A stretch of 64,000 nucleotides of DNA from Bacteroidota bacterium (GTDB lineage: Bacteria > Bacteroidota > Bacteroidia > Chitinophagales > Saprospiraceae): the NCBI GenBank assembly GCA_018222965.1, contig JAAEZH010000002.1:1-64000 (forward strand). The letters run 5' to 3'. Positions 1 to 64,000 of the stretch are shown one piece after another; position 1 is the stretch's first letter; every line of letters begins with the position of its first letter. The position numbers and the translations under genes were made by a program. The notes below the pieces were generated by a model, which was not told the DNA's origin, did not search any database, and was given only the letters and a program-made list of their open reading frames with translations.

Positions 1-90
1 ATTATTCTAAAGATTTAGTAACCTAAAACCGGTCAACACTATTTAGGGATTGACAGAAAATTCTTAATTACCAACCAGCCATCTCAACCC

Positions 91-105
91 TCCGCCTCCG
101 GCGGA
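91..105. repeat. Short GC-rich hairpin downstream of the aldo/keto reductase
   Basis: TCCGCC-TCC-GGCGGA forms a perfect 6-bp stem with a 3-nt loop about 100 bp beyond the stop of the minus-strand aldo/keto reductase. No T tract follows on the minus strand, so a terminator role is weak. I see nothing coding in positions 1-207. Confidence 0.3.
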
Positions 106-167
106 TTCTCAACCAAGCCCAAAGGGAAGAAATGTAAAACTAGGAATTGTCAGGTACTCTTTAAATT

Positions 168-212
168 CGTATCAAACGTATCAAACGTATCAAACGTATC
201 AAACGTATCAAA
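168..212. repeat. 9-bp tandem repeat, five copies, covering a stop codon
   Basis: Five head-to-tail copies of CGTATCAAA run from 168 to 212. The TGA stop of the minus-strand aldo/keto reductase (plus-strand tca at 208-210) lies in the last copy, so copy-number change would occur just after the gene end. It is a simple tandem repeat; units are far too short for a CRISPR. Confidence 0.9.
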
Positions 213-1191
213 ACTGCGGTTTCTTAGGCTGGTTATCCAACACGTCCTCAATCGCATCCAGTGCCTCCTGATCCAGTTTTTCCAGCGTGTCGATCGATTG
301 GAGCGTTTCTTCCAGGTGTTCTGGTTTTGAAGCGCCGAGGATCACCGTACTTACATCTGGATTTTTCAGGCACCAGGCAATGGCCAGTTTTGGCATGGTC
401 GTGCCGAGATCTTCGGCAATCTGACTCAGCTTCCGCACTTTCTCGAGGCGTTCCTGCGACAGGCTGCGCTCCTTCAACCATTCTAATCCTTCAATGCTCA
501 ACCGGGTTCCTTTTGGAAATTTGCCGAGGTATTTGGTGGTCAGCACGCCAGATGCCAGTGGGGACCAAATGGTAGTTCCGAGTCCCACTGTTTTATAGAT
601 TTGGCTGTATTCCACCTCCACTTTTTCCCGGTGAAACATATTGTATTGGGGTTGTTCCATAGTCGGGCCGATCAGGCGTAAATCCCGGGCCACCATGTGG
701 GCTTCCATGATTTCCTGAGAGGACCATTCGGATGTACCCCAGTACAACACTTTACCCTGCTGGATCAGATGATTCATGGCCCAGACCGTTTCTTCGATCG
801 GGGTATTTTTATCCGGTCTATGGCAAAAGTACATATCCAAATAATCAACCTTCAGTCGTTTCAGAGCGGCATCGCAGGCCTCAAAAATATGTTTCCGGCT
901 CAAACCGGTTTGGTTGGGCTTTTTGCCGCCATCGCCAAAAAAGACTTTACTGGAAACGAGATACGAGGAGCGATCCCATTTTAATTTTTTGAGGATTTTC
1001 CCCATAACCTTTTCGGATTCACCACGGGCATAAACTTCGGCATTATCAAAGAAATTTACGCCCTTTTCGTAGGCCATTTCCATTAGCCTCTCTGCGGTCT
1101 GGTCATTTATCTGCTTGCCAAACGTAAGCCAGGACCCCATTGAAAGGGCGCTTACCTGTAAACCTGATTTTCCCAGTCTGCGGTATTCCAT
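208..1191 (-). CDS. Aldo/keto reductase (voltage-gated K+ channel beta-subunit-like)
   Basis: A 327-residue cytosolic NAD(P)H-dependent oxidoreductase of the AKR superfamily, full length for the family. The usual catalytic tetrad can be placed as D49, Y54 (FFDNAEVYARG), K82 (VSSKVFFG) and H124 (YFCHRPD). The N-terminus EYRRLGKSGLQVSALSMGSW and the C-terminal segment VILGASKPEHLEETLQ are typical of the KCNAB/YghZ branch, which reduces aldehydes and ketones; the substrate here cannot be read from sequence. It is the downstream member of a same-strand pair with the lipoprotein at 1251-1979, separated by about 60 bp containing a copy of the dispersed 17-bp palindrome. Its stop codon sits in a 9-bp tandem repeat. 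Confidence 0.92.
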   Translation of the reverse strand: MEYRRLGKSGLQVSALSMGSWLTFGKQINDQTAERLMEMAYEKGVNFFDNAEVYARGESEKVMGKILKKLKWDRSSYLVSSKVFFGDGGKKPNQTGLSRKHIFEACDAALKRLKVDYLDMYFCHRPDKNTPIEETVWAMNHLIQQGKVLYWGTSEWSSQEIMEAHMVARDLRLIGPTMEQPQYNMFHREKVEVEYSQIYKTVGLGTTIWSPLASGVLTTKYLGKFPKGTRLSIEGLEWLKERSLSQERLEKVRKLSQIAEDLGTTMPKLAIAWCLKNPDVSTVILGASKPEHLEETLQSIDTLEKLDQEALDAIEDVLDNQPKKPQF

Positions 1192-1230
1192 GTAAAAAGG
1201 TTATGAGGTTGATCCAATATGTGTTTTTTT

Positions 1231-1247
1231 GGCTTTCGCCGAAAGGC
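1231..1247. repeat. Dispersed 17-bp imperfect palindrome, copy 1
   Basis: GGCTTTCGCCGAAAGGC between two minus-strand genes. The same 17-mer occurs exactly at 12246-12262, 13188-13204 and 25857-25873, in either orientation, and 13-14 bp versions occur at five further sites. Seven T residues precede it on the plus strand, but for the minus-strand genes this is the wrong side for an intrinsic terminator. Confidence 0.8.
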
Positions 1248-1250
1248 GGA

Positions 1251-1979
1251 CTATCTCCACTTAAACTTGATGACACCGGAAAGGTCTTCTTCATTGCTCA
1301 TAATGTCGAGCATATCCGATTCTACCTTAACCATGTTGCCATCCACTTCAGCTCCGGGGATAGAGGTTTTACGCACTTTGCCAGGGAAGTGATAGATAGA
1401 GGTGAAAGTGGCACCATCAAACATCATGCGAGCCATGGCCATTTCGTCTTCCGAAAACATCTGCTCCACATCAGCCGGAGCCGGATGGCGAGTCAGTTTG
1501 CGGCCTTTCAAAGAAAGCAGGTTGGTGCCTTCGGGAACCAACCCGGCAGACATGCCGTCCATACCACCTTCTCCCATCACCTCTCCGAGGTGTTGAGTGA
1601 AATAGCTGATATCATCCAGTTCTGTGAAGTTCATGGACATCTTCATAATCATTTCATCGCGGCTGTCGCTCATGATCATACGAAGTTGGGAGCCTTTAAA
1701 TACTTCCGGTTTATCCAGGTTGGAAATAGCTTCTTTATTGACTTCTTCAAGCATAATGAGGGAGTCAAGCTCGATGCCTTTCAATTGAGAAGCGGCATCT
1801 TCTTCGCCAAACTGGCCAAGCATATCCTGAACGCTTTCGTCCATCATGGCGCTCATATCAATGGTGATCTGGTATTTTCCGGATCCCCCTTTTTCCAGAT
1901 AAATCTGCTCCAGGATTTCAATACATCCGGTAAATACAAACATGCTGGCCACTGCCAGCAAAAGGGCTAATCTTTTCAT
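1251..1979 (-). CDS. Hypothetical lipoprotein
   Basis: A 242-residue predicted lipoprotein of unknown function. I chose the ATG at 1979 because it begins a clean signal peptide, MKRLALLLAVASMFVFTGC, with lipobox FTGC; the open frame continues 39 codons upstream to 2096, but that extension has no signal character and spans a hairpin. The mature part is rich in Met, Asp and Glu and has no cysteine-rich or enzymatic motif that I recognise. It probably faces the periplasm or cell surface. A perfect-looking hairpin (1996-2016) sits 17 nt upstream of the chosen start. Confidence 0.75.
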   Translation of the reverse strand: MKRLALLLAVASMFVFTGCIEILEQIYLEKGGSGKYQITIDMSAMMDESVQDMLGQFGEEDAASQLKGIELDSLIMLEEVNKEAISNLDKPEVFKGSQLRMIMSDSRDEMIMKMSMNFTELDDISYFTQHLGEVMGEGGMDGMSAGLVPEGTNLLSLKGRKLTRHPAPADVEQMFSEDEMAMARMMFDGATFTSIYHFPGKVRKTSIPGAEVDGNMVKVESDMLDIMSNEEDLSGVIKFKWR

Positions 1980-1995
1980 GCTATTGTTTATTAAT

Positions 1996-2016
1996 TGTCG
2001 GAAACCGTTCCCGACA
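1996..2016. promoter_or_regulatory. Hairpin just upstream of lipoprotein start
   Basis: TGTCGGAAA-CCG-TTCCCGACA: 9-nt arms with one mismatch and a 3-nt loop, ending 17 nt before the ATG at 1979. It could be a 5' UTR structure or an operator. No promoter motif was found that decides between them. Confidence 0.35.
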
Positions 2017-2209
2017 GAAATTTTGATTTCAGAATTTTCCTCTTTCGGTCTCAAAATAAGAAACCCTGCCAAGACAAAAAAGATCATGGGTTCCAACTAA
2101 TCTTTTCAACTTATTAGATTGCGGGCTGTTCTAATCCATATCTTGGGAGTTTGTAAAAGTACTCCAAAAAATCTCAGAAGTCTTCCTCAGACGATAAACT
2201 ATACATTTA

Positions 2210-3682
2210 ATGAATTCGATCAAAACGCTTGCCCAACTTAAAAAATCCGGCTATAAATCCCGCTCAATAAAGGAAGAATTGCGGGAAAACCTGATCCGAA
2301 AGCTGCAAAATAAGGAAGAAGTATTTCCTGGAGTACTTGGATTTGACAATACCGTGTTGCCCGATATCGAACGGGCCATTCTTTCCCGGCACAATATCCT
2401 GCTTCTCGGTCTCCGCGGCCAGGCTAAGACCCGGATTGCCCGCCTGTTGGTTAATCTGCTGGATGAACACATGCCGATAGTTGCAGGCAGTGAGGTCAAT
2501 GATGATCCGCTAAAACCCCTCAGTCGCTATGCCATCGACCTGATTGCCGAAAAAGGCGATGATACGCCTATAGAATGGGTGCCCCGGGAGACGCGCTATG
2601 TGGAAAAACTGGCAACGCCGGATGTAAGTGTTGCCGATCTAATTGGAGATGTAGATCCCATTAAAGCAGCTACCTTGAAACTCTCTTATGCCGATGAACG
2701 GGTGATCCACTTCGGACTCATTCCCCGCGCGCATCGAAGCATTTTTGTGATCAATGAGTTGCCCGATCTTCAGGCAAGAATTCAGGTTGCCTTGTTTAAT
2801 ATTCTGCAGGAAGGAGATGTGCAGATTCGTGGATTTAAGCTGCGTCTGCCACTGGATATCCAGTTTCTCTTTACCGCCAACCCGGAGGATTATACCAATC
2901 GGGGTTCCATCATTACGCCACTGAAAGACCGGATTGAAAGTCAGATTCTGACCCATTATCCAAAAGACATTGAGATTGCGCGGCAGATTACCCAGCAGGA
3001 ATCGCGGATTTCGGAATCACAAGCAAAGACGGTTGAGGTGCCGGAGATGATGAAAATCCTCCTGGAGCAAATTGCTTTTGAAGCCCGAGACAGTGAGTTC
3101 ATTGATGAGAAGAGCGGTGTTTCGGCCCGATTGAGTATATCGGGTTACGAAAACCTGCTTAGTGCGGCTGAGCGCCGAATGCTGATCAATGGGGAGAAAA
3201 AGACCCGTGTTCGGATCACCGATTTCTGGGGAGTCGTGCCGGCCATTACCGGAAAGGTGGAATTGGTTTACGAAGGCGAACAGGAAGGTCCCTATGCCGT
3301 AGCCATTTCATTACTCGGAGCAGCTATCCGGGAGTTGTTTTTGAAGTACTTTCCCGATCCGGATAAGAACGGTGAAGACGACCGGGATCCTTATGGTACC
3401 ATTCGTGCCTGGTTCTCCGGAGGTAATACCATTGAGCTACTGAATGATGCGTCTGATAAAGAGTTTAAAGAAAAATTAGAGGCTGTCGCCGGATTGAAAA
3501 AACTGGTTAGTAGTATTGATGTGCCTAAAAATGAGCAGCTGAGTTATATGGAGTTGGCACTACACGGCTTGTCAGAGTTTAATGTAATCAACAAAGATTT
3601 CCTGGAATCCGTATTTTCGTTCCGGGATCTGCTGGCAGATATGCTGGATGACGATGATCTCTTTGATGATGACGATTATTAA
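2210..3682 (+). CDS. MoxR-like / magnesium-chelatase-subunit-I-like AAA+ ATPase
   Basis: A 490-residue cytosolic AAA+ ATPase. Walker A is GLRGQAKT (about residues 67-74), sensor 1 is FLFTANPED (219-227), and an arginine-finger region LKDRIES lies at 239-245. The Walker B position reads IFVINEL (178-184), so the usual Asp before the catalytic Glu is Asn. The C-terminus is strongly acidic (DMLDDDDLFDDDDY). Family members are ATP-driven chaperone or chelatase subunits that normally work with a von Willebrand A-domain partner; none is adjacent. The next gene, a YciO-like protein, follows after 18 bp and is probably co-transcribed. There are no chlorophyll or cobalamin genes nearby, so a true magnesium chelatase role is unlikely. 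Confidence 0.85.
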   Translation: MNSIKTLAQLKKSGYKSRSIKEELRENLIRKLQNKEEVFPGVLGFDNTVLPDIERAILSRHNILLLGLRGQAKTRIARLLVNLLDEHMPIVAGSEVNDDPLKPLSRYAIDLIAEKGDDTPIEWVPRETRYVEKLATPDVSVADLIGDVDPIKAATLKLSYADERVIHFGLIPRAHRSIFVINELPDLQARIQVALFNILQEGDVQIRGFKLRLPLDIQFLFTANPEDYTNRGSIITPLKDRIESQILTHYPKDIEIARQITQQESRISESQAKTVEVPEMMKILLEQIAFEARDSEFIDEKSGVSARLSISGYENLLSAAERRMLINGEKKTRVRITDFWGVVPAITGKVELVYEGEQEGPYAVAISLLGAAIRELFLKYFPDPDKNGEDDRDPYGTIRAWFSGGNTIELLNDASDKEFKEKLEAVAGLKKLVSSIDVPKNEQLSYMELALHGLSEFNVINKDFLESVFSFRDLLADMLDDDDLFDDDDY

Positions 3683-3700
3683 ACAAACAAATAAACCTAT

Positions 3701-4315
3701 ATGCAATTCCTGGATATTCATCCGGATAATCCGCAAGGTCGAAAAATCAGTCAGGTAGTTGACGCCTTAAATGAAGGGGCTGTAATCATCTACCCAACGG
3801 ATACTGTGTACGCGCTGGGTTGCGCGATAGATCAAAATGAGGCTGTTGACCGGATAAGCCGCATCCGAAAGCTGGACCCCAAGCGGGCCCGGTACTCTAT
3901 AATCTGTAAAGACATAGCGCAGGCATCCTCTTATACGGCACAAATGGATAATGAAGTTTTCCGCATGATGAAAGCACATGTGCCCGGACCGTTTACTTTC
4001 ATCCACAAGGCAGGAAGCATGCTTCCCAAGACGCTGAAAAGTAAGCGAAAGTCGGTTGGAATCCGTATCCCGGATAACAACATCGCAATGGCCATATTAG
4101 AATTGATGGGAAAGCCCATTCTATCAGCTTCTCTTTATTCTGAAGATGAAATTCTGGAGTACATTGCCGACCCGGCTGAAATCAGAGATACCTACGCCAA
4201 TGAGGTCGACTACATAATCGATGGAGGCCCGGGGAAGCTAACACCTTCCACGGTCATAGATTGTACTAAAAATCCCCCGGAGATTATTCGACAAGGATTG
4301 GGAGAGCTTAGGTAA
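3701..4315 (+). CDS. YciO/Sua5-family L-threonylcarbamoyladenylate synthase-like protein
   Basis: A 204-residue single-domain YrdC-like protein. The motif IIYPTDTVYALGC (about 29-41), then RKLDPKRARYSIICKD, GPFTFI and KSVGIRIPDN match the YrdC/TsaC/YciO fold, which binds nucleotide and RNA; TsaC/Sua5 makes threonylcarbamoyl-AMP for the t6A modification of ANN-decoding tRNAs. The length and the RARYS segment favour the YciO subgroup, whose activity is lower or less well defined than TsaC, so the essential t6A role should not be assumed. It follows the MoxR-like ATPase by 18 bp and ends before a strong bidirectional terminator. Confidence 0.85.
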   Translation: MQFLDIHPDNPQGRKISQVVDALNEGAVIIYPTDTVYALGCAIDQNEAVDRISRIRKLDPKRARYSIICKDIAQASSYTAQMDNEVFRMMKAHVPGPFTFIHKAGSMLPKTLKSKRKSVGIRIPDNNIAMAILELMGKPILSASLYSEDEILEYIADPAEIRDTYANEVDYIIDGGPGKLTPSTVIDCTKNPPEIIRQGLGELR

Positions 4316-4331
4316 GGGGTAGATATCCAAT

Positions 4332-4370
4332 AAAAAAGGGGCTGATTCATTTGAAGCAGCCCCTTTTTTT
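4332..4370. terminator. Bidirectional intrinsic terminator
   Basis: AAAAAAGGGGCTG and CAGCCCCTTTTTT form a 13-bp stem around a 12-nt loop, with T tracts on both strands. It lies between the convergent YciO-like gene (plus) and TonB receptor gene (minus) and can serve both. Confidence 0.9.
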
Positions 4371-4382
4371 GATTGAAACAGG

Positions 4383-6674
4383 TTAAAATTTAAACCGCGC
4401 CGTCAAACTCGGAAGGACGGGCAATTGATAGACCTTTTCAGTAGTGGTCCTGTCGATGTAGAAAATGTTGCTGCGGTTGTACACATTGGTAGCACTAGCA
4501 ACAATTTCCAGGGAACTGTATTTCGAAAATTCGATGGTGCGTTTGACAGAAATATCGAGCCGGTGGTAGGGACTCAGACGCCCGCCATTACGTTGCTCAT
4601 CATACAAGATGGTGAGCGGAGGATTGGTCGTTGTTGGATCTGTATCCAGCCCGTCCTGAAGGAAATTGATGGAACCATAAAACCCTTGTGTTTGCGTGAA
4701 AGGGAAAGGGGAGCCAAAGTTCCAACGCAAGGAAGCTTCCCATTCAGATTTATCGCCGAATGACCGGGTAGCCAGAAAGTTTACATTGTGGCGACGGTCA
4801 AAAATGGTTGGATAAGTTTGCTCTCCGTCAAAACGGTTTACATATCCCAGCGAGTAAGTTGCCCAAATGTACAATTGAGGTTTCTGGTATCTCAGGGAAA
4901 TATCAAAGCCGTAAGCCTTACCGGTTTCTGTAACAAACTGTGGCTCTTCTACAGAGGTACGGTTGCGGTTTAGAGCGATCAGCTGTGTAAATCCTTTATA
5001 ATAAGTCTCTGCATTCAACTCCAGATTAGGCGTGAGGTCGTATTCAAGTCCGATAATGCCATGTAGCGCCTGTTGCAGTTTATTCTTTGTAGGAATTTGG
5101 GTGCCCGGCTCGTAAATCGTTTGCTCAGGTCCGGAGAGAAAACCAACAAAGAGGTTGATTACATCTCTTTCATTTACACTACTAAGCAGGTTTTGAGAAT
5201 ACAATCCACCCGCCAATTTGAATCGCAGTTTTTCGGTGGCCTTATATTTTGCACCAAGTCTGGGCTCTAAAAAGGACTGGGTCTGACTTGGATAGGATTG
5301 CAGACGAAGGCTGGGCTCAATAATGAGATCGCCAATGATCTGTTTGTACTTAATAAAAGCAGCAAGCTCTGTGGTAAAGTCAAACTGCTCAATGGTTACT
5401 CCGAGGAAATTGCGAAATTCAAAATCGGTGTTTAGTCCGTTAAAGATGAATCCGTACTTCACTTCATTGTTATACCCAAAGTAGGTGAAGTCCAATTGAG
5501 CAGAGTAACTTGAGATCTTACTGGTACGTGGAAAGTTGTCTCCCTCTGTGAGGGAAATGTTGTAATCTGAATAGGCCAGCGTACCACCCAGAATGAAGTT
5601 ACTCGCAGGAGGCACCAGGGTGAAATTAGCTCCGCCACCAATCGATTGCCATCCCAGGTCAGCGATCGAGTAATTTACCCGGTCGTTGAAGTTAAACCCA
5701 AAGAGATTCAGTTTACTACCGTTGCCGGACAGCAATGAAACTTTTCCGTAAATGTCTGTAAAGTTAAAGGGCAAACTGGCAGCAGAAGAATCAACTGCAG
5801 AAACCGCATAAGAGTACAGAGAAGGGGAGGTTTCGTTGATATAGGAATGCTTTCCGGTGATCAGATACGAAATGCTTCCACCACCTGTGTCTTGCAATTT
5901 TTTGATAGGTCCCTCCAGCAATACCTTACCCATAAACGGACTTACAGATACCTGACCGCCATGGCGTTTCTTATTTCCTTCGCGGGTTTTGATGTCTACA
6001 ACGGCTGAAATCCGTCCGCCATATTCTGCATTAAATCCACCGGTCATTACATCCACCGAGCGAATGGTTTCTGTTTCAAAAACGGAGAAGAATCCAATGG
6101 AGTGGAAGGGATTGAAAATGGTCATCCCATCCAAACGGATTAGGTTTTGTATCGGAGCACCACCCCGAATGTACAACTGACCGCCCTGGTCACCGGTGGA
6201 TACAATACCCGGAAGCACCGGCAAATACTGCGCAATGTCAGGTTCGCCACCGGTAGATGGGAGAGAAGTGATTTGCTTTGGAGTGAGGGTGACAGAAGAA
6301 ATCTGTACCTCTGTTTGAGCCTGCTCTTTGCGAGCGGAAACATTAACGGTAGTAAGTTCCACACCGCTGGAAACCATATATAATTGCTCGTACTCGATGT
6401 TGCCCTCTGATATTCTTACATCGACACCAATGCTGTCAAAGCCTACGTAGGTTACCACCAGTCGATATTCGCCGACAGGCACATTAGTGATGGAAAAAAA
6501 GCCATCGAGATCTGTAGTTGTTCCGATTTCGGTATCGAGCAATCTTACGGTGGCAAACATAACCGGGTCACCGGTTTCTTTCTCATATATATTTCCACGA
6601 ACGCTTCCGGTTTGTGCAGAGAGCACAACAGCAAAAAAGAGCCCGATCAGAGAGAGGCTTAAACGTTTGATCAT
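4383..6674 (-). CDS. TonB-dependent outer-membrane receptor with carboxypeptidase-regulatory-like N-terminal domain
   Basis: A 763-residue outer-membrane protein. A signal peptide (MIKRLSLSLIGLFFAVVLSAQ) is followed by a carboxypeptidase-D-regulatory-like beta domain (about 24-105: GNIYEKETGDPVMFATVRLL, LDGFFSITNVPVGEYRLVV), a plug domain (about 130-240, with YIRGGAPIQNLIRLDGM and GGFNAEYGGRISAVVDIKT) and a beta-barrel that ends in a terminal aromatic residue (TARFKF). Such receptors import large or scarce substrates using TonB energy. No SusD-like partner, TonB or substrate-binding lipoprotein is adjacent, so the ligand is unknown. It is monocistronic: its 3' end shares the terminator at 4332-4370, and a Bacteroidota -7 element lies about 57 nt upstream of the start. 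Confidence 0.92.
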   Translation of the reverse strand: MIKRLSLSLIGLFFAVVLSAQTGSVRGNIYEKETGDPVMFATVRLLDTEIGTTTDLDGFFSITNVPVGEYRLVVTYVGFDSIGVDVRISEGNIEYEQLYMVSSGVELTTVNVSARKEQAQTEVQISSVTLTPKQITSLPSTGGEPDIAQYLPVLPGIVSTGDQGGQLYIRGGAPIQNLIRLDGMTIFNPFHSIGFFSVFETETIRSVDVMTGGFNAEYGGRISAVVDIKTREGNKKRHGGQVSVSPFMGKVLLEGPIKKLQDTGGGSISYLITGKHSYINETSPSLYSYAVSAVDSSAASLPFNFTDIYGKVSLLSGNGSKLNLFGFNFNDRVNYSIADLGWQSIGGGANFTLVPPASNFILGGTLAYSDYNISLTEGDNFPRTSKISSYSAQLDFTYFGYNNEVKYGFIFNGLNTDFEFRNFLGVTIEQFDFTTELAAFIKYKQIIGDLIIEPSLRLQSYPSQTQSFLEPRLGAKYKATEKLRFKLAGGLYSQNLLSSVNERDVINLFVGFLSGPEQTIYEPGTQIPTKNKLQQALHGIIGLEYDLTPNLELNAETYYKGFTQLIALNRNRTSVEEPQFVTETGKAYGFDISLRYQKPQLYIWATYSLGYVNRFDGEQTYPTIFDRRHNVNFLATRSFGDKSEWEASLRWNFGSPFPFTQTQGFYGSINFLQDGLDTDPTTTNPPLTILYDEQRNGGRLSPYHRLDISVKRTIEFSKYSSLEIVASATNVYNRSNIFYIDRTTTEKVYQLPVLPSLTARFKF

Positions 6675-6730
6675 TACGAGTGATTTGAGGTCTGCCTAAA
6701 TAAAAAATGTGGCTACCGGCAGACCGGTCG

Positions 6731-6738
6731 CAAATATA
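6731..6738 (-). promoter_or_regulatory. Candidate -7 promoter element for TonB receptor
   Basis: The minus strand reads TATATTTG, matching the Bacteroidota -7 consensus TAnnTTTG, about 57 nt upstream of the ATG at 6674. No good TTTG -33 element was found at the expected distance. Confidence 0.45.
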
Positions 6739-6808
6739 GGTAAAGGATATGGCTTTAGGAATGCCAAGCTCTTTGTTTTGCTGGCAGGCCGACAAGATCA
6801 AAAACAAA

Positions 6809-6843
6809 AATCCCGAACTATGGATCATCCAAAGTTCGGGATT
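6809..6843 (-). terminator. Intrinsic terminator of the 1501-residue secreted protein gene
   Basis: AATCCCGAACT pairs perfectly with AGTTCGGGATT (11 bp, 13-nt loop). On the minus strand the stem is followed by a T-rich tract (TTTGTTTTTG), as expected for the gene that ends at 6867. Confidence 0.85.
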
Positions 6844-6866
6844 TGATTGTGATTCATTCAGGAGAA

Positions 6867-9800
6867 TTAGCGCAGCAGGCTAATTTCCCGGTATTCGTAA
6901 ATGCCGTTGTCGGGATCGTGCTTGTCGCCCCATATCTGGTCTTCTCCATTGACACCATTGCGGTATACGAGGTAGAAAGCGTAAACGTCTTCCGGAGCTG
7001 GTTTGTCATTTTGCATGCCATCCCAGCCTTCGCCGCCGTCTTCATTGATATCATATACTACGTCTCCCCAGCGATTGTAAACTCTGAATTCTACGATGAG
7101 TACGCCTTCATTCGCTACGGGCATAAATACATCGTTCAATCCGTCGCCGTTAGGAGAGAAGGCAGTAGGAACATTAATCTCACTGTCCAACACAAATACA
7201 TCGATGGTTTCTGATCCGCTACAACCAAGCTCGTCTGTAATGTCGATTTGGTAGGTCACGAATTCTCCATCCGGTTGATCTGTTTCAGGAGCGATGATTC
7301 CGATTGTTGGATTATTATCACCTACTTCCACCCCTTCCAATGTCCAGAAGTAATTCGGATTGTTGAGTGAAATTGGATCGGTGGTTACTTCCAACAGAAG
7401 CGGACTGTTTTCATAAACGGTATCCGGATCAGCGGTTAAGTTTGTGATGTTGAATCCATCGGTAACATCAACAAATACAGAATCCTGCAATGGTTGATTC
7501 AGACAACCTTCATCATCGGTAAAGGTGAGGTAATACATGGTAGGACTACCAGGTGTTACTATCGGATTCGGTACATCATCTGCATCCGGCATCCAGCTGA
7601 ATGTGCCTTCCACATTAGAGGAAGCGCTAAGTTGTGCAGAGAAGCCTGTACAGATCAGCGTGTCATTACCTACTGTAAGGGTAGGTTGTGGTAGCACAGT
7701 AACTGTTATTTCCAACTCAAGCTCACAACCGGCTTTCTCAACAAGGAGAATGTAGGTGGTGGTTTCAGTAGGGGATACCTCATATTCCGGATCATTGGAT
7801 ACAACCTGACCGTCAACCAACCAGGTATAAATAGCATCCGGGTCGGTAGCTGTGTTCAGTAATATCGATTCTCCCGGACAGATAATTCTGTCTGATGGGA
7901 ATACCGGAACAGTAAGCTGTTCTACTTCAACCGTAACTTCTGCCGCAGTAGGACATCCGTCAAATTCACCCTCAACCGTATAGGTCGTGGTTGTCAGTGG
8001 CGATGCCACCGGATTCGGAATGTCATCCTGATCCAGCGTAGAAGCGGGTGACCACATCCAGCCGGTTACATCATCGTCGCTGCTGGCGACAAGCTGCACA
8101 TCCTCTCCGAAGCATATCGACGGATTGGCAGGTTCTATGGTTATTTCAGCTGTTGGCACTACCTCTATGAGCACCTCTGTCGTATCGATACAAGCTCTGT
8201 TGGTTGTGATTCGGGTATAAGTTGCCGTTTCTGTAGCCTGGAATACCAGGTTCCAGAGAGAGTCTGGTGATTGCAGTCCAAGATCCGGGGTCCACATATG
8301 TTCTATGTCCGGGAAGTTGAAAGGTTCGTAGGTCGGGAAGACCAGCGTCACCAGTTCGCCCTGACAATACGATTCTTTGTCGGGTATGGTTTCCAGGAGG
8401 CCGGATTCGGGTAAGGAATCGACCCTTATATATATCGAGTCAAAGACCATACAGGCTCCAACCTCAAGGGTAGCCAAATAAGTTGTCGATTGTGTAGGTG
8501 TTGCTATGACGTCTTCGGCGGTCGTGCTGGATAGTGAACCGTCATCCGGCGTCCAATTTAGTCCCATACCGGGTGTAGTGGTCAGGGCACTCAGGTCAAC
8601 AGAAGTACCCAGACAGATTTCGAGGGTATCAGTATCAGGCTCGATGATTTCCACATCAGCCGGAAGTACTTCCACATTAACCACGCTGGTATCTGCACAA
8701 AAAGCATTTTCACTCGTGGAGATTATAGTATATGTATAATCGCCAGCTTCCGGTGTGGCTACTGCATTTGGTATGTCATCAAAATCGAGGAAGTCGGCCG
8801 GGGACCACTGGTAAGTAGTACCTGAACCGGAAATTTCGGGCTGGCCCAGAGTTACACTGTAATTCTCACAAATGGTGGTATCGGAGAAATTAGTAACGGC
8901 TGGTTCCAGATAATCCACATTAACAGTATAGGAGTCGGTAGCCCCACATCCTTCCAGTTCGACATTTACAGTATAAGTCGTATTGTCAGTTGGAATAATG
9001 GTTACCGGATTGGCGTTTGGATCAACAATGCCAGTCGACGGGGTCCATTCAATATTGGAATCTCCAACATTGTTGATGGCCAGCAATTGAACAGTATCAC
9101 CCACACAAATATCTGTTTCTGTCAGCGCCTGAATACTAATTGTCGGTGCTACTACATCGAGGTAAACACTATCAATAGCGGTACAAACACCCAATTGACC
9201 AACTACGTAAACCATAATGTCGTCGGTTGGCGTTGCAATTGGATTTGAACCGGTTGCCGGATCAAAAATGTTGGTTGGTGTCCAGAAGTAGGAAACCGCA
9301 CCCTCTACATTCATTTCAATAGAGTTGCCATCACAAACATAAGCGGTGTCTTCACCTGCAAAGATCTCTACTTCCAGTTCGTCATAGATCAGGATAGTAA
9401 GTTCAACCAGGTTTACCGTACCACAACCAAAGTCGTTTTGCAGGGTAATCTCAATAGTTTCAACACCTTCCGGAATACCATCTGCCAGTGCTTCGATTGG
9501 GAAAGTAAATTCGGTTTCACCCGGGTTGAAAGTGATTTGTGCAGGCAGATTCAATGTATAGTCTACGCCAGGCGTAGCAGTACCCATCACTACAATGTCA
9601 TAGGTAACTGGTTCATCCTGTGGACTACTCAATGAAAGTACAATCTCGTCTGGCGTATCCAGACATTCTTCAACCAGGTACTCAATACCATTTTGGTAAT
9701 TTACCCCAAGATCGGGTGTTCCTCCTTTCAATTCGGAAACAAATACACCGGAATCGTAGGCTGTGTCACCACGGTCTGCAATGGCAAACTTAAGGTGATA

Positions 9801-11372
9801 GGTGTTACAGGGTTCTACTGCGCTAATGGCAGTAAGACTTTGTTTAACTCCCAGATAATCACCGGTCAAACCGCCGTATACCACATTGGTACTATTGAGG
9901 TTTGAGCGATAAAATTCCCAGTTATCTTCCTGGTTAACGTTTACTACGGAAACCGGACCTGTACCCGGAGCGGGAAGCACGGCCAGGTTTGCCTGGTTAC
10001 CGATGTTCGGATCACCGACAATACCGGGACCGGATATCAGCAACGCAAAAATATCGTTGAAGGAACTGTTGATGAAACCAGGATACTCTTCCGAACCAAA
10101 TACGTATTCAAAGGAAAGCTCATCCGTGGCTGCAAAAACATCCATTTCTATAATACAGGCATCCTGTGATGGTTGACCATTACCATCCAGGTTGGACAGA
10201 TAAGTCAGATCAGGATCTTCTCCACCACCATTAAAGCCGGAAGAGAAAAAGTTGGCCGGGTTATCAATGTTTCCAACATTGTCTCCGGAAATCAATACAA
10301 TACCTTTATCCAGGCCAATATCAGAATTGTCGCTTTCGAAAGTTCCGTAGGAACCTTCCGGACAGTTGATTACCACATTTGAAACCGTGGTAAATGGCGT
10401 AGAAACGGCATCGATGATGTCGGTTTCTGTAATATCTGAATCTAAGCTTACCGATCCATCAGGCGGACAAGGTTCCGAAGAACATTCCCAGGAACCGGCA
10501 AAACCCTCGAATTCTACATTGCCGTCAGAGACAAACTGCATGGTTAGAGCACCACTGCTGGCGGTAACGGTAAAACTGGTTCCTCCGTCATTTGGAGTAC
10601 CAAAGGCGCCACCCGTTACATTCGTAATTTGTGGGGATGCCGTACTTGGACCGTCATAGAAAGTAATATTATCACTTCCGTTTTCGATGTTGTAATAATC
10701 GAGTGTAAGGGTAATACATCCTACCGGGGCAGGAGGCATAATGGTAAGTGTCACCGTTTCATTCGGCCCATAATCTTCGTCGGGGCCGCCACAATCAAAA
10801 AACACCCCTGTGCAGGCAGTAGTAACAATATCCTCACACAGCGGAATATCTGTTAGCTCTTCAATACAGAGCTGAAAAGTTCCCTCATTATCCATGGCCG
10901 TAGCAGAATAGTCGGTGATCCGCAGGAAGTAGGGGAGGCCGGGCGTCAGGTCAGAGACATTAAGCGTTGCCACGTTTTCACCCAAATCTGCTGCACCACA
11001 ATCCAATAATTGCAGGCCGTCGAATTCACAATCGCCGCGATAAATGGCTACCTGTGGGTTTACCATCGGGACAGAACCCATACCATCGGTGATACCTGTA
11101 ACAGTAATAAGGTATTCATCAATCGTATCGGAGGCGATAAATACAAACCAAACGTCGTTTTCCATGGGCCCGAGGCCTGAACAATCATTGATGGATGGCA
11201 CGTTATCGGTACCGATGTCGGTTGGCGTGGCATCGATGTTGTCGAAAAATACCGTTTCATCACACCAGGGAGCTACCCCGAGGTCAATGATTCCATCACA
11301 ATCATCATTCATTGGCTGAGCAATGGCAGCAAACGACGCAAGGAGAAAAAGGTAAGTAAGAAATTTTCTCAT
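6867..11372 (-). CDS. T9SS type B secreted protein: choice-of-anchor L, CUB-like, Calx-beta-like and Ig-like domains with CHU_C C-terminus
   Basis: A 1501-residue secreted, probably surface-attached protein. After a signal peptide (MRKFLTYLFLLASFAAIAQ) come an N-terminal beta domain (about 20-175), a CUB-like domain with paired Cys (about 180-297), a choice-of-anchor L domain (about 312-560; includes FVFGSEEYP-like EYVFGSEEYPGF and KFAIADRGDTAYDSGVF), a Calx-beta-like domain (about 575-660; GVDYTL, FPIEALADGIPEGVETI), then roughly eight Ig/PKD-like repeats of about 80 residues with one Cys pair each. The C-terminus (VPTAFSPNGDGLNDVF ... VYNRWGDVVYD ... WDG) is the gliding-motility-associated CHU_C sorting domain, which directs T9SS export. 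Function is likely adhesion or matrix; no catalytic domain was seen. It is transcribed alone, with a -7 element at 11431-11438. Confidence 0.9.
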   Translation of the reverse strand: MRKFLTYLFLLASFAAIAQPMNDDCDGIIDLGVAPWCDETVFFDNIDATPTDIGTDNVPSINDCSGLGPMENDVWFVFIASDTIDEYLITVTGITDGMGSVPMVNPQVAIYRGDCEFDGLQLLDCGAADLGENVATLNVSDLTPGLPYFLRITDYSATAMDNEGTFQLCIEELTDIPLCEDIVTTACTGVFFDCGGPDEDYGPNETVTLTIMPPAPVGCITLTLDYYNIENGSDNITFYDGPSTASPQITNVTGGAFGTPNDGGTSFTVTASSGALTMQFVSDGNVEFEGFAGSWECSSEPCPPDGSVSLDSDITETDIIDAVSTPFTTVSNVVINCPEGSYGTFESDNSDIGLDKGIVLISGDNVGNIDNPANFFSSGFNGGGEDPDLTYLSNLDGNGQPSQDACIIEMDVFAATDELSFEYVFGSEEYPGFINSSFNDIFALLISGPGIVGDPNIGNQANLAVLPAPGTGPVSVVNVNQEDNWEFYRSNLNSTNVVYGGLTGDYLGVKQSLTAISAVEPCNTYHLKFAIADRGDTAYDSGVFVSELKGGTPDLGVNYQNGIEYLVEECLDTPDEIVLSLSSPQDEPVTYDIVVMGTATPGVDYTLNLPAQITFNPGETEFTFPIEALADGIPEGVETIEITLQNDFGCGTVNLVELTILIYDELEVEIFAGEDTAYVCDGNSIEMNVEGAVSYFWTPTNIFDPATGSNPIATPTDDIMVYVVGQLGVCTAIDSVYLDVVAPTISIQALTETDICVGDTVQLLAINNVGDSNIEWTPSTGIVDPNANPVTIIPTDNTTYTVNVELEGCGATDSYTVNVDYLEPAVTNFSDTTICENYSVTLGQPEISGSGTTYQWSPADFLDFDDIPNAVATPEAGDYTYTIISTSENAFCADTSVVNVEVLPADVEIIEPDTDTLEICLGTSVDLSALTTTPGMGLNWTPDDGSLSSTTAEDVIATPTQSTTYLATLEVGACMVFDSIYIRVDSLPESGLLETIPDKESYCQGELVTLVFPTYEPFNFPDIEHMWTPDLGLQSPDSLWNLVFQATETATYTRITTNRACIDTTEVLIEVVPTAEITIEPANPSICFGEDVQLVASSDDDVTGWMWSPASTLDQDDIPNPVASPLTTTTYTVEGEFDGCPTAAEVTVEVEQLTVPVFPSDRIICPGESILLNTATDPDAIYTWLVDGQVVSNDPEYEVSPTETTTYILLVEKAGCELELEITVTVLPQPTLTVGNDTLICTGFSAQLSASSNVEGTFSWMPDADDVPNPIVTPGSPTMYYLTFTDDEGCLNQPLQDSVFVDVTDGFNITNLTADPDTVYENSPLLLEVTTDPISLNNPNYFWTLEGVEVGDNNPTIGIIAPETDQPDGEFVTYQIDITDELGCSGSETIDVFVLDSEINVPTAFSPNGDGLNDVFMPVANEGVLIVEFRVYNRWGDVVYDINEDGGEGWDGMQNDKPAPEDVYAFYLVYRNGVNGEDQIWGDKHDPDNGIYEYREISLLR

Positions 11373-11430
11373 AATAGGGAACTGTTATAATCTTGCTTTA
11401 TTGAGAGCTTTCGCTAAAATTCCATTCGAT

Positions 11431-11438
11431 CAAAAATA
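11431..11438 (-). promoter_or_regulatory. Candidate -7 promoter element for 1501-residue protein gene
   Basis: The minus strand reads TATTTTTG, an exact TAnnTTTG match, about 58 nt upstream of the ATG at 11372. The -33 position is not well conserved. Confidence 0.5.
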
Positions 11439-11550
11439 CGACCTTTAACCGGCTTCTAAGTTAATTGAAACCTGAAAGGTGTCGTAATGTAACATTTCTG
11501 GCATAAATCAATGACTATTTTTGGCATCAATTCGCTGCCTCTTCACCGGG

Positions 11551-11973
11551 CTATTTGCCTTTTGTCTGACAATTTTCAAGTGAAGTTTTTACCTCAGCCG
11601 GGGGATAAAAACCGTAGTCGTTTTCCCAGGCGTGATTTATATAGTTTATGATATTGGCAATTTCAATATCAGACAGTTGTGGAATGCCAGCCATAGGTTG
11701 TGAATAAGTACTGCCGTTTACTACCAGCGTGTCAGCAATCCCGTACCGGATGATGCAGGCCACCTGATCTTTATGATTTATCAGAAAATCCGAGCCCTTT
11801 AATGGGGGAATGTTGCCGATTAAGCCTGTACCGTCACTCATGTGGCAACTGGCACAAAATCCTTCATAAAGAATCTCACCGTGTTTGTAGGGGTTTTGTT
11901 GGCAGGCATTCAGAAAAGCCATTCCAAGGAATGCCAGTATACAGCCACTAAAAAAAGTCTTCATTCGCTTCAT
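11551..11973 (-). CDS. Lipoprotein cytochrome c (single heme)
   Basis: A 140-residue lipid-anchored c-type cytochrome. I place the start at 11973 (MKRMKTFFSGCILAFLGMAF then LNAC lipobox, Cys24); the frame continues 14 codons upstream without signal character. One heme site CASCH (residues 40-44) is followed by DGTGLIGNIPPLKGSDFL, the standard class I cytochrome pattern, and a likely axial Met in SQPMAGIPQLSD before a C-terminal helix (IANIINYINHAW). It would carry electrons at the periplasmic face. It is adjacent to no oxidase or dehydrogenase gene, so its redox partner is unknown. It is divergent from the LuxR-type gene at 12087. Confidence 0.88.
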   Translation of the reverse strand: MKRMKTFFSGCILAFLGMAFLNACQQNPYKHGEILYEGFCASCHMSDGTGLIGNIPPLKGSDFLINHKDQVACIIRYGIADTLVVNGSTYSQPMAGIPQLSDIEIANIINYINHAWENDYGFYPPAEVKTSLENCQTKGK

Positions 11974-12086
11974 GTCGTGTCGTTCACAATGATACGAAAT
12001 ATCGCGAAAGCACACTTAACCAATTCCATTTTTTGATGTCGCGGGGCATTCTTTCTTTTCCTCTTTAGACTGTCTATTTTTACGAG

Positions 12087-12506
12087 GTGAAAAAAGTTAT
12101 CCTGATTTTTGGTTTGTTGGCCGCCCTGATTGCCGCCCTTTCTCTGTTGGCCCGGCTGAGTATTTTGCAGCTTGGCCTGGGGCGGGAGTGGCTGCTGCTT
12201 GCAACGGCCCTTGCTTTTGCATTGATCGGTGCTGCTGTCTCTTTTGCCTTTCGGCGAAAGCCTGAAACAACCCCTGCCCGCTCAGAGGGAAAGCCAAAAA
12301 ATGCCCCGGAGTCTTTTGGCATCAGCCCACGAGAGTTTGAGGTCCTGCTGGAAATAAAAAAAGGCTTGTCCAATAAAGAAATTGCCGAAAAACTCTTCAT
12401 TTCGGAAACCACGGTTAAGACCCACGTTTCCAGTTTGTTGCAAAAGCTGGATGCAAAAAGAAGAACCCAGGCGGTACAGATTGCCATAGAGAAAAGATTG
12501 ATCTAA
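12087..12506 (+). CDS. Membrane-anchored LuxR/GerE-type helix-turn-helix protein
   Basis: A 139-residue protein with two predicted membrane segments (about 4-20 and 34-54) and a C-terminal LuxR/GerE DNA-binding domain (about 78-139): ISPREFEVLLEIKKGLSNKEIAEKLFISETTVKTHVSSLLQKL carries the recognition helix. There is no receiver or sensory domain. The start is GTG at 12087, giving VKKVILIF; no in-frame ATG would preserve the first membrane helix. A TATTTTTA sequence ends only 4 nt before the GTG, suggesting a very short leader if it is the promoter. The gene contains a copy of the dispersed 17-bp palindrome (12246-12262). It precedes a DUF4199 gene by about 135 bp, a pairing I recall from other Bacteroidota; they may form a regulatory pair. 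Confidence 0.85.
   Translation: MKKVILIFGLLAALIAALSLLARLSILQLGLGREWLLLATALAFALIGAAVSFAFRRKPETTPARSEGKPKNAPESFGISPREFEVLLEIKKGLSNKEIAEKLFISETTVKTHVSSLLQKLDAKRRTQAVQIAIEKRLI
12246..12262. repeat. Dispersed 17-bp imperfect palindrome, copy 2 (inside a gene)
   Basis: GCCTTTCGGCGAAAGCC, the reverse complement of the copies at 1231 and 13188. It lies inside the LuxR-type gene, where it encodes part of AFRRKP. Confidence 0.8.
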
Positions 12507-12640
12507 GGCTTCCAGGCAGGGGAGAGGCCTCCTCCTAAAGAAGGAATCTTAACTCAACAGGCTAAATCCTACTTTCGTATGAGCCCTCTAAATGCTTCGA
12601 AACTTAGTTTTGTGGTATCACAAATCAAAAATGGTATATC

Positions 12641-13135
12641 ATGAAATCTGTATCTCTACGCTATGGACTAATCGGGGGATCAATCCTGCTGATTCTTGGC
12701 ATTTTGACCGGCTTATTCTTAACTCCGGCCGGTTATCGGGCTGCTGAAATAGGCGGATATGTTTCCATTCTGGCAGCCTGCTCCATGATCTTTTTTGGCA
12801 TTCGATATTATCGGGATAATGTAAATGAAGGCCGGCTAAAGTTTGGAGAAGCCCTCAAGCTTGGTATGTTGATCAGCCTGATCCCTTCCCTGGTTATGTT
12901 TATCGGAACAGCCTTGCTCATTCATTTCTGGGGAGACGGATTTGTGGATTGGACCATGGAGTATATGGAAGCCAATCTGGCCCCGGAAGAACTGGCTAAA
13001 CAGAAAGAAGCTATGGCATCCATGGGAAACCTGGCCACCAATCCTTTTTTTCAGGGGGGAGTAATGTTTCTCACTGTTTTACTTATTGGACTGGTGATAA
13101 GTGTCCTTTCAGCATTTAGTCTTAAGCGCTCATAA
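12641..13135 (+). CDS. DUF4199 family membrane protein
   Basis: A 164-residue inner-membrane protein with four hydrophobic segments (about 8-28, 38-54, 72-94, 137-160). The pattern (RYGLIGGSILLILGIL, FFGIRYYRDNVNEGRLKFGEALKLGMLISLI, a Met/Ala-rich extracytoplasmic stretch, then a last helix) matches DUF4199, a Bacteroidota family of unknown role. It follows the membrane-anchored LuxR-type regulator on the same strand and may work with it. A hairpin at 13141-13174 lies directly after the stop. Confidence 0.8.
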   Translation: MKSVSLRYGLIGGSILLILGILTGLFLTPAGYRAAEIGGYVSILAACSMIFFGIRYYRDNVNEGRLKFGEALKLGMLISLIPSLVMFIGTALLIHFWGDGFVDWTMEYMEANLAPEELAKQKEAMASMGNLATNPFFQGGVMFLTVLLIGLVISVLSAFSLKRS

Positions 13136-13140
13136 ACCAA

Positions 13141-13174
13141 AATTGCCGGACTCCTGCAAAGGAATCCGGCAATT
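13141..13174. terminator. Hairpin between convergent genes, candidate terminator
   Basis: AATTGCCGGA and TCCGGCAATT form a perfect 10-bp stem with a 14-nt loop. It lies between the DUF4199 gene (plus) and the deiminase gene (minus). T tracts are short on both sides, so efficiency is uncertain. Confidence 0.6.
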
Positions 13175-13187
13175 ATTGACCTTATCC

Positions 13188-13204
13188 GGCTTTCGCCGAA
13201 AGGC
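13188..13204. repeat. Dispersed 17-bp imperfect palindrome, copy 3
   Basis: GGCTTTCGCCGAAAGGC, identical to the copy at 1231-1247, five bases before the stop-side end of the deiminase gene. Confidence 0.8.
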
Positions 13205-13209
13205 AAAAA

Positions 13210-14952
13210 CTATTTGATGATCAATCGCTGACTGAAGGTTCCTTCTTCTGTTTGCAATTGTACCATATAAGCACCGGCCGCATATTCATTGGCCATGATG
13301 AAATGCTTGGATTCTCCGGCCTGTAAGTTGCCTTCAAATATCACCTCAATCAGACGACCCAATGCATCGTATACCGTAATTCTCGCTTTCTGATCCGTAC
13401 CGGAGAAAACGGGAATACAGGTAATCGAACTGGCCGGATTCGGGAAGATCGCATCCATGCGGCTTGCTTCGAAGACGGGTTCTTCTGTACTGGTGGTAAA
13501 GGCCAGGTTGAAGTCAAAGTATCCCGCTGGAGCAGGCAATGGGCGAACCTGTACTTTGCCATTATTGGCTTCCGCCTGGATGTAATAGAATATATCTGTT
13601 TCAACACCCGGGTTTGGAATGTATGCCGTCCAGGTATCCTCGTCTGCATTAGTCAGCGACATGCTGGTAGATTCATATCCGGACAAAGTGTCTGTAGTAT
13701 AATACAGCGTTGCTTCACTAACGCCGTCGCGGTGCTTGATGGTGGCGTTGACTTCAAAGTCATCTTCCACATCTACCGCATCCCGCAATTCCTGATGAAC
13801 AATCCAAAGCGGATCGTCAACACCTACGGCACGAGTGATGCAATGCAGGGCACCTAAAGCACCGATCATCTGGTTGCAATTGATCCCAACCACATTATAT
13901 CCAGGCATGTTTTCCCGGTAAATACGGAGGTTAGTGGTGTCGTATAACTCCTGATAAGTAGGAACGATGATTGTTTTGTTGACCAGTACAGAATTGGTAT
14001 AGGTCCGGTAATCGCCCCATGGCGGGTAAGAACCATTGGCTTCGGGGGGCATTTGAATCCGTACGATCCGATATGGGGTGCCGAAAGAGGATTCAAAATT
14101 GGTTAGCACATATTGCAGGTTGGCTTCAATCTGCGGACCATCTGCCACGCCTTCCGGATATTGTCCTACCATAATCGTCTCCTCATCCAACAAGCGCATG
14201 TGCATGTCGATGTGGTGGATGGCATCATAGGGCAAAGTTTCCATTTTAATGTAGCGACTGATTCCCATGTATTGATTCATAATGTCATCGATCTCCGCTT
14301 CAGACTTATCCGGGTTCTCATCAATAATGAGGTTGGAAGAAAAGGCGGTTCCCAGTCCGTCGGAGGTGAAGTTTCCGCCGGTATGGACGAGGTCGTTAGG
14401 CGCTTCCGTGGTGGCATAAATATCAACACCTACAAAGTCGGCGATTGCTTCGGGCACCAGGTCGTCGTAGGGACGAGGACGATTGTAAATCCAGTCGGCA
14501 ATGTGTAGCTCTTCAACATCATTCGCATAGATGGTGTTTGGTCCATAATCCCGGATCCATACAGAGTTGTACGGGGTTTCGATGTAGCTGATGTTATCCA
14601 GATCGTCGAAACCAAAAAGGTTGGTCAGATCGTATTTTACTTCAGTACTGTCGTTGCAAATAACGATCACTTCCACTTCCTGTCGGGCATGCTCAATAAT
14701 CTGAGCTACAATGCTTTTGTAACTTGTATAGGTAACACACAGTGCCTGAATTTCTTCAAATTCAGCCATGGTTCTTGGTGTAAAATCCGGCGGATCTGTG
14801 TAAAGAGTCTTATCTCCCGGAGCTACGGGAGGGGTATAAAAAGGCATTTGCGCCTTTTCCTCCTCCGTCATATAATGGGGAAGGTCCGTTTTTATCTGTG
14901 CAGCTGCCAGGATGGGCAATACACATAAAAGGAAAAGTAAATTAAACTTCAT
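13210..14952 (-). CDS. T9SS-secreted peptidylarginine/agmatine deiminase
   Basis: A 580-residue exported guanidino-group-modifying enzyme of the PAD_porph family, close in size to the Porphyromonas gingivalis enzyme. After a signal peptide (MKFNLLFLLCVLPILAAAQ), the catalytic motifs are all present: WIRDYGP (Asp135), HTGGN (190-194), HHIDMH (His247, Asp249), YTNS (Asn320) and GALHC (Cys371). By position these align with the Asp/His/Asp/Asn/Cys set of the P. gingivalis peptidylarginine deiminase, which converts C-terminal arginine to citrulline and releases ammonia; agmatine deiminases share the same core. An Ig-like linker (about 395-490) leads to a type A T9SS sorting domain (from about 505: IFPNPASS, VYDALGRLIEV, GAYMVQLQ). 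Peptide versus agmatine substrate cannot be decided here. Confidence 0.9.
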   Translation of the reverse strand: MKFNLLFLLCVLPILAAAQIKTDLPHYMTEEEKAQMPFYTPPVAPGDKTLYTDPPDFTPRTMAEFEEIQALCVTYTSYKSIVAQIIEHARQEVEVIVICNDSTEVKYDLTNLFGFDDLDNISYIETPYNSVWIRDYGPNTIYANDVEELHIADWIYNRPRPYDDLVPEAIADFVGVDIYATTEAPNDLVHTGGNFTSDGLGTAFSSNLIIDENPDKSEAEIDDIMNQYMGISRYIKMETLPYDAIHHIDMHMRLLDEETIMVGQYPEGVADGPQIEANLQYVLTNFESSFGTPYRIVRIQMPPEANGSYPPWGDYRTYTNSVLVNKTIIVPTYQELYDTTNLRIYRENMPGYNVVGINCNQMIGALGALHCITRAVGVDDPLWIVHQELRDAVDVEDDFEVNATIKHRDGVSEATLYYTTDTLSGYESTSMSLTNADEDTWTAYIPNPGVETDIFYYIQAEANNGKVQVRPLPAPAGYFDFNLAFTTSTEEPVFEASRMDAIFPNPASSITCIPVFSGTDQKARITVYDALGRLIEVIFEGNLQAGESKHFIMANEYAAGAYMVQLQTEEGTFSQRLIIK

Positions 14953-15309
14953 AATCGAATTGGTTTTGTGCCCGTAGGTGTATTTGCGGGAGTTGTGGTC
15001 GACAAACTAGCTTGTGCAAAGTTAAAAATAACGATCAATTCAAGGTGCGGGTGTAGAATTCAGGTTTTTTGTTATCCAGCTAACATATTCTTTTTTATCT
15101 TTCGGATGGAAACAGAAGATAAGCTACCCTTTCAAAAACACATTCCGATTCCCTTCACGGAATGGTATCCATCAATGCCTGACAAAATTCATTTAAACTG
15201 CTTTCATTGAGCGTGAAAGTCTGTAAACAATTTTTTGTTTTCAGGTTTCAAATCAATGTATCATAATCATTTAAATACGACTCCATAGAGAGTTAACTAC
15301 ACTTATTCC
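14953..15309. other. Divergent intergenic region between deiminase and SprB adhesin genes
   Basis: 357 bp without a supported gene. It holds the deiminase promoter element (15017-15024) and presumably the adhesin promoter, although no clear TAnnTTTG was found on the plus strand. A short open frame on the plus strand (14968-15210) lacks any recognisable protein character. Confidence 0.6.
15017..15024 (-). promoter_or_regulatory. Candidate -7 promoter element for deiminase gene
   Basis: The minus strand reads TAACTTTG, an exact TAnnTTTG match, about 65 nt upstream of the ATG at 14952. Confidence 0.5.
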
Positions 15310-18300
15310 ATGAAGTTTTTACCCCCCAACTTCAAGGAGCAGTCCGGTCGGGTATTTGTATCCGACCGCATACTGCCCTTGTTATTCCTACTGTGCTGCA
15401 GTGTTTCTTTGCAGGCTCAATTAAGCATAACTTTACAGGCATCTCCACCCAATTGTGGTGGCATTAATGATGGTGTGATCACGGCTCTTCCGAGCAATGG
15501 CACGCCTCCATACACCTATAACTGGAATACCGGAGCTACGACACAGACAATTGATGATCTCGGACCGGGTACTTATTCCGTCACCGTTTCGGATGCAGGC
15601 ACTCAAACGGCCTTTGCTTCTGTGGTTCTAAATGCACCTCCTGTTCTTGATGCGACACTCACTTTAAACAGTTGCACCTTTCCCGGAACCATTACGGCCA
15701 ACCCTACAGGCGGAACAGCTCCTTATGGATACAACTGGAGTACCGGAGACAACACCCAGTCTATTGCCTACGTGAATCCCGGACAGTATTGTGTTACTGT
15801 CACGGATGCTAATGCCTGTGGCGTAGCTGAATGTATCGTTGTTCCAAATGCCCCTCCAACAGTGGAGGTGGTTGCAACAGATATTCTTTGTGCCGGTGAT
15901 ATGAATGGAAGCCTTATGGCCTTTCCCCAGGGAGGTACCCCGCCTTATACCTTTGAATGGGATACCGGAGCTACTTCCCAAAGTATTTCAAACCTGGGAC
16001 CAGGTACCTACTGTGTGACTGTCACCGACAATTCCGGATGTACGGCATCTGATTGTGGGACCGTCTCAGAGCCACCTCCCTTATCGGTATCAGCTACTGG
16101 TCAGGATCCCTTTTGCGATGGGGATACCAATGGTTCTGCTGCCGCTTCCGCGAATGGCGGCTCACCACCGATCAACTATTTGTGGAATACAGGTTCCACT
16201 TCTCCCGTAATCACCAATATTCCGGAAGGAACTTACACGGTAACCGCCACTGATGCAAACAATTGCGTAGCTATGGCAAGCGTAACGATCATGGATCAAT
16301 CCAATATTATCGTTACAGCAACAGCAACAGATGTGACCTGTTTTGGAGACACGGATGGTACAGCAACGGCTCTGGCCTCCAATGGTGTCTCTCCCTATTC
16401 TTACAGCTGGAGCAATGGAGCTTCCGGACAGGTGATCAATAACCTGGCTGCTGGTACTTATGTGGTTACCGCCATTGATCAATTGGGATGTGAAGCGGTG
16501 ACTTCCGTTACTGTTGGCAGTCCGGGGATTTTTATGCTGGATATCAATGGAGCAAATGTGAGCAGTTGTGGAGCCTCAGATGGGATGGCAACAGCAACTC
16601 CGATAGGCGGACAGCCACCCTTTTCCTATTTGTGGTCGAATGGCGAAATGACACAGACCATTACCGGACTTTCTGGCGGGACATATATTATTACCGCGAC
16701 TGATGCTGCCGGATGTACAGCAATGGGAAGTATTTTTATCGGAGAACCTACCGAACTGGAGGTAGAAGTAAATGCTACCCCCGAAAATTGTTTTTCAGCC
16801 AATGACGGCACAGCAACTGCCCAAGCTGTCGGAGGTACCGCTCCCTACATATATATATGGTCTAATGGACAGACAACTCAAACCATTAGCGGATTAGCAC
16901 CCGGGATGTATTCAGCAACGATAACAGATGCGAATGGCTGTTCCGGAGAAGATTCCGCCATTGTTATGCCGGCTCCTGCATTTTCCGTTCAGATTAGCGA
17001 TACGGATCTCCTTTGTTTTGGAGATGAAACAGGAACCGCAACTGCCAGCCCTTCAGGGGGAACAGCTCCTTACACGTATCAGTGGTCAAATGGGGAAACG
17101 ACCGCCAGTATTTCAGGCCTGGCAGCAGGTGCCTATATGCTTACTGTCACGGATGCCAACGATTGTGAGGTATATGGGGTTGCGATTATCGAATCTCCCG
17201 ATCAAATCAACCTCCAGGTTGATATCCTCAATAACGATTGCGAACCCGGTAATGCCAGTGCCGCTGCCATTGTTAGCGGAGGTACCAGTCCGTATGAATA
17301 CCTGTGGAGCACAGGAGAAACTACTCCGGTGATTTCCGGGCTTTTCCCGGGGGGATATTCCCTGACAGTGACAGACGCCAATGATTGCACCGAAAGCCTG
17401 AACTTTGAAGTACTTCCTCCCAACCAATTGATGTTGGATCTGGTAGTATCTGATATTAGTTGTCCGGGTGAAATGGATGGCAGCGTAATGGTGAATGTGG
17501 CGGGCGGTCAAATGCCCTATTCTTACGAATGGAGTACAGGTGATACTTCTCCAATGATCAATAACCTCGGTCCGGGAGTATATGCAGTTACTGTTACAGA
17601 TGCAAATGATTGTTCGGCGACAGCCAATACCCTTTTACTGGATCCTCCCGCTATAATGGTCAGTATCACCCCGGAAGACGCTACCTGTCCAAACGGCAAT
17701 GATGGGGCTGCCACCGCTTCTGCTTCAGGTGGAACACCTCCATACGCCTATATGTGGAGCAATGGGCAATCTGGTCCGGATGTCATTAACCTGGGACCTG
17801 GAAATTACAGCCTGACTGTAACAGATGCCAATGACTGCGAAGCGGTCGAGTCTTTTGAGATTTTCTCAGAAAGTGACCTGGATCTGGAAATTATTACCAC
17901 GCAGCAACCTTGTCCGACCGGAGCGGGCGGCAGCCTCGAAGGAGTCGTTTTTGGAGGTGTTGCTCCGATAACTTATTTATGGAGCAATGGAGAATCAACT
18001 CCCATCATTACGGATTTGCCCCCGGGGCAATATGGCTTGACAGTCAATGATGGCCTTGGATGTGTTTCCAGTGCTATAGTTGATTTATTGCCGCTTCAGG
18101 GACCCTCTTGTCAGGCATCCGTAACAACGCCTGTCAGTGCGCCCGGAGCTTCCGATGGGGCAGTCACCGTTGTGGCTTCAAATGGAACAGCTCCCTATAC
18201 CTATTTGTGGAGCAATGGTGTAACAACAGCAGATAACATCAATTTGCCGGAGGGCATCTATACTGTTACCGTGACCGATGATAACGGCTGTGAAACGAGT

Positions 18301-19791
18301 TGTACGGTTCAATTAGGTGTGGTACCAGCGGCAAAGGTGGGCAACAAAGTCTGGGAGGATCTCGACGAGGACGGTATTCAGGATCCCGGAGAGCCCGGCT
18401 ATGAAAATGTCTCCGTCAACCTTACAGGAACCGATAATGACGGCAATCCGGTAGATTTGAGTACTTCCACCGATGCAGCAGGGATGTACCTGTTTGACCC
18501 GGTGCCTCCCGGCTTGTACAAGATTACTTTTGGGCTTCCGCCGAATTATACCTATACCCTGCAGGACATTGGTGATGATGCTTTCGACAGCGATGTGAAT
18601 CCGGCTACCGGTATGACAAACTTGTTCATGCTGGCGAATGGGGACTGCGATACGACCCGTGATGCCGGGGTATACCTCTTCTGCATAAACGTAACAGATC
18701 CCGGACAGATAGCCGGAGATGAAACGCTCTGCGGACCCGGAAATGATCCGGCACCCATCCTGGAGGTGATCCCGCCTTCCGGCGGAAGCGGTCCGCTGGA
18801 GTACCTGTGGATGTTTAGTACAGACGGAGGCCCTTTCGATCCAAATATTTGGAATCCTATTCCCAATTCTAATTCACCCAATTACGATCCGGGGCCAATT
18901 GCTCAAACTACCTATTATATAAGATGTGTGCGGCGGGAAGGATGTGTCAATTACCTCGAGTCAAACATCGTGGTAAAAGTTGTAGACGATGATGCGGTTG
19001 CCATCGTAGACGGACCTGATTTGGCTTGTATTGATGAGGTGATCACCTTTACCGCTCCCAATAACGGGCCAGGTGCAATCTACAGCTGGAACTTTGGATT
19101 GGGGGCTGTACCTCCTACCAGCAATCAGCAAAGCGTAGATGTGGTTTGGAACACTGTGGGATTAAAAACAGTGACACTGGAAGTAACTGCAAATGGTTGT
19201 ACCTCTTACGCCGGCAAGGACATCATTCTAACCAACAGCCCCGCTTATTGCGGTACGCCTTTTGCCCTGGCTGGCAATGTGAATAATCAGGATAATGTGG
19301 AACTCGACTGGTCGATGTATTGGCTGGATGCACCACATACATTCACGGTACAACGGGCCTTGCAGGGACAGGAGTACCTGAATGTCAGCCAGATCGAGTA
19401 CGATCAAAGCACGGAAGATTATTTCTATCTGGATCTGAATGCGCCAGAGGGCCATGTTTTCTACCGGATAGAACTGGCGGATGAACATGGGCATCAGGTT
19501 TATTCAAATGTGGTAGAAGTTGTAGTTGATCGTCCGGCCAAACCCTGGCGACCCAGAGCCTATCCGAATCCGACAGACGGTTTGCTGCAAATTGATGTGC
19601 GCGATGCAGGAGGAGAGGTTTCTGAATTAATCCTCCGGGATCTCACCGGACGTATCCTCATTCGCGAAAGCGTACAAGCCGGTAACAGCCAATACGAGCT
19701 CAACCTGGAACCACTGCCACCAGCAGTTTATATGCTGGAATGGAAGCAAGGAAATGGCAGTTCGGAGCAAATTCGCATCATTAAGTTTTAA
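15310..19791 (+). CDS. Giant SprB-repeat adhesin with SdrD-B, PKD and T9SS type A sorting domain (paralogue A)
   Basis: A 1493-residue secreted surface protein. A longer-than-usual N-terminal stretch (about 20 residues) precedes the signal core ILPLLFLLCCSVSLQAQ. Thirteen SprB repeats of about 74 residues follow (about 37-1005), each of the form C.G..G.a...GGt.PY.Y.Ws.G..t..i..L..G.Y.vtVtDanGC. Then come an SdrD-B/Cna-B-like domain with a calcium-loop-like DLDEDGIQDPGEPG (from about 1010), an Ig-like domain (about 1123-1226), a PKD-like domain (about 1233-1310) and a type A sorting domain (from about 1415: AYPNPTDG, LILRDLTGRILI, VYMLEW). SprB of Flavobacterium is the mobile gliding adhesin; this protein shares its repeats but is much shorter. 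It has the same domain order as 35012-39490. A terminator follows at 19828. Confidence 0.92.
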   Translation: MKFLPPNFKEQSGRVFVSDRILPLLFLLCCSVSLQAQLSITLQASPPNCGGINDGVITALPSNGTPPYTYNWNTGATTQTIDDLGPGTYSVTVSDAGTQTAFASVVLNAPPVLDATLTLNSCTFPGTITANPTGGTAPYGYNWSTGDNTQSIAYVNPGQYCVTVTDANACGVAECIVVPNAPPTVEVVATDILCAGDMNGSLMAFPQGGTPPYTFEWDTGATSQSISNLGPGTYCVTVTDNSGCTASDCGTVSEPPPLSVSATGQDPFCDGDTNGSAAASANGGSPPINYLWNTGSTSPVITNIPEGTYTVTATDANNCVAMASVTIMDQSNIIVTATATDVTCFGDTDGTATALASNGVSPYSYSWSNGASGQVINNLAAGTYVVTAIDQLGCEAVTSVTVGSPGIFMLDINGANVSSCGASDGMATATPIGGQPPFSYLWSNGEMTQTITGLSGGTYIITATDAAGCTAMGSIFIGEPTELEVEVNATPENCFSANDGTATAQAVGGTAPYIYIWSNGQTTQTISGLAPGMYSATITDANGCSGEDSAIVMPAPAFSVQISDTDLLCFGDETGTATASPSGGTAPYTYQWSNGETTASISGLAAGAYMLTVTDANDCEVYGVAIIESPDQINLQVDILNNDCEPGNASAAAIVSGGTSPYEYLWSTGETTPVISGLFPGGYSLTVTDANDCTESLNFEVLPPNQLMLDLVVSDISCPGEMDGSVMVNVAGGQMPYSYEWSTGDTSPMINNLGPGVYAVTVTDANDCSATANTLLLDPPAIMVSITPEDATCPNGNDGAATASASGGTPPYAYMWSNGQSGPDVINLGPGNYSLTVTDANDCEAVESFEIFSESDLDLEIITTQQPCPTGAGGSLEGVVFGGVAPITYLWSNGESTPIITDLPPGQYGLTVNDGLGCVSSAIVDLLPLQGPSCQASVTTPVSAPGASDGAVTVVASNGTAPYTYLWSNGVTTADNINLPEGIYTVTVTDDNGCETSCTVQLGVVPAAKVGNKVWEDLDEDGIQDPGEPGYENVSVNLTGTDNDGNPVDLSTSTDAAGMYLFDPVPPGLYKITFGLPPNYTYTLQDIGDDAFDSDVNPATGMTNLFMLANGDCDTTRDAGVYLFCINVTDPGQIAGDETLCGPGNDPAPILEVIPPSGGSGPLEYLWMFSTDGGPFDPNIWNPIPNSNSPNYDPGPIAQTTYYIRCVRREGCVNYLESNIVVKVVDDDAVAIVDGPDLACIDEVITFTAPNNGPGAIYSWNFGLGAVPPTSNQQSVDVVWNTVGLKTVTLEVTANGCTSYAGKDIILTNSPAYCGTPFALAGNVNNQDNVELDWSMYWLDAPHTFTVQRALQGQEYLNVSQIEYDQSTEDYFYLDLNAPEGHVFYRIELADEHGHQVYSNVVEVVVDRPAKPWRPRAYPNPTDGLLQIDVRDAGGEVSELILRDLTGRILIRESVQAGNSQYELNLEPLPPAVYMLEWKQGNGSSEQIRIIKF

Positions 19792-19827
19792 GATTTATTC
19801 ATACCCCCCATTCATAGTATGATCGCA

Positions 19828-19867
19828 GACAGTCATTAGTGTAATGCTAATGGCTGTCCTTTTTTTG
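19828..19867 (+). terminator. Intrinsic terminator of SprB adhesin A
   Basis: GACAGTCATTAG pairs with CTAATGGCTGTC (12 bp with one G-T pair) around a 7-nt loop, followed by a run of T, about 36 bp after the adhesin stop. Confidence 0.85.
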
Positions 19868-19977
19868 TCACATTTTATCCAGCCGGGTATTATAGGGTAA
19901 ATAGTAATTATTTATTTGCAAGAATCTGACTTACAGTGGTTTATAAGGGTAATGTTCTTGTGCAAAAGACAAATAAA

Positions 19978-21174
19978 ATGAAGATAAGATTGAATGTTCT
20001 TTCCGCACTAATTCTTGCTTTTCCGCTGCTGTTTATGGTCTCCTGTCAGAAGGAATCCTTGTTGGATACCGTAAAAGAGGATGCCCCCGGAACCGAACAA
20101 CCAAACATGAATGTAGACCTTCCCTGTACTGAAGAGACCTGGGCTGTTTCTACACATTCCCCGGGAATGGGTGCAAAGATATATACCATCGATTCTGAAA
20201 CCGGTGAGTATACGGGGCAGGAAGTTACGGTTAAAGCCAATGGCGTCAATGTGGAGAACGTACTTGGAATAACCCGAATACAACAAATTGATGGTCACCC
20301 CAAACCTTTCTTTGTGGTATCGCTTGGCGCAAATCCCAACTTACCGTCCCAGTATTCCAATAATGTTTGGGAGGTGGATATCATTTCCGGGGATCTGATT
20401 GCCCTGTTTAAGAATACCAATAACCCCATTACAGATATCTGTTGGTCTGACTTCGTGCAGCCCTATTTCTGTCCGGGATGTTGCGAGGTGTACGATGAAG
20501 ATGGTGCTGTTATTGCCTATTACGATTGTATGCAAGGGATCGGAGTAGGTATGGTTGGCATGGAGGAAACTCCGAGAAATAACTTCCATCATCTTGTTTA
20601 TTTTGATTTGTACAACAACCTGACTCCGGTAACAATTCAAGTGGATGGTTTGCCAGTAGCAGAGGAAGTTCAGGGAATGACGTGGATAAGGGATGTATCT
20701 TCTGGTTGTGTGATTCCGGATCCCTACGGTTCTGTGAGTACCCAACCCCAAACTGCCGCTTTGGATTATTTTGATACCAATGGAAATTACATTCCTGGTG
20801 ATGTGGTTCTTATGGTAGCTACCTGGAATCCCAATACGCAGGAAAACAGGTTTTACAATATCAGTTTTGATGTAGATATGCCTTCTCAAACGCTTACGGC
20901 TGAGGCAAGCCTTGACGGGAACACCCCTGTGCTTCCTGCTCAGACATTTGCTACACATTTCTCCCTTGGGTGGATGTCGGATGAAGGAAACTGTGGTAGC
21001 TCCGTGATGCAAACCGGAGGCAATGTGTTTCAGCAGCCATTTTTTGAGAACTATTCGGATGCAGTGGATTTTTGCATCATGTTCGGGCCCATATTTGGAT
21101 CGTCCCAAGCTGCACCTGTACCTGTTCCGCGAGAACTGGCGGATTATGTTTCGATTCCTTATGCCATTTGGTAA
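19978..21174 (+). CDS. Hypothetical lipoprotein
   Basis: A 398-residue predicted lipoprotein. The start at 19978 gives MKIRLNVLSALILAFPLLF followed by MVSC lipobox; the frame extends 14 codons upstream without signal features. The mature part begins with an acidic linker and then beta-rich sequence with several Cys (SDFVQPYFCPGCCEVYDEDG is notable, with CPGCC). The regularly spaced phrases on time or value (AKIYTIDSETGEYTGQEV) hint at a beta-propeller-like fold, but I do not recognise a family. It is monocistronic, with terminators on both sides (19828 and 21182). Confidence 0.7.
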   Translation: MKIRLNVLSALILAFPLLFMVSCQKESLLDTVKEDAPGTEQPNMNVDLPCTEETWAVSTHSPGMGAKIYTIDSETGEYTGQEVTVKANGVNVENVLGITRIQQIDGHPKPFFVVSLGANPNLPSQYSNNVWEVDIISGDLIALFKNTNNPITDICWSDFVQPYFCPGCCEVYDEDGAVIAYYDCMQGIGVGMVGMEETPRNNFHHLVYFDLYNNLTPVTIQVDGLPVAEEVQGMTWIRDVSSGCVIPDPYGSVSTQPQTAALDYFDTNGNYIPGDVVLMVATWNPNTQENRFYNISFDVDMPSQTLTAEASLDGNTPVLPAQTFATHFSLGWMSDEGNCGSSVMQTGGNVFQQPFFENYSDAVDFCIMFGPIFGSSQAAPVPVPRELADYVSIPYAIW

Positions 21175-21181
21175 AATCTTT

Positions 21182-21210
21182 TCCCGGACTGGATTCCAGT
21201 CCGGGATTTC
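21182..21210 (+). terminator. Intrinsic terminator of the 398-residue lipoprotein gene
   Basis: TCCCGGACTGG and CCAGTCCGGGA form a perfect 11-bp stem with a 3-nt loop, followed by TTTCTTTT, directly after the stop at 21174. Confidence 0.85.
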
Positions 21211-21231
21211 TTTTCTCATCGGGGTATTGTT

Positions 21232-21263
21232 TTTGGGGAAATAGCCTGTAAAAGCTATTTTTG
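21232..21263 (+). promoter_or_regulatory. Bacteroidota-type promoter of terC-like gene
   Basis: TTTG at 21232-21235, a 20-bp spacer, then TATTTTTG at 21256-21263 match TTTG-N19-21-TAnnTTTG. Transcription would start near 21270, giving a leader of about 16 nt to the ATG at 21286. Confidence 0.75.
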
Positions 21264-21285
21264 AGCATCAAAAAGTAAAGACCCT

Positions 21286-22140
21286 ATGGAAATGATCATG
21301 CCCGATCTGGCAAGTTTTGAGATTTGGATGAGCTTGCTCACCCTGACTTTCCTGGAAATTGTTTTGGGAATCGATAATATCATCTTTATTTCCATCGCGG
21401 CCAATAAATTGCCGGAGGAGCAGCAGAAGAAGGCCACCAATATCGGACTGGTTTTGGCCATGGTGCTTCGCGTTGCATTGTTATTCGGAATATCGTGGCT
21501 GGTAGCCATGAAAGCACCCTGGTGGGAATTCCAGAATGACTGGCTTTCCTTCGGATTTACCGGGCAAAGCATAATTCTGATCCTGGGAGGCGTCTTCCTG
21601 CTGTACAAAAGTACTTCTGAAATTCACCATAAACTGGAAGGGGAACACGGCACTGAAGAGATGAATCGAAAAGGCAAAAAGGGGATCACGCTTTTGAGTG
21701 TGATCATCCAGATTACCATCATCAATATCGTATTTTCATTTGATTCAATACTGACGGCAGTAGGTATGACCAACGGACTGGAAGGAGCGCTCGTTATCAT
21801 GATTGTGGCAGTAGTATTCTCCGTCCTGATTATGATGCTTTTTGCCCATCCGGTAGCCCGTTTTGTAAACAAGCACCCAACCATTCAAATGCTTGGATTG
21901 GCTTTCCTCATTCTGATCGGATTTATGCTTATTGCAGAAGGTGCACACCTTGGGCATCTGGAAATTGGTGGTTCCACCGTTGGAACCGTTCCAAAAGGAT
22001 ATTTGTACTTCGCCATTGCCTTCTCCCTTTTTGTGGAGTTCCTCAATATGCGTTTACGCAAGGGCAGTAAGGATCCGGTGGTTTTACACGACGTAAAAGA
22101 AGAAGCGGTAGCACAGGGTTGGATGGACGAAAAGAAATAG
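21286..22140 (+). CDS. TerC family integral membrane protein
   Basis: A 284-residue inner-membrane protein with about seven transmembrane segments. The two TerC signature motifs are present: FLEIVLGIDNIIFISIAANKL (about 23-43, shown here in shortened form as EIVLGIDNIIFI) and FSFDSILTAVGM in the central region, each carrying the conserved acidic residues that bind metal. TerC-family proteins export manganese or act in metal loading of secreted enzymes, and some members give tellurite resistance. An acidic/basic loop (EGEHGTEEMNRKGKK) separates the two halves. It has its own promoter and meets the FemAB-like gene tail to tail with a 7-bp gap. Confidence 0.9.
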   Translation: MEMIMPDLASFEIWMSLLTLTFLEIVLGIDNIIFISIAANKLPEEQQKKATNIGLVLAMVLRVALLFGISWLVAMKAPWWEFQNDWLSFGFTGQSIILILGGVFLLYKSTSEIHHKLEGEHGTEEMNRKGKKGITLLSVIIQITIINIVFSFDSILTAVGMTNGLEGALVIMIVAVVFSVLIMMLFAHPVARFVNKHPTIQMLGLAFLILIGFMLIAEGAHLGHLEIGGSTVGTVPKGYLYFAIAFSLFVEFLNMRLRKGSKDPVVLHDVKEEAVAQGWMDEKK

Positions 22141-22147
22141 ACTTTTG

Positions 22148-23020
22148 TTATCGGGCATAATCATCCTGGGCAGACAGGGCCTGTAAAGGTCCGCTGTACT
22201 TTCCGGCTATTCGGGCGGCCGTTTTCCAAAGCGGTTTGCTCAGGCGGAGCAGGGGGGCATATTGAAGGTGCAGATTTAAGGGTTGTTTTTCATAGCCGAA
22301 TTTTTCCACCAGAAAATCCTGGAATCCGGTTTCGTGGTCAAGGGTTTTGAAACCGCTTCGAATGCTTTTTACATGGCCGCTTGACAAATAGATCTCCTGT
22401 CTCCTGTAGATTAAAAGCTCTCCACTTAGCTGTTTTAAATAGTCGGGGTCCAGCTTCGTAACAGCTACCAGCAATTCTTCCTTTCCCAATCGGTAGCATT
22501 TGGAGTAGCCGACTAATTGGTCTCCGGAGAAAACGCCAACATATTTTACCAGGTCGGAATAGTTGCGTTCTATGTCTACCTCTGCTTTCCAGGAGGTTTC
22601 CGACTGCGGGCTATTGTTGGCATAACGCTCGAAGGCCTTTTGATAAACACCATATCCCAATTCCAGCATCAGTTGAATATCCACCTCACGAACCTCTAGA
22701 TTTCGCATGGCTTTCCGCAGCTTTTTACGTCGACCGGAACTCATATCCTCCAGTAGACGAGGCTGCTGGCAACGCACTACAAACCAGTCTTTCTGTTTTG
22801 GTACAGCACGTGAGGGTGGTCCATGCCAACGGATTAGCCGGGCACCTAATTCCTTGCGAATTTCATTGGCTTGTTCCCGACAGATTTGAGCAGGCCTGGA
22901 AACGGGATGTCTTGGCTCGGCCATGGACCGATAATTGATCCAACAGACACCTTCAACTACTTTAGCCGCCTGGCCCTTTGCCCTGAAAAGGGACTCCAGT
23001 TGTTGTGGAAAATCATCCAT
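22148..23020 (-). CDS. FemAB/GNAT-like acyltransferase in sugar-polymer operon
   Basis: A 290-residue cytosolic protein. I place the start at 23020 (MDDFPQQLESLF), which overlaps the stop of the upstream glycosyltransferase by 8 bp; the frame runs further upstream but inside that gene. The middle (SSGRRKKLRKAMRNLEVREV, then VGVFSGDQLVGYSKCY) resembles the FemAB/BioF2-type GNAT-fold proteins often found in exopolysaccharide loci, where they attach amino acids or acyl groups to lipid-linked sugars. The assignment is by resemblance, and catalytic residues were not identified. It is the last gene of a four-gene minus-strand operon. Confidence 0.6.
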   Translation of the reverse strand: MDDFPQQLESLFRAKGQAAKVVEGVCWINYRSMAEPRHPVSRPAQICREQANEIRKELGARLIRWHGPPSRAVPKQKDWFVVRCQQPRLLEDMSSGRRKKLRKAMRNLEVREVDIQLMLELGYGVYQKAFERYANNSPQSETSWKAEVDIERNYSDLVKYVGVFSGDQLVGYSKCYRLGKEELLVAVTKLDPDYLKQLSGELLIYRRQEIYLSSGHVKSIRSGFKTLDHETGFQDFLVEKFGYEKQPLNLHLQYAPLLRLSKPLWKTAARIAGKYSGPLQALSAQDDYAR

Positions 23021-24041
23021 TGCCTTTAAGATACAATCCAATTGATTCAAACAAACCCTGCCAGGTTCCGATTCCGTAAGCAAGGTGAAGTAAGGGAAAT
23101 CCGTACAAGGCAAACAATCCGGTTTTAAGGCTTTTTTGATTCCGTCCGATCTGAAAGGCCGATAAGGCAATGAGCAGGATATAAAAACAGAGCGGAATGG
23201 AGAAAATCAAACACAAACCCCTATTCGCGAAAGCGCAAAAAAGCATTAGCAAAAGCAAATAGCCTGCAAAGAAAAAGGGGATAAAATGTCGAAGCGAAAG
23301 AGAATCACCGGCCCCGGTATAGGCTATAGTCAAAGGAACCCAACGACCAGTCTGATAGTTGTTTCTCCAGAATGCCCGAAACCGATCGCGGGCATAATAG
23401 ACCGAGGATACCTCCGGGATCAATAGTATTTTTCCGCCTTTGCGGCGAATACGCTTATTCAACTCAATATCCTGATTGCGCACGAGGCGCTCATCGTACA
23501 TTCCGTACTTTTCAAAGACATCTCTCGGGTAGCAGCCAAAAGGGACGGTATCGACTTCCATGGGTTTATCGACTCCCAGGCGGAAGAGCGCATTGCCCAC
23601 TCCAAATCGATGGGATAAAATGGCTGCAATGGCCCTGGCTTTTGGCTTGTTGGATCGGGCTTTTGTTTCCCAGATTCCGCCCACATTATCCGCGCCGGTT
23701 TCCTGCAGGCTTTCAACGAGTTTCTTTACATAATCCGGAGGGTAGGATCCATGTGCATCGAGGCGAATGATGATGGTTCCCACGCTTTCGCGAATGCCGA
23801 TATTCATGGCCTGGGGCACATATTGATCGGGATTGTCCAGCAGTTTGATAAAGGGATATTCGGCGGAAGCCACCTGCAACTTATCCCGGGTATCATCAGT
23901 GCTGCCTCCGTCGATGAAAAACACCTCCATGTCCTCCGGAGACCAGGTCTGATTCAGTATATCCCGAATGACCCCTTCAATAAATGCGGACTCATTGTAG
24001 CAGGGTATCAACAGACTCACAAATGGATGGGGGCTGCTCAT
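23013..24041 (-). CDS. Glycosyltransferase family 2 (ExoA-like) with C-terminal membrane segments
   Basis: A 342-residue glycosyltransferase. The GT-A N-terminus shows FVSLLIPCYNESAFIEGV and EVFFIDGGSTDDT (nucleotide-sugar binding), followed by the DxD-equivalent RLDAH and the acceptor-region motif RNQDIELNKRIRRKGG. About three hydrophobic segments at 250-330 would hold it in the inner membrane. It resembles ExoA, which adds a sugar during succinoglycan-type exopolysaccharide assembly on undecaprenyl-phosphate. Its start overlaps the preceding glycosyltransferase stop by 4 bp (ATGA), so translation is probably coupled. It contains two copies of the CGCTTTCGCGAA motif (23224 and 23783). Confidence 0.88.
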   Translation of the reverse strand: MSSPHPFVSLLIPCYNESAFIEGVIRDILNQTWSPEDMEVFFIDGGSTDDTRDKLQVASAEYPFIKLLDNPDQYVPQAMNIGIRESVGTIIIRLDAHGSYPPDYVKKLVESLQETGADNVGGIWETKARSNKPKARAIAAILSHRFGVGNALFRLGVDKPMEVDTVPFGCYPRDVFEKYGMYDERLVRNQDIELNKRIRRKGGKILLIPEVSSVYYARDRFRAFWRNNYQTGRWVPLTIAYTGAGDSLSLRHFIPFFFAGYLLLLMLFCAFANRGLCLIFSIPLCFYILLIALSAFQIGRNQKSLKTGLFALYGFPLLHLAYGIGTWQGLFESIGLYLKGNG

Positions 24042-25153
24042 GATTTGTTCAACAGGCTTTTGTACAAACTCAGTAGTTTCGCTTCTTCGCTGCCCCAGTT
24101 GTAGGATTGCTCCATGGCTTTTCGGCCATTTTGCCCGAGGATTTTTAAGTGATCCGGCCTGGCCAGCAACTCATGGACCGCCGCTCGGATAGCATTCGGG
24201 TTTTCCGGATTAACCGTCCTGCCACATTGAGCGTGATCTACAATTTTTTTCCAGCGATCAAAGTGAGAGCAGACAACCGGCAGACTGGCCGCCATGTATT
24301 CAAACAGCTTATTGGGCTGGTTTTTATTGTGATTCGGAGCGGGTAAAAAGGTGACAATCCCCAGATGGCTTTCGGCCAGGATCTGCGCTACCTCTTCCCG
24401 GTCTTTTCGACCGAGATAATCGACACGGTGCCATTGAGGATGTTTTTTCATTTCGGCTTCCAGTTCAGGAGTTTCAAAATAGCCGACCAGGCAAAGCCGC
24501 CAGTCGTCACCGTCCTGCAAACTGTCGAGCATTTCGCGGATGCCCCGAATGTTGTTTATGAGACCGACATAAGTTACATCATACCTTTTCTTTGTGTTGG
24601 TATCCGGTTTTAGAAAGGTATCGAGACGTGGATAATTATTGACTTCCACGCTGCGATCATTGAGCGGTAGAAACCGATCGCGTACGAGGTCGGTCGCTGT
24701 AATAACGGCATCCATTTTTCGGACCATCCGGTTTTCAAAAGCTTCAAAAATCCAGGAAACCGGATAGCGAGCCAGAGCAGGCAGGTATTTTTTTGTTCGT
24801 ATTTGCTTGGGCACATGCTCGTGGCAATCGTAGATGGCGATCTTGCCGGCAGCCTGCAATTTGCGGCCCAAAGGCAATAATTCCGGATCGTGAAAATGGT
24901 AAATAGCGGCATCCACATCCAAAGCGGGTTGGAGCATGATGGATGGTGCTCTTCGCATGCGATCTGCCCGGTTTTTAACCTCGGCTTGCACCGAATGGAT
25001 CTGTACGCCTTTGAAGGTTTCCGACTCCTGATTGAGTACCAGAAAATGAACTTCATAGCCGTTTTGGGCAAGAGAAACACATTCGCGGTGCAGGACTCTG
25101 GTGTCGTATCGGTAATGTACCGAACTGATATGGCAAACCCGGATCTTGCTCAT
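24038..25153 (-). CDS. Glycosyltransferase family 4
   Basis: A 371-residue GT-B glycosyltransferase. The acceptor domain starts MSKIRVCHISSVHYRYDTRVLHRE; the donor domain has YVGLINNIRGIREM, the conserved PNKLFEYMAASLPVVCS block with its glutamate, and a final helix. It would transfer a sugar from a nucleotide donor during surface polysaccharide or glycan assembly in the cytosol. Both junctions are 4-bp ATGA overlaps (25150-25153 upstream, 24038-24041 downstream), which marks strict operon coupling. Sugar specificity cannot be read. Confidence 0.88.
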   Translation of the reverse strand: MSKIRVCHISSVHYRYDTRVLHRECVSLAQNGYEVHFLVLNQESETFKGVQIHSVQAEVKNRADRMRRAPSIMLQPALDVDAAIYHFHDPELLPLGRKLQAAGKIAIYDCHEHVPKQIRTKKYLPALARYPVSWIFEAFENRMVRKMDAVITATDLVRDRFLPLNDRSVEVNNYPRLDTFLKPDTNTKKRYDVTYVGLINNIRGIREMLDSLQDGDDWRLCLVGYFETPELEAEMKKHPQWHRVDYLGRKDREEVAQILAESHLGIVTFLPAPNHNKNQPNKLFEYMAASLPVVCSHFDRWKKIVDHAQCGRTVNPENPNAIRAAVHELLARPDHLKILGQNGRKAMEQSYNWGSEEAKLLSLYKSLLNKS

Positions 25154-26292
25154 CGCTGACTGATTTCCTGATACACTTTTAGTAATACGGTTTCCTGGGC
25201 TTCCCAGGTATACACTTTGGCCGCTTTTTCGAAGGATTCCTTGCGATCGGTTTTATCGATTTTGGCCATTTCCAGTATCGCCTTTTTTACCGCAGCTTTA
25301 TTGCGGAAATCGGGAAGGATCATGCCGAGTCCCGGGTCTTGTAAAACGTATTTTAGCCCTTGCAGGTCTGAAGCCAATACCGGTACACCGGCCATAATGT
25401 ACTGGAAGATTTTGTTGCCGATCGTCAATTGATGATTGCCTGTTTTGCCCTGATAAATACAAAAGCCCACATCGGCATCAGAGGTGTAGTCGTGCAGGAC
25501 AGTAGGGGAGACCGCCTCGTGAAAATGAATGTTTTCATGAGCAGCAGCGACCTTTTTAACCTGATCGGTGAGGGGACCGAATCCCAGGAAAACGAGCTGA
25601 TAATCACTCGGCAATTCCTGAAATATATCGAGCAATAATTCGACGCCCCGTTTGGGTATCAATCCGCCCTGATACAGATAGAGTTTCTGCGAGTCGCTGA
25701 TGCCAAAAGCTTTGCGAAGGAGCTTTTCGCCGGAAGGCGGAGCATAGGGCGGGCAATTCATTACTACCGCTGGTTTTGGGATGCCGTAACGTTCCTGGTA
25801 GGCATTCGCGATAAGCGGACTAACCGTCATTACCCGATGCGCCCTTTTTATAAAAAGCCTTTCGGCGAAAGCCAAAGCCCACTGCGGGTAATAGTTGCTT
25901 CCTTTTTCAGCCTTGTCGAATTCCAGTTCATGGGCGTCGTAGATAATTTTCAGTTTCCAGTTGAAAAACCATTTGCAAAAGACGGCCAGGGGAAGCGGGC
26001 CTACGTCATTGACATGCAGGATGTCTGCTTTGCGCGCATGATTCCGGGCCATTCGCCAGCTAAATTCCAGGAATTTAAACAGTTGTACCAGTCGATTTCG
26101 GGACCAGGAGCGGGATTTGATTTGGATGCGGTGTACGGGGATGCCTTCGACTTCCTCATAAAAGGGGAGGTCCTTTTCATGCATGGCTGCGACGCTAATG
26201 TCATAGCCTGCTTTTTGGAGGCTCAGGCATTCCTTCAGTACCCGGCTGTCGTGGGTGAAGGGATTGAGCAGTATGGATACAACTTTGGCCAT
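25150..26292 (-). CDS. Glycosyltransferase family 4, first gene of the operon
   Basis: A 380-residue GT-B glycosyltransferase, distantly similar to the next gene (VVSILLNPFTHDSRVLKECLSL; IIYDAHELE; YLYQGGLIPKRGVELL; GNKIFQYIMAGVPVLASDLQG). It heads a four-gene minus-strand unit: GT4, GT4, GT2, FemAB-like. No Wzx, Wzy, polysaccharide export or initiating phosphosugar transferase gene lies in the unit, so the operon probably modifies or extends a glycan whose core is made elsewhere. An exact TAnnTTTG element is 20 nt upstream of the start. A 17-bp dispersed palindrome lies within (25857-25873). Confidence 0.88.
   Translation of the reverse strand: MAKVVSILLNPFTHDSRVLKECLSLQKAGYDISVAAMHEKDLPFYEEVEGIPVHRIQIKSRSWSRNRLVQLFKFLEFSWRMARNHARKADILHVNDVGPLPLAVFCKWFFNWKLKIIYDAHELEFDKAEKGSNYYPQWALAFAERLFIKRAHRVMTVSPLIANAYQERYGIPKPAVVMNCPPYAPPSGEKLLRKAFGISDSQKLYLYQGGLIPKRGVELLLDIFQELPSDYQLVFLGFGPLTDQVKKVAAAHENIHFHEAVSPTVLHDYTSDADVGFCIYQGKTGNHQLTIGNKIFQYIMAGVPVLASDLQGLKYVLQDPGLGMILPDFRNKAAVKKAILEMAKIDKTDRKESFEKAAKVYTWEAQETVLLKVYQEISQR
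25857..25873. repeat. Dispersed 17-bp imperfect palindrome, copy 4 (inside a gene)
   Basis: GCCTTTCGGCGAAAGCC, exact match to the copies at 1231, 12246 and 13188. In the minus-strand glycosyltransferase it encodes part of LAFAERLF, a different reading frame from the copy at 12246. Confidence 0.8.
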
Positions 26293-26599
26293 GGACGCCG
26301 GAATTTTGGCGCAAATGTAAGGGAATTTCAGGCGATTCCGGCATGTGGGGAGTTCTTCTCTCCGGCAAATCCAGCTTGCAGCTGTATTCGCCTGAGTCGG
26401 CGGGGGAGTGCCTTGGACTTCGCCAAGTCTGGGGAGAGCAGCTTTGCTTCGCTCGCTGGCTGGGGAAATTTCTCCCCATGCAGTTAGCGCAGCGATACTG
26501 TTCTCCCCAAAGCTGCCAGTGGCAGCTTGCTCCCCGATTGAGCTGCGCCAAAGGTGCAGGAAATCATCTCCCCGTTTGACCGACTATACGAATCAATTC
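26293..26599. repeat. Palindrome-rich intergenic patch, possible decayed mobile repeat
   Basis: 307 bp without a supported gene. It includes CTTGG/CCAAG (26412-26427), GGGGA/TCCCC (26462-26477), and AAGCTGCCA-G-TGGCAGCTT (26510-26528, perfect 9-bp arms). GGGGAG recurs at 26347 and 26431 and its complement CTCCCC at 26503, 26530 and 26569, so GGGGAGAGCAGCTTTG at 26431 roughly mirrors 26508-26535. Long open frames here on both strands come from the lack of stop codons in GC-rich repeat and have no protein character. Confidence 0.55.
26312..26319 (-). promoter_or_regulatory. Candidate -7 promoter element of the glycosyltransferase operon
   Basis: The minus strand reads TACATTTG, an exact TAnnTTTG match, 20 nt upstream of the ATG at 26292. 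The leader would be only about 13 nt. The -33 box is poor. Confidence 0.45.
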
Positions 26600-27325
26600 C
26601 TACTCATTATACACTTCAATCACTCCACCGCGATAAATGACGTACGGGCCTTCAATTGCTTTGAGTTCTTCCTCCGAAGGCAATCCAACCAAAAAATAGT
26701 TGCCTTCCTCCGGACGAATCTGTTTGGAGAAAGCGCTGCCAAGGGTGTTGTTTGCTTCATCGCGTTCTTCTACCTCGTTGTTGGGATCGGCGATAAATTC
26801 CAGGGCGTAAGCACCGGTTGTGTTTACATCGATTACCCGCAAAAACTCCGTGCTTTCTCCCGGGGAGAGGTCCGGTAGTTTTTCAATCGGACCGTCATCC
26901 ACATAGGTGCCGCCGCCTCCGGATTCAGTTACTTCCACAAAAGCCTGAGCAGAAGGACCGCGAGCAGTTTCGGTGTCAGTAGGCGATCCGTTGTTTCTCA
27001 AGAAGCGGATGCTTTTAATATTGCAGGGGAAATTTGGGTCACAATTTAAATACCAGGGGTATCCCAGACAATCGTTGAATCGTTGTTGGAAGGGTTGCCA
27101 GTAAAGCACCACTTCCTGCGGATAACCATTAAAAGGGAACTGGGCATTGGGCACCAGATAGAAGTTGCGGGTATCCACATACTCCTGTGTTCCCGTACAG
27201 GTATTGTTGATGTAATCAAAATCGGAGAAGCCCAGATCCGGAGCCTGCTTGTCTCCAAATAATGAACATTCATCACAACTGGTAAGCAAAAAAAGCAAAC
27301 CAAAAATTGGTAGCAGTTTTTTCAT
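26600..27325 (-). CDS. Lipoprotein with CARDB-like domain
   Basis: A 241-residue predicted lipoprotein: MKKLLPIFGLLFLLTSC gives a clear lipobox (LTSC). The mature region has several Cys (CDECSLFG, CLGYPWYLNC, FPCNIKS) and, near 185-205, the sequence FIADPNNEVEERDEANN, which is the signature of CARDB/APHP adhesion-like domains (V.E.NE.NN). It is the downstream gene of a two-gene unit, with 11 bp between the two genes. Function unknown; cell-surface or periplasmic binding is an inference. Confidence 0.75.
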   Translation of the reverse strand: MKKLLPIFGLLFLLTSCDECSLFGDKQAPDLGFSDFDYINNTCTGTQEYVDTRNFYLVPNAQFPFNGYPQEVVLYWQPFQQRFNDCLGYPWYLNCDPNFPCNIKSIRFLRNNGSPTDTETARGPSAQAFVEVTESGGGGTYVDDGPIEKLPDLSPGESTEFLRVIDVNTTGAYALEFIADPNNEVEERDEANNTLGSAFSKQIRPEEGNYFLVGLPSEEELKAIEGPYVIYRGGVIEVYNE

Positions 27326-27336
27326 GGATTTGCCTT

Positions 27337-27906
27337 TTAGCGTAGTTCGAAAACAGCTTCAGTATCCAGGTTGGTTCGGCCATCAGGAGCCGGAAGAACT
27401 TCCACATATACCGAGGCTACATTATTGCCCCGGGGACGAATTTCAATCTCTTCTTTAAAGCGTCCGCCCAGGCTCCAGATGTTGTTAGATTCTGAGCGCT
27501 CGGCAACGAGAAAGGCATCGTCGGTGTAAAAATCGAATCGATAGCTGCCCGCTTCATTCGGCGTAAAGCCAACATCAAAATAGCCGTATTGGCTGGGGTC
27601 AATCGCATCCTGATTGAGCGGAAAAAAGTCATATGGCTGATACCCATTTCCCGAATCCAGGAATACTTCAATCAGGCTGGTAGTGGCTGCAGCGATTTCG
27701 GTTCCTGTACAATCATCCGAATCCGGATCGTTAAATACATCGGCAGCGAGGTCGATTACCTGACCGAGGGTAATTTGGTCCGGAGCTGTAAAGGCATCTA
27801 CAACCAGATCACATAAAGCCAGCAAGTCATCGCAGCAGGAGGAATTGGTAAAGCTGATGGGAATTAGGAAAAGAAGTGCAAACAAAGGGTTTTTAAATCG
27901 TTTCAT
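27337..27906 (-). CDS. Lipoprotein with CARDB-like domain, upstream partner
   Basis: A 189-residue protein with signal peptide MKRFKNPLFALLFLIPISF and an SSCC lipobox-like site. Near residues 130-150 DDAFLVAERSESNNIWSLG is the same CARDB/APHP-type end (AERSESNN) as in the following gene. It has a small N-terminal helical, Asp-rich part (LALCDLVVDAF). The two genes probably descend from one another or from a common cassette and are co-transcribed. No catalytic motif was seen. Confidence 0.7.
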   Translation of the reverse strand: MKRFKNPLFALLFLIPISFTNSSCCDDLLALCDLVVDAFTAPDQITLGQVIDLAADVFNDPDSDDCTGTEIAAATTSLIEVFLDSGNGYQPYDFFPLNQDAIDPSQYGYFDVGFTPNEAGSYRFDFYTDDAFLVAERSESNNIWSLGGRFKEEIEIRPRGNNVASVYVEVLPAPDGRTNLDTEAVFELR

Positions 27907-28009
27907 AAAAAGTAGTGTTTTGAGCCTTAAAAGTAAAAAAGAAACCAGAGAAGCGGGAATGCTTCATCTTCTACTATCTTTACGTTGATTAATTTTTGAA
28001 ATTAAATTT

Positions 28010-28405
28010 ATGTACAACCGAGCTATCGACATAAGTCTTTTACTCTTGCGCCTGGCCTTTGGCGGATTTATGATCCTGGGGCACGGCTGGCCCAAATTGA
28101 TGAAGTTTTTTAGCGACGGACCGATCCAGTTTGCAGATCCTTTGGGAATCGGAGCTACTGCATCCCTGGCGCTTGTCGTTTTTGCGGAGTTTCTTTGCTC
28201 CATGCTCGTCATGCTGGGAATTTTTACCCGGCTTGCCCTGATCCCGCTTATGATTACCATGTTAGTGGCTGTATTTGTGGCTAAGGCAGGACAACCATTC
28301 AATGAAATCGAAAAGGCACTTATGTTTTTTATTGCATTTGCTGCCTTGTTTATCTCCGGTCCGGGTTGGTACTCGCTGGATGGAAGACTCCGAAATAAAA
28401 TCTAA
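28010..28405 (+). CDS. DoxX family membrane protein
   Basis: A 131-residue inner-membrane protein with four hydrophobic segments. The N-terminus (LLLLRLAFGGFMILGHGWPKL) and the loop before the last helices (AKAGQPFNEIEKALMFFIAF) are typical of DoxX/SURF4-like proteins, which act as quinol-linked or membrane redox accessory subunits in several systems. It lies 8 bp before apbE on the same strand. The cluster continues to an exonuclease and the MbnP-like gene. Its specific role here is not known. Confidence 0.85.
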   Translation: MYNRAIDISLLLLRLAFGGFMILGHGWPKLMKFFSDGPIQFADPLGIGATASLALVVFAEFLCSMLVMLGIFTRLALIPLMITMLVAVFVAKAGQPFNEIEKALMFFIAFAALFISGPGWYSLDGRLRNKI

Positions 28406-28413
28406 GCTGATAT

Positions 28414-29502
28414 ATGCGTTATTGCTTTTTTACACTCCTTGTTTTATTCCTGGCCTCCTGTGCAGAAACAACCGTTGAATCGACTGAGTCGATACAGGTT
28501 CAGTTTAAAGGAGAAACGATGGGCACTTATTACTCGGTAAGTTACCTGGCAGCAGATTCCACCAGTTACAAAAAGGAATTAGACTCGATGCTTTTGGTTA
28601 TCAATGACGAGGTGTCGACTTATATTCCTACCTCAACGATTTCCACTTTCAATCAATCGGAAGAAGGAATGGATATAGGGGTAAACTACCAGGAGGAAAT
28701 GTTTAGTTCGCAGTCTGATGGTACCTGGCCGGCAAATATGCACTTTGCCCGTAATTATGTGTTGAGTGATCAGATTCAAAAACAAAGCGGAGGTGCCTTT
28801 GACCCAACCGTAATGCCCCTGGTTAATTACTGGGGCTTTGGGTATACCGAAAAAAAAGCGGTTACAGCTGTTGATAGTATGAAGGTGGACAGCCTGCAGG
28901 AATTTGTGGGTTTTGAGCATGTTTCCTATCAGGGAAGTCAAATTAAGAAGAGCAGTCCTGGTGTTCAGCTGGATTTTAGCGCTGTCGCGAAAGGGTATGC
29001 GGTAGATGAACTCGGCCGTTTTCTGGAAATGCAGGGCATCACAGATTATCTGATTGAAATTGGAGGGGAAGTGCGAGCTCGTGGCCTGAGTGCGCGTGGC
29101 GATTTCTGGCGAATAGGAATAAACACACCGACTGAGGATGCGACGGTAACCGACTATCAACTATTGGTAAATTTGAAAGACATTTCGCTGGCTACAAGTG
29201 GCAACTACCGAAATTATTACGATGTGGAGGGAGTAAAATACGCGCATACCATTAATCCCAAAACGGGTTACCCCGAACGCAGCTCGTTGTTGAGTGCATC
29301 CGTTTTCGCCAAAGATTGCGGGACAGCTGATGGATTGGCAACAAGCTTCATGGTCATGGGACTGGAAGCTGCGAAAGCATTACTGCCAAGCCTAAATGGT
29401 GTGGAAGCCTGTCTTATTTATGGCACTGCCGATGGAGGAATGGACGTATATATGACTCCGGGTATTGAGCAATTTGTAGAGCAAGCCCCAAAAAGTAATT
29501 GA
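28414..29502 (+). CDS. apbE: FAD:protein FMN transferase, lipoprotein
   Basis: A 362-residue ApbE-family enzyme anchored by a lipoprotein signal (MRYCFFTLLVLFLASC). ApbE uses FAD to attach FMN to Thr residues of target flavoproteins outside the cytoplasmic membrane, for example Nqr and Rnf subunits. Motifs seen: GETMGTYYSVSYL near the mature N-terminus, GGAFDPTVMPLVNYWGFG, LDFSAVAKGYAVDELG, IEIGGEVRARG, HTINPKTGYP and the magnesium-site region SVFAKDCGTADGLATSFMVMG. No Nqr or Rnf gene is in the window, so the target lies elsewhere. It follows doxX by 8 bp. Confidence 0.93.
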   Translation: MRYCFFTLLVLFLASCAETTVESTESIQVQFKGETMGTYYSVSYLAADSTSYKKELDSMLLVINDEVSTYIPTSTISTFNQSEEGMDIGVNYQEEMFSSQSDGTWPANMHFARNYVLSDQIQKQSGGAFDPTVMPLVNYWGFGYTEKKAVTAVDSMKVDSLQEFVGFEHVSYQGSQIKKSSPGVQLDFSAVAKGYAVDELGRFLEMQGITDYLIEIGGEVRARGLSARGDFWRIGINTPTEDATVTDYQLLVNLKDISLATSGNYRNYYDVEGVKYAHTINPKTGYPERSSLLSASVFAKDCGTADGLATSFMVMGLEAAKALLPSLNGVEACLIYGTADGGMDVYMTPGIEQFVEQAPKSN

Positions 29503-29529
29503 TTTTCACCCAAGCGACAAAACAATACA

Positions 29530-30357
29530 ATGAATTTTAAGCTGGACAGAGACCTTTGTTTCTTTGATATTGAGTCAACCGGACTCAATGTTATTCGCGA
29601 TCGAATCATTCAAATAGCCGTCATTCGCTACCACGCAGATGGTCGTCCGCCGGAAGAGTTGGAACTACTGGTTAATCCGGGAATACCCATTTCGGAAGAT
29701 GCGATGGCCGTACACGGCATCACACCGGATCAGGTAGCCAATAAACCTGTTTTTGCACAGGTTGCAGACCAGTTATATGCTTTTTTTGGCAATTCGGATC
29801 TGGCCGGGTACAATTGTTATCGTTTTGATGTGCCGCTACTGGTGGAAGAGTTTGCCCGTGTCGGCTATGATTTTGATATTGATGATCGCCGCATTATTGA
29901 TGCCCAGCGGATTTTCTACAAAATGGAGCCACGTACGCTCAAAGCCGCTCTGAAGTTTTACAAGGGTAAAGAAATAGAGAATGCGCACGATGCCATGGCT
30001 GATGTAAAAGCAACGGTAGATGTCCTGGCCGGTCAGATAGAAATGTATGAGAATCAGGATTATGAGGATAACGATGGGAATAAAGTTGAGAAACCGATCC
30101 GAAATGACATGCAATCCATTTACGAGTTTACCCTCGACAACAAAATGATTGACGTAACCCAGCGTTTGAAGTATAACGCCCAGGGTACAGTAGTCTTCAA
30201 TTTTGGAAAATACGTGGGCAAACCCGTAGCAGAAACCTTATACCACGACAGACAATATTATCACTGGATTCAGGATAAAGAGTTTTCTGTTCAGGTGAAA
30301 AAGAAGGTGACCATGCTACTCGAGGAGTACAAGAAGGAAAAGAAAAAGAATAAATGA
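29530..30357 (+). CDS. DnaQ-like 3'-5' exonuclease (DEDDh)
   Basis: A 275-residue cytosolic exonuclease. The DEDDh set is complete: D13 and E15 in FFDIESTG, D100 in GYNCYRFDVPLL, H153 and D158 in NAHDAMADV. Such proteins degrade single-stranded DNA or RNA ends, or proofread with DNA polymerase III. A C-terminal segment (about 205-265, GTVVFNFGKYVGKPVAETL and YYHWIQDKEF) is a known extension in Bacteroidota members and ends in a Lys-rich tail. It lies 27 bp after apbE. Its stop overlaps the next start by 4 bp (ATGA at 30354), so it is translated in one unit with the MbnP-like gene. Confidence 0.9.
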   Translation: MNFKLDRDLCFFDIESTGLNVIRDRIIQIAVIRYHADGRPPEELELLVNPGIPISEDAMAVHGITPDQVANKPVFAQVADQLYAFFGNSDLAGYNCYRFDVPLLVEEFARVGYDFDIDDRRIIDAQRIFYKMEPRTLKAALKFYKGKEIENAHDAMADVKATVDVLAGQIEMYENQDYEDNDGNKVEKPIRNDMQSIYEFTLDNKMIDVTQRLKYNAQGTVVFNFGKYVGKPVAETLYHDRQYYHWIQDKEFSVQVKKKVTMLLEEYKKEKKKNK

Positions 30358-31205
30358 GGAAGTTTGGGTTTCTGACCGGAATCGGTTTTTTGCTGGTCTT
30401 AACAACGCTTCTGGCGGGCTGCTATGAAAAAGAAGAAGGCTGTCTGGATATTGGAGCTACCAACTTTGATCCCAGTGCTGACAAAGCCTGTGAGGACGAT
30501 TGTTGCGAATATCCCCGGGTGGAATTGCGGGTCACCACCGTATTTAGCGACCGTACACTGACTGAGCCCCTTTCCTTTGCATTAGACAATTTTTATGAAG
30601 TGCCCGGAGTGGCGGGCGATTCCTTTTCGATTACCCGGCTGAGGTATTACATTTCTGATCTGGAGTTATTGTCCGGCAATGATGTTTTTCGGGTAACCGA
30701 TGAGCTGGAAATTGAGGTGAATGGAAGTAAAACAATCATAACGGATGATATAGGCATCTTAGAGCCCGGGTCCAGTCCCGGTTATTCTGTGGGAACCTTT
30801 CCATATCCGGGCTCCTACGATGGCTTGCGATTTAAAGTAGGACTTCCTGACCCAGTAAAAATGGGGGATCCGGCTTCGGTTCCTGCCGGACATCCTTTGA
30901 GCATCCTTGGTGATTCTACCCTTTGGCTGGAAGATGAGGGTTATATGGCCGCGTATTTAGAAGTCTTCCGGGAACCTGCCGCCGTGGATTCCATTCTGTT
31001 GCGTATTCCCGAACCAATCTTATTTGAATTTTTTCCGGAAAGCCCAATTGTCCTGACGGCAGGCTTTGATATTAGCCTGCAAATTCAAAATGACATCCGG
31101 CTTTGGTTTAAGGGAACAAACCCTAAAGTTGACCCGGTATCCACGTTGGAAGATAAAATTCAGGCTAATCTGTCGGGCGCTTTCCGCTTTACTGGTTTTA
31201 ATTAG
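30354..31205 (+). CDS. MbnP-like lipoprotein 1
   Basis: A 283-residue predicted lipoprotein (lipobox LAGC at about Cys23). After the anchor comes a Cys-rich segment GCLDIGATNFDPSADKACE...DDCCEYP (about 29-54), similar to the GCTDPNAxNYDPxA element of many Bacteroidota secreted proteins. The rest resembles the MbnP domain: RLRYYISDLELLSG (about 95-108), a GLRFKVGLPDP segment and the HPLSILGDSTLWLEDEGYMA segment (about 180-199), with W191 and H180. In methanobactin operons MbnP binds copper after a Trp is oxidised to kynurenine by MbnH; which Trp would be used here is inference. It overlaps the exonuclease stop by 4 bp. Confidence 0.75.
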   Translation: MRKFGFLTGIGFLLVLTTLLAGCYEKEEGCLDIGATNFDPSADKACEDDCCEYPRVELRVTTVFSDRTLTEPLSFALDNFYEVPGVAGDSFSITRLRYYISDLELLSGNDVFRVTDELEIEVNGSKTIITDDIGILEPGSSPGYSVGTFPYPGSYDGLRFKVGLPDPVKMGDPASVPAGHPLSILGDSTLWLEDEGYMAAYLEVFREPAAVDSILLRIPEPILFEFFPESPIVLTAGFDISLQIQNDIRLWFKGTNPKVDPVSTLEDKIQANLSGAFRFTGFN

Positions 31206-31228
31206 TTTTTAACTGTTCCCCCAGCAAC

Positions 31229-31271
31229 TATTTTTACGACAGAAACGTTATATGAAAGAACCTTCATATAA
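31229..31271 (+). promoter_or_regulatory. Possible promoter and hairpin between the MbnP-like genes
   Basis: TATTTTTA at 31229-31236 resembles the -7 consensus with one mismatch. TTATATGAA-AGAACC-TTCATATAA (31248-31271) is a perfect 9-bp hairpin just downstream, within the likely 5' leader of the second MbnP-like gene. This argues for a separate regulated transcript from 31322 on. Confidence 0.4.
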
Positions 31272-31327
31272 TGCCCGGAAATGTTTTGTGGCAATTCCTG
31301 GTCCTCAAAACTGTATAATAAATGAGC

Positions 31328-32083
31328 ATGAAAAAACTATTATTAGTCTTACCCCTCGGACTGTTTTTGTTGTCTGGTTGTGTAAAGGAAGAAGAAGTCG
31401 GCGGACTCGAGTTGAATTTTAAAGCTACCTGGGATGATGCTCCTCTGGTAATGCTAAACGAATACGACTACGAAGGCGGACTTAAAATGACTTTCCAGCG
31501 GTTTAACTTCTATATTGCCGATGTACAATTAGCTTCGGAATCTTCAACAGAAGATCTCATCGACATCGAATTTGTAGATTTCGATAATATGGCAAGCACA
31601 TCAGAAGCTGAGGCTGGTTATTCCTTTTTAGTGGATAATATCCCGGCTGGTGATTATGCTACCTTCCGTATTGGATTGGGGGTGCCTGCCGATCTGAATG
31701 CAACGGCAGATAGTGATTATTCTGGTTCGCATCCACTTGCAAGAGCCAGTCATTACTGGCCGGGTTGGGAGAGTTACATCTTTGCCATGATTAATGGTAA
31801 GGTTGATACGGATGGTGATGGCCAGTTTGATGACAGTTCGGTATTGTACCACACAGGTAGTGATGCCTGTTATCGATTGGTTGAGTATACCTTCCCGGTT
31901 CGTATTGAAGCAGATAAGGTGACGGATCTTGATCTTGTAGTGGATTTGCATCAATTGTTTGAAGACGGCAATGGGGGGTATATTGATATTTTGGAAAACA
32001 CCAACACGCATAATATTCAGGATTTGTCGGTTGCCAATCAGGTAATGGACAACTTTACACAGTCTTTGAAGATTGTATATTAA
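31328..32083 (+). CDS. MbnP-like lipoprotein 2
   Basis: A 251-residue predicted lipoprotein. I chose ATG 31328 (MKKLLLVLPLGLFLLSGC); an ATG at 31322 is also possible. The mature protein has MTFQRFNFYIADVQLASE (family sequence around the YY-S-L/ADVQL strand), FRIGLGVPADLN, and SHPLARASHYWPGWESYIF (HPL...W..W), then a D-rich insert VDTDGDGQFDDSS and SSVLYHTGSDACYRL. This pattern (HPL, two Trp close together, then HTG) is that of the MbnP copper-binding family. Candidate metal or kynurenine residues are W146 and W149 (numbered from 31322), with H137, H144 and H177. It stands 18 bp before the first diheme enzyme gene. Confidence 0.78.
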   Translation: MKKLLLVLPLGLFLLSGCVKEEEVGGLELNFKATWDDAPLVMLNEYDYEGGLKMTFQRFNFYIADVQLASESSTEDLIDIEFVDFDNMASTSEAEAGYSFLVDNIPAGDYATFRIGLGVPADLNATADSDYSGSHPLARASHYWPGWESYIFAMINGKVDTDGDGQFDDSSVLYHTGSDACYRLVEYTFPVRIEADKVTDLDLVVDLHQLFEDGNGGYIDILENTNTHNIQDLSVANQVMDNFTQSLKIVY

Positions 32084-32101
32084 AACCAGAAGAATTTAGA
32101 T

Positions 32102-33235
32102 ATGCGCCCAATTCTAAGCCTACTACTGATCAGCCTTTTCATACTTCCCGGATGTGAAGAAACTCCTGTGGTTATGGATGATGATAATCCGGTCATGGGA
32201 GACCTGGAGCATATAGCCTATGAGCCAATGCCCTATGACCTTCAGATTCCGGATTTCTTTCCCGAGATGATCATCCCGGAAGAAAATCCTTTGACAGTGG
32301 ATGGCGTAGAATTGGGCCGTTTTTTATTCTACGATCCAATTCTTTCCCTGGATAGTACACAGTCCTGTGCCTCCTGTCACCTGGTTGAGGGAGCATTTAC
32401 AGATAACCTGGCCGTGAGTTTTGGAGTTCAGGGATTGCCTGGAAAACGGAGCTCAATGTCTTTGCTCAATGTAGGGTATTACTACAACGGCTTATTTTGG
32501 GACGGTCGTTCGCCCAATCTGGAAGAGCAGGCTTTGCACCCGATTGAGGATCCCCTGGAAATGGATAACACCTGGGAAGTTGTAATTGACCGACTGCAAA
32601 ACCACGAAATTTATCCGGAAATGTTTCGGAAAGCTTTTGGCATCAAAGATCGGGAAGATATTGATCGGGATTTGGCGACAAAAGCCATCGCTTCATTTGA
32701 GCGAACACTTATTTCCGGGGGGAATTCAAAATACGATCGCAAGTTTCTCGCACAAGAGCCTGGTGTACCATTTACTGTGTCTGAATTCAGAGGTCGGGAC
32801 ATGTTCTTTGACGAATCGGAGGAAGGCTTACCCGATGCCCAGTGTTTCCATTGTCACGGCGGGGTTCTCCTTACGGTGAATGACTACCGCAATAATGGAT
32901 TGCAGGAAGTGGATGACCTGAATGATTTTGAAGATTTTGGATTGGGGGCCGTAACCGGAAAACTCATCGACAATGGGAAGTTTCGGGCTCCAACACTTCG
33001 AAATATTGCGCTAACGGCGCCCTATATGCATGATGGAAGTATCGAAACGCTGGAAGAAGTAATTGACTTCTACAATGAAGGCGTTCACTATGCAGACAAT
33101 TTGGATGAGAATCTGGTCATTCAGCCGCTCGGTTTGGATGAAGAGATGAAAGCCGATTTGCTGGCCTTTTTGCATACCCTTACGGATACGACATTTTTGT
33201 CAAATCCGGCTTATCAAAACCCCTTTGAAGAATAA
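32102..33235 (+). CDS. MbnH/MauG-like diheme cytochrome c peroxidase family enzyme 1
   Basis: A 377-residue lipoprotein (MRPILSLLLISLFILPGC) with two heme c sites: CASCH (residues 89-93) and CFHCH (248-252). The PF03150-type core GLFWDGRSPNLEEQALHPIEDPLEM and the KFRAPTLRNIALTAPYMHDGS segment are clear. The family includes bacterial diheme peroxidases, MauG (which oxidises tryptophan in methylamine dehydrogenase) and MbnH (which turns a MbnP Trp into kynurenine). Placing it directly after an MbnP-like gene makes an MbnH-type role the best guess. The next gene begins in its stop codon (TAATG). Confidence 0.85.
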   Translation: MRPILSLLLISLFILPGCEETPVVMDDDNPVMGDLEHIAYEPMPYDLQIPDFFPEMIIPEENPLTVDGVELGRFLFYDPILSLDSTQSCASCHLVEGAFTDNLAVSFGVQGLPGKRSSMSLLNVGYYYNGLFWDGRSPNLEEQALHPIEDPLEMDNTWEVVIDRLQNHEIYPEMFRKAFGIKDREDIDRDLATKAIASFERTLISGGNSKYDRKFLAQEPGVPFTVSEFRGRDMFFDESEEGLPDAQCFHCHGGVLLTVNDYRNNGLQEVDDLNDFEDFGLGAVTGKLIDNGKFRAPTLRNIALTAPYMHDGSIETLEEVIDFYNEGVHYADNLDENLVIQPLGLDEEMKADLLAFLHTLTDTTFLSNPAYQNPFEE

Positions 33236-34374
33236 TGATGGAATTTTGGCGGTGTTGCAAAAAGGGCGCAGTTATCATCAGCTCATTACTGATGCTGCTT
33301 GTGATTTTTGCCGCTTGTGAAGAGCCTGATCCGCCGGCATTCGGGGAAGACCTGAGTTCCTTTCCCTACAATCCTCAGGCTTATTCTATTGAAGTTCCCC
33401 AACACTTTAACCCGGTACCGGTTCCGGCAAACAATCCCATGACGACAGACGGGGTAGCATTGGGACGGTATTTATTTTACGATCCCATCTTATCTGTAGA
33501 TAGTACGATTTCCTGTGCGAGTTGCCACAAACAAGCATTTGCCTTTTCCGATAATAGCGCTTTGAGTATCGGCGTTGGAGATACTGAAGGAATTCGAAAT
33601 TCTATGTCACTGGCCAATGTTGGATTCTATGACGATGGCCTTTTCTGGGATGGCAGGGTAGGGACACTGGAGGAACAATCTTTGCATCCGATAGAAGATC
33701 CGCTGGAAATGAAGGACACCTGGAGCAATGTAGAGGACAAATTGAGGAGACACCCGGATTATCAGAAACGCTTTAGGGCTGCCTTCGGCATTGAGAATTC
33801 AAATGAAATTACGCGTGATCTTGTCACCAAAGCACTCGCTCAATTTGAACGTACACTTATTAGCGGTACTGCAAAGTATGATTTTTCAGAATTTGACTGG
33901 GGGCAGGATCAGCAGTTTTTTTCTTCTGCTGAATTGCGAGGTCGTAATCTTTTCTTTGACGAACCTTCTGATCCTAATGCCCCCCACCCGGGTTGCTCCC
34001 ATTGCCATACATCCGTTTTATTGACTACTAATGAATATTCTAACAATGGGCTGGATGAAGCTCCGGAGCTAACAGAATTTGATGATAAGGGCAGGGGAGC
34101 CGTTACCGGATACCTGATTGACAATGGAAAATTTCGGGTACCTACACTCCGAAATGTGGAGTTGACAGCCCCCTATATGCACGATGGACGCTTCGAGACG
34201 CTGGAAGAAGTGTTGGATCATTACAGTTCTGGTGGCCATTATGCTCCTAATCTTGATGCAAATATTACCGCATTTCCACTCACAGCCGAACAAAAATCCG
34301 ACCTGCTGGCTTTCCTAAAAACAATGACTGATACCGATTTTGTAGAAAATCCTGCTTTTTCTTCCCCTTTTTAA
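33235..34374 (+). CDS. MbnH/MauG-like diheme cytochrome c peroxidase family enzyme 2
   Basis: A 379-residue paralogue of the preceding enzyme. A basic, Cys-containing head (MMEFWRCCKK) precedes the signal helix ending IFAAC, a likely lipobox. Heme sites are CASCH (94-98) and CSHCH (254-258). The same blocks recur: GLFWDGRVGTLEEQSLHPIEDPLEM and KFRVPTLRNVELTAPYMHDGR. It starts at the last base of the previous stop (1-bp overlap), so the pair is translationally coupled. A start at 33238 would remove only one Met. Whether the two enzymes each serve one of the MbnP-like proteins is unknown. Confidence 0.85.
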   Translation: MMEFWRCCKKGAVIISSLLMLLVIFAACEEPDPPAFGEDLSSFPYNPQAYSIEVPQHFNPVPVPANNPMTTDGVALGRYLFYDPILSVDSTISCASCHKQAFAFSDNSALSIGVGDTEGIRNSMSLANVGFYDDGLFWDGRVGTLEEQSLHPIEDPLEMKDTWSNVEDKLRRHPDYQKRFRAAFGIENSNEITRDLVTKALAQFERTLISGTAKYDFSEFDWGQDQQFFSSAELRGRNLFFDEPSDPNAPHPGCSHCHTSVLLTTNEYSNNGLDEAPELTEFDDKGRGAVTGYLIDNGKFRVPTLRNVELTAPYMHDGRFETLEEVLDHYSSGGHYAPNLDANITAFPLTAEQKSDLLAFLKTMTDTDFVENPAFSSPF

Positions 34375-34555
34375 GGGAATAAAAAGCATATTAATTTTAA
34401 ATTTTTTTCACAAAATTTACTGAAAAACCCTTTCAGTTAAGGAGTTGTCGATTATTTTTTCTCACAATTGGTCGTTTTTGTACTTGTAACGACATGAAAA
34501 ACTCCCGATAATTGTATCATCAATCGTTGACAAGACAACGAGCTTTCAAATTTGG

Positions 34556-34575
34556 ATATGTTCATGGGATTATAA
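34556..34575 (+). repeat. 20-bp direct repeat with five-codon ORF, copy 1
   Basis: ATATGTTCATGGGATTATAA. It contains ATG TTC ATG GGA TTA TAA, a full ORF for MFMGL. A hairpin with G-T pairs and a T tract follows within 3 bases. Confidence 0.8.
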
Positions 34576-34577
34576 AT

Positions 34578-34616
34578 CCGTCAACAGTAGGAACTCCTGC
34601 TGTTGGCGGGGTTTTT
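34578..34616 (+). terminator. Terminator-like hairpin after repeat copy 1
   Basis: CCGTCAACAGTAGG and CCTGCTGTTGGCGG form a 14-bp stem with two G-T pairs, AACT loop, then GGTTTTT. It does not follow a protein-coding gene directly (the nearest ends at 34374), so it may end a small RNA or act as an attenuator. Confidence 0.65.
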
Positions 34617-34674
34617 AAAAAGCGTCAGGGGAAATTTCGCTTTTTGAAAATCAGATCTCCGCTGATTAAGATAT

Positions 34675-34694
34675 ATATGTTCATGGGATTATAA
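34675..34694 (+). repeat. 20-bp direct repeat with five-codon ORF, copy 2
   Basis: ATATGTTCATGGGATTATAA, identical to the copy 119 bp upstream, again with the MFMGL frame and again followed, 15 bp later, by a hairpin and T tract. Confidence 0.8.
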
Positions 34695-34709
34695 TTTGTT
34701 AATGGTGGT

Positions 34710-34741
34710 CGCGCTGAATTCTCAGCGCGGCTTTCTTTTTT
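34710..34741 (+). terminator. Terminator-like hairpin after repeat copy 2
   Basis: CGCGCTGA-ATTC-TCAGCGCG (perfect 8-bp stem) followed by GCTTTCTTTTTTT. It is unrelated in sequence to the hairpin after copy 1. Confidence 0.8.
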
Positions 34742-35011
34742 TAGGGAAGGCCCATTTTATTTGCTTCATTTACCCCATCTTGTTTTTTTCTGAAATTTTA
34801 TTAAATTAAGTAACAGGAAATTTTATCCTTCATCGCCTTTATTTGGCTACATATTCCTATTTTTACCAAACTCCAGGAGAATAAGCATACCCCTTCTATT
34901 CTTGCTTCTCCATTCAACATCTAGCCCTTATATTAAATCTGGCAATAGTTACCTTCCTATTGACCAAGACTCAAATGGTATCGCTCCGTTTGGCAATTAA
35001 CTAATTAACAA

Positions 35012-38000
35012 ATGACCATGAACAAAAACCTTTTACACACGGCACTGCTTTTATTTTGTTCTTTCAATCTGTTTGCTCAATTTGAGTTAAACTTTAATGG
35101 AATGCCTCCTGCTTGTAACGGCGGGTCAAATGGCTTCATTACTGTTTTGCCGGAGGGTGGTACTCCTCCCTACAGCTATCAGTGGAACACAGGTGCCAAT
35201 ACACAACAAATTTCAAATGTCGTTGCAGGTACCTACCTGGTTACGGTAACAGATGATACAGATGTCTCCGTAAGTGGTATGTACATGCTGATCGATAATC
35301 CGGTATTAGAGGTCACCGCATCCGCATTGGATTCCTGTAATACGCCCACAACGCTTTATGCCACTCCTTCCGGAGGTTCAGCGCCTTACTTTTTTCAATG
35401 GTCTGGCGGGCCAACCGGTGATACCCTGAATAATGTGCCTCCCGGCATGTATTGCGTTACCCTCACAGATGATAACCTCTGTACTGTTACCGATTGCATC
35501 ACCATCGCAAATGAGCTTGAAGTAGATCTGGACTACCAGCAAATCAGTTGTGCTAATATCTGTGATGGCTATATTCTGGCATTGCCTTCCGGCGGTACGC
35601 CTCCTTATACTTATTTGTGGAATGAAGGTTTTACAGATCCACTCGTTGAGTACCTGCACCCGGGCTTATATACCGTTACGGTAACAGATGCCAATGGTTG
35701 TATGAATTCAGCCAGTGTAGACATTTTTGCTCCCCCGGAAATTGAAATAGACATCAACGCGCCAATACTTCCCTGTGGAGCCGGAAGTGTTGGTACGGCA
35801 ACCGCAATTATATCAGGTGGTGTCCCGCCTTATTCTTTCCAGTGGAGCAACGGGCAATCTGATCTCACTGCTACAGGTCTTACTCCTGGAGAAACGTATA
35901 CTTTAACGGTTGTCGATGCCAACTTCTGTCTGGCAAATGCACAGGTGACCATTGAAACGGAAACAGATATTGCAGTTGCTGTATTTACTACAGACGCGGT
36001 TTGTGGTTCGCCAATGGGAGGTTCTGCCTTTGCCATGGCTACCGACGGAACACCTCCTTATACTTTTGACTGGAGCAACGGGGGTTCCGGAATCTCCATC
36101 ACCAATCTGGAAGCCGGTGAGTACACAGTAACCGTAACAGATCTGAATGGATGTATTGGAGTCGCTTCCGGTATTGTAGAAGATGCGCCGGCCAATATTG
36201 ATCTTAGCTTTACTTATGAATATGCCACTGCTTGCGATGCAAACGATGGAGCTATCATTGTATCTGCAGTAGGCGGGACCCCGCCATACACTTACCTCTG
36301 GGATAATGGGATAACCTCAGATACTCTCGATGGCATTAACTCCGGCATTTACTTTGTCACAGTCACCGATTCGAATGATTGTCCGGTAACCGGATTTGCC
36401 GAACTGACCAATGATAACCTGTTGGCAGTAGAAATTATCGCAGCAGGCAATTGCGAAGGCGACAATACCCTTTCGGCGGAAGCCCCTTCAGGCATGCCAC
36501 CGCTCCAGTATGAATGGAGCACTGGTGATAATACAATGACCCTGGAAGATGTAGCCTCCGGAACATACAGTGTAACGGTGGAAGATGCATCTGGTTGCAT
36601 TGGTGTGGATACCATCGACCTCGACCTGGATCCCCTGCCGGAAATAGAAGTGCAGGGCTTCAATACCAATTGCTTTGGCGAGGACGAAGGAGCAGTGGAA
36701 GTGACCACACCCGTACCTGCCAGTGATTATGGCATACTCTGGAATACAGGAGATACGACAGCTCTTGTTGAAAATCTGGAACCTGGTGATTATTCCGTTA
36801 TCGTGACTAACATTCTAACGGGTTGTTTTGCAACAGATACAGTAGCCCTGTCTGAACCAGACAGTCTGTATGCTTTGATGACAGGTGTGGATCTCCTTTG
36901 CAATGGAGATAGTACCGGGTCTGTTCAAATCGAAGCATTTGGAGGTACTCCTCCTTATGTTTTGCTAATCAATGGAACCGATGTTTCTGCAACTGGCGGT
37001 TTGTCTGATTTGCCTTCCGGCGAATATATCGGCGAGGTAATTGATGACAATGGCTGTATAGCAAATACGCTGATTACTCTGGAAGAACCAGATTCTCTGG
37101 ATATTAATTTGATTCCGGATACGCCCAATTGTGAAGCCGGACAGGACGGATCCATCACCGCTGAAGTGATGGGGGGCACGCCTCCTTATAGCTATTCTTG
37201 GAATACAGGAGATTCCGACGATACCGTGGAAGGCTTAATGGCGGGCACTTATAGTGTAACCATTACAGATGCCAATGATTGTGAAGCGGTTGCAAGTATT
37301 GACCTGCCAGATGGTATTTCTCCCAATGTTACAATTATCACAAATTCTCCTACTTGTAACGGGGATTCGGATGGCAGCTTGTTTGCCATGGCCAGTGGCG
37401 GAAATGCACCTTATACCTTCGAATGGTCCAATGGCGTTTCCGGACAATCAAACCCGGATATTCCAGCCGGAATTTATTCGGTTACAGTTACAGATGCCAA
37501 TAATTGTGAAGTGGTCGAAATGGTAGAGCTTTCTGCCCCGGATGCTATTGAGATCAATATAATGGTGGATGTACAACCCTGTGAAGATATTGCCGGCGGA
37601 CAAGTCAGTGCAACGGTAAGCGGTGGTATGCCGGATTATTCCTACCTCTGGTCCAACGGAGAAACAACACCGGTAATCACGGATTTAATGGCTGGTACAT
37701 ACTATCTGACAGTAACAGATGTAAATGGATGTGAGGCAATTGATTCTGTAGACCTCGAAGCGCTCCCCGGCCTTACAATAGAAATTGAAGCACTGAGTCC
37801 AACCTGTCTGGAAGGCAGTACCGGACAAGCACAGGTAACGGCTACGGGTGGATCTGGAAACTATAGTTATTTATGGAGCAATGGGGAAACCACGGAGGTG
37901 GCCGTATCCCTTCCAGCGGGTACATCTTCTGTTACTGTAACAGATGCAAATGGCTGTACCGGTGAAGGAAGCGTTGAAATAGAGGAAGAAGAAGATCCGC

Positions 38001-39490
38001 TCGATTGCCTGGCGTATATAATAATGCCTATATCGACGGTGGATGGAAGCGACGGTGCTGTTGCGGTAGAAGATCCAATGGATCAACCAGGACCATTTTC
38101 TTACGAATGGAATAACGGAGAAACCACACAGGTGATTTCTGGCTTGCCAGCCGGTATTTATGAGGTAACGGTAACGGATGATTCTACAGGATGTATATCT
38201 GTTTGCGCTGTCGAACTGATCAATCCGGCTAAAATTGGAGACTTCGTTTGGGATGATTTGGATCATAATGGTCAGCAGGATGCCGGCGAACCTGGTGTTG
38301 AATCCGTAAAAGTAACCCTTACAGGTACCGACATTAATGGCGATATGGTTGAATTGACCATGACGACGGATATTAACGGATCCTTCCTTTTTGATGGCCT
38401 CTTACCAGGCGTTTACAGCCTGGAATTCACCAGTTTGCCTTCCGATTATGAATTTACAATTCCAACCGTTGGTGATCCGGAAATAGATAGCGATGTGATT
38501 TTTGGAGATGGTGGAACCGCTATGATAGTCCTTAATCCAGGCGATTGCAGGCTGGATATAGATGCAGGGATTTACATTGAATGTATCAACTTCACGGATC
38601 CCGGAGTGATCGAAGGCGATGAATACTTATGTGGCCCGGGCAATGATCCTGGTCCGATAACGGAAGTAATACCCCCTTCTGGCGGGGTAGGAGCCATCGA
38701 ATATCTCTGGATGATGTCTACCGTGAATGGTCCTTTTGATCCCGATACCTGGATTCCTATTCCGAATTCCAATACACCGAATTACGATCCTGGGGTTATT
38801 TATCAGACGACCTATTATGCGCGCTGTGTTCGCCGGGAAGATTGTACCAACTATCTGGAGTCTAACATTATTGTTAAAGAAGTTGGAACAGAAGCAGTAG
38901 CTCACATTACCGACCCGGGTACAGTTTGTGTCAATGATGCAACGCTGATCCAGGGCTTTAACAATGGACCGGGAGCACAATACAGCTGGGACTTTGGCAA
39001 TGATGCAACGCCGGCAACCTCCACATCCCCAAGTGCAGTGGTAACCTGGAGTAGCTTTGGATTAAAAACAATCCATTTGACAGTCCAGAACAATGATTGT
39101 ATTTCTCAGGTTTCACTGGATATTTATGTATCCAACAGTCCGCTTATTTGTCCTTCTAACGTTTCGGATTCTCCAATTGGTACCATCTTCCCGGGTGGGC
39201 CGATTACTGATGAACCGGAAGAACGAGAATTATCTGCCACAGAGGTTTTCAGAGGTGTTAACCTCTATCCGAATCCGGCAAAAGAAGTTTGTTGGCTTTC
39301 GCGTGAAAATGCTTCCACGGAGTGGACTGTGACGCTTACTGATCTATACGGACGACAGTTGAAGCTCACTAACTGGCCTGCGCAAACGGAAAAACTCCAA
39401 TTGGATCTAAACGGTCTAAATAATGGTGTCTTTCTGTTAACTATTAAAGATGCTTATGGAAGGCAGACAAGTCTTCGGTTGATCCGTTAG
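35012..39490 (+). CDS. Giant SprB-repeat adhesin with SdrD-B, PKD and T9SS type A sorting domain (paralogue B)
   Basis: A 1492-residue secreted surface protein with the same order of domains as 15310-19791. Signal peptide MTMNKNLLHTALLLFCSFNLFAQ (ATG 35012 or the internal ATG at 35018). About fourteen SprB repeats (30-1068), each ending VTVTDANGC or a variant. Then SdrD-B-like DDLDHNGQQDAGEPG (from about 1071), an Ig-like domain with VRREDCTNYLESNIIVK, a PKD-like domain with YSWDFGNDATPATST (about 1296-1372), and the type A sorting domain (from about 1415: LYPNPAKE, LTDLYGRQLKL, GVFLLTIKD). Like SprB it probably acts in surface adhesion or gliding, but no SprC/SprD/SprF partner lies next to it. 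A terminator follows at 39514. Confidence 0.92.
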   Translation: MTMNKNLLHTALLLFCSFNLFAQFELNFNGMPPACNGGSNGFITVLPEGGTPPYSYQWNTGANTQQISNVVAGTYLVTVTDDTDVSVSGMYMLIDNPVLEVTASALDSCNTPTTLYATPSGGSAPYFFQWSGGPTGDTLNNVPPGMYCVTLTDDNLCTVTDCITIANELEVDLDYQQISCANICDGYILALPSGGTPPYTYLWNEGFTDPLVEYLHPGLYTVTVTDANGCMNSASVDIFAPPEIEIDINAPILPCGAGSVGTATAIISGGVPPYSFQWSNGQSDLTATGLTPGETYTLTVVDANFCLANAQVTIETETDIAVAVFTTDAVCGSPMGGSAFAMATDGTPPYTFDWSNGGSGISITNLEAGEYTVTVTDLNGCIGVASGIVEDAPANIDLSFTYEYATACDANDGAIIVSAVGGTPPYTYLWDNGITSDTLDGINSGIYFVTVTDSNDCPVTGFAELTNDNLLAVEIIAAGNCEGDNTLSAEAPSGMPPLQYEWSTGDNTMTLEDVASGTYSVTVEDASGCIGVDTIDLDLDPLPEIEVQGFNTNCFGEDEGAVEVTTPVPASDYGILWNTGDTTALVENLEPGDYSVIVTNILTGCFATDTVALSEPDSLYALMTGVDLLCNGDSTGSVQIEAFGGTPPYVLLINGTDVSATGGLSDLPSGEYIGEVIDDNGCIANTLITLEEPDSLDINLIPDTPNCEAGQDGSITAEVMGGTPPYSYSWNTGDSDDTVEGLMAGTYSVTITDANDCEAVASIDLPDGISPNVTIITNSPTCNGDSDGSLFAMASGGNAPYTFEWSNGVSGQSNPDIPAGIYSVTVTDANNCEVVEMVELSAPDAIEINIMVDVQPCEDIAGGQVSATVSGGMPDYSYLWSNGETTPVITDLMAGTYYLTVTDVNGCEAIDSVDLEALPGLTIEIEALSPTCLEGSTGQAQVTATGGSGNYSYLWSNGETTEVAVSLPAGTSSVTVTDANGCTGEGSVEIEEEEDPLDCLAYIIMPISTVDGSDGAVAVEDPMDQPGPFSYEWNNGETTQVISGLPAGIYEVTVTDDSTGCISVCAVELINPAKIGDFVWDDLDHNGQQDAGEPGVESVKVTLTGTDINGDMVELTMTTDINGSFLFDGLLPGVYSLEFTSLPSDYEFTIPTVGDPEIDSDVIFGDGGTAMIVLNPGDCRLDIDAGIYIECINFTDPGVIEGDEYLCGPGNDPGPITEVIPPSGGVGAIEYLWMMSTVNGPFDPDTWIPIPNSNTPNYDPGVIYQTTYYARCVRREDCTNYLESNIIVKEVGTEAVAHITDPGTVCVNDATLIQGFNNGPGAQYSWDFGNDATPATSTSPSAVVTWSSFGLKTIHLTVQNNDCISQVSLDIYVSNSPLICPSNVSDSPIGTIFPGGPITDEPEERELSATEVFRGVNLYPNPAKEVCWLSRENASTEWTVTLTDLYGRQLKLTNWPAQTEKLQLDLNGLNNGVFLLTIKDAYGRQTSLRLIR

Positions 39491-39513
39491 ACCCTGTCCT
39501 AATGATAAGAATG

Positions 39514-39550
39514 AAAGCCGGTATAGCATCAACCTATACCGGCTTTTTTC
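39514..39550 (+). terminator. Intrinsic terminator of SprB adhesin B
   Basis: AAAGCCGGTATAG and CTATACCGGCTTT form a perfect 13-bp stem around CATCAAC, followed by TTTTCTG. Confidence 0.9.
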
Positions 39551-39755
39551 TGTAGTTATGAATAAGAAACCAACGGAGTTGTTGGAAACTATTCAAGAAA
39601 TTATTTGTTTGTATGAAATATTCGCAATAGTATTGTAATTCTGAAACGAATCTTATGTCTGTTTCCCTAATCAAAAATCAGTGCGTATTTATATCAGGCG
39701 GCTCCTGTATTTGCTGTTTGTATATAATGGATTGATCCCGGGAAACGGTGCTTAC

Positions 39756-39789
39756 AAAGCCTTTTTGGGGATGTCTCTAAAAAGGCTTT
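39756..39789 (+). promoter_or_regulatory. Hairpin in cysH leader
   Basis: AAAGCCTTTTT and AAAAAGGCTTT form a perfect 11-bp stem with a 12-nt loop, ending about 16 nt before the likely cysH ATG at 39806. It overlaps a possible TTG start at 39788, which makes that start unlikely. It could be an attenuator or an RNA-stability element; TTTGTTATTT follows it. Confidence 0.45.
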
Positions 39790-39805
39790 GTTATTTAAAC
39801 ATTCG

Positions 39806-40591
39806 ATGAAAATCAAAATCATGGATCAGCAAGAAAACCACTCGGTTATACTGGAAGAGGTACTCCCTAAGCCTTTGCGGGAGAAAATCTCCCATCATCT
39901 TGACTATGAAGGCGATTTACACGATCCGGATCATTTGAACGCAGTCTTTACGCCGCTTTCCTTCCGGGAAAGGATTCACCTGCTGTATGCTTATTTCAAA
40001 CAAGAGGAAGTATTGCTGACTTCCAGCTTCGGCACAAATTCTGCTTTTTTATTGTACCTGGTATCACAAATGCGACCCACACAGCCTGTGCATTTTATCG
40101 ATACCTTATTTCACTTTCCGGAGACCATTAACTACAAAAACACACTGGCTGATTTTCTGAATATTCGAGTAATTGACGTATTACCCGCCCCGGAGGACCA
40201 CGAAAGATCCCGTGACCAGCAATTGTGGAAAGCTGCTCCGGATGCCTGTTGCGGAATAAATAAGGTGCAACCTCTTGATAAAGTCAAACGCAACCATAAG
40301 ATTTGGTTTTCCGGAGTACTCGGGTTTCAAACTGCTTTTAGAGCAGGATTAAATGTGTTTGAAAAACAAGGGGATATCCTAAAATTCCACCCGCTTGTCG
40401 ATATAACAGAAGAGCAGTTTTTGAAAGAGTACCAGGCGGCTAATTTGCCGGAGCATCCGCTCAAAGCCTGTGGCTTTGGATCTGTTGGTTGTACCCACTG
40501 TACCCAAAAAGGAGAGGGGCGCAGCGGCCGCTGGGCCGAAAAAGATAAATCGGAATGTGGCCTGCATCCCGGTTATTTTGACAAAAAATAA
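39806..40591 (+). CDS. cysH: Phosphoadenylyl-sulfate (APS/PAPS) reductase, CysH family
   Basis: A 261-residue cytosolic reductase of the sulfate assimilation pathway that reduces adenylyl-sulfate or PAPS to sulfite. PP-loop-like nucleotide site: VLLTSSFGTNSAFLLYL. The CC and CxxC pattern needed for a [4Fe-4S] cluster is present (DACCGINKVQPL; GCTHCTQKGEG), which favours APS as substrate; the C-terminal ECGLH gives the catalytic cysteine. Start: ATG 39806 (MKIKIMDQQ) or 39821 (MDQQENHSV) rather than the upstream TTG. No cysD, cysN or sulfite reductase gene is adjacent. A leader hairpin precedes it. Confidence 0.92.
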   Translation: MKIKIMDQQENHSVILEEVLPKPLREKISHHLDYEGDLHDPDHLNAVFTPLSFRERIHLLYAYFKQEEVLLTSSFGTNSAFLLYLVSQMRPTQPVHFIDTLFHFPETINYKNTLADFLNIRVIDVLPAPEDHERSRDQQLWKAAPDACCGINKVQPLDKVKRNHKIWFSGVLGFQTAFRAGLNVFEKQGDILKFHPLVDITEEQFLKEYQAANLPEHPLKACGFGSVGCTHCTQKGEGRSGRWAEKDKSECGLHPGYFDKK

Positions 40592-40637
40592 TGTGGTTTT
40601 GCTGATTTGGGAGGTATCTCAAATTGATTTCTGTTTT

Positions 40638-40656
40638 TTCAACCTGTCAGGTTGAA
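40638..40656. repeat. CCTGTCAGG-type palindrome
   Basis: TTCAACCTG-T-CAGGTTGAA, perfect 9-bp arms, in the 166-bp gap between cysH and the CAP-domain gene, flanked by T tracts. Similar CCTG-N-CAGG palindromes occur at 56020-56054 and 56062-56079. Confidence 0.6.
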
Positions 40657-40692
40657 GGATTTTTCCTCCCGCATACGAATTTGAATCCAGCA

Positions 40693-40746
40693 ATCGTTTT
40701 AACCCCAAAGCACTTCGCTTAGGGTATAACTCCTAACGAAAACGAT
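40693..40746 (+). promoter_or_regulatory. Possible structured leader of CAP-domain lipoprotein gene
   Basis: ATCGTTTT (40693-40700) and AAAACGAT (40739-40746) enclose an inner stem-loop (ACCC..AAGC-ACTTC-GCTT..GGGT). It ends 11 nt before the ATG at 40758. Reported as structure only. Confidence 0.3.
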
Positions 40747-40757
40747 CACCTCTACCT

Positions 40758-41240
40758 ATGCGCATGACAATCCTGTTTTCCCTAATTGCCCTCTTCTCTT
40801 GTCAGACGACAAACATAGCAGATGTTGAACCTGTTTCCGACAGCTTCAAACAAGAAATGCTGTATCTTGTAAATGAAGTCCGCTCGCAAGGATGTACCTG
40901 CGGTGGTACCTTTTTTCCCGCTGTAGCTCCGCTTGACTGGGATCATCAGCTCGAAATGGCAGCTGGTCGCCATGCCGCTGATATGGATGTAAATGGGTTC
41001 TTCTCTCACAAAGGATCTGATGGAACCCGCGTAGCTCAACGCGCAACTGAAGCTGGTTATGTATGGAGTAGTATCGGCGAAAACATTGCCTTTGGTTACC
41101 AATCTGTTGAAATGGCCGTACAGGCATGGATTGACAGTCCCAGCCATTGCGAACTCATGATGTCTCCCGATTTTATAGATATGGGAGCAGCCAGAAGTGG
41201 TACCTATTGGGTGCAAACCTTTGGCCGCACACTGGATTAG
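40758..41240 (+). CDS. CAP-superfamily (SCP/PR-1, YkwD-like) lipoprotein
   Basis: A 160-residue secreted CAP-domain protein with signal MRMTILFSLIALFSC (FSC lipobox-like). The CAP core is recognisable: LVNEVRSQGCTCGG, LDWDHQLEMAAGRHAADM, FFSHKGSDGTRVAQRATEAGY, IGENIAFGYQSVEMAVQAWIDSPSHCELMMSP, MGAARSGTYWVQTFG. The conserved His and Glu positions of CAP proteins (in GRHAAD and IGENIA) are present. Bacterial members have been linked to cell-wall and host contact roles, but their biochemical activity is unclear. Confidence 0.87.
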   Translation: MRMTILFSLIALFSCQTTNIADVEPVSDSFKQEMLYLVNEVRSQGCTCGGTFFPAVAPLDWDHQLEMAAGRHAADMDVNGFFSHKGSDGTRVAQRATEAGYVWSSIGENIAFGYQSVEMAVQAWIDSPSHCELMMSPDFIDMGAARSGTYWVQTFGRTLD

Positions 41241-41322
41241 TAACAACTAATTTACTATCTTCCCGCTAACTAAGCCCGCCCTGCCGAATCAGCCTTAACA
41301 CACTGAAAAAACGCCTGCATTT

Positions 41323-44300
41323 ATGCCAGACGGTATCAAGCAATTCGACAAGATAATGGTGGCCAACCGGGGAGAAATCGCTATCCGGGTTCTACGAGCT
41401 GCCTCCGAACTTCAAATCAGGACCGTAGCAATTTACACCTACGAAGATCGCTATTCCCTCCACCGTTTTAAAGCCGATGAAAGTTATCAAATCGGCAAAA
41501 AAGATGATCCTTTAAAGCCTTATTTGGACGTCGAAGAAATCCTTCGCGTAGCCAAAGTGCAAGGAGTGCAGGCCATTCATCCCGGTTATGGGTTCTTATC
41601 GGAAAACGTAAACTTCGCCCGACGCTGCCGGGACGAAGGCATCGTCTTTATCGGGCCCAGCCCGGAAACGATGGAGCGACTTGGTGATAAGGTGGCCGCT
41701 AAAGAATTGGGCCGCGAATTGGAGGTCCCCATGATTGAGGGGTCTCTTGAGCCGCTGGTAAACATAGATATTGCTTTAAAGGAAGCAGAACGGATTGGGT
41801 ACCCGGTCATGGTGAAAGCCGCTTCCGGTGGTGGCGGACGCGGCATGCGTGTAGTGCATAGTGCCGGTGAATTGAAAACGGAATACGAGGAAGCCCGGGG
41901 CGAAGCCAAAACCGCATTTGGGGATGATACCGTTTTTCTTGAAAAATACGTGGAAAACCCAAAGCACATCGAAGTGCAACTGCTGGGAGACCAACACGGG
42001 AATCTGATCCATCTTTACGAACGCGACTGTTCCGTGCAACGCCGGTTCCAAAAGGTGGTTGAAATTGCTCCCTGTCTCACCATTTCCCAATCGACCAAAG
42101 ACAAACTATACGAATATGCAACCCGCCTGGGAAATGCAGTAAACTACAGTGCCGCCGGCACCGTAGAGTTTCTGGTTGACGCCGATGAAAATATCTATTT
42201 CATTGAGGTTAACCCACGTATCCAGGTTGAACATACGATCACAGAAGAAGTAACCGGCGTCGATATCGTCCGATCACAGATCCTTGTGTGTATGGGCCAC
42301 CAATTGGGCGATCCTACCCTGCGCATCAGCGATCAAAGCGATGTAACTGTATCAGGATATGCCATCCAATGCCGGGTGACAACAGAAGATCCGGCCAATG
42401 GATTTAAACCGGATTTTGGAACCCTCATCGCCTACCGGTCTGCCAGTGGCATGGGCATCCGCCTGGATGCAGGAAGTGCTTATCCGGGCGCTCAGATTTC
42501 CCCTTTCTTTGACAGCCTGCTGGTAAAAGTAACTGCCTGGGGGCGTACGATGCGCGGAGCTTCACAACGCTTGCACAGAGCTCTGCGGGAATTTAGGGTG
42601 CGTGGTGTAAAGACAAATGTCGACTTCCTGCTGAACCTGCTTACCAATGAAACCTTTATCAATGGCGAAGCAACCGTAGGATTTATACCAAACAACCCGC
42701 AGTTATTTGATTTGCCCCGTCGAAAAGACCGGGGAACAAAAATGTTGCGGTATCTGGCAAATGTGATCGTAAATGGCAATCCGGATGTGAAGTTTGTCGA
42801 CAAACGCAGACACAAATTCTGGCGGGAACCCCAGGTTCCGGAAATGACACGAGAGAATCGCCCCGACGGATTACGCAAGATTCTGCTGGAAAAAGGACCG
42901 GAAGGATTGGCAGAACACGTGAAAAAAGAAAAGAAAGTCCTCTTTACGGATACGACCTTCCGGGATGCGCACCAGAGCCTTTTGGCCACCCGTATGCGAA
43001 CCTATGACATGATGCAGGTAGCCGAAAGCTTTAATCATCAACATGGTACGGATCTGTTTAGTATGGAAGTATGGGGAGGTGCCACCTTTGATGTAGCGCT
43101 TCGGTTCCTAAAGGAAAGTCCCTGGACAAGGCTGAAGCTTCTGCGCAAAGCCATGCCGGATGTTTGCCTGCAAATGTTGTTGCGGGGGTCTAATGCCGTA
43201 GGGTATACAGCTTATCCGGACAATCTGGTAATCAAATTTGTTGAAGAAGCAGCCGAAAATGGCATTGACATCTTCCGGATATTCGACAGCCTCAATTGGG
43301 TGAAAGCCATGGAGACCAGCATAAAGGCTGTGCGCGAAAGAACCAATTCTGTAGCAGAAGCCTGTATCTGCTACTCAGGGGATCTGACCGACCCGTCTAA
43401 AACCAAATTCACCCTGCCTTATTATGTGGATCTGGCAAAACGGCTGGAAGATGCAGGAGCGCATTTCCTGGCTATCAAGGATATGGCAGGGCTGCTTAAG
43501 CCTCATGCAGCTACAGAATTGATCGGTGCTCTAAAAGAGGCTGTGGATTTACCGATCCACCTCCATACACACGATACATCTTCCGTTCAATCAGCTACTT
43601 ATCTCAGTGCAGTTAATGCCGGAGTGGATGTAGTCGATCTGGCCCTGGCTTCCATGTCAGGCCTGACCAGTCAACCCAACTTCAACTCCGTACTGGCCAT
43701 GTTGAGTGGTAATGAACGGCAACCGGAAATCGACCAGCACAGCCTCAACAGCTTCTCTAATTATTGGGAAGCCGTACGAGAATATTATTACCCATTCGAA
43801 ACAGAATTGCGTGCCGGTACAGCCGAAGTTTATGAAAATGAGATTCCCGGCGGGCAGTACTCCAACCTTCGGCCACAAGCCAGAGGCCTGGGCCTGGAAG
43901 ACCAGTTTGAAACAATCAAGGCAAACTACATCGATGCCAATGCCTTATTAGGCGATCTGATTAAGGTAACACCTTCTTCTAAAGTGGTTGGAGATCTGGC
44001 CATGTTTATGACAGCCAATCGTCTCACAAAAGCAGATGTTTTGGCTAAAGGAAACAGCCTGGCTTTCCCGGATAGTGTTAAAGCACTCATGCGCGGAGAT
44101 TTGGGGCAAATCGATGGCGGCTTCCCGGAATCGATGCAAAAGATGGTTCTAAAAGGGGAGGAGCCCTATACTGATCGCCCCAACGAACACCTCGAACCAA
44201 TTGATTTTGAGGCAGAATTCCCGGCTTTTCAAAAGGAATTTGGCAATCATTATAAGTCTTTCGACTTTCTGTCTTATAAACTTTATCCGGCCGTTTTCAG

Positions 44301-44778
44301 AGACTTTCACGAGCACAATTTGAAACACGGAGTAGTTAGATCGCTACCGAGCCCGGCTTTCTTTTTTGGGCTGGAGCCGAATGAAGAAATCCTCGTGGAG
44401 ATTGAAGCGGGGAAAACCGTAACTGTTAAGTTTATCAATAAATCAGAGCCCAACGAACAGGGACAAAGGCTGGTTTTCTTCCGTCTAAATGGCCAAACAA
44501 GAGCCATACAGGTGCGCGATGAAGGACTGAAGGTGGAGGTTGTTTCAAATAAAAAAGCCGTTTCCGAAAATGAAATTGGAGCCCCGCTTCAAGGCAAATT
44601 ATCCAAGATCCTGGTAAATGAAGGCGATAAGGTCGGCCTCAACGATCCTCTATTTGTCATCGAAGCCATGAAAATGGAAAGCACCATTACTGCATCCGTT
44701 GAAGGTACCGTGAAGAAAATCCATTTGATGGCTAACACCCTGGTAGAACAGGATGATTTAGTGGTGGAACTGGAGTAG
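41323..44778 (+). CDS. pyc: Pyruvate carboxylase
   Basis: An 1151-residue biotin-dependent enzyme making oxaloacetate from pyruvate, bicarbonate and ATP; full length for the single-chain family. Biotin carboxylase (1-460): MVANRGEIAIRVLRAASEL, ATP-grasp glycine loop KAASGGGGRGMRVV, FIEVNPRIQVEHT. Carboxyltransferase (about 540-980): LFTDTTFRDAHQSLLATRMRT, metal site HLHTHDTSSVQSATY. Biotin carboxyl carrier domain at the C-terminus with AMKM, biotinyl Lys1117. This is the anaplerotic route into the TCA cycle and gluconeogenesis. It is followed closely by a separate promoter for the protease gene. Confidence 0.97.
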   Translation: MPDGIKQFDKIMVANRGEIAIRVLRAASELQIRTVAIYTYEDRYSLHRFKADESYQIGKKDDPLKPYLDVEEILRVAKVQGVQAIHPGYGFLSENVNFARRCRDEGIVFIGPSPETMERLGDKVAAKELGRELEVPMIEGSLEPLVNIDIALKEAERIGYPVMVKAASGGGGRGMRVVHSAGELKTEYEEARGEAKTAFGDDTVFLEKYVENPKHIEVQLLGDQHGNLIHLYERDCSVQRRFQKVVEIAPCLTISQSTKDKLYEYATRLGNAVNYSAAGTVEFLVDADENIYFIEVNPRIQVEHTITEEVTGVDIVRSQILVCMGHQLGDPTLRISDQSDVTVSGYAIQCRVTTEDPANGFKPDFGTLIAYRSASGMGIRLDAGSAYPGAQISPFFDSLLVKVTAWGRTMRGASQRLHRALREFRVRGVKTNVDFLLNLLTNETFINGEATVGFIPNNPQLFDLPRRKDRGTKMLRYLANVIVNGNPDVKFVDKRRHKFWREPQVPEMTRENRPDGLRKILLEKGPEGLAEHVKKEKKVLFTDTTFRDAHQSLLATRMRTYDMMQVAESFNHQHGTDLFSMEVWGGATFDVALRFLKESPWTRLKLLRKAMPDVCLQMLLRGSNAVGYTAYPDNLVIKFVEEAAENGIDIFRIFDSLNWVKAMETSIKAVRERTNSVAEACICYSGDLTDPSKTKFTLPYYVDLAKRLEDAGAHFLAIKDMAGLLKPHAATELIGALKEAVDLPIHLHTHDTSSVQSATYLSAVNAGVDVVDLALASMSGLTSQPNFNSVLAMLSGNERQPEIDQHSLNSFSNYWEAVREYYYPFETELRAGTAEVYENEIPGGQYSNLRPQARGLGLEDQFETIKANYIDANALLGDLIKVTPSSKVVGDLAMFMTANRLTKADVLAKGNSLAFPDSVKALMRGDLGQIDGGFPESMQKMVLKGEEPYTDRPNEHLEPIDFEAEFPAFQKEFGNHYKSFDFLSYKLYPAVFRDFHEHNLKHGVVRSLPSPAFFFGLEPNEEILVEIEAGKTVTVKFINKSEPNEQGQRLVFFRLNGQTRAIQVRDEGLKVEVVSNKKAVSENEIGAPLQGKLSKILVNEGDKVGLNDPLFVIEAMKMESTITASVEGTVKKIHLMANTLVEQDDLVVELE

Positions 44779-44813
44779 GACCTAATGGGGTTTTTAGAGA
44801 AGGAGGAAATTCG

Positions 44814-44821
44814 TATTTTTG
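44814..44821 (+). promoter_or_regulatory. Candidate -7 promoter element of the M43 protease gene
   Basis: TATTTTTG is an exact TAnnTTTG match about 100 nt upstream of the ATG at 44921; a T-rich stretch (TTTTTAGA) occupies the -33 region. Confidence 0.55.
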
Positions 44822-44920
44822 CACATATCCAGTCCTCACTCACCTTTATCGGAGCCAACTGGAAGGGCTTCGGTATATTAGATTGTATTAACCTCAGCAA
44901 GTTTTTACCCCCTATTTCCC

Positions 44921-47900
44921 ATGAAGCAATTGTTTCTACTTGCCTCCTTTTTGCTTGCCTGGTTGACTCCTGGTCAACCTGAATCCTCATCTACTGAAAG
45001 TGGAGGGGAGAATTCCTTTGTTTGCGCATTTGATTCCTATTTAATCCGATTGTCAGAGGATACGGAATTCCATTCGCGTAAGCAAAAACAAGATAAGGAC
45101 TGGCGGTTGCATCAACTCTCCGGACAGGCAAAAATGCCATTGATGGACCATGTGCTGCCAGTGGTCGTGCACATCATACACGATAATGGACCGGAGAATA
45201 TCTCCGATGCCTCAGTCATTCAGGGGATCCAAAATTTAAATGACGCTTTCGCGAATGTTGGATATTACGACCAGGGTGCCGGGGTAGCTGTGCCTGTTCA
45301 ATTTTGTCTCGCTCAACAAGATCCCAATGGAAATGCTACAACGGGCATAACCCGCGATGTCTCTGCCTACACAGATATGAATGTGGAAACGGATGATCTG
45401 GTACTCAAAAATATCAATCGCTGGGATCCAACTTGTTACATTAATATCTGGTTGGTACGCTCCATCGAAAGTGGGGCAGGCAACCCGGATGTGGCCGGTT
45501 ATGCTTCGTTTCCGGCTGAACATGGAAGCAGTACCGACGGGATTGTCATGGAAGCAGAATGGCTGGGAGCCAATCCGGCTTTTTCAGTTGTATTGGTACA
45601 TGAAATGGGACATTATCTTGGCTTATACCATACTTTTCAGGGAGGTTGTGTAAATGACGATTGCCTGGTTGATGGAGATCAGGTTTGCGATACGCCCCCG
45701 GACCAATCTACGGCACCACTTCCCTGTAATATATCAACGAATACCTGCTCCACAGATACTGATTCGGGCTTGGCAACTGATCAACCCGATATGACCAATA
45801 ATTATCTGGATTTTAGCCTGCCCGATTGTTACAATGCTTTCACCAACGGACAAAGAGACCGAATGCTCTTTTTTACCGAAGGGGCGAGAGCCAGTTTGTT
45901 GGGCTGTACTTCCTGCCAGTTACCTTGTACGGATGCTATTGCGGCATCAATTTCCGCATCAGCCACCGAAGTATTTGTATCGACCAATGTAGACTTTGTT
46001 GCCGTTACCTCTTTTGCGGATAACTGGGAATGGACTGTCGATGGAACTATCGTCAGCCTGGAAGAGGATATGAGTTACAGCTTCGATGAGGAAGGTACCT
46101 TTTGGGTTACTTTGACAGTGGGCAACAGCAATGCATCCTGTTTGGCAACTGATTCGATATTGATAAACGTGACTTGCCCGGTGGTAGCCAGCATGACACC
46201 AGATAACCTGGAGTGCCTGCTCCCGGGGGAGAGCATTACATTTTACAACCAGTCAGAAAACGCCAATGTTTATCAATGGTTTGTAGACGGAACGCCCGTT
46301 GCCTTTTCAGAAGATTTTACCTACTCCTTCCCGGATGAGGGTACGTATCAGGTTCAATTGTGGGCTTCCAATACTCTGTGCCATTCGCTTTCAAGCATTG
46401 AAATTATACATGTTGGTTGTGAAGAAGTTTGCAATAACGGCTACGACGATGATGGAGATGGCCTTGTAGATTGTTACGATCCGGATTGTTTTTGTGAAGG
46501 GGAATGCGAAGATTATTACTACAACCCTTGTTTCCTGTTTTGCCAGCAATCTGATTTTGACCTGATAGAGATTCAGGGAGATATCAATTGGGTGAGTGAT
46601 TATAGTATGCAGCTTGCTCCTGCAGATCTTCCGGTAGCCGGAGATCTGGATCAGGATGGGTATCCCGAGCTGGTCATTCGGGGAGATGGAGATGACAACA
46701 GCCGGTGGTTTGTCATAAACGGAAAAGATGGAAGCCTGAAGTTTACCCTCGAAAATATCTGGGAAATCGGGCAGGGTCCCTCCCCGGCTATTGGCGATGT
46801 GGACCGCGATGGCTTTGGCGAAATTCTTATCGCCGGCCGTACCACTTCAAACGTTTCTGATCCGGGCTATTTACACTGCTTCGAACACGATGGCAGCCTG
46901 AAATTTATCAGTCCGGTAAACATGTTAAACCAACTGGGCGGACAAAACAGCAATGCACAGGCTCAACTCGGGCTTAGTGATTTTAATCTGGACAGTTACC
47001 CTGAAATTTACGTCGGAAATGATATTTATAGCGGTCAGGACGGAGCTTTGCTGGTTTCCGGTACCGGTATTTCTACCCTTTCAGTAGGCAGCCCGGGTGA
47101 TGCCATCGCTGGTGGTGAAGGGGTATGTTTTTCGGTGGCATCTGACGTGTTGGATGATGCTGCCTGCATCGATTGTGCCGGGAAAGAAATTGTAGCTGGC
47201 AATCAGGTTCTTTCCGTAAATGTGCAAAATGGCAACATCAATATAGCCAGCCAGTTGTTCTTTCTGGATTATCCGGATGGCTTTACCTCGATTGCAGATT
47301 TTGATTCCGATGGAGATATGGATGCGGTGGTCAATACCATAAAAGATGATGAGGTTTTCCTATACGCATGGGATTTGCAAACGCCCAATGTACTGGGTGA
47401 AATTAGCCTGGCTGGAAACCCTCACATGAGTTTTAGAACTTCTCTGGCTGACTTTGACGGAGATGGTGCCCTCGAAATCGCGATTACATCCGGCGAAAGC
47501 CTGCAAATAATCGATCAAAACTTTACTACCCTTTGGTCGATGCCTCTAACTGATAACCTCTTCACCGATCCTATTCCCACAGCTTTTGATTTTGAGAACG
47601 ATGGAGCCTGGGAAGTGGTGCTTCGAGACGAGGAGAACATATATATTTTCAATGGGCAATCAGGCGCCATTCGTTGGCAATATGCAGCAGAAGGCAGTAC
47701 CGGACTCGATTATTGTTTAATTCTGGATGTGGATGGAGACGGATTAACGGAAATTGTGACCCCCGCCCGAATAGATGATGGAGGCGAAATTCAGGATGTC
47801 TTAATGGCTTTCGAATCCTCCGGATCTCCCTGGGCAGCCACTCGCCCGGTTTGGAACCAGCATGCTTTTTATGGATTGAATGTGGAGGATGACCTCAGCA

Positions 47901-50900
47901 TCAACCCAGAAGAACAAGCCATGCCTACCGCAGGAAACAATGAAGAAATGAATGGTTTTCTACAGCAGGTGCCACTACGCGATAGCCGGGCTCCGGATGC
48001 TGCCTGGGATTTTGCCACCATCTTTTGCGAAGGCGATTCCATGCGTATGTATTTACGGATCTGTAATACAGGCCATCACATTTTGTCGGAAAATATGGAA
48101 GTGCAGTTGTATGACAGCGATCCCACCCTTGGACCTGCAAATGTGATTACCAGCCTGGCAATAGGAGAGAACCTTAAGAGTTTCGAATGTGTAGAGTTTA
48201 ATATTTTCATTCCTTTTACCGTCAATCAGGACTTGTTTTTGGTGCTCAACGACGATCAAAGCCTGGGAACTCCCTATAATTTGCCGGACGATTTCCCCAT
48301 GACGCCCATACGGGAATGTGACTACGGCAACAATATGATCACGGTAAACTTTCCCTATACTTTTCCGGCTTTGGATCTGGGGCCAGATACCACTACCTGC
48401 GAATTTATTGTTACCAATCTGGATGCGGGAATCGGATTTAGTTCGTATGAATGGCAGGATGGATTTGAAGGACAGATTTATTCAGCAACCAATCCCGGGA
48501 CCTACTGGGTGACCGCGCAGGATGCTTGTGGCTACACGGACTCAGATACCATAACGATTTCACTGGCTCCAGAATACATCCTGGAGTTGGGCAATGACAC
48601 CATATTATGTGAAGGGGAGGGGCTTAGCCTTTCGGCGAATAATTACGACAGCTATTTCTGGTCACCTTCCTCCGGATTGGATTGCGATACCTGCTCAAAT
48701 GTATTGCTAAACCCGGATAGCAGCGGTACCTGGGTTTTAACTGCCATTACAGCAGAAGGATGTTTTTATGAAGATAGTATCCATGTCGGTGTAGGGGAGT
48801 CTTATCTGATCGAAGACACCCTGCAAATTTGCAACGGACAAACTATCGACATTTTTGGGCAGCAGCAAGGAACACCGGGGATCTATGTTCAGCAAAACAC
48901 CACGCTTACCGGTTGTGATTCGGTCTTATCGATTACGCTTCAGGTAAGTGATACGATCTATCAGTCTTCCAACCTGAGTATTTGTGCCGGAGAAACTGTC
49001 GACATCTTTGGAAATGCAGAATCAGCAGCTGGATATTACGAACAGGGATTCACAACCGCAATGGGTTGTGATTCAGTGGTCGGTGTATTTCTTGAAGTAT
49101 TGGATACCCTTTCGTATTCCGATTCTGTATACATATGTGCCGGAGATACGATCCAATTCTGGGGGCAGTCATTCTGGCAGGAGGGTGTATATTCTGAAGT
49201 GTTTAGCGGCAGCAATGGCTGCGATTCTACGCACCTGCGGTATCTCGGTTTGTTGCAGGAGATAACTACTAATGAGCAATTGAATGTTTGTCAGGGAGAT
49301 TCTGTGTTGATATTTGGCAGCTTTGAATCCCAGCCCGGATTCTACGTGGATACATTTCCCGCTGCAAATGGATGTGATTCCATTCATACCATAGAAATTC
49401 TCCACTTAGACACCCTGTTTTCTACAGAAGAAATAAGCATTTGCTTCGGAGATTCCATAGACATCTTTGGCAGCTTCGAATCTTCATCCGGGATCTATTC
49501 CGGCCAGTTTCAAGCTCAAAATGGCTGTGATTCCAGCCATCAGATAACGCTTAGCGTTTTGGATACGAGCTATAGTTTTATCGGCCTGGAAATCTGTCAG
49601 GGCGAAACCATCGATATTTTTGGAAGCCCGGAATTCACTTCCGGATTGTATGAAAGTGTGTTTTCCAATGCGGCAGGATGTGACTCCCTCGTACAAGTTG
49701 AATTGCTGGTACTGGATACGCTTTCATTTACCGATAGCATCACTATTTGCCAGGGTGATACCATTGACCTTTGGGGCATGCAAGTGTTTGACGAAGGCTG
49801 GTATTCTCAAACCAGTACAGCCACCAACGGATGTGACTCTGCCCATTATCGCTTTGTGGGGCTTTCGCCGAATGCTTCTACATCTGAAACCCAATACTTC
49901 TGTGCCGGCGAATCGGCAGACATCTTTGGTGTTCCAACGAATCAGCCGGGAGTCTATGAGGAGGTGTATACAGCCTTCAATGGTTGTGATTCGGTCCACA
50001 GTATCGAGTTGATTCAATTGGATACCATGTGGCAGCAGAACAGCCTGACCATATGTTCGGGAGATTCCATATTGATATTCGGATCCTATGAATCTCAGTC
50101 CGGTTTTTATCAAATGACCTTTAGCGGGTCAAATGGCTGTGATTCTACCCAGGTTTTTGAATTGAGTGTTTTTGATACCCTTCAAACGATGGAAAACATA
50201 AGCATTTGCGAAGGGGAGGAGGTAGATGTTTTCGGTAATCCAACTTCGGTAGCGGGTACTTACTCAGAGGTATTTACTTCCTGGCAGGGATGTGATTCGA
50301 TACATACTATTGATTTGGCGGTTCTGCAACCAGTCTTTACTGCAGAAGATCTGAGTATCTGTACAGGCGATTCCATTTTGATCTTTGGCAACTGGGAATC
50401 TACCGCTGGTATTTATGAAGATATTTTCTCAGCCTCAAATGGCTGTGATTCTACGCATACGGTAAATCTGATGGTGAATGCGGCTCCAATGACGTTCGAA
50501 AGCCTGGATATTTGCGATGGAGAAACCATTATTCTCTTTGGTCAGGAGGTTTCATCTTCCGGGGTGTATGAAGGGGTGTTCTCCACGGGGAATGGGTGTG
50601 ATTCCATTCATCAGGTAACCGTTACAGAACATCAGGAGCCCGAGATCAGTGTGGATATTATTGATGCCTGTCAGGGCGAGTCAGATGCCGGTATATTGGT
50701 CACACCTATAGCCGGAACACCTCCTTTTGATTATATCTGGAGCCCGGCAGGCCCTAATCAACCGGAGCTGACAGACATCCCTGCGGGGGATTACCTCCTG
50801 ACCGTGACCGATGCCAATGGTTGTTCGGAGTTCTTCTACCTGCAGGTGGAAGAGCGGCCTGTCCCTTTTTACAATATCCTCAGTGAGTCTCCGGATTGCA

Positions 50901-51616
50901 AAGATGAATTTGGGGGTATGATCTGGCTGGAGAATGCAGACGATGGTTTGTTGTTCAATTTTAACGGACAGGGATTCGAAGCAGAAACGGTTTTTAGCGG
51001 ATTGAGCGGTGGCGAGTACAGCCTGGAAATTATGGATCCGGCGGGCTGTCTGTTTGAAGAACAGATCACCCTGGAAACCGGATTTACCGGCTACGTGGAT
51101 CTTCCAGACCTGTACCAGATCCAGTTGGGCGAATCGGTTGTGCTGAGTCCCAGCGGAGCATTGGACAGTGTGGCGACATTTAGCTGGAGTCCTACTGATT
51201 ATTTGACTTGTACCGATTGTCCTTTCCCGGAAGCTTCTCCTCCGGAAACGCAGGATTACGAATTGATGGTTACTTTTCCCGATGGCTGTAGTTTGGTGTT
51301 GCCTACACGTGTTGAGGTGGACCGTAGTCTGGGTATCTATATTCCCAACAGTTTTAGTCCGGATTACAATGGGATCAATGATGTTTTTAAGCCTTTCGGC
51401 GAATACGATCTTCCCCTAACGGTATTCCGGATCTTTGACCGCTGGGGGGATCTCCAGTATGAGGAAACCAATACCTCTTTGTTTAGCATGCAGGGATGGG
51501 ATGGGACCAGTCGGGGCAGGAAAGCGCAGACAGGCGTGTATGTATACATGGCAGAAATTATTTTGCCCGACGGAACTTCCTGGGTATATAAGGGGGATTT
51601 ATTGTTGATGCGGTAG
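44921..51616 (+). CDS. Giant T9SS-exported M43-type metalloprotease with Cys-pair repeat array
   Basis: A 2231-residue secreted protein. Signal peptide MKQLFLLASFLLAWLTPGQ. M43 (pappalysin/cytophagalysin-like) zinc metalloprotease: HEMGHYLGLYH (227-237), Met-turn MTNNYLDF (about 291). Then two PKD-like domains (about 337-502), an NNGYDDDGDGLVDC Ca-loop-like segment (503-540), FG-GAP/VCBS-like repeats (about 541-1000: GDLDQDGYPELVI, ADFDGDGALEIAI), Ig-like regions, twelve near-identical-length repeats of 51 residues (1301-1912) of the form ICxGDSIxIFG...GxY...NGCDSxH, one SprB-like repeat, and a CHU_C type B sorting domain (about 2137-2231: IPNSFSPDYNGINDVFKPF, FDRWGDLQY). It likely degrades protein outside the cell; the repeats may be a stalk or a binding array. 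Confidence 0.9.
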   Translation: MKQLFLLASFLLAWLTPGQPESSSTESGGENSFVCAFDSYLIRLSEDTEFHSRKQKQDKDWRLHQLSGQAKMPLMDHVLPVVVHIIHDNGPENISDASVIQGIQNLNDAFANVGYYDQGAGVAVPVQFCLAQQDPNGNATTGITRDVSAYTDMNVETDDLVLKNINRWDPTCYINIWLVRSIESGAGNPDVAGYASFPAEHGSSTDGIVMEAEWLGANPAFSVVLVHEMGHYLGLYHTFQGGCVNDDCLVDGDQVCDTPPDQSTAPLPCNISTNTCSTDTDSGLATDQPDMTNNYLDFSLPDCYNAFTNGQRDRMLFFTEGARASLLGCTSCQLPCTDAIAASISASATEVFVSTNVDFVAVTSFADNWEWTVDGTIVSLEEDMSYSFDEEGTFWVTLTVGNSNASCLATDSILINVTCPVVASMTPDNLECLLPGESITFYNQSENANVYQWFVDGTPVAFSEDFTYSFPDEGTYQVQLWASNTLCHSLSSIEIIHVGCEEVCNNGYDDDGDGLVDCYDPDCFCEGECEDYYYNPCFLFCQQSDFDLIEIQGDINWVSDYSMQLAPADLPVAGDLDQDGYPELVIRGDGDDNSRWFVINGKDGSLKFTLENIWEIGQGPSPAIGDVDRDGFGEILIAGRTTSNVSDPGYLHCFEHDGSLKFISPVNMLNQLGGQNSNAQAQLGLSDFNLDSYPEIYVGNDIYSGQDGALLVSGTGISTLSVGSPGDAIAGGEGVCFSVASDVLDDAACIDCAGKEIVAGNQVLSVNVQNGNINIASQLFFLDYPDGFTSIADFDSDGDMDAVVNTIKDDEVFLYAWDLQTPNVLGEISLAGNPHMSFRTSLADFDGDGALEIAITSGESLQIIDQNFTTLWSMPLTDNLFTDPIPTAFDFENDGAWEVVLRDEENIYIFNGQSGAIRWQYAAEGSTGLDYCLILDVDGDGLTEIVTPARIDDGGEIQDVLMAFESSGSPWAATRPVWNQHAFYGLNVEDDLSINPEEQAMPTAGNNEEMNGFLQQVPLRDSRAPDAAWDFATIFCEGDSMRMYLRICNTGHHILSENMEVQLYDSDPTLGPANVITSLAIGENLKSFECVEFNIFIPFTVNQDLFLVLNDDQSLGTPYNLPDDFPMTPIRECDYGNNMITVNFPYTFPALDLGPDTTTCEFIVTNLDAGIGFSSYEWQDGFEGQIYSATNPGTYWVTAQDACGYTDSDTITISLAPEYILELGNDTILCEGEGLSLSANNYDSYFWSPSSGLDCDTCSNVLLNPDSSGTWVLTAITAEGCFYEDSIHVGVGESYLIEDTLQICNGQTIDIFGQQQGTPGIYVQQNTTLTGCDSVLSITLQVSDTIYQSSNLSICAGETVDIFGNAESAAGYYEQGFTTAMGCDSVVGVFLEVLDTLSYSDSVYICAGDTIQFWGQSFWQEGVYSEVFSGSNGCDSTHLRYLGLLQEITTNEQLNVCQGDSVLIFGSFESQPGFYVDTFPAANGCDSIHTIEILHLDTLFSTEEISICFGDSIDIFGSFESSSGIYSGQFQAQNGCDSSHQITLSVLDTSYSFIGLEICQGETIDIFGSPEFTSGLYESVFSNAAGCDSLVQVELLVLDTLSFTDSITICQGDTIDLWGMQVFDEGWYSQTSTATNGCDSAHYRFVGLSPNASTSETQYFCAGESADIFGVPTNQPGVYEEVYTAFNGCDSVHSIELIQLDTMWQQNSLTICSGDSILIFGSYESQSGFYQMTFSGSNGCDSTQVFELSVFDTLQTMENISICEGEEVDVFGNPTSVAGTYSEVFTSWQGCDSIHTIDLAVLQPVFTAEDLSICTGDSILIFGNWESTAGIYEDIFSASNGCDSTHTVNLMVNAAPMTFESLDICDGETIILFGQEVSSSGVYEGVFSTGNGCDSIHQVTVTEHQEPEISVDIIDACQGESDAGILVTPIAGTPPFDYIWSPAGPNQPELTDIPAGDYLLTVTDANGCSEFFYLQVEERPVPFYNILSESPDCKDEFGGMIWLENADDGLLFNFNGQGFEAETVFSGLSGGEYSLEIMDPAGCLFEEQITLETGFTGYVDLPDLYQIQLGESVVLSPSGALDSVATFSWSPTDYLTCTDCPFPEASPPETQDYELMVTFPDGCSLVLPTRVEVDRSLGIYIPNSFSPDYNGINDVFKPFGEYDLPLTVFRIFDRWGDLQYEETNTSLFSMQGWDGTSRGRKAQTGVYVYMAEIILPDGTSWVYKGDLLLMR
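48821..50656 (+). repeat. Twelve 153-bp repeats in the protease gene
   Basis: Each unit encodes 51 residues with one Cys in (I/V)C.G(D/E) and one in GCDS, so one disulfide per repeat is likely. Units are constant in length but diverged in DNA sequence. Confidence 0.85.
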
Positions 51617-51778
51617 GGGATACAATCGTTAAGATCTGCAGGCAATGGTGTTGCACCTTCGGTGCTTGGTAATTATTGTAGGAGCGACATCTGCTGATAA
51701 GCCAGGACCTGCGGAGCGGGTCGCATCTGGAACCACCAGCAAGCCAAATCGAGAAAAACATTCGCCGAAAGGCAAAAA

Positions 51779-51813
51779 AAAAGAGGCCGTCTCTCAGGGA
51801 GACAGCCTCTTTT
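51779..51813 (-). terminator. Intrinsic terminator of cold-shock-domain gene
   Basis: AAAAGAGGC-C-GTCTC-TCAGG-GAGAC-A-GCCTCTTTT. On the minus strand the hairpin is followed by a long T run (plus-strand A run from 51774). A weaker T tract on the plus strand may also stop transcription from the protease gene. Confidence 0.85.
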
Positions 51814-51834
51814 GTTGTGTGTGGATCACGGTGA

Positions 51835-52107
51835 TTAACCGTTTGCAGACTGGATCTTTACCACATTTTTGGCTATGAAGCCTTTTGAATTGGTCGAGAG
51901 CTCGAATTTCACCCGATCGCCGACTCGGAATCGGTCTTTAATTTCGGTGATGTGAACAAAAATTCTTTTCGACAGGTCTTTAGAATAAATAAAGCCATAA
52001 CCTCTCGACCGGTTGAATGATTTGATAAATCCGGTCTTTTCTTTTTCCACGCTCTGACCTGGTTTTTTGCGGTCGAAGAACGCGATAATCCTCTCTAAAA
52101 GTGTCAT
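51835..52107 (-). CDS. Cold-shock-domain protein (CspA-like) with N-terminal extension
   Basis: A 90-residue protein with an extended N-terminus (about 25 residues, basic) before the cold-shock domain. RNP1-like motif GFIKSFNRSRGYGFIYS and RNP2-like IFVHITEI are both present; then VGDRVKFELSTNSKGFIAKNV completes the barrel. It would bind single-stranded RNA or DNA as an RNA chaperone. It is the last gene of a minus-strand set with rpsU and an unlisted 59-residue ORF directly upstream (18-bp gap). Confidence 0.88.
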   Translation of the reverse strand: MTLLERIIAFFDRKKPGQSVEKEKTGFIKSFNRSRGYGFIYSKDLSKRIFVHITEIKDRFRVGDRVKFELSTNSKGFIAKNVVKIQSANG

Positions 52108-52124
52108 GTTTTACGGGTTTGTAA

Positions 52125-52304
52125 TCATTGGATCTCTTTAAGACCCTTTTGGTTAACAATTGTGAATAACCCCATTTGCAATCGTCTGTAGAAGAATGTA
52201 CGGGACAATTGAACCTTTAAGCCCTTATCAGGGTACTCGATCCAGATGGATGTAGGTAATTCTTTGAGTATTCTGACAGATCGTGGTTCTGGTCCTTTTT
52301 CCAT
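52125..52304 (-). CDS. Small conserved-looking protein (59 aa) between rpsU and the cold-shock gene
   Basis: An open frame of 59 codons, ATG at 52304, TGA at 52125-52127, reading MEKGPEPRSVRILKELPTS (start of the protein) and ending NQKGLKEIQ. The middle is balanced and protein-like: SIWIEYPDKGLKVQ, then LSRTFFYRRLQMGLFTIV. It has no signal peptide or membrane segment and is basic. It is 18 bp upstream of the cold-shock gene on the same strand, so co-transcription is likely. The residue mix and operon placement support it as real; no family name is claimed. Confidence 0.6.
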   Translation of the reverse strand: MEKGPEPRSVRILKELPTSIWIEYPDKGLKVQLSRTFFYRRLQMGLFTIVNQKGLKEIQ

Positions 52305-52356
52305 AACAGTAGCGGTTTTTGAATGAGATTAATTGAAATATAATTGGGTAGCAGTG

Positions 52357-52470
52357 ATCAGACTTGTGCCTAAATAATGCAGGCCTGTTGCAGGGACTAA
52401 ATGATTAGTTCTGCCGAAGTCTGATACACTTCAACAGGTTTTGGTTTCCTGTTTGGATCAGTGCTGATCC
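52357..52470 (-). ncRNA. Candidate structured RNA between rpsU and the small ORF
   Basis: TCAGACTT (52357-52364) pairs with AAGTCTGA (52416-52423), enclosing GCAGGGACTAA-ATGA-TTAGTTCTGC. Two more hairpins follow: AACAGG/CCTGTT (52432-52453) and the palindrome GGATCAG-TG-CTGATCC (52455-52470), which overlaps the rpsU stop. It may be a leader for the small ORF/cold-shock transcript or an rpsU 3' element. No covariance evidence is available. Confidence 0.35.
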
Positions 52471-52655
52471 ATTTTTTCTTCCCGCTCCTGGCGATAGATT
52501 GCATCCAGGATTTCGTGTCGTCTTTTAACAGACGGTTTGGTAAAGAATTTTCTTTCCATTAACTCTTGCCGCACTTTCGTATTTCGGTGCTTGCGTTTGT
52601 AACGCTTGAGTGCACGGTCAATACTTTCACCTTCTTTCACTTCAATAATTAGCAT
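52458..52655 (-). CDS. rpsU: 30S ribosomal protein bS21
   Basis: A 65-residue ribosomal protein, full length for the family: MLIIEVKEGESIDRALKRYK, RKHRNTKVRQELMERKFF, KPSVKRRHEILDAIYRQER. bS21 helps the 30S subunit in translation initiation. Its gene is on the minus strand, upstream of the 59-residue ORF and the cold-shock gene. In Bacteroidota its position near the anti-Shine-Dalgarno has been linked to weak use of SD sequences. Confidence 0.95.
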   Translation of the reverse strand: MLIIEVKEGESIDRALKRYKRKHRNTKVRQELMERKFFTKPSVKRRHEILDAIYRQEREEKMDQH

Positions 52656-52700
52656 AAACTGATTTTGGTATTGAAAAATAATGCTGGAAATCGGTGAGAT

Positions 52701-53069
52701 TTAGCTCAAATTCTCAACCTGAGCAGGCAAACTGTAATCCTTTACCAGCTTCTCCGTAAAGGCTTTGTGCCCACGTGGTGCCAGCAGGAATAATTTACCG
52801 CCTCTGGCTGCAGCCAGCGAACTCAACAATTTCCATTTGGAGATTTGACGATCCGTTTCGTCAGATTTGAGAGAAATTTCTACGAAGCTTTTGGTACCCA
52901 GTTTCTTTCCCGTAATATCCGGGATATACTGATCTACTTCCTCCTTGTTTTTATCCAACTTTGTAAAGGAACTGGGAATGTCAAACCCTTCGTAATTAGC
53001 CTTGATACCGGAAAAACCTTTGCGCTTTGCCCAGTTAATGGCTTTATCATAAAAATTCTCTTTTTCCAT
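52701..53069 (-). CDS. Hypothetical protein, possible PD-(D/E)XK-like fold
   Basis: A 122-residue cytosolic protein. I start it at ATG 53069 (MEKENFYDKAINWAKRKGF); the frame reaches 53195 but the extra part is low complexity. A segment (about 45-100) reads KLGTKSFVEISLKSDETDRQISKWKLL...GGKLFLLAPRG, which looks like the beta-E-x-K/helix pattern of the PD-(D/E)XK group. That is a pattern guess only. It lies 45 bp upstream of rpsU on the same strand. Confidence 0.65.
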   Translation of the reverse strand: MEKENFYDKAINWAKRKGFSGIKANYEGFDIPSSFTKLDKNKEEVDQYIPDITGKKLGTKSFVEISLKSDETDRQISKWKLLSSLAAARGGKLFLLAPRGHKAFTEKLVKDYSLPAQVENLS

Positions 53070-53249
53070 AAATGATATTTTGAATAAATAATGATATCCG
53101 GCACAGTTTGAGCCTAAGAGGAAGTCAGACTTAAAGATCAGAGAGATACAGCCAGACAAAAAAAAGGCTCCGGAAAAAAAACTTTTGCCGGACACTAATA
53201 AAACAAAAGGGTCTCAAAAATAGTTTCCCTCGAAACTATTTTTTTAAAA

Positions 53250-53738
53250 TTAATCCTGTTCCGGGTCAGGAATATCTGCTCCGGAGGTGAAAATAGGCGC
53301 TGCATCCACCTTTTCGAGGTGCAAAAAGCCTATTATTCGTTCAAACGCATGTTCCAGCTCCTGAAGCTGACCGGGAGACAAGTTATTCAATTTTTTGCTC
53401 AATCGCTGATGAAGCGGATCCGGGGTTTCATCCAGCAAGGCTTTTCCCGTCGCCGTAAGCGCTATCAAACGCAGGCGTTTATCCGCTTGTTTGGGCAATC
53501 TCTGCAGCAGGGCCTTTTTTTCCAACCGGCTTATAATTCCGGTTACTGTGCTGGCATTCAACTGAAGGTAATCTTTTATTTCCTTGTGGGAAGCCTTTAA
53601 ACCTTCTTTCGTATTGAGGTAGATGAGGCAAAGCAGTTGCGGTATGCTTAAACCAAATTCCTTTTCTATACGTTTGCTTTCAAGATTGACCGAGCGAATT
53701 ATCTTTCGCAGGTTTATCAGGATCTGAGTAGAGTGCAT
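53250..53738 (-). CDS. MarR family transcriptional regulator
   Basis: A 162-residue winged-helix regulator. Core features: LRKIIRSVNLESKRIEKEFGLSIPQL, the recognition helix region LQLNASTVTGIISRLEKKALLQRL, and the wing PKQADKRLRLIALTATGKALLDE. MarR proteins are dimers that bind palindromes and often release DNA on binding small ligands. It is divergent from etfBA; the 127-bp gap holds a palindrome over its own -7 element, so autoregulation and control of etfBA are plausible. Confidence 0.9.
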   Translation of the reverse strand: MHSTQILINLRKIIRSVNLESKRIEKEFGLSIPQLLCLIYLNTKEGLKASHKEIKDYLQLNASTVTGIISRLEKKALLQRLPKQADKRLRLIALTATGKALLDETPDPLHQRLSKKLNNLSPGQLQELEHAFERIIGFLHLEKVDAAPIFTSGADIPDPEQD

Positions 53739-53777
53739 GAAGTTACTCGAAATATTCGCTCAACATAATGATTTATG

Positions 53778-53795
53778 CAAAGATAAATGATCTTT
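53778..53795. promoter_or_regulatory. Candidate MarR operator over the MarR gene -7 element
   Basis: AAAGAT-AAATG-ATCTTT (53779-53795) is a palindrome. On the minus strand, 53785-53778 reads TATCTTTG, an exact TAnnTTTG for the MarR gene. A repressor bound here would cover that promoter and lie about 32 bp upstream of the etfB -7 element. Confidence 0.5.
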
Positions 53796-53826
53796 AAGAG
53801 GACTTATAAACCTAGACCGATTTTTC

Positions 53827-53834
53827 TATCTTTG
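53827..53834 (+). promoter_or_regulatory. Candidate -7 promoter element of etfB
   Basis: TATCTTTG, an exact TAnnTTTG match, 31 nt before the etfB ATG at 53866. The -33 box is weak (TTAT near 53804). Confidence 0.6.
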
Positions 53835-53865
53835 CAGCGCTTTTCTAAAGATAAGTTCTAATCGA

Positions 53866-54606
53866 ATGAAGATACTCGTTTGTGTAACCAAAACGCCCGA
53901 AACGACGGCTCGTATTGCTTTCAAAGACAATAATTCGAGCTTCGATACCGATGGGGTGCAATTTATTATGAATCCGTATGATGAGTGGTATGCCCTCGTG
54001 CGTGCCCTCGAATGGAAAGAAGCCGATGGCGGTTCAGTCGCTGTTGTCAATGTAGGACCTCCTGCCAATGATACGGTAATCCGCAAAGCACTGGCAATCG
54101 GTGCCGATGAAGCGTACCGGATTAATGCAGAACCGCAAAGCAGTCTGGCAGTAGCCAAACAAATTGCCGCTTTCGCGAAAGACAAAGGCTTTGATGCCAT
54201 CTTTACCGGTAAAGAGTCTATTGATTACAATGGTTCGGAGATGGGAGCGATGCTGGCTGAATTGCTCGACCTTCCTTATGTTTCCTTCGCCAACTATATG
54301 GATGTTTCCGGAAATTCGGCAACAATATCCCGGGATATTGAAGGCGGAAGTGAAGTGGTAGAAGTAGAAACTCCTTTTGTACTGAGTGCCTCCAAAGGGC
54401 TTGCAGAACAACGCATCCCAAATATGCGGGGAATTATGATGGCTAAGCGCAAGCCACTCAACGTAGTCGAACCCGTTGAGGCAAATGATCTGGCCGTTGC
54501 AGTAGCATATGAACTGCCACCTGCTAAAACAGCTGTGAAACTGGTTGATCCGGATAATATGGAAGAACTGGTTCGTCTGTTGCACGAAGAAGCCAAGGTT
54601 ATCTAA
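53866..54606 (+). CDS. etfB: Electron transfer flavoprotein, beta subunit
   Basis: A 246-residue subunit of ETF, the soluble FAD/AMP carrier that takes electrons from acyl-CoA and other dehydrogenases to ETF-quinone oxidoreductase. MKILVCVTKTPET, FIMNPYDEWYALVRALEW, the nucleotide-binding TGKESIDYNGSEMGAMLAELLDLPYVSFA segment and LSASKGLAEQRIPNMRGIMMAKRKPL are all typical. It is followed after 49 bp by etfA on the same strand. A MarR regulator is divergent upstream. Confidence 0.95.
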   Translation: MKILVCVTKTPETTARIAFKDNNSSFDTDGVQFIMNPYDEWYALVRALEWKEADGGSVAVVNVGPPANDTVIRKALAIGADEAYRINAEPQSSLAVAKQIAAFAKDKGFDAIFTGKESIDYNGSEMGAMLAELLDLPYVSFANYMDVSGNSATISRDIEGGSEVVEVETPFVLSASKGLAEQRIPNMRGIMMAKRKPLNVVEPVEANDLAVAVAYELPPAKTAVKLVDPDNMEELVRLLHEEAKVI

Positions 54607-54655
54607 GACCAGCCTTCTTTATTCACTCAACTCTCAACTCTAAACTCTCAACTAT

Positions 54656-55615
54656 ATGGCAGTTTTAGTATTTGCCGAAAGCCAAAACGGAAAATTTAAA
54701 AAGAACGCCTTCGAGGCGGTAACATATGGTGCCCGTACAGCTAAAGCAATGGGCACAGATTGTATAGCACTTTGTCTGGGTGTAGCTGAAGGTGCAGACC
54801 AGTTGGGCCTGTACGGCGCTTCTAAAGTACTTCACAACGGAGACGAAAGCCTGAACAAACTTGACAGCCAGGTCTACACGGCGGCTATTGCACAGGCAGC
54901 TGAAAAGACAGGGGCAAATGTCGTTATCCTTTCGCACAGCTCTACCGGAAAATCCCTGCTTGGCCGATTAGCTGCACGCATGGACGCCGGTTCTGTTTCC
55001 GGTGCAAATGCAGTGCCGGTAACCGACAACGGCTTTAAAGTGAAAAAGGGTGTTTTCTCCGGAAAAGCATATGCCTGGTATGAGATCAAGTCCGACAATA
55101 AACTGATCTCTGTTATGGGCAACAGCATCCAACCAGAGCAAACAGGCGCTGAAGTTGGTGTCGAATCCATCGAACTGGATTTGCCGGCATCAAAAATTAC
55201 CGTGAAGGAGGTGAAACGGGTAGAAGGTACAACACCACTTCCGGAAGCGGAACTGGTTGTTTCTGCCGGTCGAGGTATGAAAGCTCCGGAAAACTGGGGC
55301 ATCATCGAAGAATTGGCTGATGTGCTCGGTGCAACCACCGCCTGCTCTCGTCCGGTAGCGGATACCGGCTGGCGCCCGCATCACGAACACGTAGGACAAA
55401 CAGGTATCGCAATTCGTCCTAACCTGTACATCGCCGTTGGTATTTCAGGAGCTATTCAGCATCTGGCAGGCGTAAACAACTCCAAAGTAATCGTAGTGAT
55501 CAACAAAGATCCAGAAGCTCCTTTCTTTAAAGCAGCAGATTATGGAGTGGTAGCCGACTTGTTTGATGTCGTGCCTAAACTAACCGAAGCAATCAAAGCC
55601 CTTAAGGCAGGATAA
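54656..55615 (+). CDS. etfA: Electron transfer flavoprotein, alpha subunit
   Basis: A 319-residue alpha subunit. The C-terminal FAD-binding part is clear: GRGMKAPENWGIIEELADVLGATTACSRPVADTGWRPHHEHVGQTG, ISGAIQHLAGVNNSKVIVVINKDPEAPFF. With etfB it forms the ETF heterodimer. A terminator-like hairpin follows (55625-55661). Confidence 0.95.
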   Translation: MAVLVFAESQNGKFKKNAFEAVTYGARTAKAMGTDCIALCLGVAEGADQLGLYGASKVLHNGDESLNKLDSQVYTAAIAQAAEKTGANVVILSHSSTGKSLLGRLAARMDAGSVSGANAVPVTDNGFKVKKGVFSGKAYAWYEIKSDNKLISVMGNSIQPEQTGAEVGVESIELDLPASKITVKEVKRVEGTTPLPEAELVVSAGRGMKAPENWGIIEELADVLGATTACSRPVADTGWRPHHEHVGQTGIAIRPNLYIAVGISGAIQHLAGVNNSKVIVVINKDPEAPFFKAADYGVVADLFDVVPKLTEAIKALKAG

Positions 55616-55624
55616 ACAGCCTTG

Positions 55625-55661
55625 CGCCCTTCTGATCCTATTCTTTAGGGCGTAGGTTTTG
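55625..55661 (+). terminator. Candidate terminator after etfA
   Basis: CGCCCT (55625-55630) pairs with AGGGCG (55647-55652), followed by TAGGTTTTG. The last bases also form the -33 box of the rpsO promoter. Confidence 0.5.
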
Positions 55662-55688
55662 TTCTTAGTATAATATAGCGTACTTTTG
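55658..55688 (+). promoter_or_regulatory. Bacteroidota-type promoter of rpsO
   Basis: TTTG (55658-55661), a spacer of exactly 19 bp, then TACTTTTG (55681-55688): a full match to TTTG-N19-TAnnTTTG. Start of transcription is expected near 55695, leaving a leader of about 40 nt that can form a small hairpin (TGATT-TTCGT-AATCA, 55701-55715). Confidence 0.85.
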
Positions 55689-55736
55689 CGCGGCTGTAAT
55701 TGATTTTCGTAATCACCAACGGTAAAAATTAAACTA

Positions 55737-56012
55737 ATGTCACAGTATTTAGCAAAAGAAAAGGTGGAGGAAATCTTCAAACAATATGGAGGAGATTCCA
55801 AGAACACCGGATCAGTAGAAGGCCAGGTTGCGCTTTTTACTTTTAGAATCAAAGGATTGTCTGATCATTTGAAATCAAATAATAAAGACCATTCCTGCCG
55901 TCGTACTCTTCTATCTCTCGTAGGTAAGCGCAAGCGTTTGCTGAAATACCTCGAGAAAACAGATATTGAAGGCTACCGTAAATTGATTCAGGAATTAGGT
56001 ATTCGGGGGTAG
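55737..56012 (+). CDS. rpsO: 30S ribosomal protein uS15
   Basis: A 91-residue ribosomal protein: KEKVEEIFKQYGGDSKNTGS, FRIKGLSDHLKSNNKDHSCRRTLLSLVGKRKRLLKYL. uS15 binds 16S rRNA early and often controls its own mRNA through a leader structure; a small hairpin is present in the leader here. The gene lies upstream of pnp, the common order, but a strong terminator and about 300 bp separate them. Confidence 0.96.
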   Translation: MSQYLAKEKVEEIFKQYGGDSKNTGSVEGQVALFTFRIKGLSDHLKSNNKDHSCRRTLLSLVGKRKRLLKYLEKTDIEGYRKLIQELGIRG

Positions 56013-56019
56013 TCCCGGG

Positions 56020-56054
56020 AAAAGTGTTCCACCTGCCAGGTGGAGCACTTTTTT
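56020..56054 (+). terminator. Intrinsic terminator of rpsO
   Basis: AAAAGTG-T-TCCACCTG pairs with CAGGTGGA-G-CACTTTT, then TTTATTTT. The centre CCTGCCAGG belongs to the CCTG-N-CAGG palindrome set. A second hairpin AACCTGG-CCAT-CCAGGTT follows at 56062-56079. Confidence 0.85.
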
Positions 56055-56310
56055 ATTTTCTAACCTGGCCATCCAGGTTTGATTTTCTGCTACTGCACTC
56101 CTACACCTCTCTTTTACGCCTGTTTGAATTTCTGACTAATTTAATAATCAAACAGGCAAATCAGAATGGAATTTTTAAGCGCAATATTTCCGTCTTTTAA
56201 TACCGGGGTTTTTAACACCCAGGTTTGAAACGGTCAATGCAGCTTAACGCGATCAAAATGTACCTATCCCATTCGGTACGAGCTACTATCACAATTGAAA
56301 AACGATTAAA

Positions 56311-58527
56311 ATGGGTATGCAAAATCCACTTTCTACTTCCTTTAATTTGCCCGACGGGCGGGAAGTAGTTATCGAAACCGGTAAACTTGCCTCGCAAGCA
56401 GACGGTTCTGTTGTCGTAAAATGCGGCGACACTATGTTATTTGCCAGTGTAGTTTCTTCAACGACTATGCGCGAAGGACAATCATTCTTTCCGCTGTCTG
56501 TAGACTATCAGGAAAAATATGCGGCTGCAGGCCGTATCCCTGGCAACTTCTTCCGCCGCGAGGCGAGACTCTCCGATTATGAGATTCTGATCTGCCGTCT
56601 GGTAGACCGGGCGATTCGTCCGCTGTTTCCGGAAGGTTATTTGTATGACACTCAGGTGATCATCAACCTGATCTCAGGTGATAAAGAAACATTGCCGGAT
56701 GCCTTTGCTGCATTGGCAGCTTCAGCAGCTCTGGCTGTATCTGATATTCCTTTCCAGGGGCCAATCTCTGAAGTAAGAGTAGCCCTTATAAAGGGAGAAT
56801 ATGTAATCAATCCTCACCGCTCAGACCTCGAAGAGGCAGAGCTCGACGTCATCGTTGCCGCTACCATGGATAACGTTATGATGGTGGAAGGAGAAGCAGA
56901 TGAGTGTTCCGAGAAGCAATTGGTTGAAGCCATTAAAATTGGCCACGATGCCATCAAAGTTCAGATTGAAGCTCAGCTTGATCTGGCAAAACAAGTAGGA
57001 GAGAAGGCAGCGGTTAAACGCCCTGATCCGGAAATTCCTTCGGATGAAACCATCGCAGCCCTCGTTGCAGATCGCACCAAAGACAAAATCTACGAAGTCT
57101 CTAAAGGCGCCCTGGACAAAGATACCCGCAAAACCCGCTTCAGCGAGATCAAAGATGAACTCATCGACGGACTCACAGAAGAAAAAGGGGAAGAGTGGAT
57201 GGAAGAAAATGGCGAATTGGTTAAATCCTATTTCGGTAAACTCAAAAAAGAGGTTATCCGTGAAATGGTGATGGCTGAAAAGATTCGCCTCGACGGAAGA
57301 AAGCCCGATGAGGTACGTCCGATCTGGACAGAGGTTAATTACCTGCCTTCCGCACACGGTTCAGCTATCTTTACCCGTGGAGAAACACAGGCTCTGATGT
57401 CTCTGGTTCTGGGTACCAAACTGGATGAATTGATGGTGGATACTGCCCTGGACTTTGGCTTCTCCAACTTCATCCTGCACTACAACTTCCCGGCTTACTC
57501 CGTAGGCGAAACCAAGCCAATGCGCGGACCGGGTCGTCGTGAGGTCGGACATGCCAACCTGGCTGCCCGCTCTTTGAAAAAAGTAATGCCAAAAGAATTC
57601 CCTTATACAACGCGTCTGGTTTCAGATGTACTTGAAAGTAATGGTTCCTCTTCTATGGCAACTGTTTGTTCCGGTACTCTGGCACTGATGGACGGCGGCG
57701 TGCAGATTTCTGCTCCTGTTTCCGGTATCGCGATGGGGATGATCAGCGATGGAGATCGTAACGTGATCCTGAGCGATATCCTGGGGGATGAGGATGCACT
57801 GGGTGATATGGACTTTAAAGTAACTGGTACAGAAAATGGTATCACTGCCTGTCAGATGGATATCAAGATCGACGGTCTGCCATACGAATTGCTTGAAGAA
57901 GCACTCGAGCAGGCACGCCAGGGTCGGATTCATATCCTGAATGAAATGGCTAAAACCATTGAAAAACCAGCCGAAGATTACAAGCCACATGCTCCGCGTA
58001 TCGTTGAACTGATCATCGATAAGAGCTACATCGGTGCCGTTATCGGACCTGGTGGTAAAGTAATCCAGGACATCCAGGAAAAAACAGGTACGACCATCAA
58101 TATTGAGGAAAAAGGAGACAAGGGTATTGTAAATGTATCCAGTTCCGACAAAGCCAGTATTGATGCTGCTGTAGCAAGAATTGAAGATATTACCTTCACT
58201 CCGGAAGTCGGAGATGTCTATGAATCTATTGTGAAAACAGTAATGCCTTACGGCGTATTCGTAGAGTTTAAAGGAGGTAAGAGTGGATTGTTACACGTTT
58301 CCGAAATCTCTCACTCACGCATCGACAAAGTTGAAGACGTATTCAGCGAAGGCGATGAGGTGAAAGTGAAACTGATTGGTGTTGATCAAAAAACCGGTAA
58401 AATGCGCCTCTCTCGCAAAGCACTCATCCCACGCCCGGATCGGGGTGGAAATGATGACGGCGGACGTCGCGATGACCGGGGTGGTCGAGGCCGCGGACCA
58501 AGAGACAATGACCGCAATAGAGATTAA
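56311..58527 (+). CDS. pnp: Polyribonucleotide nucleotidyltransferase (PNPase)
   Basis: A 738-residue phosphorolytic 3'-5' exoribonuclease, full length. Two RNase PH-like halves are visible (YAAAGRIPGNFFRREARLSD; HANLAARSLKKVMPKEFPYTTRLVSDVLESNGSSSMATVCSG; then ISDGDRNVILSDILGDEDALGDMDFKV). A KH domain (VIGPGGKVIQDIQEKTG) and an S1 domain (YESIVKTVMPYGVFVEFKGG) follow, with a Gly/Arg/Asp-rich tail. PNPase works in RNA decay and with uS15 in a conserved neighbourhood. The leader upstream is about 250 bp. Confidence 0.97.
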   Translation: MGMQNPLSTSFNLPDGREVVIETGKLASQADGSVVVKCGDTMLFASVVSSTTMREGQSFFPLSVDYQEKYAAAGRIPGNFFRREARLSDYEILICRLVDRAIRPLFPEGYLYDTQVIINLISGDKETLPDAFAALAASAALAVSDIPFQGPISEVRVALIKGEYVINPHRSDLEEAELDVIVAATMDNVMMVEGEADECSEKQLVEAIKIGHDAIKVQIEAQLDLAKQVGEKAAVKRPDPEIPSDETIAALVADRTKDKIYEVSKGALDKDTRKTRFSEIKDELIDGLTEEKGEEWMEENGELVKSYFGKLKKEVIREMVMAEKIRLDGRKPDEVRPIWTEVNYLPSAHGSAIFTRGETQALMSLVLGTKLDELMVDTALDFGFSNFILHYNFPAYSVGETKPMRGPGRREVGHANLAARSLKKVMPKEFPYTTRLVSDVLESNGSSSMATVCSGTLALMDGGVQISAPVSGIAMGMISDGDRNVILSDILGDEDALGDMDFKVTGTENGITACQMDIKIDGLPYELLEEALEQARQGRIHILNEMAKTIEKPAEDYKPHAPRIVELIIDKSYIGAVIGPGGKVIQDIQEKTGTTINIEEKGDKGIVNVSSSDKASIDAAVARIEDITFTPEVGDVYESIVKTVMPYGVFVEFKGGKSGLLHVSEISHSRIDKVEDVFSEGDEVKVKLIGVDQKTGKMRLSRKALIPRPDRGGNDDGGRRDDRGGRGRGPRDNDRNRD

Positions 58528-58866
58528 TCTGGCATAAGCCAATGATCGAATAAAGTGTTAAGGCGTTCAATCTTCATGATTGAGCGCCTTTTCTTTTGGG
58601 AAAAGTATGTATTTTACCGGGGCAAGTACTCCGACGCCAGACTTGGTCATCCAATTGACAACCATATATTGTTTGTTAGTTTATGAGCAATTTTTTGTAA
58701 AATTTGGCTTTCGGGGATTGCAGCCTCTCCAAAGTTTTTTTTATTCTTAAGCAACAGTTAGAAACTTTTTTTCGGTTAATTAGTGTTGTTGTGTAGAATA
58801 CATGGATGAAAGTAGCTTGAAACCGAATTCAATGCTCAAATCACATTCCGGTAAAACGTACGGCAT
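58528..58866. other. Intergenic region before rpoD
   Basis: 339 bp without a gene. It holds the pnp terminator (58560-58596) and an AT-rich stretch. A near match to the -7 box (TAAAATTTG) near 58697-58705 has one base too many, so the rpoD promoter is not assigned. Confidence 0.6.
58560..58596 (+). terminator. Intrinsic terminator of pnp
   Basis: AAGGCGTTCAATC-TTCAT-GATTGAGCGCCTT (13 bp with one G-T pair), followed by TTCTTTT. Confidence 0.85.
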
Positions 58867-59736
58867 ATGCGTCAGCTAAAGATTACGAATAAGATTACCT
58901 CCAGAGAAAGTCTGGCTCTGGATAAGTACCTCAATGATATAGGCAAAATTGATATGTTGACTGTCGAGGAGGAGGCAGAAATGGCCCGTCGAATCAGAGA
59001 AGGAGATCAGGAGGCATTGGATCGACTCACCCAGGGGAACCTGCGATTTGTGGTTTCCGTGGCGAAGCAATATCAAAACCAGGGACTTTCTCTAAGCGAC
59101 TTAATAAATGAAGGCAATGTTGGCCTTATGAAAGCCGCCAAACGTTTTGATGAAACCAAAGGATTTAAATTCATCTCCTACGCCGTTTGGTGGATCCGCC
59201 AGTCAATCCTGCAGGCTATCGTAGAATATTCCCGGATAGTTCGGCTGCCTCTAAACAAGGTTGGCTCATACAATAAAATCAATGAGGCTTATCTGACCTT
59301 TGTGCAGGAGTTTGAACGCGAACCGACCCATGACGAATTGGCTGAGGCCCTCGGCATTCCGGTGCGGGAGGTATCCAATATGCTCAAAGGCAATAACCGA
59401 CATTTGTCAGTAGATGCACCCATGGGAGGAGATGATGGCAATTCGACAATGCTCGATCTCATATCCGGTGATGAGGAATTGAGCCCGGATCTTACCCTGA
59501 TGGAGCAATCGCTGAAGGAAGAGGTTCAACAAGGTTTATCGATACTGTCGCCCCGGGAAGTGGAAGTCCTCTCTGCCTATTATGGACTGAATGCCCAGAA
59601 ATCTCTTACGCTGGAAGAAATTGGAGATATGTATGGCCTGACCAGAGAACGGGTTCGGCAAATCAAAGAAAGAGCAATCCGCCGACTCAGAAAGTCCTAC
59701 AACAAAAATGCCCTGCGATCTTATCTTGGTAAGTAG
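58867..59736 (+). CDS. rpoD: Primary RNA polymerase sigma factor (Bacteroidota SigA/RpoD type)
   Basis: A 289-residue sigma-70 protein: region 1.2 ([29 protein letters not shown]), region 2 ([57 protein letters not shown]), region 3 ([24 protein letters not shown]), region 4 ([29 protein letters not shown]). It lacks region 1.1, as usual for the primary sigma factor of Bacteroidota, which recognises TTTG/TAnnTTTG promoters like those in this window. Confidence 0.95.
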
Positions 59737-59795
59737 ACTTTTGAGAAGTTCCCGCTTTAGTAATTTACCGGCTCCATCTTCTAAAATGGAGGTTC

Positions 59796-59828
59796 TTTGG
59801 CCTGAAACCCTCAGAAGCTTTATCTTTG
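59796..59828 (+). promoter_or_regulatory. Bacteroidota-type promoter of the SH3-domain lipoprotein gene
   Basis: TTTG (59796-59799), 21-bp spacer, TATCTTTG (59821-59828). The leader to the ATG at 59859 would be about 25 nt. Confidence 0.75.
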
Positions 59829-59858
59829 CATGGATTTTTATAAACTCCCTGTATATCT

Positions 59859-60986
59859 ATGCGATCATTTCTGATCTTATTTATTCTATTAGCCCTAGCT
59901 GCCTGTAGTTCCGAGCAGGAAAAGGCTCCGGCTTCCGCCGAATCAGACTCTGTGCCTGTTCTTTCGGGGAATTCCGTACCATCAAAGACTATTTTAACCA
60001 GCAATATCGAATACCTGCGTCTGCGATCTGTTCCCGGACCTCAGGGCGATATCCTGGATAATCTGGAAAGAGGCGCGAGTCTCGAATATCTGGGAGAAAT
60101 GAGTTCGTTTAATACCGAAGTTACCCTGAGGGGAATAACCTTTAAAGAACCCTGGATCAAGGTAAAGACCACCAGTGGAACCGAAGGATGGGTTTTTGCC
60201 GGAGCCTTGAATTTCAAACTGGATAACTCTTCTTCGCTCCCGGAGCAGTTAATGGATATCAGACTCAAAAGCCTATTCGGCGAAAGCCTGGCAGCATCCA
60301 TGAAAGATTATCGGAAAGGCTATGTATCGGCTAAAACCGATTTGGAACTGGGAACGCAATACGAAAATGTCAACAGCCTTAAAGAGCAGGCTGCCAATAA
60401 AATGGAATCCTTTATTCGGGTAGGAAATTCTCAGGAAGTCCCGGATCTGTTTTGGCTGGAAGAAGCAATGCCCGCTATTCAGCCACAGTTAGTTGCAGAA
60501 GGTACTGCATATGATCTGTTTCACGATTACGCAAGCTGGCGATCCAGAGCTTCCAAAACAAGCGGGAAAGAAGATGATGTTTTCTTTGACCTCTGTATTG
60601 CACTTTACTCCCTGGATTCCATAGAATATTACTGGCCGGTCTATTTTCTGCAAACCTGGGATTACGGCGGGCATAGCGAATTGGGAGCCGGTAAGCACGA
60701 AATGCTTCTTCGGAAAATGGATGAAACTATTCGTTCCGCGCCTTCTTTTGCTCCCCAGATTGAAGAAATGAAGCATGCTTTAGTCGAAGATATTCTTGGA
60801 CCCAATGTCACTTATTGGAATAAACAGGAAGCTATCCTGCAAGAAATGGATTCTATTTTATTAGATCCACCAGCCATCCTGACCGAATCTGACCTTATTG
60901 CTCTCAAACAACGTAAAAAGCAGTTTGAAGATCCAGCGGCCAATGCCCTGAGTTTAAATAATCGGGATATCCCTCAGGAAGGGTAA
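59859..60986 (+). CDS. SH3-domain lipoprotein
   Basis: A 375-residue predicted lipoprotein (MRSFLILFILLALAAC). A bacterial SH3-like domain (about 54-118) has LRLRSVPGPQGDILDNLERG and PWIKVKTTSGTEGWVFAGAL. The larger C-terminal part is helical and charged and not recognised. Bacterial SH3 domains often bind cell-wall peptides or other surface ligands. It is transcribed from its own promoter downstream of rpoD. Confidence 0.8.
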   Translation: MRSFLILFILLALAACSSEQEKAPASAESDSVPVLSGNSVPSKTILTSNIEYLRLRSVPGPQGDILDNLERGASLEYLGEMSSFNTEVTLRGITFKEPWIKVKTTSGTEGWVFAGALNFKLDNSSSLPEQLMDIRLKSLFGESLAASMKDYRKGYVSAKTDLELGTQYENVNSLKEQAANKMESFIRVGNSQEVPDLFWLEEAMPAIQPQLVAEGTAYDLFHDYASWRSRASKTSGKEDDVFFDLCIALYSLDSIEYYWPVYFLQTWDYGGHSELGAGKHEMLLRKMDETIRSAPSFAPQIEEMKHALVEDILGPNVTYWNKQEAILQEMDSILLDPPAILTESDLIALKQRKKQFEDPAANALSLNNRDIPQEG

Positions 60987-61052
60987 TCCGTTGCTTTCTC
61001 TATGGATTAATGGGATTTGTCGGATATTCCCATTCTAAAATCATCTAAAGTT

Positions 61053-61060
61053 TACCTTTG
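61053..61060 (+). promoter_or_regulatory. -7 promoter element five bases before an ATG
   Basis: TACCTTTG, an exact TAnnTTTG match, ends 4 nt before the ATG at 61065. If used, the transcript would begin at or next to the start codon (leaderless mRNA). Confidence 0.55.
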
Positions 61061-61064
61061 CGAC

Positions 61065-61724
61065 ATGGGAACTGCCATTGTACTTTTGGGAACGATCGCG
61101 GCCGGAATGGCCGGAACAGCTGCTCTTTATCGGGTAGTACAAAACTTCCAGCCAGGTAAGCAAAAGATCAAGCGGGATTACGAAGCCATGTCTGAAGAGA
61201 TTCGGGACATGGAAAAAGACCTGGTTCCGCTTAAGTCGGAAGAACTGGAACTCCTGTCTACAAACCAGACAGATACTTCCCGGAAAAAGAGACTGGCCGT
61301 AAAGGCAAAAGGCGTTTTTACTTCTATTTATCAGGAACCTATGATTGCCTGGGCGAGTAGAAATTATCTGGGGGGAGATAAAAATGCACTTGTTTTGGTA
61401 AAAACAGCCCGGCATGAGTTTCTCCTTCGGGTCCGGAAAAAGCAAACGGATATATCTGTTGACAGTAAAACGGGTTTGATCCTTCATGCAGATGGAAGGC
61501 TAACCAATCCCAGAGGAAAAAAAGTACTGGGATATATTCGCAGTTTGGAGGGCAATACCCGCAGTATTTATGTGGATCGCAGGGAAGTGGCTTCCATTCA
61601 GGTAATTCCGGAAACCTCTTCGCCACAGCCAAGGGTATTTAATTTCATTGCAGAAAACATGTCTGCAAATGAAAAAATGCTGCTCCTGGCCATGCTGGTT
61701 ACTTACCTTACAGACCCTGAGTAA
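61065..61724 (+). CDS. Hypothetical membrane-anchored protein with coiled coil
   Basis: A 219-residue protein. I start it at ATG 61065 (MGTAIVLLGTIAAGMAGTAA), which gives one N-terminal membrane helix; the frame reaches 61017, but the -7 element lies in that extension. A likely coiled coil (about 30-75, KIKRDYEAMSEEIRDMEKDL and following) leads to a beta-rich part (KGVFTSIYQEPMIAW to VASIQVIPE) and a C-terminal helix. No family recognised. Its stop (TAA) abuts the stop of the convergent propeller gene with no gap. Confidence 0.65.
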   Translation: MGTAIVLLGTIAAGMAGTAALYRVVQNFQPGKQKIKRDYEAMSEEIRDMEKDLVPLKSEELELLSTNQTDTSRKKRLAVKAKGVFTSIYQEPMIAWASRNYLGGDKNALVLVKTARHEFLLRVRKKQTDISVDSKTGLILHADGRLTNPRGKKVLGYIRSLEGNTRSIYVDRREVASIQVIPETSSPQPRVFNFIAENMSANEKMLLLAMLVTYLTDPE

Positions 61725-62783
61725 TTACCAGGGGCCATTTACTGTAACAGAAACAACAGCGTCTCCATCAAGGCGGAACAAACCCTGATAACCACCAATC
61801 CAAATCCGTCCGTCCCGTCCTTCGTAAATACACTGAACAGCACCGCTTTTTAAGCCCTCAGCTTCATGGTAATTTTGGTATTGCACACCATCGTATTTGT
61901 ATACGCCATACCCTTCAGTCGGGAACCAGATATGACCGTTGCTGTCTTCTAAAAAACTCCAAACTTCCGGACCATACACCCCATCGGCTTCAGTAACATA
62001 GGTGAATGATTTTCCATCGTATTTACAGACTCCGTTGTGGTGTGTTGCAAACCAGTAGTTGCCATTTCTGTCCTCCAGAATGTCATTCACCCTGTTGTTA
62101 CACAGACCATCTTCTTCACTTAGAATACTTAGTTTGTTTGCTTCAGGCTGGCTGCCATCGTATATGAAAGCACCTCCGTTGGACCCAAACCACATTCTAC
62201 CTTTTGAATCTTCCATAATACTGTGAATGATCTTTGAACTGGTAACGCCGCGGAGAGGGTCTGATTCTGTTTCGGGGAGTTCAAAATCCGTAAAAGATTT
62301 CCCGTCAAACAGACTGACACCTCCCAGGGTGCCGATCCAAAAAATGCCTTCACTGTCAATCATTAATGCCCAGATGTCATTGTTAATTAGACCTTCTTCT
62401 TCGGTAAAGCTGGTAAAGGCAAATCCGTCGTAGCGAATAAGTCCGGCTTCCGTGCCAAACCATACATTACCTGCCTGATCACCAACAATGCCCCTTACTG
62501 CATATCCATCAAATCCGTTGTGTATGGAAAAGTATTCGGTGGTATCGCCATTGTATCGCACCACACCATCTCCATTGGTACCAAACCACAGGTGACCATT
62601 TTGATCCTCGTAAATTCTTCGTACAAACTGACTAAGCGGAATGCTTCCCCGGGGTTCATCGTTAACCGAAACAGGCCTGGCATCTCCCTGTAAATTTGAT
62701 TTTTTGGGCTCGCTACAGGCAGCCAATGACAAAAGAAAGAAGAACGTAATGCTTAACAATCGAAAAGAGCAGGGCTGATTCAT
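61725..62783 (-). CDS. Two-component-regulator-propeller lipoprotein
   Basis: A 352-residue predicted lipoprotein (MNQPCSFRLLSITFFFLLSLAAC). The mature protein is a chain of Reg_prop-type beta-propeller repeats such as RRIYEDQNGHLWFGTNGDGV, IVGDQAGNVWFGTEAGLIRYDG, LMIDSEGIFWIGTLGGVSLFDG, ILEDRNGNYWFATHHNGVCKYDG, YEGRDGRIWIGGYQGLFRLDG (six to seven units). In hybrid two-component sensors this domain binds polysaccharide; here there is no membrane helix or kinase, so it is a stand-alone propeller. It is convergent with 61065-61724. Confidence 0.85.
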   Translation of the reverse strand: MNQPCSFRLLSITFFFLLSLAACSEPKKSNLQGDARPVSVNDEPRGSIPLSQFVRRIYEDQNGHLWFGTNGDGVVRYNGDTTEYFSIHNGFDGYAVRGIVGDQAGNVWFGTEAGLIRYDGFAFTSFTEEEGLINNDIWALMIDSEGIFWIGTLGGVSLFDGKSFTDFELPETESDPLRGVTSSKIIHSIMEDSKGRMWFGSNGGAFIYDGSQPEANKLSILSEEDGLCNNRVNDILEDRNGNYWFATHHNGVCKYDGKSFTYVTEADGVYGPEVWSFLEDSNGHIWFPTEGYGVYKYDGVQYQNYHEAEGLKSGAVQCIYEGRDGRIWIGGYQGLFRLDGDAVVSVTVNGPW

Positions 62784-62938
62784 GGATATGCTTTATTAAA
62801 TCATCTGGTAATGCCAGTAAACCTAAGCAAGCCCTGCCATATCTGCAATTTCTGTAATGCGCTTAACAGGTGGATAACAAGTTCTGAGAATACTGAGGAG
62901 TATTGATTAAATTGGCAAACACATCAATTCCAATGTAT

Positions 62939-64000
62939 ATGAAAAAGGGTATCTGCCAACTTTTAGTACTCCTGGCGCTATCATTCTTTGGTTGTCAGGA
63001 TGAAGATTCGATTCAATTTACCCGGTCAGATGAGGCCGAATCCCAAAGTGGAGCGGGTCTCTCTATGGACCATTGGGCTGCCGTGCGGTCCTGGCCGGAT
63101 GGAAAGATTCACAGCTCCAGGTTTTATGAAGGCTTTCTGCAAAAAAAAGCCACAGAATGGCTGCGTGGTCCGGATACCTTTGATTCAGAGTGGGAGGGGA
63201 TAGGCCCTAAAAATTTTGGGGGTCGTACGCTTTGTATGGCTTTTCATCCGGATGATTCCAATACCCTATTTGTCGGTTCGGCCGGCGGCGGACTTTGGAA
63301 AACGACCACAGCAGGAATAGGAGCAGCGGCCTGGGATTATGTGTCGACGGGCTTCCCTGTAATTGGGGTAGGTGCCATAGCCATAAACCCGGATAATCCG
63401 GATGTAATGTACATCGGCACCGGAGAGGTATACAATTACAACGCAGCCAAACCCGGCGTGGTCGACCGGTTTACCCGAGGCTCTTATGGAATCGGAATCC
63501 TGAAAACAAACGATGGCGGAAACACCTGGGAAAAGAGCCTGGACTGGTCCCAACAGGAGATGACGGGTATTCAGGACATTGTTATAAACCCGGATCGGCC
63601 GGAAACCATCTATGCAGCAACTTCACTAGGGCTCTATCGCTCCTACGATGCAGGGAATAGCTGGGTTAATATTCAGAATATAGATATGGCCGTAGATATC
63701 GAAATGCATCCATTGGATACATCTACTATAATTGTAAGTTTTGGAAACCTGAACAGCCCACAGCAAGGGGTGTATCGATCAACGAATGGCGGTGATACAT
63801 TTACTCTTTTAGACAGTGGGTTACCTACAAATTACAGCGGAAAAACGCTCTTAAGCTACAGCGAAAATAACCCTGACATATTATATGCTTCGGTGGCGGA
63901 TGCAACTGGTGTGGTTGGCTTATTCCGGTCCGACAATGGAGGAGACAGCTGGGGTATGGTAAACAACACAAATGTTCCCTCTTACCAGGGGTGGTACAGC
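62939..64000 (+). CDS. Asp-box/VPS10-like repeat lipoprotein, truncated by the window end
   Basis: An open frame of 354 codons with no stop before the window end. ATG 62939 gives MKKGICQLLVLLALSFFGC, a clear lipobox; ATG 62933 is an alternative. Asp-box-type motifs recur: TNDGGNTWE, SYDAGNSW, STNGGDTF, SDNGGDSWG, along with INPDNPDVMYIGTGE and INPDRPETIYAATS. This is a beta-propeller of the BNR/sortilin type, common in T9SS-exported proteins and in some glycosidases. The rest of the protein, including any sorting domain, lies outside the window. Confidence 0.85.
   Translation, partial: MKKGICQLLVLLALSFFGCQDEDSIQFTRSDEAESQSGAGLSMDHWAAVRSWPDGKIHSSRFYEGFLQKKATEWLRGPDTFDSEWEGIGPKNFGGRTLCMAFHPDDSNTLFVGSAGGGLWKTTTAGIGAAAWDYVSTGFPVIGVGAIAINPDNPDVMYIGTGEVYNYNAAKPGVVDRFTRGSYGIGILKTNDGGNTWEKSLDWSQQEMTGIQDIVINPDRPETIYAATSLGLYRSYDAGNSWVNIQNIDMAVDIEMHPLDTSTIIVSFGNLNSPQQGVYRSTNGGDTFTLLDSGLPTNYSGKTLLSYSENNPDILYASVADATGVVGLFRSDNGGDSWGMVNNTNVPSYQGWYS

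Follow-up and report, generated by a model that had tools for sequence, protein, structure and literature searches.

The window, by which we mean the whole stretch of 64,000 nucleotides analysed here, contains a 637-bp intergenic gap (34375-35011) in which two exact copies of the 20-mer ATATGTTCATGGGATTATAA lie at 34556-34575 and 34675-34694, with a start-to-start spacing of 119 bp. The sequence-only reading that drew attention to this gap had placed it ahead of a SprB adhesin, and both its size and its neighbour were borne out: Pfam models identify nine SprB repeats (1.7e-83) and a Por_Secre_tail domain (2.1e-21) in the downstream product. The product of the upstream gene matches the NCBIfam profile TIGR04039 at 1.2e-83, yet falls under the cut-off of that profile. 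The duplication is real. Allowing three mismatches, the window has no further copy (0.02 expected by chance per window), and none of the shuffled windows contained two matches at this tolerance. Copy 1 runs into a 15-bp stem (34577-34610) followed by TTTTT, and copy 2 into an 11-bp stem (34707-34732) followed by a T-rich tail. Both hairpins fold far below shuffled sequences (z = -6.3 and -3.6, respectively), in agreement with the terminator-like hairpins that had been proposed behind each copy, and the letters ATG TTC ATG GGA TTA TAA are readable in both. The conserved core of copy 2 runs past 20 nt, to about 34705. The features of the locus are listed in Table 1; the inverted repeat between the two units is possibly a weak bidirectional terminator.

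Table 1. Features of the small-RNA locus and its neighbours in the window.
Feature	Position	Strand	Basis
MbnH/MauG-like di-heme protein gene, conserved upstream neighbour of the array	33235..34374	+	ORF, NCBIfam profile, relatives
Putative upstream promoter box TTTTTCTCACAA, family consensus TTTTTTCACAA	34456..34467	+	common to first units of many arrays
-33-like element TTTGTACTTG, family consensus TTTGTCTTTG	34477..34486	+	first-unit alignment, motif search
-7-like block GATAATTGTATCAT, family consensus CATATTTGTATCGTGA	34507..34520	+	first-unit alignment, motif search
5′ hairpin of unit 1, TCGTTG-ACAAGA-CAACGA	34524..34541	+	fold; hairpin enrichment here across copies
Unit 1 seed, short form, antisense to UUAUAAUCCC-AUG-AAC	34556..34575	+	repeat and family alignment
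Unit 1 terminator-like hairpin and T run	34577..34616	+	fold
8-bp inverted repeat AAAAAGCG...CGCTTTTT between units	34617..34645	+	sequence
5′ hairpin of unit 2, AATCAG-ATCTCCG-CTGATT	34649..34667	+	fold
Unit 2 full seed ATATGTTCATGGGATTATAATTTGTTAATGG	34675..34705	+	core model R1 match, conserved columns
Unit 2 terminator hairpin and T-rich tail	34707..34741	+	fold; family trend for last units
Predicted target site TTAACAAATGACCATGAAC at the sprB-like start	35005..35023	+	target-pattern search, duplex -20.3 kcal/mol
SprB-repeat adhesin gene with T9SS sorting tail	35018..39490 (ORF may begin 35012)	+	Pfam

A search for the 20-mer in the rest of the genome and in relatives, which the sequence-only reading had proposed, returned copies in both. 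The genome itself (5.48 Mb) holds about six more copies on three other contigs (C96, C56 and C67), with three units inside about 250 nt on C96. A sequence-only core model gave eight matches with E < 1e-4 on four contigs, the E-values being rough for a home-made model; the seed of unit 2 is the genome's second-best match of core model R1 (38.9 bits). Three-mismatch matches on C61, C84 and C105 were without the unit architecture and were dropped. Searched with a tolerance of three mismatches in 398 genomes of the order, TTCATGGGATTATAATTTGTTAA occurs in 104, nearly all of them in the window's own family, where roughly 90-93 of the 132 sampled genomes carry the element; matches outside that family are rare and mostly have three mismatches. 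Named records with the exact 24-mer belong to Saprospiraceae/Saprospirales, Lewinellaceae, Phaeodactylibacter and Flavilitoribacter, and include the cultured Phaeodactylibacter xiamenensis and Flavilitoribacter nigricans DSM 23189; the remainder are MAGs labelled just Bacteroidota or Chitinophagales. Tandem arrays are usual, with at least two units in 54 of 79 loci and a spacing of mostly 90-350 nt. The shuffles and the recurrence in relatives rule out a chance repeat as the origin of the element.

No Rfam family reaches its cut-off on these RNAs. The proposed covariance search of the region did produce alignments to Rfam models, all of them below the gathering score, and the matches to the L20 leader, RNase P, PyrR and similar families are sub-threshold alignments. 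An earlier description of the RNAs was not found in the literature searched, where FopS/GibS and LhrC were the sole close systems. Judging from their sequences, the copies would form a multicopy family of base-pairing small RNAs across Saprospiraceae that is apparently undescribed. A variant unit, TTAGGTCGTCTTATTATTTCATGAGATTATGATTTGTTATTAGCGAGAGGC with a terminator, recurs in about ten species (L102-L108 and similar) and is near identical upstream of the core; it is a vertically conserved orthologue. An Rfam match to the Bacteroidales small SRP RNA near one family locus (L361:831-935) is ordinary.

Throughout the family, a unit consists of a variable 5′ hairpin, an unstructured seed (consensus UUCAUGGGAUUAUAAUUUGUUAA) and a terminator-type hairpin, in this order. 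Across 162 distinct copies, conservation rises from about -6, is near total at TTCATGGGATTATA, continues through AATTTGTTAA and then stops; the copies were collected through the core, so that conservation of the core is partly due to selection, but its edges do carry information. Compared with its shuffles, the seed has less structure (mean z +0.6), and the segment 3′ of it forms a strong hairpin (mean z -4.8). The segment from -45 to -5 of the seed holds hairpins of variable sequence, with a mean MFE of -6.0 versus -4.0 farther upstream (Wilcoxon 1.6e-6). Singly, the 5′ hairpins of the window are ordinary (z = -1.3 for 34524-34541 and 0.0 for 34649-34667), and their support therefore comes from the family trend. 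A clear terminator is present in the last units of about 92 of 100 arrays, versus about 33 for first units.

Many first units share the arrangement TTTTTTCACAA - TTTGTCTTTG - about 20 nt - CATATTTGTATCGTGA, located mostly 60-110 nt 5′ of the seed. When an equal stretch is scored, 24 of 57 first units have the -7 block, as opposed to none of 64 later units (Fisher 5.5e-10). The combined motif has three matches in 1.28 Mb of the own genome, each heading a family array, the window's included, and in the window it occurs only upstream of copy 1. This motif is like the Bacteroidota promoter, which has TTTG near -33 and TAnnTTTG near -7 (PMC7366714), plus one extra box. The family consensus TTTGTCTTTG - about 20 nt - CATATTTG agrees with the latter at 7/8 positions of the -7 element; the window copy GATAATTG is weaker, and its promoter is a predicted one. 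Transcription would start at about 34520-34525, just 3′ of the TTTGTATCGTGA block. A scan with a sigma-70 model, the wrong promoter type for the phylum, gave no clear excess. The idea that the repeats are duplicate promoters had to be abandoned, as the elements lie only 5′ of first-unit hairpins and the flanks of the repeat show no conserved promoter-like sequence. With a promoter at first units and a terminator mainly at last units, the arrays look like single multi-seed transcription units; internal termination is possible at some of them, the window locus among them.

The order mbnH – small RNAs – sprB-like gene recurs in relatives. An mbnH homologue lies upstream on the same strand at about 28 of their loci, and at about 17 the array is directly upstream of a SprB-like gene, also on the same strand; related genomes and overlapping loci make these counts non-independent. 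The reverse complement of the seed reads CCATTAACAAATTATAATCCC-ATG-AAC, i.e. a translation start, and sprB-like starts in relatives often keep the complement (CTAACAAATTTTAATCCA-ATG, CTAACAAATTATACATCC..ATG, CTAACAAATTATTAATCC..ATG). Duplexes of -16 to -21 kcal/mol are predicted at about half of these starts, and weak pairing of about -13 kcal/mol at the others. For the window, the predicted sprB duplex of unit 2, which has the full seed, is made of the blocks UUAACAAAU and CCAUGAAC separated by a gap (-20.3 kcal/mol); unit 1, with its short seed, would pair mainly through CCAUGAAC (-14.8 kcal/mol). Two core matches in antisense in relatives (L113, L117) are likewise the starts of secreted proteins.

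Over the whole genome, the pattern TTAACAAATN{0,20}ATGAA occurs outside the small RNAs in only three places, all of them gene starts: those of the sprB-like neighbour (35005, UUAACAAAUGACCAUGAAC), of a T9SS-tailed cadherin/Big_9 protein of 1981 residues on C87, and of an HYR protein of 4040 residues on C25. Pairing was also scored over 1.28 of the 5.48 Mb, with starts called mechanically, where the duplex of seed and start reaches -20 kcal/mol or below in 12 of 859 genes, compared with 4.4 +- 2.0 for seeds in which the letters outside TATGTTCATG were permuted; none of 44 shuffles reached 12. At this level, 17 start sites were found versus 2 internal ATGs. Further predicted targets include T9SS cargo, a PorP/SprF protein and a LuxR-type response regulator. 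Signal peptides are not significantly enriched among the best 12 predicted targets, and over the order the strict target pattern, which is too strict, gave no clear distinction between the family and outgroups. The response regulator (L099:1334-1984, on C67) has the second-best predicted seed pairing at its start (-25.4 kcal/mol) and is possibly a regulator within the circuit.

In 26 unit clusters, mostly away from sprB-like genes, one unit has its terminator on the opposite strand only, and in 20 of the 26 this unit is internal, usually between two seed units. The strict terminator test used here fires in 3% of random segments, and a few of the 26 clusters resemble ordinary seed units. The best anti-seed units consist of TTAACAAATTGTAATCT, about 14-20 nt, TAATCCCATGAACATGACC, a hairpin and a T run, and are predicted to pair with the seed at -23 to -30 kcal/mol. 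Upstream of 13 of 20 anti-seed units there is a TAnnTT(T/C/G)(G/C) box; 20% of control stretches have one. The own genome has this form in the middle unit on C96 (L012:6577, C96:110573) and in a divergent unit on C56 (L001:1371, C56:42536), and relatives have it at L165, L172, L175, L176, L177, L199, L200, L311, L312, L314 and L338; the window array contains no anti-seed unit. By their complementarity to the seeds, these opposite-strand units are candidate sponge RNAs.

We consider it likely that the window locus encodes tandem trans-acting small RNAs whose seeds are antisense to adhesin start regions and block translation. Tandem small RNAs had been among the readings first offered, and this one is supported: in its favour are conservation as a multicopy family, a promoter dedicated to the arrays, a seed free of structure and hairpins of the terminator type. 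What the DNA itself shows is the family, its architecture, the position of the promoter, the complementarity and the synteny. One promoter (34456-34520) would produce an RNA starting near 34520; if internal ends leak, transcripts of about 95 and 220 nt would result. Exposed between two hairpins, the seed would pair via UUCAUGGG with mRNAs of large adhesins exported by the T9SS, covering their start codon and the 5′ UTR (...UUAACAAAUUAUAAUCCC-AUG-AAC...); the adjacent sprB-like mRNA would be the first target, and ribosome entry would be blocked. By analogy, an initiation block is the most likely mode, being that shown experimentally for FopS and GibS in Bacteroides. Transcription, repression and any part played by an RNA chaperone are our inference.

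The closest system by seed sequence and logic is FopS, a group of paralogous sRNAs of Bacteroides thetaiotaomicron (Rfam RF04319) that pair with translation starts and are bound by the RRM-1 protein RbpB (PMC11697453). FopS probably works alike: it is multicopy, its seed consensus UUCAUGGUAUUAGAU..GUUAAU resembles UUCAUGGGAUUAUAAUUUGUUAAU of the window family, the several paralogous copies per genome have their counterpart in the eight core-model matches, and in both cases the seed is complementary to the start-codon region of its targets, as far as can be predicted here. The RF04319 model, however, scores only 19.7-23.1 bits (19.7 at 34677-34741) against a gathering cut-off of 56, with best matches of 18-25 bits in the whole own genome, and the window RNAs are therefore not classed as FopS. 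The seed is unstructured and followed by a terminator here, but an extra hairpin lies 5′ of it, the units stand in tandem behind one promoter, and an anti-seed unit on the opposite strand is part of some arrays. FopS targets susC-type transporter genes of PULs; the top predicted targets here are adhesins, PorP/SprF and a response regulator. The genome encodes two short RRM_1 proteins of the RbpB type with Gly/Arg-rich tails (L142, C78:15679; L143, C36:95928). GibS, another Bacteroides sRNA, pairs with translation-initiation regions through a conserved single-stranded 5′ seed (PMC7366714), as is predicted for the window family, but is single copy, with a PM2 promoter, two seeds and middle hairpins, and tandem arrays are not reported for it (PMC7366714). 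LhrC1-5 of Listeria monocytogenes are multicopy RNAs of ~110 nt that block translation of the surface adhesin LapB (PMC4132741). They share with the window family the multiplicity, the order of stem-loop, single-stranded stretch and terminator, and the (here predicted) adhesin target. They are unrelated in sequence, bind Hfq, belong to a Gram-positive host and direct CU-rich UCCC motifs, absent from the window-family seed, against the Shine-Dalgarno site.

An alternative that we regard as unlikely is a cis-acting leader: the promoter would serve chiefly sprB itself, whose 5′ UTR of roughly 500 nt would contain the hairpins as attenuators, with the seeds closing the sprB start in cis. It would account for the same-strand arrays directly before sprB-like genes at about 17 loci, for the complementarity of the sprB start to the seed and for the missing clear T run in the first-unit hairpin of many arrays. 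However, the C56 and C96 arrays of the own genome have the same promoter and no downstream adhesin, a strong terminator closes unit 2, and neither an alternative antiterminator nor a conserved leader peptide was found. The double attenuator of sprB suggested at the outset is conceivable with read-through at the window locus, but leaves arrays without a downstream adhesin unexplained. Attenuators of the leader-peptide class were rejected, as MFMGL is poorly kept, with non-synonymous variants, and arrays occur elsewhere.

Less probable still is titration of a protein by the single-stranded motif of the RNAs, an RRM protein being one candidate; the likeness to start regions would then be secondary. 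The motif is indeed near invariant, single-stranded and multicopy, RRM_1 proteins are encoded in the genome and RbpB binds FopS, but the anti-AUG match, the enrichment at starts and the opposite-strand anti-seed units would remain unexplained. Translated five-codon leader peptides are very improbable. The MFMGL frame is whole in both window copies and an inner three-codon ORF is kept in 141 of 162 copies; however, the first ATG is present in 116 and missing in 46 of the 162, the exact peptide is found in 94, the common variant GGA>AGA alters the amino acid, some copies are without a stop, and conservation runs beyond the stop into TTTGTTAA. The five-codon ORF pointed out earlier is not supported as coding; antisense pairing to CCC-AUG-AAC accounts for its letters. 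Equally improbable is mobile or repeated extragenic DNA without RNA function, such as a spreading terminator cassette, which would fit multiple tandem copies but not hairpins that differ while the single-stranded seed stays conserved, synteny kept over many genera, or a shared promoter only at array heads.

Extending the reading of trans-acting small RNAs to the whole family, we tentatively propose, with rather more doubt than confidence, an RNA switch of Saprospiraceae. Co-regulated multi-seed RNAs would silence T9SS adhesin mRNAs, an opposite-strand sponge within many arrays, mimicking a start (UUAACAAAUUGUAAUCU...UAAUCCCAUGAACAUGACC and terminator), would absorb the seeds, and the window locus would be the adhesin-linked, sponge-free form. 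If anti-seed units are sponges, regulator and antidote are joined in one small locus. Post-transcriptional control is little charted in Bacteroidota beyond gut Bacteroides, and a co-regulated multicopy family with predictable anti-start-codon targets offers a handle on how giant adhesins and T9SS cargo might be controlled in surface-attached Saprospiraceae. Such a family would point either to an ancient origin of FopS-like anti-AUG regulation in the phylum or to its repeated evolution.

Anti-seeds also occur in other settings. TAATCCCATGAAC is found at L008:1134 and L008:1583 (C67:42136 and C67:42585), where it shares its strand with two seed units and has a terminator after each copy; the first copy starts 4 nt past a stop codon and may therefore be a 3′-UTR decoy. 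Near-exact anti-seeds lie directly after stop codons and just before terminators at C46:17770 (L045), C14:57704 (L040) and C21:35856 (L041), and these are possible 3′-UTR decoys as well.
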